From: Collinsella tanakaei
Lineage (GTDB): Bacteria; Actinomycetota; Coriobacteriia; Coriobacteriales; Coriobacteriaceae
Reading direction: 5' to 3'
Length of the DNA: 44,523 nt
NCBI RefSeq assembly: GCF_016902615.1
Contig: NZ_JACJMB010000019.1
Span: 1-44,523 of the forward strand
The notes under the pieces were generated by a model, which did not search any database, was not told the DNA's origin, and saw only the letters and a list, made by a program, of their open reading frames with translations. This document shows, in pieces, positions 1-44,523 of the stretch (the stretch's first letter is position 1; the number at the start of each line of letters is the position of its first letter). The position numbers were made by a program, and so were the translations under genes.

Positions 1-95
1 ACCCAGCACGACACAGCCCTCCCTCTCGCCCCCTGTGAGCCGCCCGGCCCGCGGGGGGCTTCGCCATGTACGCAAACGACGTGCCCCGCATCGGC

Positions 96-101
96 CATAA
101 T
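96..101 (+). promoter_or_regulatory. candidate -10 element upstream of LUD gene
   Basis: CATAAT matches the -10 consensus at five of six positions and lies 31 bases before the chosen LUD start. No good -35 hexamer is visible at 16-18 bases upstream, so this is only a candidate. The rest of bases 1-132 shows no gene that I can support. Confidence 0.25.
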
Positions 102-132
102 GGTGGTGCCTGCCAACACAGAGGAGGAACCC

Positions 133-771
133 ATGGACGAGACCCGTCGCGCCGCCCGGCGCACCACCGCCGAAACCGTCATCAAGAACCTGAAGCGCCG
201 CAACATCGAGGGCTACTATTGCGAAACCGCCGACAAGGCCGTGCAGCTCGTGTGCGGCATGATCCCCGCCGGAGACTCCATCACCTGGGGCGGCAGCGTC
301 ACCTTCACCGAGTCCGGCATGAAGGCCGCGCTCGAGGCGGGTACCTGGCGCCTGCTGGACCGCTCGTGCGCGACCACGCCCGAAGAGCGTCGCGCGATGT
401 GGCGCGACCGCGCCTCGGCCGACTGGTTCTTCATGAGCACGAACGCGCTCACCGTCGCAGGCGAACTCGTGAACATCGACGGAAACTCCGACCGCCTGGC
501 GCTTCTGCTCCACGGCCCCGAGCACGTCGTCGTGCTCGCCGGCATGAACAAGCTCGTGGCAGACGTCGACGCCGGCTTCAAGCGCATCCGCACGCACGCC
601 TGCCCGCTCAATGCGGCGCGCCTCCACCCGAACACGCCCTGCGAGCTTACGGGCGTCTGCTCCGAGTGCCACGGCGAGCACTCCATGTGCTGCCAGATGG
701 TCGTCACGCGCCACTCGCGCCACCCCGGCCGCATCAAGGTCGTCCTCATCGGCGAGGACCTCGGGTATTAA
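133..771 (+). CDS. LUD-domain protein (LutC/YkgG-like)
   Basis: A 212-residue protein of the LUD (DUF162) family, which includes the lactate-utilisation subunit LutC and many stand-alone proteins of unknown substrate. The fold spans nearly the whole protein; a Gly-rich GDSITWGGS stretch lies near residue 50-60. The C-terminal third carries a Cys cluster (CPLN, PCELTG, CSEC, MCCQ), which resembles the family's pCxxTGxCxxC region, followed by a RIKVVLIGEDLGY ending. I chose ATG 133 because GAGGAGG at 121-127 is well placed; an ATG at 100 is in frame but has no such site. An iron alcohol dehydrogenase follows 102 bases downstream on the same strand, so co-transcription is plausible. The neighbouring LutA/LutB subunits are absent, so a role in lactate oxidation is not shown. 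Confidence 0.88.
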   Translation: MDETRRAARRTTAETVIKNLKRRNIEGYYCETADKAVQLVCGMIPAGDSITWGGSVTFTESGMKAALEAGTWRLLDRSCATTPEERRAMWRDRASADWFFMSTNALTVAGELVNIDGNSDRLALLLHGPEHVVVLAGMNKLVADVDAGFKRIRTHACPLNAARLHPNTPCELTGVCSECHGEHSMCCQMVVTRHSRHPGRIKVVLIGEDLGY

Positions 772-873
772 GATACGAACAGGCGGCGGATGTCCGCGCA
801 AGACGCGCACACGCGAGGCGGCAAGGCCGCACCCGCCGCACACCTTGGCATCACGCCCTCAGAAAGGATGCTC

Positions 874-2118
874 ATGAACGATTTCACCTTCTGGTCCCCC
901 ACCCGCTTCGTCTTCGGCCGCGGTGTCACCGACCGCGTGGGCGAAGAGCTTGCGAAGCTCGGTTACAAAAACGTCCTGATCGTCTACGGCGGAGGCTCCG
1001 TCGTGCGCTGCGGCACGCTCGACCGCGTGAAGGCGTCGCTCGACGCCGCGGGCATCTCCCATGTGGAGCTCGGCGGCGTGCGCCCGAACCCCGAGGTCTC
1101 CTCGGTGCGCGCCGGCATCGAGCTCGCGCGCGAGCACGACGTCGACCTCATCCTGCCCGTGGGCGGCGGCTCCACGATGGATGCCGCCAAGGCCATCGCG
1201 CTCGGCACCCGCTACGACGGCGACGTGTGGGACTTCTACGCCAAGCGCGCCGTACCGCAAGACCGCATCCCGGTCGCCTGCGTCGTGACGATCCCCGCCT
1301 CCGGATCGGAGGCCTCCGACTCCGCCGTCATCAGCAACGACGAGCTGCACCTGAAGAGCGGCTGCAACACCGACCTCAACCGCCCGGTCGCCGCCTTCAT
1401 GGACCCCGAGCTCACCTTCACGCTGCCGCCCTACCAGACGGCCGCCGGCATCACCGACATGATCTCCCACATCATGGAGCGCTTCTTCTCCGGCGCGCCC
1501 GCCGTCCCCGTGACGGACAACATCGCCTGCGGCATGATCCGCGCCGTCATGGACGCCGCCGGCCGCGTGATGGAGGACCCGAACGACTACGACGCGCGCG
1601 CGAACATCATGTGGGTCGGCACCCTTGCGCACAACGGCCTCGCGGGCATCGGCCTCAAGACCCCGGGCGCCGGCCGCGACGGCGACTGGTCTTGCCACGG
1701 CCTTGAGCACGAGCTCTCCGCCTTCGACACCTCGATCACGCACGGTGCGGGCCTGGCGGTCATCTTCCCCGCATGGATGCGCTACGTGTGGCGCGAGCAC
1801 CCCGAGCGCTTCCTCGAGTTCGGCGGCCAGGTCTTCGGCATCGAGCCGATCGACCCCGCCATCGACGACCTGTCCGAGATCGACGAGGAGATCACACCCG
1901 AGCGCGCCATCGAGGACGCTGTCGAGGCCACCATCGACGAGCTCCAGGACTTCTTCGTCTCGCTCGGCATGCCGCGCACGCTCGGCGAGCTCGGCATCAC
2001 GGCCGACGACATCGATACGCTGCTTGCGGGCCTGAAGATCAACAAGGGCGAGCGCTTCGGCACGTTCCGCACGCTCACGCTCGACGACGCCCGCGCCATC
2101 TACGAGAGCGCCCTGTAG
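874..2118 (+). CDS. iron-containing alcohol dehydrogenase (butanol dehydrogenase-like)
   Basis: A 414-residue cytoplasmic group III (Fe-type) alcohol dehydrogenase, expected to interconvert aldehydes and alcohols with NAD(P)H. The Rossmann-like half contains VYGGGS and the GGGSTMDAAKAIA nucleotide-binding motif. The metal ligands can be read as the Asp and His in the TDMISHIME segment, the second His in GLEHELSAF and the His of THGAGLA. The sequence from MNDFTFWSPTRFVFG onward matches the start of BDH-like proteins, and AGAAAGG at 861-867 precedes ATG 874; an upstream in-frame ATG at 790 would add 28 low-complexity residues. The gene follows the LUD gene and ends just before a strong terminator. 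The substrate cannot be told from sequence. Confidence 0.93.
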   Translation: MNDFTFWSPTRFVFGRGVTDRVGEELAKLGYKNVLIVYGGGSVVRCGTLDRVKASLDAAGISHVELGGVRPNPEVSSVRAGIELAREHDVDLILPVGGGSTMDAAKAIALGTRYDGDVWDFYAKRAVPQDRIPVACVVTIPASGSEASDSAVISNDELHLKSGCNTDLNRPVAAFMDPELTFTLPPYQTAAGITDMISHIMERFFSGAPAVPVTDNIACGMIRAVMDAAGRVMEDPNDYDARANIMWVGTLAHNGLAGIGLKTPGAGRDGDWSCHGLEHELSAFDTSITHGAGLAVIFPAWMRYVWREHPERFLEFGGQVFGIEPIDPAIDDLSEIDEEITPERAIEDAVEATIDELQDFFVSLGMPRTLGELGITADDIDTLLAGLKINKGERFGTFRTLTLDDARAIYESAL

Positions 2119-2147
2119 GCGCCGAAACCCGCACCAAGCCTCCCTTT

Positions 2148-2190
2148 GGCCGCCCGCCAGGCGAAACGAGCCCGGCGGGCGGCCTTTTTT
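2148..2190 (+). terminator. Rho-independent terminator after alcohol dehydrogenase
   Basis: Perfect 11-bp stem GGCCGCCCGCC (2148-2158) with GGCGGGCGGCC (2174-2184), a 15-base loop, then six T (2185-2190). It lies 30 bases after the dehydrogenase stop codon and is the clearest intrinsic terminator in the window. Confidence 0.93.
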
Positions 2191-2366
2191 CCCAGCCACC
2201 TGCGCTTTTGGGGCACGCGCCGCCGCACCCGAGCCCGCCGGCCCGCCGCGCCCGCTGCATCAACCGTTGCGTGAAGGGTGGCGCTCCCCGCGCGGACGTG
2301 AGATTATGCTGGCCCGTACATCACGCACCGCGCATGCGGCGCACCCCGCATGAAGAAAGGCCCACC

Positions 2367-3632
2367 ATGCCGCAACCCCCCATCTCGCGCAGACAGCTCC
2401 TCGCAGCGGGAGCCCTCGGCGCGCTCGGCCTGTGCACGAGCGCATGCACGGGCGGCGACGCGGACGCGCCCGTGACCGGGGCAGGCTCAAAGGCGAACGG
2501 GACGACGGGCTCCGCCGTCGAGGGCGCACAGACGGGCTCCGCCCCCATCTCCGCTCCCGCGCAGCCGGCTGACGCCGTAAGCCGGCTGCTGTCGACCATG
2601 ACGCTCGAGCAGAAGGTCGCGCAGCTCTTCATCGTCACCCCCGAGCAGCTCACGGGCGCCGACGTCGCCACCGTCGCCGGCCCCATGACGGCCGAGGCCC
2701 TGGCGCGCATCCCCGTGGGCGGCCTGTGCTACTTCGGGAGGAACATCGCGGGCACCCAGCAGCTGCGCGACCTCCTCGCGGGCACGCAGGAGCTCGCGCG
2801 CGGCGTCGGGGCGGGCATCGGCGCCTTCCTGTCGGTCGACGAGGAGGGCGGCCCGCTCGTCGCACGGGTGGCGAACTCCGGCTACTTCGACGTCCCGCGC
2901 TTCCCCAACATGATCGAGATCGGCGCCACGGGCGACGAGGGGCGCGCCGCCGAGGTCGGTCGCACCATCGGAGGCTACCTGCGCGATATCGGGTTCAACC
3001 TCGACTTCGCACCCGATGCCGACGTGCTCACGAACCCCGCGAACCCCGTCATCGGCCCGCGCTCGTTCGGCTCGGACGCACAGGTCGTGGCCCGCATGGT
3101 CGCAGCCGAGGCCGCGGCCCTCATGGACGCCGGCGTGGCGCCCTGCGCCAAGCACTTCCCCGGCCATGGCGACACCGCCGGCGACTCGCACACCGGGGGC
3201 GTCCTCACCGAGCGGGGCGCCGACGAGATCCGCGCCTGCGAGCTCGAGCCCTTCCGGGCGGCCATCGCCGCGGACATCCCCTTCATCATGGCGGGGCACA
3301 TCGAGACGCCGAATTTCGCCGCCGACGGCCTGCCGGCGACGCTTTCCCCCTACATGCTGACGGACGTCCTGCGCGGGGAGCTCGGATTTACCGGCGCCAT
3401 CGTGTCGGACTCGTTCTCCATGGGCGCGATCACGCAGCGCTTCGCCGCAGACGACGCCGCGGTTCAGTTCCTCGTCGCGGGCGGCGACATCGTGCTCATG
3501 CCTTCGGACCTCGAGCTCGCCTACCGGGGCGTGCTGGAGGCCGTGGCGACCGGCGTCCTCACCGAGGACCGCATCGACGGGAGCGCCCGCCGCGTGCTCG
3601 CCGTGAAGGAGCGCCTAGGGCTCATCGCCTAG
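2367..3632 (+). CDS. glycoside hydrolase family 3 beta-N-acetylhexosaminidase, Tat/lipoprotein export signal
   Basis: A 421-residue family 3 glycosidase related to NagZ, expected to release N-acetylglucosamine from cell-wall fragments or glycans. The NagZ-type loop KHFPGHGDTAGDSHTG begins at residue 262 and supplies the Asp-His acid/base pair. The Asp in VSDSFSMGAI (residue 348) fits the nucleophile. The N-terminus has an SRRQLLAAG segment and a hydrophobic stretch ending in LCTSAC, which suggests Tat export and possibly lipid attachment at Cys; the lipobox is weak at -3. A Gly/Ala/Thr-rich linker follows before the catalytic domain near residue 75. ATG 2367 has GAAAGG 6 bases upstream. Export distinguishes it from cytoplasmic NagZ. 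The last 18 bases overlap the end of hemH on the opposite strand. Confidence 0.9.
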   Translation: MPQPPISRRQLLAAGALGALGLCTSACTGGDADAPVTGAGSKANGTTGSAVEGAQTGSAPISAPAQPADAVSRLLSTMTLEQKVAQLFIVTPEQLTGADVATVAGPMTAEALARIPVGGLCYFGRNIAGTQQLRDLLAGTQELARGVGAGIGAFLSVDEEGGPLVARVANSGYFDVPRFPNMIEIGATGDEGRAAEVGRTIGGYLRDIGFNLDFAPDADVLTNPANPVIGPRSFGSDAQVVARMVAAEAAALMDAGVAPCAKHFPGHGDTAGDSHTGGVLTERGADEIRACELEPFRAAIAADIPFIMAGHIETPNFAADGLPATLSPYMLTDVLRGELGFTGAIVSDSFSMGAITQRFAADDAAVQFLVAGGDIVLMPSDLELAYRGVLEAVATGVLTEDRIDGSARRVLAVKERLGLIA

Positions 3633-4646
3633 CGCCCGGCCGCGCGCACCCGGGCGCACGATGCGCTCGACCAGGTGGGAGACGAGGTCGACCTGGGCCG
3701 AAGAGGCGTTCAGGCAGGGCACGTAGACCATGCTCGAGCCGGCGGGCAGCGCCGCCTCGGCGCGCGGACGGAGCTCCGCCTCGACGTCGTAAAGCGTCTC
3801 CAGGCAATCGACGGCGAACCCCGGGCACGCGAGGAACAGCCGCCCCGCGCATCCGCGCGCGGCGCCTTGGAGCGCCTCGACCGTAAACGGCCCGCACCAG
3901 GTCCGCGCGTCCTCGAAGGGAGACTGGAACGCACAGGTCATGCCACCCTCCTCGATACCGAGCCGCGACGCCACGGCGGCGCACGTCTCCGCAACCTGCT
4001 GGGTGTAGGTGTCCCCCGCCTCGATATCGGGCTGCGGGACGGAATGGAACGAGAGCACGAGCCGGTCGCGCCCCGCATCGAACCCGGCGGAGCGCACCGA
4101 CGCGGCCACGGCGTCAAGGTAGCGCCGCTCGCCGCCGTAGCGCTCGATGAAATCCAGCTGCGGGCGCCACCCCATGTTCGCGAGCGCCGCGTCCGTGCGC
4201 GCTCGCACCGCGCCGGTCGTGGAATGGGCGCTCTGAGGGTACATCGGCAGCACGACAAGGCGCTCGCATCCCGCCTCGCGCAGCTCGGCGAGCACGCAGG
4301 GCACGCTCGGCTCCCCGTAGGCCATGGCGGCGCGCACCGTGCAGTCGGCGAGATGGCCGCCCCTCCCCCGCAAGCGCCGCTCCACCGCGCGCGCCAGCTC
4401 GTGCGAGACCGCGACGAGCGGCGAGCCGTCCGGACGCCAGATGGCCCGGTACTTCCCCGCCGAGGCGACCGCGCGCCGCGGCAGGATGAACGCATGCAGG
4501 ATGACCCACCAGGGCAGCGCCGGCATGGGCCGGATGCAGGGGTCCATCAGAAACTCCGCGAGATAGCGCCCCACCTCATCGGGTGTCGGCGCGGCAGGCG
4601 AGCCGGTGTTCGCGAGCACCACCCCGATGCGCATTCGTCCCACCAT
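3615..4646 (-). CDS. hemH: ferrochelatase
   Basis: About 343 residues of the HemH/CpfC family, which inserts ferrous iron into a porphyrin; in actinobacteria the usual substrate is coproporphyrin III. Family marks are NTGSP at the start, YPQSAHSTTG near residue 137, the catalytic His in SFHSVP (near residue 201), GDTYTQQ, FQSPFED and PGFAVDCLET. The start is uncertain: ATG 4646, GTG 4643 and ATG 4634 are all in frame, and GGGAGG just upstream best fits the first two. No other haem genes are in the window. Endonuclease IV is 88 bases upstream on the same strand. The 3' end overlaps the family 3 glycosidase gene in a convergent arrangement. Confidence 0.92.
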   Translation of the reverse strand: MVGRMRIGVVLANTGSPAAPTPDEVGRYLAEFLMDPCIRPMPALPWWVILHAFILPRRAVASAGKYRAIWRPDGSPLVAVSHELARAVERRLRGRGGHLADCTVRAAMAYGEPSVPCVLAELREAGCERLVVLPMYPQSAHSTTGAVRARTDAALANMGWRPQLDFIERYGGERRYLDAVAASVRSAGFDAGRDRLVLSFHSVPQPDIEAGDTYTQQVAETCAAVASRLGIEEGGMTCAFQSPFEDARTWCGPFTVEALQGAARGCAGRLFLACPGFAVDCLETLYDVEAELRPRAEAALPAGSSMVYVPCLNASSAQVDLVSHLVERIVRPGARGRALGDEP

Positions 4647-4734
4647 GCACCTCCCGGGTTTCGCCTTCAGATCGCTACGGTATGATAGCGCAAAGTTGAG
4701 ATGAGCGAGCTTGTTGGCATGCTGCGCCCCGCCC

Positions 4735-5604
4735 TCAGGCGGTCTGCAGCCCGCGCAGCAGCTCGATCTCCCGCGCATACCCGTCGAGCTCGTTGGGTGT
4801 CTCCAAGATGAAGGGCAGGTCGCGCAGGGCGGGGTGCGACACGATGCGGGAGAAGACCTCGCTCCCGCCGCCGAGCTCGGGCGAACCCAGGTACCCCGCC
4901 CCGATCACCTCGTGACGGTCCTTGTGCGCGCCGCACGGGTTCTTCGAGTCGTTGATGTGCACCGCACGCAGGCGGTCGAGCCCCACCACCCGGTCGAAAT
5001 GCGCGAGCACGCCGTCGAGGTCGCCGACGATATCGTAGCCGCCGTCGTTCACGTGGCAGGTGTCCAGGCACACGCCCAGGTGCTCCGCGAGATGCGGCGC
5101 GCGGGCGGAGACGCCGTCGATGATCGCCGCGAGCTCCTCGAAGCTGCGTCCCACCTCGGTCCCCTTGCCCGCCATGGTCTCGAGCAGCACCGTCGTGCTC
5201 ATATCCGGAAACATCACCTGGCAAAGCGCGTCGACGATGAGGGCGATGCCCGCCTGCGCCCCCTGCCCCACATGCGCGCCCGGGTGGAAGTTGTAGCAGT
5301 TGCCCGGCAGCGCCTCCATGCGCCGCAGGTCGTCGGCCATGGCCTCGAGCGCGAACTCACGGGCGCGCTCCTTGGCCGAGCAGGGGTTGTACGTGTAGGG
5401 CGCATGCGCCACGAGCGGCCCGAACGCATGCTCGTCCAGGATGCGCCGAAGCGCCGCGACATCATCGGCATCGAGCTTCCGCACGCTGCCGCCGCGCGGG
5501 TTGCGCGTGAAGAAGGCGAACGTGTTCGCGCCGATGGACAGCGCCGTCTCGCCCATGGCGGCGAAACCCTTCGAGCAGGACAGATGGCAGCCGATCGTGA
5601 GCAT
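4735..5604 (-). CDS. nfo: endonuclease IV (AP endonuclease)
   Basis: A 289-residue Nfo-family enzyme that cuts 5' to abasic sites in base excision repair and depends on a zinc cluster. Visible family motifs are [10 protein letters not shown] at the N-terminus, [34 protein letters not shown] and ILETPNE, which carry the conserved metal-binding His, Asp and Glu residues. The length is normal. I chose ATG 5604 because AAAGGG sits 6-7 bases upstream and the conserved sequence begins there; the open frame extends 25 residues further without family similarity. hemH lies downstream on the same strand with an 88-base gap. TACAAT on the minus strand (5642-5647) is a possible -10 but no -35 is evident. 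Confidence 0.95.
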
Positions 5605-5796
5605 GCGAAACCCTTTCCGTACGGTATCGAGCCTACGTATTGTACCGCGAGGCACACGGGGCGTCCGCGGCGCCCGCACCCCTCGACCTTGCGGGAAACG
5701 CGCGCAGGTGCTACACCTGAAGCAAGGGCGCGTGCGCGAGATCCTGCGTCCCGATCATCTCGGGACCCGGCGTCGCGACTCGGCCGGTCCGCTCAG

Positions 5797-5819
5797 GCCT
5801 GCGGGCGATGCCCGCAGGC
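5797..5819 (+). promoter_or_regulatory. perfect 10-bp hairpin upstream of zinc-ribbon gene
   Basis: GCCTGCGGGC (5797-5806) and GCCCGCAGGC (5810-5819) form a perfect stem with a 3-base loop, 47 bases before the start codon at 5867. No T-run follows, so it is more likely a leader structure or chance GC-rich palindrome than a terminator. The remaining bases from 5605 to 5866 hold no gene I can support. Confidence 0.4.
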
Positions 5820-5866
5820 GGTACGGGCTCACCTCGGCATACCGTCGTACAGGGACAGGGGGCACC

Positions 5867-8068
5867 ATGGCCGCACGTCATCTCGATCTTCCCGACATCA
5901 AGACCGGTATCCAGACGGGCATGCTGCTCGGCCCCTGCCGCGCCGTCTTCTGGGCAGTGCTCGCAGTCGGCATCGGCTGCCTGCTGTTCTTCGGTTTCAA
6001 GGACGCCGGGACGTATCAGGGCTACGAGGCGGGGTCGCTCCTCAGACCCGAGCGCTATGAAGACACCGAGTGGACCGCCCTGTTCGGAGACCGCTACGGC
6101 CTTAAGGCCGACGACCTGAACGCCCAGGTCGCGTCGATGCGTGCCGCGAACCTGCCGGGGGCCGTCGCGGGCGGCGCCATCGCTGTCGCCTGCGCGGCAG
6201 CCGCCTATGCGGTCGGCGCGGGCATGGCGAGAACAGCGGGCGTGGTCGCCCGAGCGGTGCAGCTGATGGATGGCGAGCTGCTCGACTACCTCGTCGCCTC
6301 CTGCAAGAGGGATCGCCCCGCCTATAGCTACCGCGACGACTGCGCAGGCGGGCCGCCGCTCGAGCTCGGCGAGTACACGGTCCTGCTCGCGGGGCAGCCC
6401 TGGGCGGACGGAGGCATCTCGGGCACGCCGGTCGAATCCGAGATGGTCGCCGACATCCGCGGCGATCTGGACGATATCTGGGGCAAGGCTTATCTGCGCG
6501 CACTCGGCATGAAGCTCGATTGGAACGGCCACATCATCCCCCTCACCGCGCGGGCGCGCGCAAAGACGCCCACGCACCCGGATGAGATGCCCCATCCGGA
6601 CACCGAGGCGATACAGGACCACGCGCCGAACGAGACCGCCTCGACGCTGCCGGATGCGGCCGCGTCGCGAGATACGGCAGCCGTCCCCGCAGATGCGCCC
6701 CGGGACGCCGTCTTCTGCCCGCAGTGCGGCGCCGAGCTTCCCGCCGCGGCGAGGTTCTGCCGCCGCTGCGGCACGTCGCTCGAGCGGGGCGCGCGGCGCA
6801 CCGCCTCCCCGCTCGATGCCCAACCGCAGGCGCATGCGCCCGTCCCGCCCGCAACCGCACCGCAGCATGCCGCGTCACCCACCTCGCCCGCCGCCGCGAA
6901 CGACCGGATGCATCCGGATGCGGCGGCGTCCGGCTCGGTAAGGGCACACACGCCCGCAGTCACCGCGCCCCGCAGGCGGCTCCGGTCGCGCACCGTCGCC
7001 ATCGCCGCCGGTATCGTCGCCGTCATCGTGCTCGCGGCGTGCGGCGGCATCGCCCTCACCCGTCTCGCGCGCACCGGTGAAAGCACCCAAGATAGCCCCG
7101 TCACGGCATCCGAGGGCTCCGGCGAAAACGAACCCGCAACGGTGACGGACGGCGCCGCGACCACGCCCGAGGGCGTAAACGACGAGACCCTCGCCGACGC
7201 GGACGCCGAAGGCAGGCGCGACGCCGTCGTCGCGGGCAGCCCGGAGGCGGGCGGCGCGGATATCGCCGGGGTTCCAGACACCTTCCTCAAGGAGGTCTAT
7301 GTCGACACATGCCCCAAAGATGGGCTCGCACCGAACATGACGTACCGCCTCGCGGCGGACGGCAGCTGGATCTCGATCGGAAACGTCCGCGACGAGCGCG
7401 ATGCCGCCTGGTACGACCAGACGATATCGGAGATAGCCACGCACCTCGGCGATGCGGCGGACGCGATCGGGAGCGCCCGCACCGACGGCGAGGGCACATG
7501 GCATGAAACGACTTGGGACCGGTTCCGCGCAATCTGGCGCGGAGGCAGCGACCCCTCGCTCACCATTCTCGATACCGACCCTCAGGCGCAGGGTCCAGGT
7601 GGGCAGGCAGCGCATGGAACCGGCTCCTCGAGGCCCACCCCCGCCTCGACGAGCGATGAGATCGCGGCGTTCGCCGATGCGCTCGGGCCGTACAGCGACG
7701 GCTCGACGGGCACCTACGAGAGCATTCCCGACACGCCCATCAAGCAGGTCTGGACCGCCTGCATGCCGCAGGCGCCCATCTCGGGACTCACCTATGCGCT
7801 CGGGATGGACGGCTCCTACCTCATGTTCGCAAAGGATTCATCGTACCCGCCGGCCACCTCGCCGGACGATCCGTTCATGACGACGCTCGCGCTGATCGTC
7901 GATGCGAGCCTCGGGGGCTACAACCTGCCCGACCGTTTCTTCCAAGACGGCAGCGGCGCCTGGTACGCACAGTCCGACAACGGCTTCACAGCGCTGTACC
8001 GCTACGACGCGGAAGCCGGTGCGGCGACGTTCATCCTCATCGAGGCGGACGGACCGGACGCGGGATGA
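5867..8068 (+). CDS. membrane-anchored zinc-ribbon protein with two tandem C-terminal repeats
   Basis: A 733-residue protein I do not recognise as a named family. It has hydrophobic segments near residues 27-45 and 102-125, then a mixed domain to about 235 and a Pro/Ala/His-rich linker. A zinc ribbon follows with CPQCG at 284-288 and CRRCG at 298-302, then a second low-complexity linker. A basic stretch precedes a strong membrane segment near 376-400, and a Thr/Glu/Asp-rich linker runs to about 470. The C-terminal part contains two similar domains (about 473-572 and 624-733), each with a Lys-Glx-Val start, a CxP, a Tyr-x-Leu, a DGS turn, a G-x-W/Y motif and an I/L-L-I-x-x-D end. The start at 5867 has GGGGG upstream. 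Proteins with a zinc ribbon followed by one membrane helix and an outer domain are common in Firmicutes and Actinobacteria; substrate or partner is unknown. Confidence 0.85.
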   Translation: MAARHLDLPDIKTGIQTGMLLGPCRAVFWAVLAVGIGCLLFFGFKDAGTYQGYEAGSLLRPERYEDTEWTALFGDRYGLKADDLNAQVASMRAANLPGAVAGGAIAVACAAAAYAVGAGMARTAGVVARAVQLMDGELLDYLVASCKRDRPAYSYRDDCAGGPPLELGEYTVLLAGQPWADGGISGTPVESEMVADIRGDLDDIWGKAYLRALGMKLDWNGHIIPLTARARAKTPTHPDEMPHPDTEAIQDHAPNETASTLPDAAASRDTAAVPADAPRDAVFCPQCGAELPAAARFCRRCGTSLERGARRTASPLDAQPQAHAPVPPATAPQHAASPTSPAAANDRMHPDAAASGSVRAHTPAVTAPRRRLRSRTVAIAAGIVAVIVLAACGGIALTRLARTGESTQDSPVTASEGSGENEPATVTDGAATTPEGVNDETLADADAEGRRDAVVAGSPEAGGADIAGVPDTFLKEVYVDTCPKDGLAPNMTYRLAADGSWISIGNVRDERDAAWYDQTISEIATHLGDAADAIGSARTDGEGTWHETTWDRFRAIWRGGSDPSLTILDTDPQAQGPGGQAAHGTGSSRPTPASTSDEIAAFADALGPYSDGSTGTYESIPDTPIKQVWTACMPQAPISGLTYALGMDGSYLMFAKDSSYPPATSPDDPFMTTLALIVDASLGGYNLPDRFFQDGSGAWYAQSDNGFTALYRYDAEAGAATFILIEADGPDAG

Positions 8069-8175
8069 CGGCGTTGGGGCCGAAGCGCCTGCTGCCGGGC
8101 GGGCGAAAGGGAGGCTGCCGGAAAGAACAGCCGTCCGCACGCGTGATGCGTCCGAGGCGCCCCGAACGTGCGGAA

Positions 8176-8207
8176 TGGGAACGCGGCGCACCGCGCATGC
8201 GTTCCCA
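8176..8207. terminator. hairpin between convergent genes
   Basis: TGGGAACGC (8176-8184) pairs exactly with GCGTTCCCA (8199-8207) around a 14-base GC-rich loop. It sits between the ends of the zinc-ribbon gene and ogt and could terminate either transcript, though neither side has a T-run. Confidence 0.5.
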
Positions 8208-8258
8208 AAGCGCTCGCTCGCCTGAGCGGTGTGCCGGCGGCAAACGCCCGTCACCGTC

Positions 8259-8792
8259 TCACACGGCATCCAGGCGGACCCCCTCGAGCGCGAGCAGCGC
8301 CCGCTTGCGCTCGACGCCGCCCGCATACCCCGTGATCAACCCGTCTGAACCCACCACGCGGTGGCAGGGCACGATGATCGACACCGGGTTGCGCCCGACC
8401 GCGCCCCCGACGGCGCGCGCCGACGCGCGCCCGCCGTATCGCCGCTCGAGTTCCCGCGCGAGCTCGCCGTATGTCGTCGTCCGGCCGAAGGGGATCTTCA
8501 AGAGCAGGTCCCAGACGTGCAGTTGGAACCCAGATCCGATCAGGTGGAGCCGCGGCGCCTCGAGCGGGGTCGCCCCGGTGAAGTAGCGGTCGAGCCACGC
8601 TCCCGCTTCGTCGAGCGTGCGGGCGGCATCTTCAGCATCCAGCGGCCCGGGCGCGCGATCGTCCAGCCGGCGACGGGGCGACCCGAACTCACCGAAATGC
8701 CGCTGGCCTTCGAACCACACCCCGGCAAGCCCCGTCCCATCCGCCGCGAGGACGAGCGACCCCAGTGGGGAATCATAGGTTCGCGCGAGCAT
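8259..8792 (-). CDS. ogt: methylated-DNA--protein-cysteine methyltransferase
   Basis: A 177-residue suicide enzyme that transfers alkyl groups from O6-alkylguanine in DNA to its own Cys. The acceptor is in IIVPCHRVVGSDG near residue 146, followed by the GLITGYAGG turn; the helix-turn-helix region FQLHVWDLLLKIPFGRTTTYGELA is typical. Length and order match Ogt/AdaB. ATG 8792 has GTGAGGA directly upstream, and that sequence overlaps the stop codon of the preceding glycosylase gene. Only 5 bases separate the two, so they form a coupled alkylation-repair operon. No Ada regulatory domain is present. Confidence 0.95.
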   Translation of the reverse strand: MLARTYDSPLGSLVLAADGTGLAGVWFEGQRHFGEFGSPRRRLDDRAPGPLDAEDAARTLDEAGAWLDRYFTGATPLEAPRLHLIGSGFQLHVWDLLLKIPFGRTTTYGELARELERRYGGRASARAVGGAVGRNPVSIIVPCHRVVGSDGLITGYAGGVERKRALLALEGVRLDAV

Positions 8793-8797
8793 GGTCC

Positions 8798-9475
8798 TCA
8801 CCGCCCCCTTTTCGATTCGATCGGCTTGGACTTGGGCTTGGACCTGGGCGCCCAATCCCTCATACCGGGAATCGCCCCGCCGGCGATCTCCCACAGATAC
8901 AGGCTCGCCACGCTGCCATACGGGCTGTAGCGCCGCCGGTACCTCGCGAACAGCTGCGGGGTGATGCGCCGGTGGTGGTAGAGCATGCGCATGCCGCGCT
9001 GGATGGCCAGATCGTCATAGGAGAGCACGTCGGGGCGCTCGAGGCAGAACAGCAAGATCATCTCCGCGGTCCAGCGACCGACCCCCCGAAGCGACGCGAG
9101 GGCCGAGATCGCCTGCTCGTCGGGCAGCGTCGCGACCGCCTCGAGGTCGAACGCGCCGCCCTCGACGCGCTCGGCGAAATCGATCAGGTAGTCAGCCTTG
9201 CGATACGAGATGCCCGCGGACTGCAGCCCGTCGCGGCCGGCGGCGAGCACGTGCGCGGCGTCGACGGTCCCCAGGCGCCCTCTCATGCGCGCCCAGATGG
9301 TCGCCAGCGCCTTCGTCGAGATCTGCTGCCCGACGATCTGGTGCGCAACCGAGGAGAACAGGTCGTCGTCGACCTCGCGCCGGACCGGACCGATCGCGTC
9401 GATCGCCCAGGCCAGCCGCTCATCGCGCGAGCGCAGGTACGCAAGCTCGGTCTCCCCATAGGCAAAGCAGGCCAT
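8798..9475 (-). CDS. DNA-3-methyladenine glycosylase II-like (HhH-GPD)
   Basis: A 225-residue HhH-GPD glycosylase related to AlkA, expected to excise alkylated purines. QIVGQQISTKAL near residue 40 and the helix-hairpin-helix LRGVGRWTAEMILLF followed by the Asp of YDDLAIQRGMR are the family core; the catalytic Asp is in that last segment. The AlkA N-terminal TBP-like domain is missing, as in many short bacterial members. The C-terminus ends in a Lys/Ser/Pro-rich tail. GGGGAGG lies 8 bases before ATG 9475; an upstream in-frame ATG at 9559 adds 28 residues without similarity. It is the first gene of a pair with ogt, and DAHP synthase lies upstream behind a terminator. Confidence 0.92.
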   Translation of the reverse strand: MACFAYGETELAYLRSRDERLAWAIDAIGPVRREVDDDLFSSVAHQIVGQQISTKALATIWARMRGRLGTVDAAHVLAAGRDGLQSAGISYRKADYLIDFAERVEGGAFDLEAVATLPDEQAISALASLRGVGRWTAEMILLFCLERPDVLSYDDLAIQRGMRMLYHHRRITPQLFARYRRRYSPYGSVASLYLWEIAGGAIPGMRDWAPRSKPKSKPIESKRGR

Positions 9476-9537
9476 CGCCCGACCTCCCCGGCACACGGCG
9501 CGACGCATGCGCGTCACCTCGAGACCATTGTCGCATG

Positions 9538-9575
9538 AAAAGCGCTCGCGCGGCAGCATCCCGCCGCGCGAGCGC
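9538..9575 (-). terminator. intrinsic terminator of DAHP synthase gene
   Basis: A perfect 13-bp stem (9542-9554 with 9563-9575) and an 8-base loop are followed, in the minus direction, by four T (9538-9541). It lies between the DAHP synthase stop codon and the glycosylase gene. Confidence 0.85.
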
Positions 9576-9616
9576 GACCCTATCGCGTCCCGCAGGTCGC
9601 CTCTGCTGCCCGCGCG

Positions 9617-10645
9617 CTACATGCGCTCGGCGATCTCCAGCACGAGGCGCTCGGTCTTCTCCCAACCCAGGCACGCATCGGTGATCGACTTGCCGAACAC
9701 GCCGCCGTCGATGGGCTGGTTGCCGTCCTCCAGATAGCTCTCGACCATGAAGCCGCGCACGAGGCCCGCGATCGCCTCGGAGCGGCGGCACGAGTCGAGC
9801 ACCTCCTTCATGATGCGGATCTGCTCGAGCGGGCGCTTGCCGGAGTTGTCATGGTTGCAGTCGACGACGACTGCCGGATGCGCGAAGTCGGCCTCGGTGT
9901 ACTTCGCCGCCAGACGCTCGAGGTACTCGTAGTGGTAGTTGGGGTAATTGAGCCCGTCCTCACCGATGTAGCCGCGCAGGACCGCGTGGGCGAACTTGTT
10001 GCCCGTCGTCTCGACCTCCCAGTTGCGGAACAGAAACGTCTGGGGCTGCTGGGCGGCAAAGATGGAATTGAGCATGACGTCGGTCGAGCCGCCCGTGGGA
10101 TTCTTCATGCCCACCGGCATGGGCACGCCCGAGGCCACAAGGCGGTGCTCCTGGTTCTCGACGGAGCGGGCGCCGACGGCGATGTAGCCCAGAAGGTCGA
10201 TCAGGTACTGGTAGTTCGACGGGTAGAGCATCTCGTCGGCCGTGAACATGCCGGTCTCCTCCACCACGCGCAGGTGCATGCGGCGGATGGCCTTCACGCC
10301 CTCGAGCAGGTTCGGGGCCCCCTCGGGGTCAGGATTATGCAGCAGCCCCTTGTAGCCGGTGCCCTTCGTGCGCGGCTTGTTCGTGTAGACGCGCGGGATG
10401 ATGAGGAAATGGTCGCGCACGCGGTCGGCGAGCTTGGCCAGGCGCGTGGCGTACTCGAGCACGGAGTCCTCACGGTCGGCCGAGCACGGGCCGATGATGA
10501 GCAGCCGACGGGGGTCCTTGCCGGACAGGACGTCCATGACCTGCTTGTCGAAATCCACCTTGCGCTTCTTCATGTCCTCAGACAGCGGCATCTCCTCGCG
10601 GATATCCCTCGGAATGGGCAGCAGGCGCTTGAACTGCATGGACAT
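9617..10645 (-). CDS. aroF: 3-deoxy-7-phosphoheptulonate synthase (type I DAHP synthase)
   Basis: A 342-residue enzyme condensing phosphoenolpyruvate and erythrose 4-phosphate at the entry to the shikimate pathway. Family motifs in order are LLIIGPCSADREDS, RVYTNKPRTKGTGYKG, GMKNPTGGS and VVDCNHDNSGK, which carry the substrate-binding Arg and Lys and the metal-binding Cys and His. The length fits the AroF/G/H class. Which aromatic amino acid inhibits it cannot be read with confidence, so the symbol is generic. GAGGAG lies 7 bases before ATG 10645. A GATAAT -10-like element on the minus strand (10693-10698) is about 48 bases upstream. No tryptophan/T-box leader was seen. Confidence 0.95.
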   Translation of the reverse strand: MSMQFKRLLPIPRDIREEMPLSEDMKKRKVDFDKQVMDVLSGKDPRRLLIIGPCSADREDSVLEYATRLAKLADRVRDHFLIIPRVYTNKPRTKGTGYKGLLHNPDPEGAPNLLEGVKAIRRMHLRVVEETGMFTADEMLYPSNYQYLIDLLGYIAVGARSVENQEHRLVASGVPMPVGMKNPTGGSTDVMLNSIFAAQQPQTFLFRNWEVETTGNKFAHAVLRGYIGEDGLNYPNYHYEYLERLAAKYTEADFAHPAVVVDCNHDNSGKRPLEQIRIMKEVLDSCRRSEAIAGLVRGFMVESYLEDGNQPIDGGVFGKSITDACLGWEKTERLVLEIAERM

Positions 10646-10692
10646 GGATCGGCTCCTCACGGTTTCTCGTTGCATGCGGACAGGTACGGGCG

Positions 10693-10698
10693 ATTATC
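10693..10698 (-). promoter_or_regulatory. candidate -10 element of DAHP synthase gene
   Basis: GATAAT on the minus strand matches the -10 consensus at five positions and sits about 48 bases upstream of the start codon. No convincing -35 hexamer is seen at normal spacing. The rest of the 10646-10924 gap shows nothing else I can support. Confidence 0.3.
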
Positions 10699-10924
10699 CA
10701 TGACGGCCGCGCCGCGCACCACGCCCCTTGACGTCGGATGCGAAAAGTTTACAAAACGGGACGCGCGACCGTGTCCGTTCGGCCGACGTTGCGTTTGTGC
10801 GCGCGAGCGGCACCTCTCGTTACCGCCACGTTACCGATGGGTTTCCACGCCACATTCGATATGTTTTTGTATCTCCAGACGGGGTACAACGGGAAGCGTC
10901 AATTCGTGCGAATGGGAGGCCACC

Positions 10925-11227
10925 ATGAACGCCAACCAGCAAAAAGCTTCCAACCAGGTTGAGATCCACTCGAACTCCGTGCGCTACGTCGACCCGCAGG
11001 GCACCGTCCTCGCCGAGGTCACGTTCCCCGTCGTCGCGGGCAACGTGGTCGATATCAACCATACCTATGTGGACGAATCGCTCCGCGGCCAGGGTATCGC
11101 CGGCAAGCTACTCGAAAACGTCGCGCAGGAGCTCGAGGAGACCGGGCGCCGCTGCAAGACGAGCTGCAGCTATGCGCACCTCTGGTTCGAGCGGCACCCC
11201 GAGCGCGCGTCGCTCCTCGCCTCGTAA
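10925..11227 (+). CDS. small GNAT-type N-acetyltransferase (YjdJ/COG2388-like)
   Basis: A 100-residue single-domain protein of the short GNAT family often annotated YjdJ or Gcn5-related N-acetyltransferase. The acetyl-CoA loop reads LRGQGIAGKLLENV near residues 52-66, following the YVDESLRG strand. The small length is normal for this family; the substrate is unknown. GGGAGG is 5 bases upstream of ATG 10925. It is monocistronic, ending before a strong hairpin. Confidence 0.88.
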   Translation: MNANQQKASNQVEIHSNSVRYVDPQGTVLAEVTFPVVAGNVVDINHTYVDESLRGQGIAGKLLENVAQELEETGRRCKTSCSYAHLWFERHPERASLLAS

Positions 11228-11273
11228 GGCGGCAGAACCGCACACGGCGCGCTCGCGCGCATGCGAAGCAACA

Positions 11274-11317
11274 GGGCCGCACCACCGGCGTCATAGCGGG
11301 TGGTGCGGCCCCGCTTT
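11274..11317 (+). terminator. strong hairpin after GNAT gene
   Basis: GGGCCGCACCACC (11274-11286) pairs perfectly with GGTGGTGCGGCCC (11299-11311) around a 12-base loop. It is followed by a short CGCTTT. The stem is very strong but the T-run is only three bases. Confidence 0.7.
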
Positions 11318-11347
11318 GCGCATATCCGAAAGCGAACCTTCCGATGC

Positions 11348-11376
11348 GCCCGACTGCCGCCTGTGGGCAGTCGGGC
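11348..11376. terminator. hairpin at the 3' end of the ArsB/SLC13-like gene
   Basis: GCCCGACTGCC (11348-11358) pairs perfectly with GGCAGTCGGGC (11366-11376) with a 7-base loop, directly adjoining the stop codon of the minus-strand transporter gene. There is no clear T-run on either side. Confidence 0.55.
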
Positions 11377-11377
11377 A

Positions 11378-12544
11378 CTACAGATAGGCGAACAGCAGCA
11401 GCACCACAAGGAACGCAAGGTTCCACAGCGTGAACATCACGAGATAGCGGCCCTTGTGCGCGGGCAGCCACAGCGCGAGCTGCTTGTAGGAGATGAGGCT
11501 CGCCATCGAGGCGATGAGCGTGCCCAGCCCGCCCAGGTTCGTGCCGACGATCAGGGCGGGGATGTTCGCGGTGAACCCCGACAGCAGGATGGCCGTCGGC
11601 ACGTTCGAGAGCACCTGGCTCGCCACGACCGACACGATGAGCTCGTGGCCGGAGACGATCTGGGCGATCAGGGTGTCGACCGCCTCGATGCGCCCCATGT
11701 TGCCCACGAAGACGAAGAACGCCACGAAGGTGACGAGCAGGCCGAAGTCCACATGCGCAAGGGCGCCGCGGTCGAATATGAGCCCGATGGCGAGCGCCGC
11801 AAGCACCGGGACGCCCACCGGCACCGCGTGCGCCACGGCGAGCAGCGCGACCAGGAACACGACGACCCAAGGCACGATGGCGGCGGCCTTGAGCGCCGCG
11901 GGCTCGGCGGTAGCGGTCACCGGAGCGCGGCCGCACGAGGCGTCGGCGAGCTTCTCCACACGCGCACGCTTGAGCGCACGGCCCGCCACGACGATCACGA
12001 GCGCGAGCAACGCGAGCGCGAGCGCCGCATAGGGTGCCATGAGACCGATGAACGCGCCGAACGACATGCCGGAAGCCGAATACAGGTACAGGTTCTGCGG
12101 GTTTCCCACCGGGGTGAGCATGCTGCCGAGATTCGCCGCGATGGTCATCATCACGACGGTGAAGCACGTGAGGCGCGGCGAGCGCAGCGAATCGAGCGCA
12201 AGCAGGGCCAACGGCACGAACGTGACGAGCGCGACGTCGTTCGTGATGAGCATGCTCGAGAAGAAGGCGAGCAGGGTGAGCGCCAGGATGAGCGGGCGCG
12301 TGCCGCGGATGGTCGCGAGCAGACGGCGGCACGCGACGCGGAACACGCCGGCACGCGAAAGCCCGCTCATGGCCGCCATGAGGCTGAACAGCAACCCGAT
12401 CGTATGCAGGTCAACGTAGTCGGCGTATCCCGCATCGGGCGGCACCGCCGCGCACGACGCGACCGCCAGCACCGCCGCCACGACGAGTACCGGATCTTTC
12501 GCCACAAGCCCCCGAACCGACCCGATCCGCCGCCTGAGTCCCAT
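11378..12544 (-). CDS. ArsB/NhaD/SLC13-superfamily anion or cation transporter
   Basis: A 388-residue inner-membrane protein with about ten hydrophobic segments. It belongs to the ion transporter superfamily that contains ArsB, NhaD and citrate transporters. The two signature re-entrant regions are ANLGSMLTPVGNPQNLYLYS near residue 125-145 and VLSNVPTAILLSGF near residue 300, each at the end of one half of the molecule. The loop between the halves (near residue 190-205) is short and polar. ATG 12544 is preceded by GGGGGAGG 6 bases upstream. It stands alone, without arsenic genes beside it; the arsC-arsR fusion in this window is 20 kb away. Substrate cannot be assigned. Confidence 0.85.
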   Translation of the reverse strand: MGLRRRIGSVRGLVAKDPVLVVAAVLAVASCAAVPPDAGYADYVDLHTIGLLFSLMAAMSGLSRAGVFRVACRRLLATIRGTRPLILALTLLAFFSSMLITNDVALVTFVPLALLALDSLRSPRLTCFTVVMMTIAANLGSMLTPVGNPQNLYLYSASGMSFGAFIGLMAPYAALALALLALVIVVAGRALKRARVEKLADASCGRAPVTATAEPAALKAAAIVPWVVVFLVALLAVAHAVPVGVPVLAALAIGLIFDRGALAHVDFGLLVTFVAFFVFVGNMGRIEAVDTLIAQIVSGHELIVSVVASQVLSNVPTAILLSGFTANIPALIVGTNLGGLGTLIASMASLISYKQLALWLPAHKGRYLVMFTLWNLAFLVVLLLFAYL

Positions 12545-12712
12545 AGTCGTCCTCCCCCGAAAAACGCCGACATCCTCCCCACCGGCGCACTCCAAACCTT
12601 TGCAACAAAAAAGGGCTTCCACCCCACCAAAACGCGCCGAAGGCGCGCTCCTCTCCAATCCCGCGCGAATGAGCGGGCCCCGACACGGGCCGTCGGCCAT
12701 CGTCCCGCGCAC

Positions 12713-12801
12713 GTTCGCGCAGCACTGTCCGCAGCGCGACCGGGCCTGGGCACATCCTCGTGTGCAAGTTCGCGCAGCGCTGTCCGCCGCGCACGAGGAT
12801 G
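12713..12801. repeat. intergenic direct repeat with nested inverted repeat
   Basis: A 26-base unit beginning GTTCGCGCAGC occurs at 12713-12738 and again at 12768-12793 with about three differences. A second feature overlaps it: CATCCTCGTG (12753-12762) is the exact reverse complement of CACGAGGATG (12792-12801). The element lies in the 280-base gap between the transporter gene and queA. It looks like a small dispersed intergenic repeat, but other copies are not in this window. Confidence 0.6.
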
Positions 12802-12824
12802 CGCCCATGCCCCATTGAGCGCGA

Positions 12825-14048
12825 CTACTTAATGAGCATCGCGTCGCCGAAGCTGAAGAACCGGTAGCGCTCCGAGACCGCCTCGGCATAGGCGTCCATA
12901 ATCTGGTCGCGGGTCGCAAGCGCTGACACGAGCATCATGAGCGTCGAGCGCGGCACGTGGAAGTTCGTGATGAGCGCGTCGACCACGTGGTAGGTCGAGC
13001 CGGGCATGAGGTAGAGGTTCGTCGTCGCATCCGCGCGCGCCGTGATGTCGCCGTGCCCGAGCGTGTCGGCGCCGTCTGCTCGTCCCTCAAAGTAGCGGGC
13101 GACCATGGGCGGGCACGCCGCCGGCGCATCCGCATCGAAGGCGCTCTCCAGCGAGCGCACCGCCGTGGTGCCCACCGCGATCACGCGATGGCCCGCGGCC
13201 TTCGCCTCATGCACGGCGTCGATGACCTCTGCCGGCACGTGGTAGCGCTCGGTATGCATGACGTGCTGGGTGGGATCGTCCTCCTCCACGAGGCGGAAGG
13301 TGTCGATACCCACCTCGAGCTCCACGGCCACGAACTTCGCGCCCTTCTGCTCGATACGCGCCATGAGCTCGGGCGTGAAGTGGAGACCGGCCGTGGGGGC
13401 CGCCGCGGAGTGCTCCTCCTTCATGGCGTAGACGGTCTGGTACTTCTCGGGGTCGCCCTGGTAGTCGGTAATGTAGGGGGGCAGCGGCACGTGCCCGGCG
13501 GCATGGATCGCCTCGTCGAGCGTGCGCGGAGCACCCTCGGCGTTCTCGCCTGCCGGCGTGAAGCGCACCAGACGGCCGCCGCGACTCTCGGGCACGAAGT
13601 CGACGACCTCGCCGGTCAGCACGATAGGCGCCGTCTCGGGCGCATGAGGCCCGCCCGCGCGGTACTCGATGACCGCGCCGGGCTTCAGACGGCGGCCGGG
13701 GTTGACCAGGCACTCCCACACGTGCCCCATGGCGTCGATGTCCTCGCGGCGACGCAAAAGCAGCGTCTCGGCGACGCCGCCGGTCTTGGCCTTGCGGCCG
13801 ATGAGGCGTGCCGGCATGACGCGCGTCTGGTTGATGACGAGCACGTCGCCCGGCTCGATGTAGTCGATGATGTCGCGGAAGATCCTGTGCTCCACGGTGC
13901 CGCCGTGCGCCAGCGCGACCTTCCCGTCGCCCTCATGCGCCTCGCCGTGGCGGTCGAGCACGAGCAGCCGGCAGCTGTCGCGCGGCTCGGCAGGGGCTTG
14001 AGCGATGAGCTCATCGGGCAGGTTGTAATCGAAATCATCGGTGCGCAT
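12825..14048 (-). CDS. queA: S-adenosylmethionine:tRNA ribosyltransferase-isomerase
   Basis: A 407-residue QueA, which adds the epoxycyclopentane precursor to 7-aminomethyl-deazaguanine-34 in tRNA during queuosine synthesis. The N-terminus FDYNLPDELIAQAPAEPRDSCRLLVLDR is classic, as are VINQTRVMPARLIGRK, HVPLPPYI, SAAAPTAGLHFTPEL and NLYLMPG. It is longer than the usual 340-360 residues because of polar insertions, for example around residues 125-175 and 290-330. GAGGAGAAGG lies upstream of ATG 14048. Other queuosine genes are not in the window. Confidence 0.96.
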   Translation of the reverse strand: MRTDDFDYNLPDELIAQAPAEPRDSCRLLVLDRHGEAHEGDGKVALAHGGTVEHRIFRDIIDYIEPGDVLVINQTRVMPARLIGRKAKTGGVAETLLLRRREDIDAMGHVWECLVNPGRRLKPGAVIEYRAGGPHAPETAPIVLTGEVVDFVPESRGGRLVRFTPAGENAEGAPRTLDEAIHAAGHVPLPPYITDYQGDPEKYQTVYAMKEEHSAAAPTAGLHFTPELMARIEQKGAKFVAVELEVGIDTFRLVEEDDPTQHVMHTERYHVPAEVIDAVHEAKAAGHRVIAVGTTAVRSLESAFDADAPAACPPMVARYFEGRADGADTLGHGDITARADATTNLYLMPGSTYHVVDALITNFHVPRSTLMMLVSALATRDQIMDAYAEAVSERYRFFSFGDAMLIK

Positions 14049-14159
14049 GGGCAGGGCCTTCTCCTCGCAGCCGCGCGTGCGCGCGGCAGGTTCTCAAACG
14101 CTCCCTATCCTAGCGCACCGGACGCCCCGAGCAGCGCATCTCCCCCATTCTTCATGTCC

Positions 14160-14504
14160 TCATCGGGGACGGGGCTGCTCACCCCAAAGGCACAGCTGGT
14201 CGAGCACCTGCATGAGCGAGGCGCCGAGCTCCGTGAGCGAGTACTCGACCTTGGGCGAGATCTGCAGGTACTCGCGCCGAGCCACCAGCCCATCGCGCTC
14301 CAGCTCGCGCAAGTTGGCCGAGAGCGTCTTGTCCGCGATGCCTCCCAGGTATCGGCGCATCTCGTTGAAGCGCACCGGTTCGTACTCCATGAGGCAGTAG
14401 AGGATGGCCGCCTTGTGCTTACCCTGGATGAGCGACATGGTGTAGCTGTAGCCGGTATCCCCGTACCGCGCGCCCGCTATGCTCTTCGCCACGACGCCTC
14501 CCAT
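14160..14504 (-). CDS. HxlR-family winged-helix regulator
   Basis: A regulator of about 110 residues. The winged-helix core runs from LIQGKHKAAILYCL through RFNEMRRYLGGIADKTLSANLRELERDGLV to the wing PKVEYSLTELG, which is diagnostic of HxlR proteins that often sense thiol or quinone stress. Start choice is open between ATG 14504 and GTG 14492; GGGAGG precedes the GTG at short spacing. It is divergent from a flavin reductase gene, and a perfect inverted repeat lies between them, so it probably controls that gene and itself. One Cys lies in the core (YCLMEY). Confidence 0.9.
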   Translation of the reverse strand: MGGVVAKSIAGARYGDTGYSYTMSLIQGKHKAAILYCLMEYEPVRFNEMRRYLGGIADKTLSANLRELERDGLVARREYLQISPKVEYSLTELGASLMQVLDQLCLWGEQPRPR

Positions 14505-14536
14505 CCCCGCTATCGCAGAACGCTTACTAGAAGGTG

Positions 14537-14561
14537 AGTACCTATATTGAAAGTAGGTACT
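14537..14561. promoter_or_regulatory. probable HxlR operator
   Basis: Perfect inverted repeat with 8-base arms AGTACCTA (14537-14544) and TAGGTACT (14554-14561) around a 9-base spacer. The size and TAC/GTA core fit operators of HxlR proteins. It overlaps the -35 hexamer of the flavin reductase promoter, so binding should repress that gene. Confidence 0.8.
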
Positions 14562-14575
14562 GTCATTGTTATAGC
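14547..14575 (+). promoter_or_regulatory. promoter of flavin reductase gene
   Basis: TTGAAA (14547-14552) and TATAGC (14570-14575) are separated by exactly 17 bases. The -35 lies inside the spacer and right arm region of the HxlR-type inverted repeat. The predicted start of transcription is near 14582. Confidence 0.65.
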
Positions 14576-14626
14576 AGAGCAGGATACTGGGCTGCAAAGG
14601 AGAACGCCATTTCGAAAGGAGCGACC

Positions 14627-15187
14627 ATGAAGAAAAGCTTGGGCAATGCAGGCGAGCTCTTCCCGCAGTCGGTATTCATCATCGCGAGCTACAGCGAGGA
14701 TGGAACGCCCAACGCCATGAACGCGGCCTGGGCCGGCGAATGCAGCCGCCACGAGATCTGCTTCAACATCGGCGACCACCAGACCACCGAGAACATCGTG
14801 AAACGGCGCGCCTTCACGGTGGCGCCGGCAACGGTCGCCACCGTGGTCACGGCCGACTACTTCGGCATCGCTACCGGTAGGCGCGTCAACAAAGCCCAGC
14901 AAAGCGGCCTCACTTTCACGAAGTCCGAACACGTGGACGCCCCGGTGATCGAGGAGTACCCGCTCACCATGGAATGCGAGGTCACCGCCATCGACGGAGA
15001 CGAGCACGGTGCGCGCGTCGTGGGCAGGATCGTCAACGTGCTCGTGGACGAGAACATCCTCGACGCGGACGGAAAGGTCGATTTCGACAAGTTCCAGCCG
15101 CTCGTGTACGACGCCGCGCACATGACCTACCGTGTGGTAGGCGAGGAGGTCGGCGGCGCCTGGAGTGTCGGCAAGTCGCTCGCATAG
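14627..15187 (+). CDS. flavin reductase family protein
   Basis: A 186-residue FMN-binding split-barrel protein. The beginning GELFPQSVFIIASYSEDGTPNAMNAAW and the later segments HQTTENI and ADYFGIATGRRVNK match the flavin reductase-like/flavoredoxin family, which binds FMN and transfers electrons to partner oxidoreductases. GAAAGGAG is 6 bases before ATG 14627. It is divergent from the HxlR gene and shares the operator region, a common pairing for quinone- or thiol-stress genes. It converges with the LysR gene, whose stop is 10 bases beyond its own. Confidence 0.9.
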   Translation: MKKSLGNAGELFPQSVFIIASYSEDGTPNAMNAAWAGECSRHEICFNIGDHQTTENIVKRRAFTVAPATVATVVTADYFGIATGRRVNKAQQSGLTFTKSEHVDAPVIEEYPLTMECEVTAIDGDEHGARVVGRIVNVLVDENILDADGKVDFDKFQPLVYDAAHMTYRVVGEEVGGAWSVGKSLA

Positions 15188-15197
15188 GTGCAAGGCG

Positions 15198-16046
15198 TCA
15201 AGCGCGGCTCGCCACCCACTCGAAGAGCTGCGCGGCGAGCCCGGGCGCGCCCATGCGGACAACCAGAAAGAACGTCACGCATGCCGCTTCGTCCTCGATC
15301 GGCACGATTGCGCGGCCGGCCGGTAGCTCGCGCTCCATATACGGCGCATCCGTCACGAAGGTGCAGTGCGGCGTCGTGCGCGCGAGCTGAGCGAACACCA
15401 TGCGGTCATCCTGGTCGATAAAGGTCGCACGCGGAATCGCACGCTCCACAAGGTCGCGCCAGAAGCCGATGTCCGTGAGGATCAGAAACGAATTGCCCGC
15501 AAGGTCCGCGAGGCGCACGGACTCGCGCGAGGCGAGCGGGTGGTTGGGCGGCAGCGTGACGGACAGCCGCTCGCGCATAAGCTCGCAGCTCCGCAGAAGC
15601 GGATTCGTCGGCATCGTCCGCACGATTCCCAGGTCAAAGCCGCCGTCAAGCACACCGCGCACCACCGCATCCCCTCCCACCGTCTCCGAGACGAGTGTCT
15701 CGCGCGGGAATGCCTCCGTCATGAGACCCGTGAGGCGCCAAAGCGGCGCCGGGGCGACCGTGCCCACGCGCAGGGCGCGCGCCCGCCGCGCCGCCGCGAG
15801 GACCGCATCGCGCATAAGGCGCTCGTCGCGCAGCAGCTGCCGCGCCCATTCCAGAGCGGCGCGGCCCGCCTCGTTGAGCTCCACATGCCGTCCCGAGCGC
15901 GCGAACAGCTCCGTGCCGAGCTCCTCCTCCAGCCGCCTCACCGACCTGCTGAGCGCAGGCTGCGACAGGTGCAGCTCGCGCGCCGCGGCGGACACGGTCC
16001 CCGTACGGGCGATGGCGTCGAGCTGGCGCATCTGCTCGAGTTCCAT
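15198..16046 (-). CDS. LysR-family transcriptional regulator
   Basis: A 282-residue regulator. The N-terminal helix-turn-helix is MELEQMRQLDAIARTG with TVSAAARELHLSQPALSRSVRRLEEELG (residues about 16-45). The effector domain follows from residue 90 with the conserved LRVGTVAP strand. GGGGGGAGGAG lies just before ATG 16046. It is divergent from two aldo/keto reductase genes, with a 21-base LysR-type palindrome in the 132-base gap; it therefore probably controls them. The effector is unknown. Confidence 0.93.
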   Translation of the reverse strand: MELEQMRQLDAIARTGTVSAAARELHLSQPALSRSVRRLEEELGTELFARSGRHVELNEAGRAALEWARQLLRDERLMRDAVLAAARRARALRVGTVAPAPLWRLTGLMTEAFPRETLVSETVGGDAVVRGVLDGGFDLGIVRTMPTNPLLRSCELMRERLSVTLPPNHPLASRESVRLADLAGNSFLILTDIGFWRDLVERAIPRATFIDQDDRMVFAQLARTTPHCTFVTDAPYMERELPAGRAIVPIEDEAACVTFFLVVRMGAPGLAAQLFEWVASRA

Positions 16047-16075
16047 GCTCCTCCCCCCCTCTTCCGCCTCCGAAT

Positions 16076-16096
16076 CTTATGTGCATCACGCATAAG
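16076..16096. promoter_or_regulatory. LysR-type binding site
   Basis: CTTATG (16076-16081) and CATAAG (16091-16096) are perfect arms around a 9-base spacer and fit the T-N11-A rule of LysR boxes. The site lies about 40-55 bases upstream of the predicted aldo/keto reductase -10, a standard position for activation, and close to the LysR start codon for autoregulation. Confidence 0.75.
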
Positions 16097-16114
16097 AAGT
16101 GCCGATATAGGCAT

Positions 16115-16143
16115 TTTACACCAGCGGTTTTGCCTTCGATACT
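16115..16143 (+). promoter_or_regulatory. promoter of aldo/keto reductase pair
   Basis: TTTACA (16115-16120) and GATACT (16138-16143) are 17 bases apart. Transcription should start near 16150, leaving a leader of about 29 bases before the first gene. Confidence 0.65.
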
Positions 16144-16178
16144 ATGCATGAGGAGACATCCAATCGAAGGAGGAAACC

Positions 16179-17036
16179 ATGCAGTCGCTCACCCTTGCCA
16201 ACGGACGGGAGATCCCCCAGCTCGGCTACGGCGTCTACACCATGACCTCGGCCGAGGTCGAGAAGCACCTGCCTGAGGCCATCGCCGCCGGCTACACCCA
16301 CATCGACACGGCCAACGCCTACTTCAACGAGGTCGCCGTGGGCCGCGCCGTCAAGGCGTCCGGCGCGCGCCGCGAGGACCTGTTCATCACCACCAAGCTC
16401 TTCCCGCAGAGCTACCCCTACGAGCAGTGCAGCGTCGACATCGACGCCTCGCTCGAGCGCCTGGGCACCGACTACGTGGACCTCATGCTGTTCCACCAGC
16501 CCTACGGCGACTACGTCGAGGGCTGGCGCGCCATGGAGGAGGCGGTGGACGCCGGCAAGGCGCGCGCCATCGGCCTCTCCAACTTCCCCGTGCACAAGGT
16601 CGAGCAGATTCTCGAGGTCGCGCGCATCAAGCCCTCCGTCATCCAGGTGGAGATCAACCCCTATTGGAACCAGCATGCCCTGAAGAAGGCGCTCGCCGAG
16701 CGCGGCCTTGCCGACGCCGTCTTCGAGGGCTGGTACCCGCTCGGCCACGGCGACGAGGCCCTGCTCGCGGAGCCCGTGTTCCGCGAGCTCGCCGAGAAGT
16801 ACGGCAAGACCCCGGCGCAGGTGGTGCTGCGCTGGCACATCCAGGAGGGCAACGTCGTCTTCCCCACCTCGCGCAACCCCGAGCACATGGCCGAAAACAT
16901 CGACATCTTCGACTTCGCGCTCACCGAGGACGAGATGGCGCGCATCGACGCGCTGGCGCAGCACTGCTACTACACCGTCCCCGAGGAGGCGCCCGCATTC
17001 GTGCTGGCGCGCAACGACTACAGCAAGCAGGCGTAA
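16179..17036 (+). CDS. aldo/keto reductase (first of tandem pair)
   Basis: A 285-residue TIM-barrel NADPH-dependent carbonyl reductase of the AKR superfamily. The catalytic Asp and Tyr are in HIDTANAYFNE, the Lys in TTKLF and the His in LFHQPYGDY. IGLSNFP, VIQVEINPYW and the C-terminal PTSRNPEHMAENIDIFDF cofactor segment are all present. Length is normal and ATG 16179 has GAAGGAGG upstream. A second homologous gene follows after 36 bases on the same strand, and the divergent LysR gene probably regulates both. Substrate is not predictable. Confidence 0.93.
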   Translation: MQSLTLANGREIPQLGYGVYTMTSAEVEKHLPEAIAAGYTHIDTANAYFNEVAVGRAVKASGARREDLFITTKLFPQSYPYEQCSVDIDASLERLGTDYVDLMLFHQPYGDYVEGWRAMEEAVDAGKARAIGLSNFPVHKVEQILEVARIKPSVIQVEINPYWNQHALKKALAERGLADAVFEGWYPLGHGDEALLAEPVFRELAEKYGKTPAQVVLRWHIQEGNVVFPTSRNPEHMAENIDIFDFALTEDEMARIDALAQHCYYTVPEEAPAFVLARNDYSKQA

Positions 17037-17072
17037 AGGCACGCCACCAGAACGAACCCTGAAGGAGGGACC

Positions 17073-17951
17073 ATGGAGTACAGGATCCTCAACAACGGCG
17101 TGAAGATGCCGATGCTCGGCTTCGGTGTGTACCAGACGCCGCCCGAGGACACCGAGCGCTGCGTAGGCGAGGCGCTCGATGCCGGCTACCGCCTCATCGA
17201 CACCGCACAGGCCTACGGCAACGAGGCCGGCGTGGGCGCCGCCATCGCCAAGAGCGGCATCCCGCGCGACGAGGTCTTCGTGACCTCGAAGATCTGGGTC
17301 TCCAACATGAACTACGAGCGCGCGGCGGCCTCCATAGACAAGAGCCTGCGCGCCCTCGGCACCGACCACATCGACCTCATGCTGCTCCATCAGGCCATGG
17401 GCGACTACCCCGGCGCGTGGCGCGCGATGGAGGACGCCTACCGCGCCGGCAAGCTCCGCGCCATCGGCGTCTCCAACTTCTATCCCGAGCGCCTGGTGGA
17501 CATATGCGCCCTCGCCGAGGTGCCGCCCGCGGTCAACCAGATCGAGACGCACCCCTTCCGCCAGCAGCGCGCGGCGCACGAGACCATGCACGCACTCGAT
17601 GTGGCGCACGAGGCCTGGGCACCCTTTGCCGAGGGCCAAAACGGCATCTTCCACAACGAGGCGCTCGCCGGCATCGCCGAGAAGCACGGCAAGACCGTCG
17701 CGCAGATCGTGCTGCGCGCCCTCATCCAAAACGACGTCATCGTGATCCCCAAAACGGTACGCCGCGAGCGCATGGAGGAGAACATCGACGTCTTCGACTT
17801 CGAGCTCGACGGCGACGACCTCGCCACCTTCGCCGAACTCGACGACCCCGCCTTCCCGCCCATCTTCGACCACTTCGACGTGGGCACGGTCCGCTGGATG
17901 CTCGAGGAGCTCGTGCGCAACCAGCAGCTTGGCGGCGAGCCGCTGTACTAG
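17073..17951 (+). CDS. aldo/keto reductase (second of tandem pair)
   Basis: A 292-residue aldo/keto reductase clearly related to its upstream neighbour, with the same layout. The Asp and Tyr are in LIDTAQAYGNE, the Lys in VTSKIW, the His in LLHQAMGDYPG, then IGVSNFYPER, QIETHPF and IPKTVRRERMEENIDVFDF. The similar lengths and adjacency suggest an old tandem duplication; the sequences have diverged, so substrates may differ. GAAGGAGG precedes ATG 17073. A decayed ferredoxin-like piece of another reductase begins about 40 bases after its stop codon. Confidence 0.93.
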   Translation: MEYRILNNGVKMPMLGFGVYQTPPEDTERCVGEALDAGYRLIDTAQAYGNEAGVGAAIAKSGIPRDEVFVTSKIWVSNMNYERAAASIDKSLRALGTDHIDLMLLHQAMGDYPGAWRAMEDAYRAGKLRAIGVSNFYPERLVDICALAEVPPAVNQIETHPFRQQRAAHETMHALDVAHEAWAPFAEGQNGIFHNEALAGIAEKHGKTVAQIVLRALIQNDVIVIPKTVRRERMEENIDVFDFELDGDDLATFAELDDPAFPPIFDHFDVGTVRWMLEELVRNQQLGGEPLY

Positions 17952-17992
17952 CGCACCGGCGCCGCCCATCCGGGCCGCCCACCGGACAGCCT

Positions 17993-18247
17993 CTGAACTG
18001 CGGGGCATGCTCCGAGGTCTGCCCCAAGCGCATCCCCATGGCGGAGTACTTCGACATGTATAACGAGTTCTGCCAGATGCACCACTACACCAACGGCATG
18101 GTCTACTACGGAGCTTTCCCCACGGGCACCGGCAAGGCGTCCGAATGCGTGGGCTGCGGCGCGTGCGAGACGGTCTGTCCCCAGCAACTGCCCATCCAGA
18201 AGCTGCTGGGGGACGTTGCCCGCGCGTTTGAAACCACAACCCGGTAA
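17993..18247 (+). pseudogene. remnant: C-terminal 4Fe-4S domain of an aldo/keto reductase
   Basis: An open frame to TAA 18245 encodes the C-terminal end of ferredoxin-containing aldo/keto reductases. The first cluster reads LNCGACSEVCPKRIPM, followed by EYFDMYNEFC and a second cluster ECVGCGACETVCPQQLPIQ. The TIM-barrel that normally precedes this domain is absent, and there is no plausible start codon with a ribosome site before the first Cys. It is in a different frame from the intact reductase upstream. I read it as a truncated pseudogene, possibly left by recombination between reductase genes. Confidence 0.82.
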
Positions 18248-18416
18248 GGAATCGGGTCGGCGACCGACGCGCCAGCATGCGAGGCGGCTGTCCGTCGAAA
18301 GGCGGTCGAGGCGGCCATCGACCACGGGCCCAATCCCGCGACGTCCCTTCCAAACGAAACGCGTGGCCATCCCCGGCGTCGCGATGCCGCCACCGCGCCA
18401 ACCGATGTGGGAGCCT

Positions 18417-19184
18417 CTAGCTCTTCGGCTTCGGGGCCTTCCTCGTGCACACGTAGCGGGGCTTGCCCTGGCTGCGTTTGCCGTACTCGATGGCTTCCAT
18501 GGGGCAGCGGTTGATGCACGCCATGCAATGGGTGCACGAGCTGCCCCACACCGGGCTGCCGTCTTTCAGCCGGATGTTATCCAGCGGGCACACGCGGGCG
18601 CACATGCCGCACGACACGCAGGCGCCCGTCACCCGGAACTTCTTCGCGTGGACGGTCGTCGGGTAGAACAGGTCGTTCACGATGCCGCTGCTCAGGCGGT
18701 CCACCAGCGAGGGTTCCTTTTCAGGAAGCGGGCCGCCCGCTTTGATGCGGTCGATCACCCGGTCGATGACGGGCTCCGCAGCGTCGATGATCCGTTCCGC
18801 CTCCTCGTGCCCCGGCGTCTGAAAGAGCGCGATGTAGTTCTCCGGCATGACGATCTCCGCGCAGCCCCGGTAGTCCAGCTCCTTTTTCGCACAGAGGCGC
18901 TTGAGGTAGGCGCCGGCATTCGCGATGCTCCCACCGCAGGTCATCACGAAGTAGATGCCCTTATCCGCCGTGATGGGCGTGCGCTCCAGCCACGACTCGA
19001 TGATGCGCGGGATGCGCCAGGCGTACGTCGGCACCACCACGACGAGCGGCCGGGAGACCTCGACGGGCGTGTTGTCGGAGATGCAGATCTTGTCGAACAG
19101 GTTCACACATTCGTCGTTCAGCCCCGCGGCGATTCGACGCGCCACGTATTCGCTGTTTCCGGTTGCGGAAAAGTACAGAATCAT
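18417..19184 (-). CDS. EFR1-type flavodoxin/4Fe-4S ferredoxin fusion
   Basis: A 255-residue electron-transfer protein. Residues 1 to about 150 form a flavodoxin-like domain starting ILYFSATGNSEYVA (FMN phosphate loop) and containing VVVPTYAWRIP and VMTCGGS. The C-terminal third has two 4Fe-4S motifs, CVSCGMCARVCP and CTHCMACINRCP. This order is that of the EFR1 family common in anaerobes. GGAG lies 6-7 bases before ATG 19184; a longer in-frame start at 19223 has no such site. It is flanked by remnants on both sides. Confidence 0.93.
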   Translation of the reverse strand: MILYFSATGNSEYVARRIAAGLNDECVNLFDKICISDNTPVEVSRPLVVVVPTYAWRIPRIIESWLERTPITADKGIYFVMTCGGSIANAGAYLKRLCAKKELDYRGCAEIVMPENYIALFQTPGHEEAERIIDAAEPVIDRVIDRIKAGGPLPEKEPSLVDRLSSGIVNDLFYPTTVHAKKFRVTGACVSCGMCARVCPLDNIRLKDGSPVWGSSCTHCMACINRCPMEAIEYGKRSQGKPRYVCTRKAPKPKS

Positions 19185-19279
19185 GATTGCTCCTTTTGGC
19201 TGCGTGTCGCGTATTCTACCCACCGCGGCACGCGTCCAACATGAGGCGAACGTCCTGCCCCCTCCGGAGTATCATCGGG

Positions 19280-19642
19280 CATACGCATTTCGACGAGGCG
19301 GTCGCTGCGATCGCACTTGAGCATGCAGGCGCCATCTTGGGGAGGAGCAGGGCCATCATCAAGCAGAACCTCGCCGTTCTTGATGCTTGGATCGCAAGCG
19401 AGCCGCACCTCTCCTACGTCAAGCCCGAGGCGGGCACGACCGCCCTCGTGTACTACGACTACGCCATCGATTCGTATGCATTCTGCACCCGCATGATCGA
19501 GAAAACGGGCGCCATGGTAACCCCGGGAGATTGCTTCGAAGAGCCTCGAAGCATGCGCATCGGCTACGGCTATTCCGATAACCCCGAAGATCTGAAGAAG
19601 GGCCTCGAAGCAATTTCGCGCTATCTGCACACATTGGAGTAA
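19280..19642 (+). pseudogene. remnant: C-terminal part of a PLP-dependent aminotransferase
   Basis: About 120 residues match the C-terminal domain of class I/II (PatB/MalY-like) aminotransferases: HTHFDEAVAAIALEHAG, the NLAVLDAWI helix, KPEAGTTALVYYDY, TPGDCFEEPRSMRIGYGYS and a final SRYLHTLE. The large domain with the pyridoxal phosphate Lys is missing. The reading frame upstream (from 19187) has no similarity and runs into the EFR1 promoter region. I interpret it as a truncated, inactive gene. Confidence 0.8.
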
Positions 19643-19787
19643 ACTACAACATCCGAAGATGGCTGCGGCCCGCGATGCACCTCGTCGTCATACGCATACA
19701 CAGCGACGTGACGAGAGCCGCCGGATGGGCGCGACGGGTAATGCATGTCGATTCAGCGTAACGGCATACCTGAAAAGAAGCCGAACG

Positions 19788-19823
19788 GGGCACCCCTTTG
19801 TCGATACTGACGAAGGGGTGCCC
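19788..19823. other. perfect 11-bp hairpin in 19.6-20.2 kb gap
   Basis: GGGCACCCCTT (19788-19798) pairs exactly with AAGGGGTGCCC (19813-19823), with one further wobble and one G-C pair inside. No T-run follows. It lies in the 596-base gap between the aminotransferase remnant and the bile salt hydrolase gene. The rest of 19643-20068 holds no gene I can support and becomes AT-rich after 19950. Confidence 0.5.
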
Positions 19824-20068
19824 TGCTTAGATGGCGATCTGTCCGCTATGGCAAAATTGCTTGAATTCCGCCCGTCGCGCGCGTTGCCGTATGGGTGGAC
19901 CGATGAAATGCCCCAAGAAAAACACTGATCGTCAGGCTTTCGCAGCCTGAAGCCCAGACACTCGACACAGCGACACTGAGCGCAGAATGGCATATTCGGC
20001 GTTTTTCGAGAGAACTATCTCAAACTTATTTTGAAGAACAATTAATGCCACTCTAACTGTGCGAGCTT

Positions 20069-20096
20069 TTGCAATATGCACGCACCCGAATACAAT
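20069..20096 (+). promoter_or_regulatory. bsh: promoter of bile salt hydrolase unit
   Basis: TTGCAA (20069-20074) and TACAAT (20091-20096) are separated by 16 bases in an AT-rich stretch. Transcription would start near 20103, giving a leader of about 135 bases before the gene. Confidence 0.6.
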
Positions 20097-20108
20097 AGCT
20101 CGTTGGAA

Positions 20109-20122
20109 GTGGTATATACCAC
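20109..20122. promoter_or_regulatory. palindromic operator candidate
   Basis: GTGGTATATACCAC is a perfect 14-base palindrome placed just downstream of the predicted transcription start of the bile salt hydrolase gene. A repressor bound here would block transcription. No regulator gene adjoins the unit, so the binding protein would be encoded elsewhere. Confidence 0.6.
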
Positions 20123-20238
20123 CGTTCACCCAAATCAAGATGCCATACACCGAATAATAAACTGCTATTTGGGGACAATCACTTCACATTCACAGCGAGC
20201 GCCAGCGGCACGGCCGCCGACGAGAAGGGAGCGGTCCG

Positions 20239-21201
20239 ATGTGTACAGGCATCCGCTTCACCGACAAGACAGGCGCAATGTACTTTGGACGTAACCTGGA
20301 CTGGACGCAGGGTTACGGAGAGAAGGTGGTCGTCACGCCCCCGGCTGCCGAGGTTCCGAGCGCCTTCGAGCGCCCGGACGATCCCAAGCAGGGCCATACC
20401 GTGATGGGTATGGGCATTGTCGTGGCGGGCATCCCGCTGTACTTCGACTGCGGCAACGACGCCGGCCTCGCGGTCGCTGGCTTGAATTTCCCCCAGAGCG
20501 CCCACTACGCTCCCGATGCCGTGGACGGCACCACCAACGTGGCCGCCTACGAGTTCCCCTTCTGGGTCGCGCGCAACTTCGCATCGCTCGATGAGCTGCG
20601 CGAAGCGCTGAAGCGCGTGACCGTGGTCGCCAAGCCCGTCAACGAGCAGCTGCCCGTGGCCAACCTCCACTGGCTCATCGGCGACGCCACCGGCAGCATC
20701 GTGGTCGAGTGCATGGCCGATGGCCTGCGCGTCTGGGAAGACGATGTCGACGCGCTCACCAACGAGCCCGATTTCGGCTGGCACCGTCAGAACCTGCGCA
20801 ACTACCTCATGCTTTCCGATGGCATGCCCGGCGAGTCGACCTGGGACAAGGCCGACCTCAAGCCCTTCGGCTCGGGCGGCGGCGTCCAGGGGCTGCCGGG
20901 CGATTACGGCGGACCGGCGCGTTTCGTGCGCGCGGCGTTCGTGAACGCGCACTACCCCGTCCAGGAGGGCGAGGCCGCCAACGTGACCCGTCTGTTCCGT
21001 ACGCTCGGTGCCGCGGCGGTGCCCGAGGGCGTCGCCAAGATGGGTAATGGCGCCTATGAGAAGACCCTCTACACCAGCTGCTTCTCCGCCCAGTCGATGA
21101 CCTACTACCACGCGACCTACGACGATCCGACCATCCACGCGTACCCGCTCGCAAACTGCGACCTCAGCGGTACGGCTCCGTTCATCGCCACCGCAGCTTA
21201 A
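20239..21201 (+). CDS. bsh: choloylglycine (bile salt) hydrolase
   Basis: A 320-residue Ntn-hydrolase of the choloylglycine hydrolase family, which cleaves glycine or taurine from conjugated bile salts in the cytoplasm. The N-terminus is MCTGIRF, so Cys2 becomes the nucleophile after Met removal. The other expected active-site residues fall at normal positions: Arg18 and Asp21 in GRNLDW, Asn83 in AGLNFP, Asn175 in TNEPDFGW and Arg228 in PGDYGGPARFVR. AGAAGGGAG lies upstream of ATG 20239. An MFS transporter gene starts 69 bases downstream, a likely operon. The family also has penicillin V acylases, but the residue set and gut-type context favour bile salts. Confidence 0.93.
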   Translation: MCTGIRFTDKTGAMYFGRNLDWTQGYGEKVVVTPPAAEVPSAFERPDDPKQGHTVMGMGIVVAGIPLYFDCGNDAGLAVAGLNFPQSAHYAPDAVDGTTNVAAYEFPFWVARNFASLDELREALKRVTVVAKPVNEQLPVANLHWLIGDATGSIVVECMADGLRVWEDDVDALTNEPDFGWHRQNLRNYLMLSDGMPGESTWDKADLKPFGSGGGVQGLPGDYGGPARFVRAAFVNAHYPVQEGEAANVTRLFRTLGAAAVPEGVAKMGNGAYEKTLYTSCFSAQSMTYYHATYDDPTIHAYPLANCDLSGTAPFIATAA

Positions 21202-21269
21202 TCGAACCCGCATCAACCGAATCCATCCGTCAAACCCCGGACCCTACCGCCCGGGGGAAGGGAGTGCAT

Positions 21270-22982
21270 ATGTCAAGCACGACCCCTGTCTCATCATCTA
21301 CCGGCAAGACCGCCGCAACAGCGGCTCCGGCCAAGACGCCGGCCGGTGCACAGGAGGTATTCCTCGTGCTGCCCATCGTCATCCTCGTCCTCGCCCAGAT
21401 GGGCACCACCGGCGACAACGGCGCGCTGTCGCTCGCCGCGTCGGCGCTCACGAAGGTCCTCGGGGCGACCACCTCCGACATCCAGCTCGCCAACATGATC
21501 TACCCGCTGGTCGGAGGCTCGTTCATGATCGCAGGCGGCCTCGCCGGCACGCTGATCGGCTGGCGCAACACCTTCCGCATCGGCGCTGCGCTCGCGGCCG
21601 CCGGCGAGGTTCTGTGCGCCCTCTCCCCCAGCATGACCATCTTCATCTGGGGTGGCCGCGTGCTCGTCGGCCTGGGCGCGAGCTTCCTCGTGCCGTCCCT
21701 GCTCGGCATCATTCCGTTTATCTACCACGGCACCAACCGCACCGTCGCCTTCGGCTGCATCGGCGCGGCATCCGGCCTGTCCGCCGTACTGCCGCTCGCG
21801 CTGGGCGTCGTCATGCAGGTAGCGGGCATGCGTGTCACCTTCCTGGTGCTCGCCGTCTACTTCCTCGGCGTGCTCGCGCTGTCAATCGGCATCCCCAAGC
21901 TCGACCAGCCGAAGGAAAAGTCCCACTTCGACGCCATCGGCGTCGCCCTTGCCGCGACCGGGTTCTTCCTGGTGCTTATCGGCCTTTCGAGCATCTCCTC
22001 CTGGGGTCTCATCAAGCCGATGCGCACCGCGCCGTTCACCCTGTTCGGCATCTCGCCGGCCATTCCGTTCATCGTGCTGGGCATCCTGGTCCTCATCGCG
22101 CTCGTGATCGTCGAGGGTCGCTTGGAGAAGCGCTACAGCCTGGTCGTGCTTCCGCGCTCGTTCATCACCACGCCGCAGGTGCTCGCGGGTCTGTGCGCCA
22201 ACGCGATCATGTTCTTCTTCATGGGAGCGCAATCGATTCTTATGTCCCCCTACCTTCAGCTTGTTGCTGACTGGACGCCTATCGAGGTCGGCACCATCTC
22301 CATCGCGACCGGCGTGCCCACCTTCGCGCTCGCGCTCGGCATCCCCAAGCTCTTCCCGAAGGCCAACCCGCGCCACGTAATCCAGCTGGGGTACATCGCC
22401 ATGGCGGTGGCGCTGGGCATCATGGCCTTCTCGGTGACCCTGGACGGCGCGAACCGCATCGGTGTCTACCTCGGTGCGTTCATGGCTGGCGTCGGCGCCG
22501 GCACCGTCTCGTCCCATGCGAGCAACGTCGTCGCCCTCGCGGTGAACGACCGCGACGCATCACAGTCCGGCGGCATCCAGAGCACCATGCGCAACGTCGG
22601 CCAGGCGATGGGCGTCGCCCTGCTCGGCGCGATCTTGATCTTCGGCATCAGCTCCACGCTGAGCACCGAGATGGCCTCCGACTCCTCGATCTCGCACGAT
22701 GTCGCCGAGCAGGTCTCCGAGCTCACCATCAACCTCGGCAGCAACACTGCCTTCGAGGATGAGATTGCCAACATCAAGATGAGCACCGACGAGCGCAACA
22801 CGCTGGTCAATCTGGAAGCCAAGGCACGTTTCGACTCGACGCGCATCGCCTACGCCGTGGGCGCCGTCATCGTGCTGCTGGGCCTGCTCACCACCCCGGC
22901 GATCAAGACGCTCCACAAGGACGACACGGCACCCGCCTCGAAGTCGGGCAGCGCCGCGGCCGCCCCGAAGAGCAAGAGCTGA
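21270..22982 (+). CDS. MFS transporter, 14-helix DHA2-like, beside bile salt hydrolase
   Basis: A 570-residue membrane protein with about 14 hydrophobic segments. A polar Ser/Thr/Ala-rich N-terminus of about 28 residues comes first. The motif-A region between helices 2 and 3 is replaced by AGTLIGWRNTFRIG, WGGRVLVGLGASFLVPSLLG fits the DHA2 motif B region, and an outer loop near residues 475-520 is rich in acidic and Ser residues. The C-terminal tail is Ser/Lys/Ala-rich. ATG 21270 is preceded by GGGAAGGGAG. Its location 69 bases after bsh suggests transport of bile acids, either uptake of conjugates or export of released acids; that is inference from position. Confidence 0.88.
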   Translation: MSSTTPVSSSTGKTAATAAPAKTPAGAQEVFLVLPIVILVLAQMGTTGDNGALSLAASALTKVLGATTSDIQLANMIYPLVGGSFMIAGGLAGTLIGWRNTFRIGAALAAAGEVLCALSPSMTIFIWGGRVLVGLGASFLVPSLLGIIPFIYHGTNRTVAFGCIGAASGLSAVLPLALGVVMQVAGMRVTFLVLAVYFLGVLALSIGIPKLDQPKEKSHFDAIGVALAATGFFLVLIGLSSISSWGLIKPMRTAPFTLFGISPAIPFIVLGILVLIALVIVEGRLEKRYSLVVLPRSFITTPQVLAGLCANAIMFFFMGAQSILMSPYLQLVADWTPIEVGTISIATGVPTFALALGIPKLFPKANPRHVIQLGYIAMAVALGIMAFSVTLDGANRIGVYLGAFMAGVGAGTVSSHASNVVALAVNDRDASQSGGIQSTMRNVGQAMGVALLGAILIFGISSTLSTEMASDSSISHDVAEQVSELTINLGSNTAFEDEIANIKMSTDERNTLVNLEAKARFDSTRIAYAVGAVIVLLGLLTTPAIKTLHKDDTAPASKSGSAAAAPKSKS

Positions 22983-22989
22983 CAACGCG

Positions 22990-23025
22990 TGGGGCCGTCC
23001 CCTTTTTCCGCCTGGCGGCCCCACC
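22990..23025 (+). terminator. hairpin after bsh-MFS unit
   Basis: GTGGGGCCG (22990-22998) pairs with CGGCCCCAC (23017-23025); the loop itself contains five T. It begins 8 bases after the MFS stop codon and probably ends the bsh transcript, although the T-run is in the loop and not after the stem. Confidence 0.55.
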
Positions 23026-23417
23026 CCCCCATGCCCCCGGAAGGCCTGCGGGATGCGCCATACCCACGCCATCAGCCATCTCTCCCGCACGTCTTCCGGG
23101 CGGCCCTCGACGACGGCGCGGCCCGTGCCTCGCGCCGTCGCCACTCCCTGCGCGCCGCCTCCGGTCTCTCGCCGGCGGCGGCGCGCTGTTTTGAGCCCCT
23201 TGATGATGAGGGCGCCCACGACCCCATCGATACATGCGGTCTGGAGGACCCACCTCTCGTCGCGGTCGCACCCATCAACATCCTACGGGAAAGCGCCGCT
23301 CGCAGCGCCTCGGTACACTTGCGCCGAGGCGCCAGGTCCCACCCGGACTCCATGCGGCATTCAGGTGTGGGCGGCAAGTGGGCCTCGAACGGCCACGCCG
23401 CCCATCGGCACCGTCGC
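23026..23417. other. gap between MFS and ABC transporter genes, no gene seen
   Basis: About 390 bases of GC-rich sequence. Open frames exist on both strands but show only Arg/Ala/Pro-rich composition with no recognisable domain. I see no promoter, repeat or RNA structure here that I can support. Confidence 0.6.
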
Positions 23418-25193
23418 CTACAGCGTCCAGTCCGCCGAGGCCGCCTGCAGCCGCACCATGCGGGCGAACAGGCCTCCGCGCGCCATGAGGTCTGCCGGCG
23501 CGCCCTGCTCGACCACGCGGCCGTAGTCCAGCACCACGACCTTGTCGGCCGCCATCACGGTGCGCATGCGATGGGCGATCACGATGACGGTCCTGCCCGC
23601 GAGCAGGCGCGAGAGCGCCTCCTGCACCTGCGTCTCGCTCTCCACGTCCAAGCTCGCCGTCGCCTCATCCAAAAGCACCACCGGTGCGTTCTTCAGAAGC
23701 GCTCGCGCGATGGAGATGCGCTGGCGCTCGCCGCCGGAAAGGCGCGCCCCGTTCTCGCCGATCAAGGTGGCGTAGCCCTCGGGCATGCGGTCGACGAACT
23801 CGTCGCAGTTGGCGGCGCGCGCCGCAGCCAGCACCTCCTCGTCTGTCGCGCCGCGCCGCCCCAGGCGGATGTTCTCCATCACGGTGTCGTCAAACAGCGT
23901 CACGTCCTGGAAGACCACGGAGAAGTCTCCGAGCAGCACCTCGGGGTCGACCGTTGAGACGTCTACCCCGCCCACGGACACGCGCCCCGCACTCGCGTCC
24001 CATAGACGACAGGCGAGTCTTGCGCACGTGGACTTACCGGAGCCGGAGGGACCCACGAGCGCGGTGACCTCGCCTTCGCGCGCCGTGAAGGAGACGTCCG
24101 AGAGAACCTGTTCGCCTCCCTTCTCATACGCAAAGGCCACGTGCTCGAACGCCACATCGTGCCCGATAGGCGCATAGGCCTTGCCGCCCGCCGCCAACGG
24201 CTCCTCGAAGAAGGCCTTCATGCGCCCGGCCGCCGTGCGCGCCGAGAACAGTTCCGCGATGAGCATGAGCGCCTGGTCGAAGGGCGCATAGATGCGGCTC
24301 ACCACGAGCAGGAAGCAGAACAGGGTGAGAAAATCGCACGATCCCTCGAGCACGAGCCCGGATCCGACCAGCAGCGTGGTGGCGAACCCCAGACGCAAGA
24401 CCACCTGTGCCCCGTTCACGCACACGCCGCAGGCGAGCTCGCTGCGCACGGCGGAGCGCTCGGCCGCATCGACGCTCCTATAGATGCCCTCGAGGTAGCG
24501 CTCCTCCTGGTTGGTGGCACGCACCTCGCGCACGCACTCGAGCGCCTCCTGGATGCGCTCGGAGCAGCGAAGACCCGCCATGCGCGTCCGGGCCATCAGC
24601 GGCTGGAGCCGGGAGCGCACGCCGAACAGCAGAAGCAGCGCCACCGGACCCGACCACATGGACGCCACGGCGAGCCGCCAGTCAAAGGCGAACAGGCACA
24701 CGAAGGCGATAGCCATCGTGGCGTAGGCTCCGTAGAGCTCGGGCAGCACGTGGCTGTAGGCGTGCTCGGTGGTCTTGACGTCGGTCATGAGGGTCTCGGT
24801 GAGGTCCGCGAGATCGCGTCGGCCGAAAAACGACAGCGGGAGCCTGCGCAGACGCTCGGCGAGCGCGATGCGTTGCCGTCCGCTCTCCTTGTAGATGACG
24901 CCGTACTGGTAGTAGTACTGGAAGCGCTCGCACACGAAAAGCACGATGAGGTACGCCGCGAGCACGACCGCCCAGGTCGCGACGGGGACGGACAGCGGGT
25001 CGAATCCGAGCGCGCCCCACGGCCCGAGCGTGACCGCGCTGCCCGCAAGCCGCGCCACGAGCGCGCTCATGATGATAAAGACGAATCCCACGCCCGCGAA
25101 CACCACGAGGTTCGTGACGGTCGTCCATACTGCACCCAGCTTGACGTTTCGCGCCCCCTCATCGGTCAGGGCATATTTCTCTTTGATGGACAT
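23418..25193 (-). CDS. ABC transporter, fused permease and ATPase (second subunit)
   Basis: A 591-residue half-transporter with an N-terminal six-helix domain (to about residue 320) and a C-terminal ATPase. Walker A is GPSGSGKST, the signature LSGGERQR, Walker B VVLLDEATASLD and the switch His is in IAHRMRT. The start codon directly follows the stop of the partner gene (TAGATG), so translation is coupled and the two products probably pair. The organisation of two ABC half-transporters beside an AraC regulator resembles ybtPQ/irtAB siderophore importers. It could also export a small molecule or peptide. Confidence 0.93.
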   Translation of the reverse strand: MSIKEKYALTDEGARNVKLGAVWTTVTNLVVFAGVGFVFIIMSALVARLAGSAVTLGPWGALGFDPLSVPVATWAVVLAAYLIVLFVCERFQYYYQYGVIYKESGRQRIALAERLRRLPLSFFGRRDLADLTETLMTDVKTTEHAYSHVLPELYGAYATMAIAFVCLFAFDWRLAVASMWSGPVALLLLFGVRSRLQPLMARTRMAGLRCSERIQEALECVREVRATNQEERYLEGIYRSVDAAERSAVRSELACGVCVNGAQVVLRLGFATTLLVGSGLVLEGSCDFLTLFCFLLVVSRIYAPFDQALMLIAELFSARTAAGRMKAFFEEPLAAGGKAYAPIGHDVAFEHVAFAYEKGGEQVLSDVSFTAREGEVTALVGPSGSGKSTCARLACRLWDASAGRVSVGGVDVSTVDPEVLLGDFSVVFQDVTLFDDTVMENIRLGRRGATDEEVLAAARAANCDEFVDRMPEGYATLIGENGARLSGGERQRISIARALLKNAPVVLLDEATASLDVESETQVQEALSRLLAGRTVIVIAHRMRTVMAADKVVVLDYGRVVEQGAPADLMARGGLFARMVRLQAASADWTL

Positions 25194-27044
25194 CTACGCC
25201 TCGCTCCCCTCGCCACTCGAGATCTTCCACGTGACCGCCTGCTCGTAGTCGGCCCACATGCGCGCATAGAGGCCGCCTGCCGCCACGAGCGCGTCGTGCG
25301 TGCCCTGCTCCACCGCGCGGCCGCGATCGAGCACGACGATCTTGTCGGCACCCCTCACGGTCGAGAGCCGATGGGCGACCATGAGCACGGTACGGGGCGC
25401 ACCGTCGCGCCCGCGCGCGAGGCGCTTGAAGGCGGCCTGGATCTTGACCTCGTTCTCGGGGTCGGCAAACGCCGTCGCCTCGTCGAGCACCACGATGGGC
25501 GCATCCTTCAAGATGGCGCGGGCAAGCATGAGGCGCTGGACCTCGCCGCCGGAGAGATGGACGCCCTCCGCTCCGTACACGGTGTCCACGCCGTCCGGCA
25601 GCTTGGCGAGGATGTCGTCGCATTGGGCGGCCGACAGCGCCGCCATCACCTCCTCGCGCGACGCGCCCGGACGCGCCGCCCGCACGTTATCCAGGATGGA
25701 CTGGGAGAAGAGCCGGTTGGCCTGGAACACGAAGGCAACGCGCTCCATGAGCTCCGAGGGGTCCATGGCGCGCACGTCCACCCCGCCCACGAGCACCCGA
25801 CCGGCATCCGCATCCCAAAAGCGCGGCACAAGGGAGGCGGCCGTGGTCTTGCCGCCGCCCGAGGGACCAACGAGCGCCACCGTCGAGCCGGCGGGCACCG
25901 TAAAGCTCACGTGGTCGAGCGCCGGTGCATCGGCCCCCTCGTAGGCGAAGCTCACGTCCTCGAACACCACGGCGTTATCGTGCGGGATGCGCGGCGTGGC
26001 GGGAGCGTCGATCACGGGCGCCGCAAGGACCTCCTCCACGCGCGACACCGCATCGGCAGCCGACTGGAACGCCTCGGACATGAACATCACGCGCGTCATG
26101 GCGGTGGGGATGACGGCGGAGAAGATGGCGTAGAAAGCGAAGTTCGTCGCAAAGTGCGCGATATCCGTCTCGCCGGGCGCCACCAACACCGCAACCGGCA
26201 CGAGAAAGACCGCCGCCGCGCTGATGGCCGTCAGCGAAAGCGACTGCGGCGTCTGGCACCACGTCACGGCGTAGTCCTGCGCGAGACGCGTAAACTCCTC
26301 GATGGCATCGTGAAACGCCCTGAAGGAATGGACCGTCTGCTGGAACACCTTCACCACCGGGATGCCGCGCACGTATTCGGTGCCCGTCTTGTTCATCTTC
26401 ACGAGCGACTCCATGTAGCGCATCATGAAGTCCATGCCGCGACCGCCCATCATGTAGAACATGCAGGCGAGACTTATCGCGACCGGGACGAGGCAGGCGA
26501 CGCCCAGGCGCCAATCGAACAGGAAGAAGAGCGCGAGCATGCCTGCGATCATGGCCACGCTGCCCGCGGTGTCCGGCAGCTTGTGGGCGAGCAGCCCCTC
26601 GGTCTCGGCCGCGCACCCGTCCACCACCCGGCGCAGCGCACCCGACGCATGCGTATCGAAATATCCGAGGCTCGTGTGCATGAGATGCTCGATCGTGCGC
26701 TTGCGCATATTGGACGCGCAGCGGAAGGCCGCGAGGTGCGTGCACATGAGTCCCGCGAAATACAGGGCGATGGATCCCACGGCGAAGGCGAGCGCCCACC
26801 AGCCGTATACAGCGCTGTTTGCCGCGGCGGCCCAGTTCGGCGCGACGGCGATGAGGTCGCGCGCGGCGAACCAGATGCACACGTACGGGCCGAAGCCCAA
26901 AAGCATCGAGATCGCCGAGAGCACGCAGCCCAGGTACGTGAGGGCGCGCCGCGATCCGGCGAAGGCGAGCAGCCGACCTACCGCGCCGCTCTGCCGGGAG
27001 CGCGCATCGGCAGGCGTCGTGCCCGCCCGTTGCGTCTCAGACAT
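25194..27044 (-). CDS. ABC transporter, fused permease and ATPase (first subunit)
   Basis: A 616-residue half-transporter, first gene of the pair. The membrane domain covers about residues 25-330; the ATPase has GPSGGGKTT, LSGGEVQRL, IVVLDEATAFADPENE and VAHRLST. The DEATAFADPEN form of Walker B is typical of the YbtP/YbtQ and IrtA/IrtB group of siderophore-type transporters, which use an exporter fold for import. GAGGAGG lies 5 bases before ATG 27044. The gene is divergent from an AraC regulator. An iron or metallophore role is an inference; no biosynthetic genes are nearby. Confidence 0.92.
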   Translation of the reverse strand: MSETQRAGTTPADARSRQSGAVGRLLAFAGSRRALTYLGCVLSAISMLLGFGPYVCIWFAARDLIAVAPNWAAAANSAVYGWWALAFAVGSIALYFAGLMCTHLAAFRCASNMRKRTIEHLMHTSLGYFDTHASGALRRVVDGCAAETEGLLAHKLPDTAGSVAMIAGMLALFFLFDWRLGVACLVPVAISLACMFYMMGGRGMDFMMRYMESLVKMNKTGTEYVRGIPVVKVFQQTVHSFRAFHDAIEEFTRLAQDYAVTWCQTPQSLSLTAISAAAVFLVPVAVLVAPGETDIAHFATNFAFYAIFSAVIPTAMTRVMFMSEAFQSAADAVSRVEEVLAAPVIDAPATPRIPHDNAVVFEDVSFAYEGADAPALDHVSFTVPAGSTVALVGPSGGGKTTAASLVPRFWDADAGRVLVGGVDVRAMDPSELMERVAFVFQANRLFSQSILDNVRAARPGASREEVMAALSAAQCDDILAKLPDGVDTVYGAEGVHLSGGEVQRLMLARAILKDAPIVVLDEATAFADPENEVKIQAAFKRLARGRDGAPRTVLMVAHRLSTVRGADKIVVLDRGRAVEQGTHDALVAAGGLYARMWADYEQAVTWKISSGEGSEA

Positions 27045-27070
27045 GTTGTCCTCCTCAAGAAGTCGGATTC

Positions 27071-27099
27071 TTGCTTGACGTTCCGCCGCACGGTATCAT
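27071..27099 (+). promoter_or_regulatory. candidate promoter of AraC gene
   Basis: TTGCTT (27071-27076) and TATCAT (27094-27099) are 17 bases apart in the divergent gap. The -10 is good, the -35 is weak. Confidence 0.4.
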
Positions 27100-27172
27100 G
27101 CGAACACAGAAATGTTTGCTTAATGCAACTTATGCGCGACGAAACGGCAAGAACGAAGGACGGTTCTTCAAC

Positions 27173-28189
27173 ATGAAGGGTGCATCCGACATCGCCGGCG
27201 AGCTCCTTGCGCTCTGCCTCCCCCAGGCAGTACAGCTCGGCATCCGGCTTGAGCGGCACGGCGCGTTCTGGACAGGCGAAACGACAGGATCGGCCGCCGA
27301 CGGCACGATGTGGTTCGCCTCGCCGACGGCGGGCTGCCTCGTGCTCTACCACGATGTGATCCCGCGCGCCGACATGCACCTTCAGGAGGAATCCACCGGA
27401 CCGTATGCCTGCGCGTGCATGCTGGAAGATGCCTCCTCTGCCTGCTCGCGCGCCTGCGGGCTGGCGCTCAGGCCCGTCGGCGCGCGGGGCGGGGCCGCTC
27501 CATCGGAGCTCGCGACGTTTGTCGAGCGCCGGCCGCACACGCTCACCAGTCCCCTGCACGCCGGTGAGCGCTACCGCTCGAGCTCCATCATCCTGCTCCC
27601 CGACTTCTTCGATGCGCTCGAACGGCGCTATCCCGGGGAGTTCCGGGGCACCTTCGCCCTGTTCGACACCTGTCTCGGCGTGAATGAGAGCATAGAGATC
27701 AGACATGCCCTCGGCAAGATCTCCCGTCGGCCGCCCACGGAACCGGGCGGCACCCTCGCGCTGCGCGCCGCCGTGGAAGGGCTCGTGGCGTCGCTTGCGA
27801 CGCGTCATGACACCTTGGCGCATGACGGGGATGCCGCTGAGCTGGTAGACCAGGCGAGGCGCCATATCGCGCGAGCCTTCGACGACAGGGCGGCTCCGCC
27901 TTCGGTCGATGGGCTCGCGAAGGCGCTTTTCGTCAGCCGATCTCGGCTCTGCGCCGCATTCCAGCGCGAAACCGGACGGGGCCCCGGTTCATTCATACGC
28001 GAGGCGCGTATCGAGCGCGCCCGCACTCTGCTGGGCACCACCGGCCTCGCCATAGCGGACATCGCCAAGATGCTCGGCTATCCCGGGCTGTCGGCATTCG
28101 ACCACGCCTTCACCAGGGCAACCGGCCTCTCCCCGAGCGCCTGGCGCAACCAAAGGGAATGCGTCTCGCCGCAGCCGAGAATCCTGTGA
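27173..28189 (+). CDS. AraC-family transcriptional regulator
   Basis: A 338-residue regulator. The C-terminal 100 residues carry the two AraC helix-turn-helices: SVDGLAKALFVSRSRLCAAF and AIADIAKMLGYPGLSAFDHAF, ending in ATGLSPSAWR. The N-terminal domain has no recognised ligand motif but contains several Cys (CACMLEDASSACSRAC), which might bind metal. ATG 27173 is chosen by frame and length; AAGGA lies 13 bases upstream, which is far, so the start could be different. It is divergent from the paired ABC transporter genes and is their likely activator, as YbtA is for ybtPQ. Confidence 0.9.
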   Translation: MKGASDIAGELLALCLPQAVQLGIRLERHGAFWTGETTGSAADGTMWFASPTAGCLVLYHDVIPRADMHLQEESTGPYACACMLEDASSACSRACGLALRPVGARGGAAPSELATFVERRPHTLTSPLHAGERYRSSSIILLPDFFDALERRYPGEFRGTFALFDTCLGVNESIEIRHALGKISRRPPTEPGGTLALRAAVEGLVASLATRHDTLAHDGDAAELVDQARRHIARAFDDRAAPPSVDGLAKALFVSRSRLCAAFQRETGRGPGSFIREARIERARTLLGTTGLAIADIAKMLGYPGLSAFDHAFTRATGLSPSAWRNQRECVSPQPRIL

Positions 28190-28486
28190 GCACATCAAAA
28201 CGGAACGAACCCGACCCCATCTGAACCGCATCCACCTCTCATCAGGCCGTGCCCCTAAGCGAAGGCAGGCGGCTGCGGCGCGGTCCTCGACGGGCAGTGT
28301 ATATAAGGGCTGAGACGCATAGCGCACGGCGCGCATCCCTGGCGAGAGGCCCATCCATGGATGCCCCACCGATGTAGGAATCCGCTACGCGCTTCCCCTT
28401 TTCACGCCGGTATGCACTCGTGGCTGAAAAAGCATAGGGAATTTGAGACGAGCGCCCGCCGTTTGCCATGATGCTCGGCATGCCAC

Positions 28487-28665
28487 GTCGCAACAGGCCT
28501 GCGTCGCGCAGGGAAATCGACGCTCCTGTACGGCGTTGTTCGCGGCCTTGTGAAGAGCGGCGTTGCGTGGGAGCGCATCATCTACATCAACTTCGAAGAC
28601 AAGCGCCTGCAGACTTCACGCAAACCGACTTCCAAAACATCCTGCTCAGCCAAACCGGCTCACGG
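28487..28665 (+). pseudogene. remnant: frameshifted AAA ATPase (AAA_14/DUF4143 type)
   Basis: One frame encodes VATGLRRAGKST, a Walker A of the AAA_14 family, followed by GVAWERIIYINFEDKRL ending near 28606. The typical continuation ADFTQTDFQNILLS is found directly afterwards but in the next frame (from about 28610 to 28651). The two together give the expected order of this family, so a frameshift has occurred near 28607-28610. The remaining 300 residues, including Walker B, are missing, and an in-frame stop precedes the fragment. It is a decayed piece only. Confidence 0.75.
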
Positions 28666-28913
28666 AGCAAGGCACCAGTTGCAATCGAAATCTCACTATG
28701 TAGCCATGATCGATACGAGTGTCATGAACCATTGAGCATCCCTTCTATCCGATTGCAAGCCGCAACAAACTACGCCCGGCGATACCGGGTCCACAGCCTG
28801 CGCTGTTGTCATGCGTTTTGGCTAGCGGGAAGTCGTCATACGCGTCTCCTCATTCATGCCTCTCGCTTCAGGTTCTATCCTTACAAAGCCCCGTTTTATC
28901 GACGAGGTGCCGC

Positions 28914-30164
28914 TCAGCGCGTTCGCCCTTTCCGAGCAACAGCTTTCAACTTGCGAATACCCGCTTCGAAGCAGTCAGCCATGATTTCCTGTGAAGCCTC
29001 GGATATACCATCCGCACGCGCAAGCCTCCGCCACCCGCCCAACACACGTGCCATACCGGCAGCGACGTCACAAGCCTCCGCACTGTTCACTCTGAAGAAA
29101 TCACAGACCGCAAAAGCGACTTCCGGCTCCGTCTCTCGGTTGTCAAAATCGAGTCCCGTCGCCAAGTACTTCCGTTCCGACCCGGGTGTCGGGTTTACGT
29201 CGAACGCAGGAGACAGCATCCAGCCAGTTTTCTCCCGCAGAAATCCGTAATTTCTCAGATGGTTGTCCGTATTGCCCACCGCACACGAAAAGAGTGCGCG
29301 CATCCAGAGTTCACGAAGGTCCAAAGCGGGCCGAGATCCTTCTTCCTCTATGAATTCGGCCAGCTCAAGATAGGAATACCTGCCGCCATCTTCACCTTGA
29401 ATAGCGCTCAGACCACTGATATAAGGCAATCGCGCATCGCCGGCGCGATCAAATCGTCGCACAAGCAGAACGGAACGGCCGCCGACACGCAGCAGACGAG
29501 AAGTAGGAACCGTTATTCCCGCTTGATCCATGAGCCGCAAGCAAACATGCTCCCACGCGCACACATCGTCGAGCGGCCCCTCATCGGCTTTGGGAAACTT
29601 CGCAATACACAGGAACCCCTGTTCATCGCGAACAGACGCCTTTGGCCGCGCGCCGCCCAAACTGGACCCAGCAGCAAGAAGGTCCCTTACGTCGGCATCG
29701 ATGTCTTGAACAGCGCGATCAGACGCCTCAAGCAACGCCGGAACGCTCGTCTCGCGAGGGACCCCGTTGCGAACCGATGAGACTACCTCGCCATCTGTAT
29801 TCCAGACTCGAATGGCACCTTGTCGCGCCTCGTCGTTCACGCCCGCAAGCATATCAACCTCAAAGAGCGTGCGTGGGGTTCTATGCTCAACGCGCGCCTG
29901 GGCCCGCTCTGCACGGAGCATAAGGTTGCGCCCCCAACGATCCGGCATGCAATCCTCAAATGCCCGCAGACCTCGAAGCCCCGTAGAATGGAACGAACCG
30001 GGCCCGAGAGGCATATCAGGGGCAAGCGAGAAAGAGCGCGGATCATCAAGGTACGAAGGGACATATGAGAATGTCGTAGTCTCATCACCATGGCGCACGC
30101 TTTGGTACAGCTTGCCTGCAAGGACATCCTTGCCCGAAATCTGAACAGTTATATCGAGTTCCAC
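28914..30164 (-). CDS. hipA: HipA-family serine/threonine kinase toxin
   Basis: A 416-residue HipA-like kinase; E. coli HipA halts translation by phosphorylating glutamyl-tRNA synthetase. The Ser-rich loop SSLGGARPK is at about 167-175, the nucleotide Lys in IAKFPK near 189, VRRFDR near 235, the catalytic Asp in GNTDNHLRN near 300 and the metal Asp in AFDVNP near 322; all key residues are present. I chose GTG 30164 because AGGGGA lies 7 bases upstream and it begins 4 bases after the hipB stop; an ATG at 30206 would overlap hipB. It is translated after hipB as a toxin-antitoxin pair. The C-terminus ends in a basic tail. Confidence 0.9.
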   Translation of the reverse strand: MELDITVQISGKDVLAGKLYQSVRHGDETTTFSYVPSYLDDPRSFSLAPDMPLGPGSFHSTGLRGLRAFEDCMPDRWGRNLMLRAERAQARVEHRTPRTLFEVDMLAGVNDEARQGAIRVWNTDGEVVSSVRNGVPRETSVPALLEASDRAVQDIDADVRDLLAAGSSLGGARPKASVRDEQGFLCIAKFPKADEGPLDDVCAWEHVCLRLMDQAGITVPTSRLLRVGGRSVLLVRRFDRAGDARLPYISGLSAIQGEDGGRYSYLELAEFIEEEGSRPALDLRELWMRALFSCAVGNTDNHLRNYGFLREKTGWMLSPAFDVNPTPGSERKYLATGLDFDNRETEPEVAFAVCDFFRVNSAEACDVAAGMARVLGGWRRLARADGISEASQEIMADCFEAGIRKLKAVARKGRTR

Positions 30165-30168
30165 ATCC

Positions 30169-30465
30169 TCATCCCCTGACGCGCTTGGGCACGTCCTGTT
30201 CGGCACGCGCCCTTCCGATGGGCGTACGGAGCGGGTCCGTCGCGCCTACGACGTTCTCGAGCATCCCCAAGATGCGCGCGACGCGCAGGAAGTTCTCGAA
30301 CGTACCCGCCCCCTCGTTCAGAAGTTTTCGCACCGTCGGGACTGAGAGATTCGCGCGCTCCGCCAGAAGCTCAACCGTGATGCGCTGTTGACGGCGTGCC
30401 AGATCAATATTGGCCGCAACGTTTCGCATAGCCCGCGCGACCGGTATGGGAGTTCGACCCGCCAT
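30169..30465 (-). CDS. hipB: HipB-like antitoxin, XRE-type DNA-binding protein
   Basis: A 98-residue helix-turn-helix protein. The HTH is ITVELLAERANLSVPTVRKLL, near residues 28-50, and a second helical part follows (NFLRVARILGML). It ends in a flexible Arg-rich tail. GGAG lies just before ATG 30465. Immediate position ahead of hipA identifies it as the antitoxin and autorepressor. The upstream region has a TACAAT -10 on the minus strand. Confidence 0.88.
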   Translation of the reverse strand: MAGRTPIPVARAMRNVAANIDLARRQQRITVELLAERANLSVPTVRKLLNEGAGTFENFLRVARILGMLENVVGATDPLRTPIGRARAEQDVPKRVRG

Positions 30466-30495
30466 GGCACTCCTAACAGAAACAAATACTTCTTT

Positions 30496-30534
30496 TGTAG
30501 TTTATTGTAGCAATATTTATTTCTCTTAAAGAGT
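30496..30534 (-). promoter_or_regulatory. hipBA promoter/operator region
   Basis: AT-rich sequence before hipB. On the plus strand TTGTAG occurs at 30496-30501 and 30506-30511, exactly one helical turn apart; the second overlaps a minus-strand TACAAT -10 (30505-30510). CTCTT-A-AAGAG (30524-30534) is a perfect palindrome close to the expected -35. Either could be the HipB operator; a good -35 is not seen. Confidence 0.45.
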
Positions 30535-30586
30535 TTTCTTCCCGTATCCGCGGAGCATACCGCCAGGACGGGAGCGTGAGTGCCAG

Positions 30587-30904
30587 ATGAGACGGATGAT
30601 GGGAATCGCGCGCTGCGGCCTCGCGTGCTGCCTCTGCTCAGAAAACGACTGTGCGATAGCTGTGACTCCGGTTTATGCCCAGATGCTTTGACCTGCGAAG
30701 TCAGACCATGTTCCGCTGCAAAGGGGCTCACCCACTGCCACGAGTGCCCCACCCCTTGCCAAAAGGGCATTCTTTCCAAGATCAAACCCCGCGGGTTCAC
30801 CGAGTTCGCCCGAAGGTACGGTCAAGAGCACCTGCTGGATTGCCTTGAACGCAACGAGGCTGCCGGCGTCGCCCTACCGATGGCATCCCCATCGCATCAG
30901 ATAG
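30587..30904 (+). pseudogene. frameshifted DUF3795 (Cys-rich) gene
   Basis: The first frame from ATG 30587 reads MRRMMGIARCGLACCLCSEND and then meets TGA. Near 30650 the sequence continues the family in another frame: CDSCDSGLCPDALTC, EVRPCSAAKGLTHCHECP and GFTEFARRYGQEHLLDCLE, up to NEAAGVA near 30873. A third frame then gives YRWHPHRIR and stop 30902. Together these match DUF3795 proteins, which have several metal-binding Cys pairs. At least one, probably two, frameshifts make it a pseudogene. Confidence 0.78.
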
Positions 30905-31083
30905 CTGTTCTGCAGGCGTCGGCCCCGATACGCACGTGCGCGCCAGATTGTGCCCAACACGGCCGGCGTACCTGCCCAACGGCACCCGAGTTCAACCCAA
31001 CGCGAAGCCGCGCATTCGAACATGAAGCTGCACCGGATAGGCGAGACGCGGGGCGAGGGCGCGCACAGCCGAGACTCCTCGCC

Positions 31084-32040
31084 TCACCTCCGCGCCCGGG
31101 TGCGCGCAATCGCGGCGCCCGCAACGGCGATCGCCGCGGCGAAGAGCAGCACGAGCCCCGTTTGCGCCATGACCGACCCCACGAGCTCGCCGGTCGTGCC
31201 GGATGCCGAGAAGACGTCGCCGAACGCATGGACCACCCACCAGATGGGCGTGAGCCGCGCCACGGCCGTGATCGCCGCGCCCATGGTCGCCTGCGAGACC
31301 CAGGTACCGCCCAGAAACGTGAGCACCATCGAGCACATGTTACCGGCAGCATGTGCGAGGTCGCCGGTCGCGCCCAAGCTCCAGAGCAGATATCCGTACG
31401 CCGCCCCCACAAAGCCGAGCGCAAGCAGCGGCACCTGCGCGAGCGCCACGAGCGCCACGTCGACCCCAGCCAGCGCCGGCGCGCACCAGATAGCACCCAG
31501 CGCGGCCATCGCCGCCCACACCGCAACCCCCACGCCAGCGCAGGCAAGCGCCAGCTGCGCCTCGCGCGCCGCGTCCGACACGCCCGCCGCGCTGAGCCGC
31601 GCGTGCACGGGCCGGTCCCGGGCCAACGAGCGCAGCCCCCGATGCGATGAGAATCGCCGTCCCGCCGAACAGCGCATAGGTGGAGAACTGCATGAAGATG
31701 AGGTACGCAAGCGGAAGGCCCGTGGCCTGCTGGGGCGTGAGCGCAACCTCCGCCCGCGCAGCCTGCGCATCCTCGGCCCACGCCACGGCCTGCTCGGCCG
31801 TCGTATCCCCCACCTGAAGCGGCGCATAGAGCTGCTGGGCGAACACGCGGACCCGCTCATCCATGAGCGACCCCTGAGCGTTCTGGAAGCTCACGGAACA
31901 CTCGAGTGCAGGCGGCTCGACGTCCGAGCGCGCAGCGTCAGCAAGCTCCTCCCCATACCCTTCCGGAATCACGAGCACGTAGGTGGCTAGATCCTTGGCG
32001 GCCGCATCTTGCAGCGCATACGTCGTGTCGGCGCGTTTCA
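31084..32040 (-). pseudogene. truncated, frameshifted ABC-2 type permease
   Basis: The minus strand encodes the outer domain and first membrane segments of an ABC-2 permease from about 32040 (DAAAKDLATYVLVIPEGYGEEL, then FMQFSTYALFGGTAILIAS). The rest is in a second frame (LRSLARDRPVHARLSAAGVS, four or five further membrane helices) to the stop at 31084. The frames join at a G5 run (C5 on the plus strand, 31636-31640): one G fewer restores IASGLRSLARD. The N-terminal membrane helix expected before the outer domain is also missing, since the DUF5714 stop codon lies there. No ATPase partner gene is nearby. Confidence 0.8.
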
Positions 32041-32601
32041 GCCGAAATATGGACAGGCGCCGCCCAGGCACACGGAGTTCTGATCGGACACGCGACAGAC
32101 GATGTCCTCTTCCGCCAGGCTCTCAAGCCTCACCCCGAGCGCCCGCGAGAACCAGCCCGTCGCCTCGCCCACGGCGATGCGCGTGTCGCGCTTGCAGCAG
32201 CGCGGTGCGCCCGCACGGGCGATCGCGTGCAGAAGCTCGGCGACCATCATCTGCGCGTCGCTCCAGCCGTCCTGCTTGAGCGGCGCGTTATCCAGCTCGA
32301 TCGCCAACGCCATCCCGCACGACAGAGCGGCCCCGCACGCACCCCACCGGGCGCACGTCCCACCGGGAACATTCGAGGAGCGCGCGATGAGCTCGTCGAG
32401 CTTTGCCGCAAGATCCCCATCGCCGCGGGCATTCGACACGCACGTCAGCAAAGCCGCGCCCGCAAGAACATGGTGAGCCGGACCGAACGCAGGGCACTCC
32501 GGCGCGCCCATCAGCTCCTCCACCAGCGCAGAGGGGCAGGTCGATGCGCTCTGCAGGCACAGCTCGCGCGCCCAGGCGTACTCGTTGCCGGCGTCCTTCA
32601 T
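32038..32601 (-). CDS. DUF5714 domain protein (Cys-rich)
   Basis: A 187-residue protein matching DUF5714, a family of unknown function found mainly in anaerobic bacteria and archaea. Family marks are AHHVLAGAALL, CARWGACGAALSCG, the APRCCKRDT block near residue 145 and a terminal SVCLGGACPYF. The many conserved Cys suggest metal or cofactor binding. GGAAGGAG lies before ATG 32601. It appears complete, with the permease remnant directly downstream, and it is divergent from the arsenate reductase fusion gene. Confidence 0.85.
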   Translation of the reverse strand: MKDAGNEYAWARELCLQSASTCPSALVEELMGAPECPAFGPAHHVLAGAALLTCVSNARGDGDLAAKLDELIARSSNVPGGTCARWGACGAALSCGMALAIELDNAPLKQDGWSDAQMMVAELLHAIARAGAPRCCKRDTRIAVGEATGWFSRALGVRLESLAEEDIVCRVSDQNSVCLGGACPYFG

Positions 32602-32647
32602 GACGGCTCCTTCCGCTCATATATCGAAATCCGCTTCCATACTACCG

Positions 32648-32665
32648 CATCGATACCCATCAATG
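32648..32665. promoter_or_regulatory. imperfect palindrome, possible ArsR operator
   Basis: CATCGATACCCATCAATG is symmetric at most positions of its arms (CAT-x-GAT ... ATC-x-ATG). It lies in the gap before the arsC-arsR fusion gene, and TAGACT (32668-32673) just beyond it could be a -10. ArsR operators often have ATCAA/TTGAT halves, so this is a plausible but unproven site. Confidence 0.35.
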
Positions 32666-32711
32666 TGTAGACTAGACGGTACGACAGCTAGCAACCCAAA
32701 AGGAGCCACCT

Positions 32712-33431
32712 GTGCCGCAGAGAGTCCGCGTCGCGTTCATATGCACCCACAACGCCTGCCGCAGCCAGATCGCAGAGGCGATCTGCCGCCTGCGCGCCGC
32801 CGATATCATCGAGCCGTATTCGGCCGGAACCGACCCTGCCCCCTCCCCCGACCAGCAGGTATTGCGCCTGCTCGCGAGCCATGGCGCCGACACGTCGCGC
32901 CTCTCCAGCAAGAAGCTCGACGCGATCCCGCAGCCGGACATCGTCGTGACGATGGGCTGCGGCGTCGCCTGCCCGACGCTTGCGTGCGCGCACCGTGAGG
33001 ACTGGGGCCTCGAGGACCCCACCGGCAAGGGCGATAGCGCCATCGAGGCCTGTATCGGCGTGATCGAGCAGAAGGTCGACGACCTCGCCTGCCGCATACG
33101 GACGGAACAGCTCGCGTACGGGGAGTCCTCCCCGCAGGATACGCCGAACATCCCCGACATCGCGGCGCTGCGCGCGCTCGCCGACGAGACGCGCCTCGCC
33201 ATCGTCGGCATCCTCGCACGCGAGGGCGAGCTGTGCGCCTGCAACCTGCTCGAGTATCTCTCCATCGGACAGAGCACGCTGTCGCACCATATGAAAGTGC
33301 TCGTCCAGGCACATCTGGTGGAACAGCGCAAAGAGGGCCGCTGGTCCCACTACCGCCTCGATGCCGCGCACTTCACCGGCCTCGGACACACGATCACAGC
33401 GCTGGGCTCATGCAGCGGTCAACGCGGGTAG
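32712..33431 (+). CDS. arsenate reductase (LMW-phosphatase type) fused to ArsR repressor
   Basis: A 239-residue two-domain protein. Residues 1 to about 135 are a low-molecular-weight phosphatase-type arsenate reductase: P-loop CTHNACR at 11-17, then MGCGVACP with Cys83 and Cys87, and DWGLEDPTGKGDS. Residues about 145-239 are an ArsR-family winged helix with ALADETRLAIVGIL, the metal motif ELCACNLLEYL (Cys175, Cys177) and STLSHHMKVLVQAHLV. The two domains are in one frame with no stop, so the sensor and enzyme are one polypeptide. GTG 32712 has AAAGGAG 6 bases upstream. No arsenite exporter adjoins it. A hairpin follows. Confidence 0.9.
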   Translation: MPQRVRVAFICTHNACRSQIAEAICRLRAADIIEPYSAGTDPAPSPDQQVLRLLASHGADTSRLSSKKLDAIPQPDIVVTMGCGVACPTLACAHREDWGLEDPTGKGDSAIEACIGVIEQKVDDLACRIRTEQLAYGESSPQDTPNIPDIAALRALADETRLAIVGILAREGELCACNLLEYLSIGQSTLSHHMKVLVQAHLVEQRKEGRWSHYRLDAAHFTGLGHTITALGSCSGQRG

Positions 33432-33479
33432 CGCCCGCATCTGGCAGCCAGCCCCGCTGCGTCACGCCGCACGCAGCGA

Positions 33480-33517
33480 GCGACGGGCCGCACGCCTTTC
33501 GGCATGCGGCCCGTCGC
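33480..33517. terminator. bidirectional hairpin between arsC-arsR and prfC
   Basis: GCGACGGGCCGCA (33480-33492) pairs perfectly with TGCGGCCCGTCGC (33505-33517), with an inner GCC/GGC and a TTTC loop. It ends one base before the prfC stop codon. T-runs are lacking, but the stem is strong enough to end both convergent transcripts. Confidence 0.7.
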
Positions 33518-33518
33518 C

Positions 33519-35132
33519 TTAAAACGTCACGTTGCCGAACTCCGACAGCTTGAGGGTCGGATTGTGCTCAACCGCCCAGTCGACGTTCCACGGACTCGTG
33601 AACAGCAGCAGCTTGCCGCCGCGCATATCCTCGACGCGCAGCGTGTCGCGCGTGAGGTTCAGCGCCTTCACATCCACCTCGCCCGGCTCGTTGGCAATCC
33701 AGCGGATGTCGGTGTAGCCCAGCGGCGTGCGGCGCACGTTCACGTGGTACTCGCTGAGCAGGCGCTGTTCCAGCACCTCGAACTGCAGCTCGCCGACCAC
33801 GCCCACGATCACGCTCTCCATGCCGGCGCCGATCTCGCGAAAGATCTGGATCGCGCCCTCCTGGGCAAGCTCCTCCATACCCTTCACGAACTGCTTGCGC
33901 TTGAGCGTGTCGACTTGGCTGACGCGCGCGAAGTGCTCCGGCGCGAACGTGGGGATGCCCGCGTACTGCACCTTGTGCTTCGTCGAGCACACCGTGTCGC
34001 CGATGGAGAAGATGCCCGGGTCGAACAGGCCCACGATGTCGCCGGCGTACGCCTCGTCCACCGTCGCGCGGTCGTCGGCCATCATGGCCGTGCCCGTGGC
34101 GAGCTTGATCTTGCGGTTGCCCTGCACGTGCGTCGCATCCATGCCGCGCTCGAACTTGCCCGAGCAGATGCGCAGAAACGCGATGCGGTCGCGATGGTTC
34201 TTGTCCATGTTCGCCTGGATCTTGAAGACGAACCCGGAGAAATCGCGCTCCGCCGGGTCGACCGGCTCGCCCGTCAGCGCGTCGATGTGCGCGGAGGGCG
34301 GCGGCGCGAGGCGCAGAAAGTCCTTCAGGAACGGCTCGACGCCGAAGTTCGTGAGGGCGGAGCCGAAGAAGACCGGTGAGAGCTTGCCCGCGCGCACGGC
34401 GTCCAGGTCGAACTCGTCGGCCGCGCCGTCGAGCAGCTCGATGTCGTCCATAAGGTTGCGATGGTTCTCGGCGCCGATGAGCTCGTCGAGTGCCGGGTCG
34501 CCGAGCTCCGCCTCGATCTCGTTCACCTTCTTGGCGGCGTTGGCGCGCCCGTCGCCCTCGAAGGCCAGCACATGGCGGCTCGCGCGGTCGAACACGCCGC
34601 GGAAGTTCTTGCCGTTGCCAATCGGCCAGTTCATGGGACACGTGCCGATGTCCAGCACGTTCTCAATCTCCTCCATGAGCTCGAAGGGGTCGCGCGTCTC
34701 GCGGTCGAGCTTGTTCACGAACGTGAAGATGGGGATGCCGCGCAGGGCGCAGACGCGGAAGAGCTTCACCGTCTGGGCCTCGACGCCCTTGGCGCCATCG
34801 ATGACCATGACCGCGGAGTCGGCCGCCATGAGCGTGCGGTAGGTGTCCTCGGAGAAGTCCTGGTGGCCCGGCGTGTCGAGGATGTTGACGCAGCATCCGC
34901 CGTAGGTGAACTGCAGCACCGAGGAGGTGACGGAGATGCCGCGCTGCTTCTCGATGTCCATCCAGTCGGACACCGCGTGCTTGGCGCTGCTTTTGCCCTT
35001 GACCGAACCGGCCGATTGGATCGTGCCGGTATAGAGCAAAAGCTTCTCGGTCAGCGTGGTCTTGCCCGCGTCCGGGTGAGAGATGATGGCGAACGTGCGG
35101 CGCGACGCAATCTCGTCGGCGATACTTGGCAT
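33519..35132 (-). CDS. prfC: peptide chain release factor 3
   Basis: A 537-residue translational GTPase that recycles release factors 1 and 2. The G-domain shows SHPDAGKTTLTEKLL, DIEKQRGISVTSS, DTPGHQDFSEDTYRTL and VNKLDRE. The later RF3 domains include FGSALTNFGVEPFL and a C-terminal segment ending SPWNVDWAVEHNP. ATG 35132 has GGGGAG close upstream; upstream in-frame starts add 16 residues without similarity. Length is normal and the gene appears complete. Confidence 0.96.
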   Translation of the reverse strand: MPSIADEIASRRTFAIISHPDAGKTTLTEKLLLYTGTIQSAGSVKGKSSAKHAVSDWMDIEKQRGISVTSSVLQFTYGGCCVNILDTPGHQDFSEDTYRTLMAADSAVMVIDGAKGVEAQTVKLFRVCALRGIPIFTFVNKLDRETRDPFELMEEIENVLDIGTCPMNWPIGNGKNFRGVFDRASRHVLAFEGDGRANAAKKVNEIEAELGDPALDELIGAENHRNLMDDIELLDGAADEFDLDAVRAGKLSPVFFGSALTNFGVEPFLKDFLRLAPPPSAHIDALTGEPVDPAERDFSGFVFKIQANMDKNHRDRIAFLRICSGKFERGMDATHVQGNRKIKLATGTAMMADDRATVDEAYAGDIVGLFDPGIFSIGDTVCSTKHKVQYAGIPTFAPEHFARVSQVDTLKRKQFVKGMEELAQEGAIQIFREIGAGMESVIVGVVGELQFEVLEQRLLSEYHVNVRRTPLGYTDIRWIANEPGEVDVKALNLTRDTLRVEDMRGGKLLLFTSPWNVDWAVEHNPTLKLSEFGNVTF

Positions 35133-35284
35133 GGGCTCCCCTGTTCTTGCGACCGCGCGCATCCCGCCACGGCCCCTCATATGCGTTTTACCGTGCGCTA
35201 TCTTACCAGATGGGAAAATCGCTCACGCAGACTGCAAACATGGCGTCGACGAAGACGCCGCATCGCACAGCGCTTGGAAACCGA

Positions 35285-35713
35285 CTACTTCTCTTCCGAA
35301 GTTTCACACCGCGGCCTCCCCGGCTTCGGGTCGCTCTCGATTCTCGCCTTCACGGAAGCGAGGGAGACCATCCTCGTGCCCCCGACCTTCCATGAGTCCA
35401 AATATCCGCTTTTCACGAGCTGCGCCACCCTTGCCGTGCTCACGCCCATCATGCGCGATGCCTCCGAGGCAGTGACGGCGGGAATGTCTTCCAGCTTCCT
35501 CTCGACAGCAACCGCTATCACCGTGCCGCCCCGTTCCGGCTTATGGCCAAACTCCATCTCTGGCAGCTCGGTACCGTTCATGAGATGGTCCTCGACCATG
35601 CACCCGAGCCAATCAACGGCGCTCTCGACGGCATCAGTGAAGTCATCGCCGAACGTGCCGCCTTCAAACGGGGGAAATGGGAACGCATCTACCGGCAAAT
35701 CCCAGGTGCTCAT
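35285..35713 (-). CDS. HicB-like antitoxin with C-terminal DNA-binding domain, possibly truncated
   Basis: A 142-residue protein. The N-terminal part FPPFEGGTFGDDFTDAVESA resembles the HicB partial RNase-H fold (FPDLPGxxTxGDxxxEA), followed by ELPEMEFGH. The C-terminal half has a MerR/excisionase-like helix-turn-helix, ASEASRMMGVSTARVAQLVKSG. The usual first HicB strand (YPAxxxxxxxG) is absent, and the start ATG 35713 has no convincing ribosome site and directly touches the MFS fragment upstream. It is thus likely N-terminally truncated and may be inactive. No HicA toxin is beside it. Confidence 0.65.
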   Translation of the reverse strand: MSTWDLPVDAFPFPPFEGGTFGDDFTDAVESAVDWLGCMVEDHLMNGTELPEMEFGHKPERGGTVIAVAVERKLEDIPAVTASEASRMMGVSTARVAQLVKSGYLDSWKVGGTRMVSLASVKARIESDPKPGRPRCETSEEK

Positions 35714-35714
35714 G

Positions 35715-36044
35715 GGCAACCGACCCCATGACGAGCGAGTTGTTCGGCGACTGGAACAGCCCCGTGCCGACCGCCATCACGAGCATGCCGGCAACGATCA
35801 CGGCAAGCGGGGCGGTTGCGGGCAGGCTTCCCGTGAAGGCGATGCCCACCGCGTAGACCACCAGGCCCGCGAAGCACGGCAGCGCGCTGCCGATGCGGTC
35901 GGACAGGGCACCGGCGGCGGGACCCACTGCCGCCATGCCGAGCGGGATGGCCGTGAGCGCAAGGCCCGCCACATTCGGCGCGATGCCGCAGGCGTCCTGC
36001 AGGAAGAACGGCATGAGGTACTCGGTGGCGCCCACCGCGGCGAA
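35715..36044 (-). pseudogene. remnant: middle of a DHA2-type MFS gene
   Basis: About 110 residues of minus-strand frame match an MFS drug transporter: EYLMPFFLQDACGIAPNVAG, LTAIPLGMAAVGPAAGALSD-RIG and LFQSPNNSLVMGSV. Both ends are cut off: upstream it meets the PTS permease in opposite orientation near 36043, downstream it meets the HicB-like gene near 35714. It is one short fragment of a gene of about 460 residues. Confidence 0.8.
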
Positions 36045-37344
36045 GCAGATCGACCTCGTGAAGGGCAACTTCAACAACGGCGGGCAGTTCCAGATCATCT
36101 TGGGCACCGGTATCGTCGACAACGTCTATGCGGAGTTCGTCCAGCTCGCCCATGTCAGCGAGTCGACCAAGGAGGAGGTCAAGCTCGAGGCCGCGCAGAA
36201 GATGAACCCGGTGCAGAAGCTGCTGAAGACCCTCGCCGACGTGTTCGTCCCCATCCTGCCGGCACTCGTCGCCTCCGGTCTGCTCATGGGCATCAACAAC
36301 ATCCTGACCGCCCAGGGCATGTTCTTCCCCGACAAGTCGCTCGTCGAGGCCTACCCCCAGATCGCCGACCTGGCCGCCATGATCAACATGGCGTCGAACG
36401 CCGGCTTCACCTTCCTGCCGGTGCTCATCGGCTTCTCGACCGCCCAAATCTTCGGCGGTACGCCCATCCTCGGTGCGGTCATCGGCGCCATCATGATCCA
36501 CCCCGACCTCATGAGCGGCTACGATTACGGTCAGGCGCTGCTCGACAACACTGTCCCCTATTGGAACTTCTTCGGCCTCGCGGTCGCCAAGGTCGGCTAC
36601 CAGGGTACGGTCCTGCCGGTCATCGTCGCGGTGTTCTTCATGTCCGTCATCGAGAAGCGCCTGCACAAGGTCGTGCCGGCCATGATCGACAACATCGTCA
36701 CCCCGCTTCTCTCCGTCCTCATCACGACCGCTTTGACCTTCCTGTTCATCGGCCCCGTCATGCGCACCGTCGGCGACGCCATGACGAGTGCGGTCATGTG
36801 GCTGTTCTTCGACCTCGGCGCGCTCGGCGGCCTCATCTACGGCATAACCTACCCGCTGCTCGTCATCACCGGCATGCACCACAGCCTGGTCACGGCCGAG
36901 ACGCAGATCCTGGCGAACATCGAAACGCTCGGCGGATCGCCCACGTTCGTCGTCGTTGCCTGCGCGAACTGCGCCCAGGGCGCCGCGGCGCTCGCCGTGA
37001 TGTTCCTCGCCAAGCACAACGCCAAGATGCGCAGCGTCGCCTCGGCCTCGGGTGTCTCCGCATGGCTGGGCATCACCGAGCCCGCTATCTTCGGCGTGAA
37101 CCTCAAGCTGCGCTTCCCGTTCCACGCAGCCCTCATCGGCGGCGGCATCGGCGCGGCCTATGCCACTATGGTGCAGGTGCTCTCCGTCTCGCAGAGCCCG
37201 TGCGGTATCATCGGTGTCATCTGCATCAGGCCCGACTGCATGCTGCAGTTCCTCGTCTCGGTGGTCATCGCGATCGTGTGCACGTTCATCATCACCTTCG
37301 TGTTCGCCAAGACCATCGGACGCAAGCAGCTTGCAACGTTGTAA
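36043..37344 (+). pseudogene. scrA: sucrose-type PTS permease EIIBC lacking the EIIB start
   Basis: About 433 residues of a sucrose-family PTS permease. The similarity starts in the second half of EIIB (KQIDLVKGNFNNGGQFQIILG-TG) and continues through a complete EIIC domain with about ten hydrophobic segments and the GITEPAIFGVNL loop. The first 40-45 EIIB residues, including the phosphorylated Cys, are missing; upstream sequence belongs to the MFS remnant. An in-frame ATG at 36013 has no ribosome site. No EIIA domain is present. Transport by phosphorylation is unlikely without the Cys. The sucrose hydrolase gene follows 145 bases downstream. Confidence 0.8.
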
Positions 37345-37382
37345 CCTGCAATCCTGCTACCCAGCAGGTTGCGCCCCCTGCA

Positions 37383-37420
37383 GCCGAAAGGCGGCGGCCG
37401 GCGTGCCGTCGCCTTTCGGC
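37383..37420 (+). terminator. hairpin between PTS gene and sucrose hydrolase
   Basis: GCCGAAAGGCG (37383-37393) pairs exactly with CGCCTTTCGGC (37410-37420); the loop is 16 bases. No T-run follows. It may reduce read-through from the permease gene or protect an mRNA end. Confidence 0.5.
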
Positions 37421-37433
37421 GTATCAGCGATAC
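37421..37433. promoter_or_regulatory. short palindrome before sucrose hydrolase gene
   Basis: GTATC-AGC-GATAC is a perfect palindrome directly after the hairpin, 57 bases before the hydrolase start. It could be an operator half-site or part of the RNA structure; evidence is position only. Confidence 0.3.
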
Positions 37434-37489
37434 GGCGCGGCACCCGTATCGGACAGACCCCGCCAACCATCGGATAGAAGGAGCACGAC

Positions 37490-38818
37490 GTGCGCGTCAT
37501 CGAGCAGACCGGCCACCTCAAGGCACCGCTCAACTGGATCAACGACCCCAACGGGTTCATCTACTACCGCGGGCAGTACCATCTGTTCTACCAGTACTTC
37601 CCCTACGCCCCGAGCTGGGGGACCATGCACTGGGGACACGCGGTGTCGTCCGACCTCATCCACTGGGAGCACACAGGGATCGCCCTCTTTCCCACGAAGC
37701 TCGCCGACCGAAACGGCTGCTTCTCCGGCAGCGCCATCGAGCGCGAGGGACGCCTGCACCTCTTCTATACCGGCGTCCGCTACCTCGAGACCGACCCGGA
37801 AAACATCCACAAGCATCTGAACAACCGGTTCGAATCCTGCCAGATGGAGCTCATCTCAAGCGATGGGCAGCGCTTCGACAACCTGGGCGCCAAGCGCGTC
37901 ATCATCCCGACGATCACCGACCCGGAGGTGGGTGATGCGACCCATACGCGCGACCCGAAGGTATGGCGCGGGCGCGACGGCTACTACCTCGTGCTCGGCA
38001 CGACCGTCCACCGCGAGGGGCGCCTTCTCATCTACCGCAGCGACGACCTGCACACCTGGGAGCTCGCCGGCACGGCCGAGCATGCCGGCCTCGGCTGGAT
38101 GTGGGAGTGCCCCGACTGGTTCGAGGTCGACGGGGCCGGTGTCCTCATGGTCTCCCCCATGGGACTGCTCGACGACGGGGCGGCGCCCACCGACATGGCC
38201 ATCTGCATGCTCGCGGACTTCGACGAGGACGCCTGCCACATGACGCTTGCCGACCGCTACCAGTTCTTCGACTACGGCCTCGATCTCTACGCACCGCAGA
38301 GCGCGCTCGACGCCGAGGGGCGCCGCACCGTCATCGCCTGGCTGCGCATGCCCGCCGCGGTTGAGGGCGACGAGGGCGCCTGGCGCGGGATGATGAGCCT
38401 GCCGCGCGTGGTCGAGGTGAAAGACGGCCACATCTACTTCCGCATCCACCCCAACGTGCGCGCTGCCTACCGCCTGCCGGTATCCCCCGAGCAGGTCTCG
38501 GCGCGCACCGGCTACCACCTGGCCATCGAGCTTAACGAGGGCGAGTCGCTCGACCTCGGAGGATACCGCATCGTGCGCACGGGCGGCCGCATCGTCGCCG
38601 ATCGCAGCGCCGTGTGCCCGCACAGCGGCAAGTGCCGCCTTACCTCCGAGACGCCCGAGGTCCGCGAGGGCGACCGACTCGACGTATTCGTCGACGCGAA
38701 CATGGTCGAGACCTACGTGAACGACGGCGAGTACGTGCTGAGCCACGCGGTCTATGGGCTCCAGGATTACATCGAGGTGCGCGCCGCCGCCACACCGGAG
38801 CTCCACGCGCTCGGCTAA
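37490..38818 (+). CDS. scrB: glycoside hydrolase family 32, sucrose-6-phosphate hydrolase
   Basis: A 442-residue family 32 enzyme with a five-blade propeller and C-terminal beta-sandwich. The nucleophile Asp is in NWINDPNGF (near residue 19), transition-state Asp in TRDPKVW, and the acid/base Glu in WECPDWF. LNGRxxFxxQ-like and FSGSA elements are present. A PTS permease gene upstream suggests the substrate is sucrose 6-phosphate, though free fructans or sucrose are possible. GTG 37490 has GAAGGAG 6 bases upstream. The gene is intact while the PTS gene before it is not. Confidence 0.93.
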   Translation: MRVIEQTGHLKAPLNWINDPNGFIYYRGQYHLFYQYFPYAPSWGTMHWGHAVSSDLIHWEHTGIALFPTKLADRNGCFSGSAIEREGRLHLFYTGVRYLETDPENIHKHLNNRFESCQMELISSDGQRFDNLGAKRVIIPTITDPEVGDATHTRDPKVWRGRDGYYLVLGTTVHREGRLLIYRSDDLHTWELAGTAEHAGLGWMWECPDWFEVDGAGVLMVSPMGLLDDGAAPTDMAICMLADFDEDACHMTLADRYQFFDYGLDLYAPQSALDAEGRRTVIAWLRMPAAVEGDEGAWRGMMSLPRVVEVKDGHIYFRIHPNVRAAYRLPVSPEQVSARTGYHLAIELNEGESLDLGGYRIVRTGGRIVADRSAVCPHSGKCRLTSETPEVREGDRLDVFVDANMVETYVNDGEYVLSHAVYGLQDYIEVRAAATPELHALG

Positions 38819-38903
38819 CCGCCTCGATTCGTGCATGAGACCCGTCCTGTCCGGATCGGCTGCGCGGGCAGGGCGGGCGCCTGCGGCAAGCGCCCAAGCG
38901 ACC

Positions 38904-40205
38904 TCACGCGCGCTTCGCACGCACGCGCGCTAGGCGGCCAAACGCCAGGCGACAGAGCGGCACCGCGTACAGGAAGACCGCGCACGCCATGCTCTCAACC
39001 GGCGCGCCCATCGACGCGAGCGGCACCCCGCCGGCGATGGACCACGGCACGAGACCCGCCACGAGCACGACCGAATCCTCGAGGTCGAGCGCATGGTCGA
39101 CGGCAGGCGCCAGGTCGCGACTCAGCTGATGCGTGAGCATGATGGCAAGCGTCTGGTTGCACGAGATCGCCGACGCAGCGGCCGAGATGACAAGCGTCGT
39201 GGCGAACGGCGACAGGCGCGCAGCGAGGCGCGCCACGATCCCCTCGATGCCCCGCAAGAGATCGGTCTCCTCGAAGATGCCCGCGTACGCCGAGGTGATG
39301 ACCACGATCTCCACGGCAGACAGCATCGAGGCGATGCCGCCACCCGCAAGCGCTGCCGTCGCGGGCGTGGGCGCGGTAAAGCCCATCACGGCGGTGCGGG
39401 CGACCTCCGCGACATCCATACCCTGCACGAACAGGCAGAGCGGCACGGCCGAGAGGATGCCCGCGACGATGACGAGCAGGATGTCCATGCGCGCGAACGC
39501 GAGCACGAACACGACGGCCGGCGGGATGAGCACGACAGACGACAGGTCGAACGCCGCCGCCAGGGCGCCCGCCGTGTCCGCCGCCGTCGATGCCGCCGGC
39601 ACGAGCATGCCCGCGACAAGATAGACGACGCAGCTCAGGATGAACGGAGCGATTGCCGTCCGCACCATGTTGCGCAGGTTGCCGTAGAAATCGGTCTCCG
39701 TGATGCTCGCCACGAGCAGCGCGCTCGTGGAGATGGGAGACCATCGATCGCCGAAAAACGCCCCCGAGAGCGCAGCGCCGCCGGCGAGCACGAGTGGCAC
39801 GCCCATGCTCGAGGCGATGGAGATGCAGATGGCGCCCATGGTCGCCGCCGTGCCGAACGAGGTGCCCGTGAGCACCGACACGAGGCAGCTGAGCAGAAAC
39901 GTCATGAGGAGGAAGAGCTGCGGGGTGATGAACGGGACGGTGTAGGCGACGATCGCCGGAATGACGCCCGAAGCGCGCCACAGCCCCGTGAGAACGCCCA
40001 CGGTGACAAGCATTCCCAGGATGCGCGTGATCGGCCGGATGCCATGCCAGCACATTGCCGCCACGCGGCCCGCGGGATTCCCGGTGCGCCAGGCATACAG
40101 GCAGAACAGGGCAAGCCCTACGATCAGGGCGATGGCCGTCGGCACCCCGGTGGCGACGCACACCACGAGCACGACCAGAAACGACCCGAGCGTCAGCAGC
40201 TCCAC
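38904..40205 (-). CDS. nhaC: NhaC-family Na+/H+ antiporter
   Basis: A 433-residue inner-membrane protein with about eleven hydrophobic segments, of the NhaC family that exchanges sodium for protons. Family marks are CWHGIRPITRILGMLVTVGVL, SVLTGTSFGTAATMGAICISI, GAALSGAFFGDRWSPISTSALL (read as two adjoining parts) and CNQTLAIMLT. I chose GTG 40205 because AGGAGG lies 7 bases upstream; the open frame extends further to 40274 without similarity. It stands alone. Confidence 0.9.
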   Translation of the reverse strand: MELLTLGSFLVVLVVCVATGVPTAIALIVGLALFCLYAWRTGNPAGRVAAMCWHGIRPITRILGMLVTVGVLTGLWRASGVIPAIVAYTVPFITPQLFLLMTFLLSCLVSVLTGTSFGTAATMGAICISIASSMGVPLVLAGGAALSGAFFGDRWSPISTSALLVASITETDFYGNLRNMVRTAIAPFILSCVVYLVAGMLVPAASTAADTAGALAAAFDLSSVVLIPPAVVFVLAFARMDILLVIVAGILSAVPLCLFVQGMDVAEVARTAVMGFTAPTPATAALAGGGIASMLSAVEIVVITSAYAGIFEETDLLRGIEGIVARLAARLSPFATTLVISAAASAISCNQTLAIMLTHQLSRDLAPAVDHALDLEDSVVLVAGLVPWSIAGGVPLASMGAPVESMACAVFLYAVPLCRLAFGRLARVRAKRA

Positions 40206-40332
40206 GAGATAACCTCCTGTATCGAACGTTCTCATGCCCCGGTGGGGTCGGCGCCCCCAAAGCGGCGAGCGCATCTCACGGGAAACGGGACGGCGCCCCC
40301 ACGGGCGTCACGCGGACACCGGCCCTGGCACC

Positions 40333-40908
40333 TCACACATCGATCGCGCGCACCACGCGGGCCGGCACGCCCATCGCCACCACGTTCGCCGGGATGTCGC
40401 GGACGACCACGCTGCCTGCACCGACGATGCTGTTGTCGCCAATCGTCACGCCCGGGCAGATCGTGACGTCCGCGGCGATCCACACGTTCTCGCCGATATG
40501 CACGGGCAGGTTGCGCTGCACCTTGCGGCGGCGTAGCTCTGGCGACTCCGGATGCAGCGCCGTGGCGATGGTCACGCCCGGCCCGAGCATGGTGTCCGAG
40601 CCGATGAAGATATCCCCGTCGTCCACAAGCTTCGCGTCGAAGTTGATGAAGACACCACGGCCCACGTGCACATGCGCAAGCCCCCAGTTCGCATGGACCG
40701 GCGGCAGGATGCACACGTCCTCGGACCAGGTGCCGAGCATGCGCTGGAGCATCTCGGTGCGCTCCCGCGCGCCCTCTTCTGTCTCGGGCGTCAGGTTGTA
40801 GAGACGCAGGCGCTCGCAGCACGTGCGCTGCAGGGCCATGATCTCCGGGTCCTCATAGTGGTAGAGCTCACCAGAATTCGCGAGCTCATGGAGCTGTTCG
40901 GAATCCAC
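40333..40908 (-). CDS. maltose/galactoside O-acetyltransferase-like hexapeptide protein
   Basis: A 191-residue left-handed beta-helix acetyltransferase. The N-terminal helical part begins SEQLHELANSG; the hexapeptide core starts near residue 80 and includes the catalytic segment TALHPESPELR, IGENVWIAADVTICPGVTIG and VVVRDIPANVVAMGVPARV. It is like Maa/LacA; the sugar substrate is unknown. GTG 40908 is preceded by GAGGGG; longer in-frame starts add a low-complexity leader. A methyltransferase pseudogene lies upstream. Confidence 0.9.
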   Translation of the reverse strand: MDSEQLHELANSGELYHYEDPEIMALQRTCCERLRLYNLTPETEEGARERTEMLQRMLGTWSEDVCILPPVHANWGLAHVHVGRGVFINFDAKLVDDGDIFIGSDTMLGPGVTIATALHPESPELRRRKVQRNLPVHIGENVWIAADVTICPGVTIGDNSIVGAGSVVVRDIPANVVAMGVPARVVRAIDV

Positions 40909-41028
40909 CGCATCCCCTCTCGTCCCTCGATACGCCGCCGGCATGCCGCGGGCAGCCGCAGCGGGCGCAACCTCCGGCACCGCCGCAGCCAGCCCGGCCC
41001 GTGTATGCAAGCGCCCGGGCCGTCCTCA

Positions 41029-41838
41029 TTACGCCTGGGGCTTCTCCGCACAGGTCGCCCAGAACGTCGGGATGCCGAGCTCATGCAGGCGGCCCTTGCC
41101 GTTCGTGTCCTCGTAGAGGTCGAGCAGGCTAAAGCCCGCCTGGATCTGCCCGCGGATCTGCTCGTCGAGCGTGTGGGAGAACTGCATGCCCCAATCGGCG
41201 AGCTCGTCGGCCGGAATGAGTGAGGGGTCGCGCAGCGGGTTGAACGGCAGACCGTGGATGACGCGCTCCTCGCCATCGTCCACCACGTAGTTGAAGCCGT
41301 TGTCGAGGCCGGCGAGCAGCCTGCCGCCCGGCGCCAGCACGCGGAAGCACTCGCGCCAGATGGGCCGCACGTCCTGCACGTAGCAGTTGGAGACGGGGTG
41401 GAAGATGAGGTCGAACTCCCCGTCCTCGAACGGCAGCGGGCGCGTCATGTCCGCGCGCACGGCACGGATCTCGTAGCCCTCGCGCTCCGCCACCATGCGC
41501 TCGGACGCGATCTGCTTTTCGGAGTAGTCGAGCACGGTGCACACGGCGCCCATCGCGGCGAACAGCGGCATCTACTGGCCGCCGCCCGAGGCGAGACCGA
41601 GCACGCGCGCGCCGCGCATGTCGGGCAGAAACCATTCGCGCGGCACGGTACGGGTGGGCGTGAGCACCATGGACCAGTCGCCCGCGACCGCGGCGAGGTA
41701 GCGCTCGTGCGAAATCGGCGTCCCCCACTCCCATCCGTCGTCGATCCACTGGTCGATGATGCGCGCGTTGATATCGGTATATGATTCGGCGGCGCCCGCG
41801 TCGTGCGCGCCCGTGCCGCCGTGCTTTGCCAAGCCCAT
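41029..41838 (-). pseudogene. SAM-dependent methyltransferase interrupted by one amber codon
   Basis: The frame encodes a 269-residue class I methyltransferase from ATG 41838 (AAGGGG 6 bases upstream), but codon 89 is TAG (41572-41574). It falls inside the SAM-binding loop: VLGLASGGGQ-stop-MPLFAAMGA, followed directly in the same frame by VLDYSEKQIASERM and the remaining domain with FDLIFHPVSNCYVQD. Homologues usually have Gln at this place, so a single CAG-to-TAG change explains it. Everything else appears intact. It may be a fresh pseudogene, a suppressed stop or a sequencing error. Confidence 0.85.
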
Positions 41839-41982
41839 GGCGATCCCCTTCTCTTTCATGGGGTGCATCCGGTCTGGCTGCACCGCCACCATGCTACCGT
41901 AGATGAACCGAAGCCATGCTGACGGACGCGCCCAGCCGTCATCGCGCGCCCGTCAGCCGCCGAACCCTGCAAGGAGCCCCCC

Positions 41983-42504
41983 ATGGATACAGCTACACCG
42001 CCCGCCCGCGCCCTTGTCGTGGGCAGCCCCGGCGCCGGCAAGAGCACGTTCGCCCGGGCAATGCGCGATGCGTGCGGCCTGCCGCTCATCTACCTGGATA
42101 TGATCTGGCACACGCCCGACAAGGCGAACGTCACCTGCGAGCAGTTCGACCGCAGGCTCACCCGCGAGCTCGCGCGCGACCGCTGGATTATCGACGGCAA
42201 CTACCTGCGCACGCTCGAACGGCGCCTGGAGCGCACGGACACGGTCTTCCTCTTCGATCTGCCGGTGGACATCTGCCTTGCCGGCGCCGCCGCCCGCATC
42301 GGCCAGCCGCGCGAGGACCTGCCCTGGGTCGAGCACGAGCTCGACCCAGAATTCGCCGACTACATCCGGCGCTTTCCCACAGAGCAGCGTCCCCAGCTGA
42401 TGGATCTGCTGGCCGCGCGCCCGAGCGCCTGCCGGCTCGTCACGTTTCGCACGCACGCCGAGGCGGACGCCTATCTCGCGCGCCTTCGCGCGGGCGACGA
42501 TTAG
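41983..42504 (+). CDS. P-loop nucleotide kinase-like protein (FlaR/topology-modulation type)
   Basis: A 173-residue P-loop protein. Walker A is GSPGAGKST at residues 14-22, followed by PLIYLDMIWHTPDKANVT, WIIDGNY and VFLFDLPVDIC. This matches small adenylate-kinase-like proteins annotated as DNA topology modulation protein or FlaR; the true substrate is not known. AAGGAG lies shortly before ATG 41983. Divergent from the broken methyltransferase gene. Confidence 0.87.
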   Translation: MDTATPPARALVVGSPGAGKSTFARAMRDACGLPLIYLDMIWHTPDKANVTCEQFDRRLTRELARDRWIIDGNYLRTLERRLERTDTVFLFDLPVDICLAGAAARIGQPREDLPWVEHELDPEFADYIRRFPTEQRPQLMDLLAARPSACRLVTFRTHAEADAYLARLRAGDD

Positions 42505-42590
42505 CGGACGCGGACCGCGCAAGGCGCCTTCATTCCGGGCGGGCGGCGCGGCGGGCACGTAGACGCTAGCGTGCGAGTCAACGGCGACTC

Positions 42591-43895
42591 CTACTGCTCG
42601 GTCTCGATGGCGCGAATGCTCGGGATCGCCCAGGTCGCAGCGGCGAGCAGCACCATGGCGACACCTGTCCCCGCAAACCACCGGGGCGCTCCGACCGCAT
42701 CGGCGAACAGGCTCGACGCGGCAAGGCCCACCGGCATGGCCCAGGACATGATCGCGCCGTAGAGGCCGAACACGCGGCCCAGGTACTCGGGCGGGACCTT
42801 CTCCTGCATGAGCGCCGTCTGGGGACCGGAGTAGAACGGCGAGCTCGCGCCCATCAGGAAGCTCATGGCCAAAAACACCAGGTAGCCGTTGGATCCGAGC
42901 AGACCCGTCGCAAACGTCGCGATGCCAAAGAGCGCCGTGGCGCACACGACCGTGAGCGCACGGTTCTTGAAGCCGCCCGTCGAGGCGAGCAGGGCAGAGC
43001 CCGCGATCATGCCCACCGAGAACACGATCTCGGCCGCGGCGGCATCGGCGGTCGTGCCGCCGAAATGATCGAGCGTCATGAGCGGGAAGAGCGCCGATAT
43101 GGGCGAGAACACGAGCGTGAACGCGAAGCCGCACCACAACAGCGCGAACAGGCCGCGATAGCCCCGCAGCACCCGGTATCCGGCCGCCGTCTCGCGCATG
43201 AGCGTACGCGCCTGCTCGGCGATACGGCCGATCCCGGCCGCATCCGCCGCCTGCGCGTCCTCGCCTGCCGCCGCCTGCGCACCATCGTCACCGGTCGCGC
43301 CCGCTGACGCCCGCGCACCGCCAACGTCGAGCCGGGCCACCAGAACCGCCACCGTAGCCAGAAGCGCCCCCGCCACATCGAGCGCGATCATGGCGGTAAG
43401 GCCCCATAGCGGGTAGATGACCGCCGCGACCGCCGTACCCAGGATGTAGCCGCCCGACTGCACCGCCTGCGCCACACCCGCCAGGCGCGTGAGATGCTCC
43501 GGGGGCGCCACGAGCGGCGTCAGCGTCTGGAACGCCGGCGTATGGAAGGCGCTGCCGCATGCCCGGAAGAAGAGCGCCGCGATCACGACCCACACGGGCA
43601 AAACACCCCAGGCGGACACGAGCGCCACGGCGGCGCTCACCGCCGCGATGAACAGATCGGCACCGATGAGCACGCGCGTGAGCGGCAGGCGGTCGACGAT
43701 GGCACCGGCAAACGTGCCGATCAGCGCCAACGGCAGAAAGCCCGCGAGCGAGGCGAGCGACAGCATGCTCGCGGAGTTCGTCGTCAACGTGATGTGCCAG
43801 ATGAAGCCCATCTGCAGGATGGAGCTCGTGAGCACCGAGACGAGCTCGCCTGTCCACACGCAGGCGAGTTTCGCCCGCCACGACCGATCGGCCAT
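42591..43895 (-). CDS. MFS efflux protein (MFS_3/macrolide-exporter-like)
   Basis: A 434-residue protein with about 12 hydrophobic segments, resembling MefA/EntS-type exporters. The MFS motif A region is AGAIVDRLPLTRVLIG. The central cytoplasmic loop (near residues 195-230) is Ala/Gly/Asp-rich and ends in a conserved MRETAAGYRVLRGYRGLFAL. The C-terminal half has GASSPFYSGPQTALMQEKVPPEYLGRV-like sequence typical of this family. AAGGGG lies before ATG 43895. The YjbR-like gene ends 38 bases upstream, so the two may be co-transcribed. Substrate is unknown. Confidence 0.9.
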   Translation of the reverse strand: MADRSWRAKLACVWTGELVSVLTSSILQMGFIWHITLTTNSASMLSLASLAGFLPLALIGTFAGAIVDRLPLTRVLIGADLFIAAVSAAVALVSAWGVLPVWVVIAALFFRACGSAFHTPAFQTLTPLVAPPEHLTRLAGVAQAVQSGGYILGTAVAAVIYPLWGLTAMIALDVAGALLATVAVLVARLDVGGARASAGATGDDGAQAAAGEDAQAADAAGIGRIAEQARTLMRETAAGYRVLRGYRGLFALLWCGFAFTLVFSPISALFPLMTLDHFGGTTADAAAAEIVFSVGMIAGSALLASTGGFKNRALTVVCATALFGIATFATGLLGSNGYLVFLAMSFLMGASSPFYSGPQTALMQEKVPPEYLGRVFGLYGAIMSWAMPVGLAASSLFADAVGAPRWFAGTGVAMVLLAAATWAIPSIRAIETEQ

Positions 43896-43933
43896 GTCTT
43901 CCCCTTCTCTCTATACCGCAATCACCTGGCCGG

Positions 43934-44320
43934 CTATGCGCCCGTGATCTCACGCTGGACGCGCCGCGGCAGCCGAGCGAACACGAGGCCGTAGCTCGCG
44001 TCGGCAAGGTCGCACACGAGCGTCTCGGGTATATCGTCCGCGTCCAGATCGATGGAGATCCACGTCCGACCATCCGAGTAATACGCCGGCAGCACCGTGT
44101 CGGGAAACTCCGCGCGCAGCTCGGCGATGCGCTCGGGAGCGCACTTGAGCGATAGCAGGCGGCGCCCCGCATAGGGCGCCTTCGCCGTGGGCGCCGCCGT
44201 GAACTCGCAGGCGAACTGGCGCCCACCCACCCAATAGACCATCCACCCCCACGACGGATGCAGGGCACGCGTCGCGCCGGGATGCCCGAGCAGCCGCCGC
44301 TCGATCGCACGAAGGTCCAT
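43934..44320 (-). CDS. MmcQ/YjbR-family protein
   Basis: A 128-residue protein of the YjbR/CyaY-like fold, family function unclear. Recognisable features are the N-terminal IERRLLGHPGA, the central LLSLKCAPERIAELR, AYYSDGRTWISIDLD and the final DLADASYGLVFARLP. AGGAGG lies 5 bases before ATG 44320; an upstream in-frame ATG at 44386 lacks a site. It precedes the MFS gene on the same strand. Confidence 0.88.
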   Translation of the reverse strand: MDLRAIERRLLGHPGATRALHPSWGWMVYWVGGRQFACEFTAAPTAKAPYAGRRLLSLKCAPERIAELRAEFPDTVLPAYYSDGRTWISIDLDADDIPETLVCDLADASYGLVFARLPRRVQREITGA

Positions 44321-44363
44321 CGCCGCCTCCTTGTAGATTGCACGGGTTAGCCGCCGCAGCAGC

Positions 44364-44392
44364 GGGAACAATGATGGTATTCCCATTGTCCC
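44364..44392. other. inverted repeat upstream of YjbR-like gene
   Basis: GGGAACAATG (44364-44373) and CATTGTCCC (44384-44392) are complementary apart from one bulged A. The element lies 44 bases before the minus-strand gene and could be an operator or a leader hairpin. Confidence 0.35.
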
Positions 44393-44440
44393 ATAGGAAG
44401 AAAGGATGCGACCGCGGTAACGTACAATTTCTTGCGCACT

Positions 44441-44469
44441 TTGACAGCAGCATAGCGTCCAGATAGACA
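44441..44469 (+). promoter_or_regulatory. candidate promoter pointing out of the window
   Basis: TTGACA (44441-44446) is a consensus -35; 17 bases later TAGACA (44464-44469) is a weak -10. TATGAT (44491-44496) is another possible -10. The gene that would be served lies beyond the end of the window. Confidence 0.35.
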
Positions 44470-44523
44470 GGAGGGCACGGCCCGCCCCGGTATGATTCGA
44501 GTTGCCTAGATTCGATCAGACTG

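Follow-up and report, generated by a model that had tools for sequence, protein, structure and literature searches.

A bile salt hydrolase (BSH) gene, bsh, and the MFS transporter gene that follows it form a two-gene unit in the Collinsella tanakaei DNA analyzed here (44,523 nucleotides, hereafter the window), and this unit is common to related gut bacteria. The active site of the hydrolase is intact, the linkage of the two genes is conserved, and the relationships of the pair conflict with those of RpoB. The unit and its flanks are composed as follows.

19187..19642, plus strand: aminotransferase class I/II remnant, C-terminal part only (PF00155 positions 248-361 of 361, 21.8 bits)
20239..21201, plus strand: bsh, bile salt hydrolase (choloylglycine hydrolase), 320 aa, Cys2 nucleophile (profile and active-site matches)
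21202..21269, plus strand: bsh-MFS spacer with a GC-rich hairpin just 5′ of the MFS ribosome-binding site, no T-run
21270..22982, plus strand: MFS transporter, 570 aa, 14 helices, DHA2 fold, BSH-linked clade (profile, tree and predicted structure)
22986..23035, plus strand: GC-rich stem-loop region and T-run after the MFS stop codon (computed fold)

The hydrolase, the transporter and their linkage

The BSH matches PF02275 at 277.7 bits (Pfam) and passes the equivalog NF038245 (Ntn choloylglycine hydrolase) with 370.3 bits against a cut-off of 350. Its best solved structures include the BSHs of Arthrobacter citreus (8vrx, E 7.7e-112) and Bifidobacterium longum (2hez, E 9.6e-107), both matched over the full length. 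The preliminary description held that all active-site residues are present, and the alignment confirms it: C2, R18, D21, N83, N175 and R228 are invariant in 12/12 aligned BSHs. We take the catalytic positions of BSHs to be Cys2, Arg18, Asp21, Asn82/83, Asn175 and Arg228. The enzyme is predicted to split conjugated bile salts. At the selectivity-loop position it carries GSG, as does the A. citreus BSH. In the accessible parts of the two reports, a GXG loop is associated with taurine preference in Lactobacillaceae (PMC10066039), yet the A. citreus BSH carries GSG and prefers glycine (PMC11736000). Because these reports disagree on GSG, the loop was dropped as an indicator and no glycine/taurine preference is predicted for the window BSH.

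The MFS gene, running from ATG 21270 to 22982, starts 68 bp 3′ of the BSH stop codon on the same strand. In named genomes, an MFS gene lies directly 3′ of 39 of the 50 BSH genes at 69% identity or more, 11 loci being without a neighboring one, and of none of the 30 at 58% or less. The latter (L052-L081, including Arthrobacter, Actinomyces and one Bifidobacterium) lack such an MFS gene within the at most 4 kb fetched per side, the downstream DNA of L061 ending after about 0.2 kb. Viewed from the transporter, order-wide, a BSH gene is the upstream neighbor of 44 of 52 MFS genes at 64% identity or more; the other eight are seven full-length genes and one fragment, and in the seven genomes with the full-length gene, all of one genus, BSH is found on another contig. 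This order-wide count used 61 of 63 BSH sequences, two fragments being omitted. An MFS start was called at 33 of the 39 loci, and there the gap has a median of 67 bp; at least four of these starts are probably internal. In the tree, the 19 BSH-linked MFS proteins form a single branch with support of 100/100. The earlier proposal that the two genes act as one unit is therefore upheld by a conserved, lineage-restricted linkage and short spacing, and co-transcription is likely. Since the pair is closer to pairs of another family than to those of congeners, in disagreement with RpoB, it was probably acquired by transfer.

GC-rich hairpins also occur in the spacers of L003, L004 and L050. The stem-loop at 22986-23035 is possibly the operon end, and a rule-based terminator scan made no call there. 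The aminotransferase remnant directly 5′ of the unit is a possible scar at its edge. Outside the two genes the neighbors vary among the 52 loci clustered. The nearest regulator genes recognized in the window, of LysR type (15198-16046) and AraC type (27071-28189), are each more than 4 kb away, and in relatives visual inspection revealed regulator-like ORFs close to the unit (GntR-like in L002 and L004, LysR-like in L025) that do not recur there. A regulator conserved beside the unit was consequently rejected, most clusters having been judged by eye.

The MFS protein matches PF07690 at 76.9 bits (Pfam), and its AlphaFold2 model (mean pLDDT 79.8) has 14 long helices, one of them broken. The best PDB matches are QacA and EmrB, indicating a DHA2 fold. 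Like the window protein, the DHA2-type drug exporters QacA, EmrB and EfpA have 14 helices, and TM-scores normalized by target are 0.79, 0.82 and 0.76-0.78, respectively, although sequence identity is only 15-21%. Unlike these exporters, it is linked to a hydrolase, falls far below the cut-off of TIGR00711 (EmrB; 67.3 against 230.2 bits), and has a motif A, GGLAGTLIGWRNTF, without an acidic residue, an absence shared by 28/28 aligned sequences; the DHA2 consensus presumably contains one. D49 in helix 1 is invariant in 28/28 sequences, which fits proton coupling as we presume it for DHA2 proteins. The loop joining helices 13 and 14 (471-505) counts 7 D/E against 1 K/R and is thus acidic, and in 24/24 BSH-linked MFS proteins it is net acidic. 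Motif A, as a difference from drug exporters, and the acidic outer loop had been cited as hints of a dedicated bile acid carrier; both features are real, but neither shows bile specificity, and the loop alone does not set the protein apart from such exporters because it is located at the helix 13-14 hairpin of the QacA/EmrB-type fold.

The region upstream of bsh

The region 5′ of bsh contains the following elements.

20069..20096, plus strand: sigma-70-like match TTGCAA-16-TACAAT, the promoter of the preliminary description
20109..20122, no strand assigned: perfect palindrome GTGGTATATACCAC, one exact copy in the genome, probably due to chance
20122..20130, plus strand: conserved repeat 1, CCGTTCACC (relatives have CCGTTTACC, CCGTTTGCC and others), sharing the last base of the palindrome
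20142..20153, plus strand: conserved repeat 2, GCCATACACCGA (relatives have CCATTTACCGA or CCATCTACCGA), 21 bp from repeat 1
20170..20192, plus strand: block TGGGGACAATCACTTCACATTCA (relatives have, for example, GGATACAAGGACTTCATCTTCC), tentative core promoter

A promoter followed by a palindromic operator had been proposed here. The promoter match and the perfect 14-base palindrome exist, but alignments with relatives conserve neither. It is very unlikely that the palindrome is a true repressor operator newly evolved in this species. It is perfect, AT-centered and 5′ of bsh, where the chance of at least one perfect 14-mer in the 596-base upstream stretch is 4.5%; with two mismatches allowed it occurs at two further places in the genome versus one for the reversed control, and two of the seven nearest relatives retain a partial dyad (4/7 pairs). 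However, the window holds 9 perfect 14-mer palindromes against 8.4 expected, no second exact copy was found in the genome, the palindrome is perfect in 0/7 of the nearest relatives with only 1/7 dyad pairs kept in five of them, and no such palindrome lies upstream of the 50 named BSHs, some of which carry other inverted repeats. The sister loci described below, by contrast, show a recognizable, recurring operator-like repeat. With chance expectation, genome copies and conservation all against it, the palindrome was rejected as a supported operator, and the case cautions that one perfect palindrome is poor ground for naming an operator.

Two direct repeats, spaced by 21 bp, are conserved better than the palindrome. 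In seven relatives, mean identity to the window and majority are 0.81 and 0.86 for repeat 1 and 0.82 and 0.94 for repeat 2, compared with 0.67 and 0.80 for the right half of the palindrome. We propose them (20122-20153) as a direct-repeat regulator site, although the repeat-spacing test, using single-base shuffles and 19 lags on related sequences, is only suggestive. The spaced pair was found nowhere else in the genome, which counts against control through these repeats because no wider regulon supports them. Even so, control by an unlinked regulator at these direct repeats would be more likely than control at the palindrome. The block at 20170-20192 (0.60 and 0.78) does not surpass the palindrome's right half in conservation and may tentatively be regarded as the core promoter. 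By eye, this block resembles the upstream DNA of more distant BSHs.

A sister transporter line and its amidohydrolase

Sister transporters at 54-62% identity to the window MFS have no adjoining BSH gene, and 17 of 19 are encoded directly 5′ of a PF07969 amidohydrolase gene. This count used 22 amidohydrolase sequences at 44% identity or more and omitted two C-terminal fragments of G306 and all those at 31% or less. The sister line, too, accompanies a hydrolase, though one of a different family, so transporters of this line follow hydrolases. At the amidohydrolase locus (L116-L119, L136 and L137), arranged as MFS1-PF07969 amidohydrolase / Mga-like regulator / MFS2, MFS1 is the protein related to the window MFS and its gene directly precedes the hydrolase gene. 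The enzyme belongs to a family other than BSH (PF07969 by Pfam for L116 and L118), and, unlike the bsh unit, the locus has its own divergent regulator gene, a second MFS gene and a recurring inverted repeat upstream. No literature on a bile-acid amidohydrolase in Coriobacteriia was found in the titles and visible abstracts of the matches listed.

Proposed role of the transporter

The window BSH starts with MCTG and no leader peptide was seen by eye; with its Cys2 nucleophile, it is therefore expected in the cytosol. Conjugated bile salts are charged and poorly permeant, and from this established knowledge we infer that such an enzyme needs a carrier. The reading we favor, with roughly even confidence, is a bicistronic unit for bile-salt utilization or detoxification in which the MFS protein is a substrate/product exchanger for a cytosolic amide hydrolase. 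The MFS protein would import conjugated bile salts, BSH would cut the amide bond in the cytosol, and that carrier would also let the free bile acid out, either in exchange or together with protons. The pair may thus work like CbsT-BSH of Lactobacillus johnsonii. In the accessible parts of the reports (PMC11133329, PMC3872040, PMC4207937), strains 100-100 and N6.2 have a cbsT1-cbsT2-cbsH (BSH) operon, CbsT2 is described as a taurocholate:cholate antiporter, and, as regards the bile response suggested earlier for the window unit, the comparable cbsT/bsh genes of N6.2 are repressed by bile (PMC11133329). As in the window, MFS transporters are encoded in tandem with BSH, an adjacency found in the window and for the 44 of 52 MFS genes; however, the window has one transporter gene 3′ of bsh and L. 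johnsonii two 5′ of it. The likeness drawn here is one of gene arrangement. Among 29 plasmid records with MFS relatives none is from Lactobacillaceae, and the two Ligilactobacillus BSHs inspected among 162 plasmid records with a BSH relative have no MFS gene annotated within 4 kb, the gene table being incomplete.

Besides the CbsT2 precedent, the NF038245 match, the intact active site, the linkage, the single BSH-linked branch and the hydrolase-tied sister line favor the exchanger, whereas the drug-exporter folds, the eight MFS genes without adjacent BSH and the 11 BSH loci without MFS speak against it. The same folds, together with the invariant D49 and the active bile extrusion by bifidobacterial BL0920 and Ctr described in the accessible part of PMC3872040, would suit a QacA/EmrB-type efflux pump that only expels BSH-made free bile acids, or bile generally, while conjugates enter otherwise. 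This has an appreciable but lesser probability, as the TIGR00711 score (67 against 230) and the non-acidic motif A argue against it, and a tie to one BSH line and one amidohydrolase line exceeds what a general pump needs. That the protein instead moves the other half of the reaction, exporting or importing released glycine or taurine or N-acyl amino acids generally, agrees with the sister line serving an amidohydrolase of unassigned substrate; we consider it improbable, since 14-helix DHA2 folds typically carry larger amphipathic molecules and not glycine or taurine.

Beyond the exchanger itself, we regard as speculative, and on balance doubtful, that the MFS protein founds a Coriobacteriia transporter family importing amide-linked host conjugates, with a swap of hydrolases. 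The older line would feed a cytosolic, metal-dependent PF07969 amidohydrolase that has a Mga-like regulator and a palindromic operator of its own. The younger line would have come to serve BSH and moved between gut-bacterial families as a cassette. Bile-acid amidates or other N-acyl conjugates would then be cleaved by the PF07969 enzyme, an as yet unrecognized hydrolase from a family other than that of BSH. Intracellular BSHs need substrate delivery, yet knowledge of bile acid carriers in gut anaerobes is scant. A transporter line that tracks one BSH lineage across Coriobacteriia is a testable candidate for this delivery; the sister line directs attention to another, metal-dependent hydrolase, at whose substrate the shared carrier could hint.

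The bsh-MFS pair and its distribution

The genome carrying the window (2.45 Mb, completeness 99.96%) holds a single match to PF02275, the bile salt hydrolase (BSH) of the window. Among the genomes available for searching, 43 belong to the window's genus, counting the window genome.

Genes in the window
15198-16046, strand opposite to the aldo/keto reductase pair: LysR gene
16179-17951: two aldo/keto reductase genes in tandem, adjoining the LysR gene
19187-19642, just 5′ of bsh: remnant of a class I/II aminotransferase, C-terminal part
20239-21201: bsh, 320 residues; PF02275 277.7 bits, NF038245 370.3 bits (cut-off 350)
21270-22982: MFS protein, 570 residues
23418-27044, minus strand: tandem pair of ABC exporter half-transporters
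27071-28189, plus strand: AraC-type regulator, divergent from the half-transporters

The best solved matches of the BSH include enzymes of Arthrobacter citreus and Bifidobacterium longum, and the catalytic residues are invariant in all 12 aligned BSHs, in agreement with the preliminary description, which had found the active site complete. The same description placed the MFS gene next to bsh, and this arrangement proved to be conserved. A genome scan found 115 relatives, and the best 80, taken as the named BSH loci, split into 50 at ≥69% identity and 30 at ≤58%. Among these best 80 of 115, a same-strand MFS gene follows the BSH gene within approximately 0.5 kb in 39 of the 50 closer loci and in none of the 30 distant ones, in one of which (L061) the downstream DNA extends only about 0.2 kb. 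The median gap was 67 bp in the 33 of the 39 loci with a called MFS start, at least four of these starts being probably internal, so that the real gaps there are shorter. In six loci (L034, L040, L041, L043, L044 and L045) the MFS gene is not next door, and the genes downstream of BSH look, by eye, like those for a copper regulator of the CsoR type and a P-type ATPase for metal transport.

When 297 genomes drawn from the order were searched, 67 had an MFS match at E ≤ 1e-60. Among the matches listed, BSH was immediately upstream in 44 of the 52 MFS proteins at ≥64% identity, the remaining eight being seven full-length proteins and one fragment. The seven belong to one genus, where BSH is on another contig; five of them were opened, and the DNA fetched around these showed no BSH.

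Identity (%) of window proteins to those of other genomes
Genome; RpoB; BSH; MFS
G020 (congener); 97.2; 73; 71
G041 (congener); 94.2; 77; 69
G040 (congener); 93.5; 78; 68
G064; 90.8; 82; 42 (sole MFS relative, distant)
G059; 87.2; 86; 82
G213 (another family); 79.5; 86; 84
G519 (another family); 78.7; 83; 82

The identities of BSH and MFS run opposite to those of RpoB, and therefore the pair was probably transferred between families. Hidden paralogy with loss is an alternative, because three genomes (G037, G057 and G557) each hold two BSHs of the window type. In the case of transfer, the truncated aminotransferase (19187-19642) would fit an insertion edge.

The region upstream of bsh

Features upstream of bsh (mean identities from seven relatives)
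20109-20122: perfect palindrome GTGGTATATACCAC; left half 0.41, right half 0.67
20122-20130: conserved repeat CCGTTCACC; 0.81
20142-20153: conserved repeat GCCATACACCGA; 0.82, majority 0.94
20170-20192: possible core promoter block; 0.60

The palindrome had been proposed as an operator. It is indeed perfect, but the number of such sites is at chance level, with nine perfect 14-mer palindromes in the window versus 8.4 expected (first-order model, mean of 20 runs), and the probability that the 596 bases upstream contain at least one is 4.5%. The genome has one exact copy of GTGGTATATACCAC, and allowing two mismatches added two places, compared with one for the reversed control pattern. Conservation is also poor, since 4, 1, 4, 1, 1, 1 and 1 of the 7 pairs are kept in orthologous columns of the seven nearest relatives. 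No such palindrome was found in the stretches of up to 260 bases upstream of the 50 named BSHs at ≥69% (best 80 of 115); other inverted repeats precede some of these, a few being common to close relatives.

The repeats CCGTTCACC and GCCATACACCGA are 21 bp apart, and as a spaced pair they occur at one place in the genome, upstream of bsh. Across the 19 lags tested, using 35 of 43 other upstream regions (eight near-copies dropped) and ignoring kinship among the sequences, the self-similarity excess was largest at lag 21 (28 vs 9.8, sd 5.3) and lag 11 (25 vs 12.1, sd 5.3). This excess suggests direct repeats in helical phase, an arrangement known from OmpR/PhoB-type regulators. By eye, the block at 20170-20192 resembles sequence that precedes more distant BSHs.

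The transporter and its amidohydrolase-linked sister line

The AlphaFold2 model of the MFS protein (28-row alignment, mean pLDDT 79.8) has 14 long helices. In the PDB it best matches QacA, EmrB, the mycobacterial MFS protein MHAS2168 and EfpA. With the DHA2 family model the protein scores 67 (cut-off 230). The sequence of motif A is GGLAGTLIGWRNTF, and this motif lacks acidic residues in all 28 aligned rows. All 24 BSH-linked rows have a net acidic loop connecting helices 13 and 14. Both features are as first described, but the loop is no evidence of bile specificity, because QacA-type exporters have a hairpin at the same place.

MFS proteins at 54-62% identity do not adjoin BSH. Instead, 17 of the 19 directly precede a gene related to the PF07969 amidohydrolase in locus L116, and the other two are from G234, where the region is partly masked and an amidohydrolase end is visible downstream of each. 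MFS was directly upstream in 19 of the 22 amidohydrolase rows entered in the count, and 2 of 20 MFS rows at 37-43% precede an amidohydrolase. The six opened loci (L116-L119, L136 and L137) contain, in this order, the sister-line transporter (MFS1), the amidohydrolase, a regulator-like gene that is divergent, and another MFS gene (MFS2). This conserved arrangement is shared by the window's genus and other families of the same order. Family scans covered L116 and, in part, L118; the L116 regulator has an HTH_11/Mga-type N-terminus and scored 61.8 with the AcpB/EbpR/MafR model (cut-off 130). A similar gene row lies in another phylum, on a Plesiomonas shigelloides plasmid from penguin faeces (L125, NZ_CP062197.1, 6052-12625), with a winged-helix regulator, MFS (37%), amidohydrolase (28%, part of length) and a further MFS.

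Upstream of MFS1, 18 stretches were examined (L116-L119, L136 and L169-L181), and an inverted repeat of TTNCCGT....ACGGNA type with arms of at least 7 was present in seven (L117, L118, L136, L169, L171, L172 and L173). At least five more (L116, L119, L178, L179 and L181) have imperfect forms, by eye or by half-sites; the repeats in L174-L177 differ in form, and none was found in L170 and L180. The repeat is a candidate operator of the amidohydrolase operon and gives the picture of a recurring operator-like site, unlike the window's palindrome. The similarity of its half-site TTACCG to the TTTACCGA repeat in front of window-type BSHs may be accidental.

Proposed function and possible change of partner

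As expected from established knowledge of Ntn hydrolases, the BSH should be a cytosolic enzyme, because residue 2 is the nucleophile and no leader is visible by eye. Conjugated bile salts, being charged, require a carrier. The BSH would work in the cytosol on conjugated bile salts delivered by the carrier, with the MFS protein as importer or substrate/product exchanger for its hydrolase. Because the fold of the MFS protein fits an efflux pump, export of free bile acid stays a strong rival. Gene order ties the transporter to one hydrolase and its sister line to another, for which importer or exchanger is the best reading. The exchanger scheme matches the one that earlier papers report for CbsT2 and BSH of Lactobacillus johnsonii, with taurocholate in and cholate out (PMC11133329, PMC3872040, PMC4207937), and in strain N6.2 cbsT and bsh transcripts are described there as lowered by bile (PMC11133329). 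BSH-MFS operons are already known in lactobacilli; among the papers listed on BSH with Collinsella, Olsenella, Coriobacteria, MFS, gene context, chicken or antiporters, none dealt with the present unit in its title or abstract.

A tree of 32 proteins unites the 19 BSH-linked MFS proteins in one branch (support 100/100), which arises among the amidohydrolase-linked ones (90/85 and 89/89, not starred, with an unsure root and long branches). This nesting suggests that the transporter line changed its hydrolase partner. Such a change, involving a metal-dependent hydrolase family, may surprise specialists and is testable.
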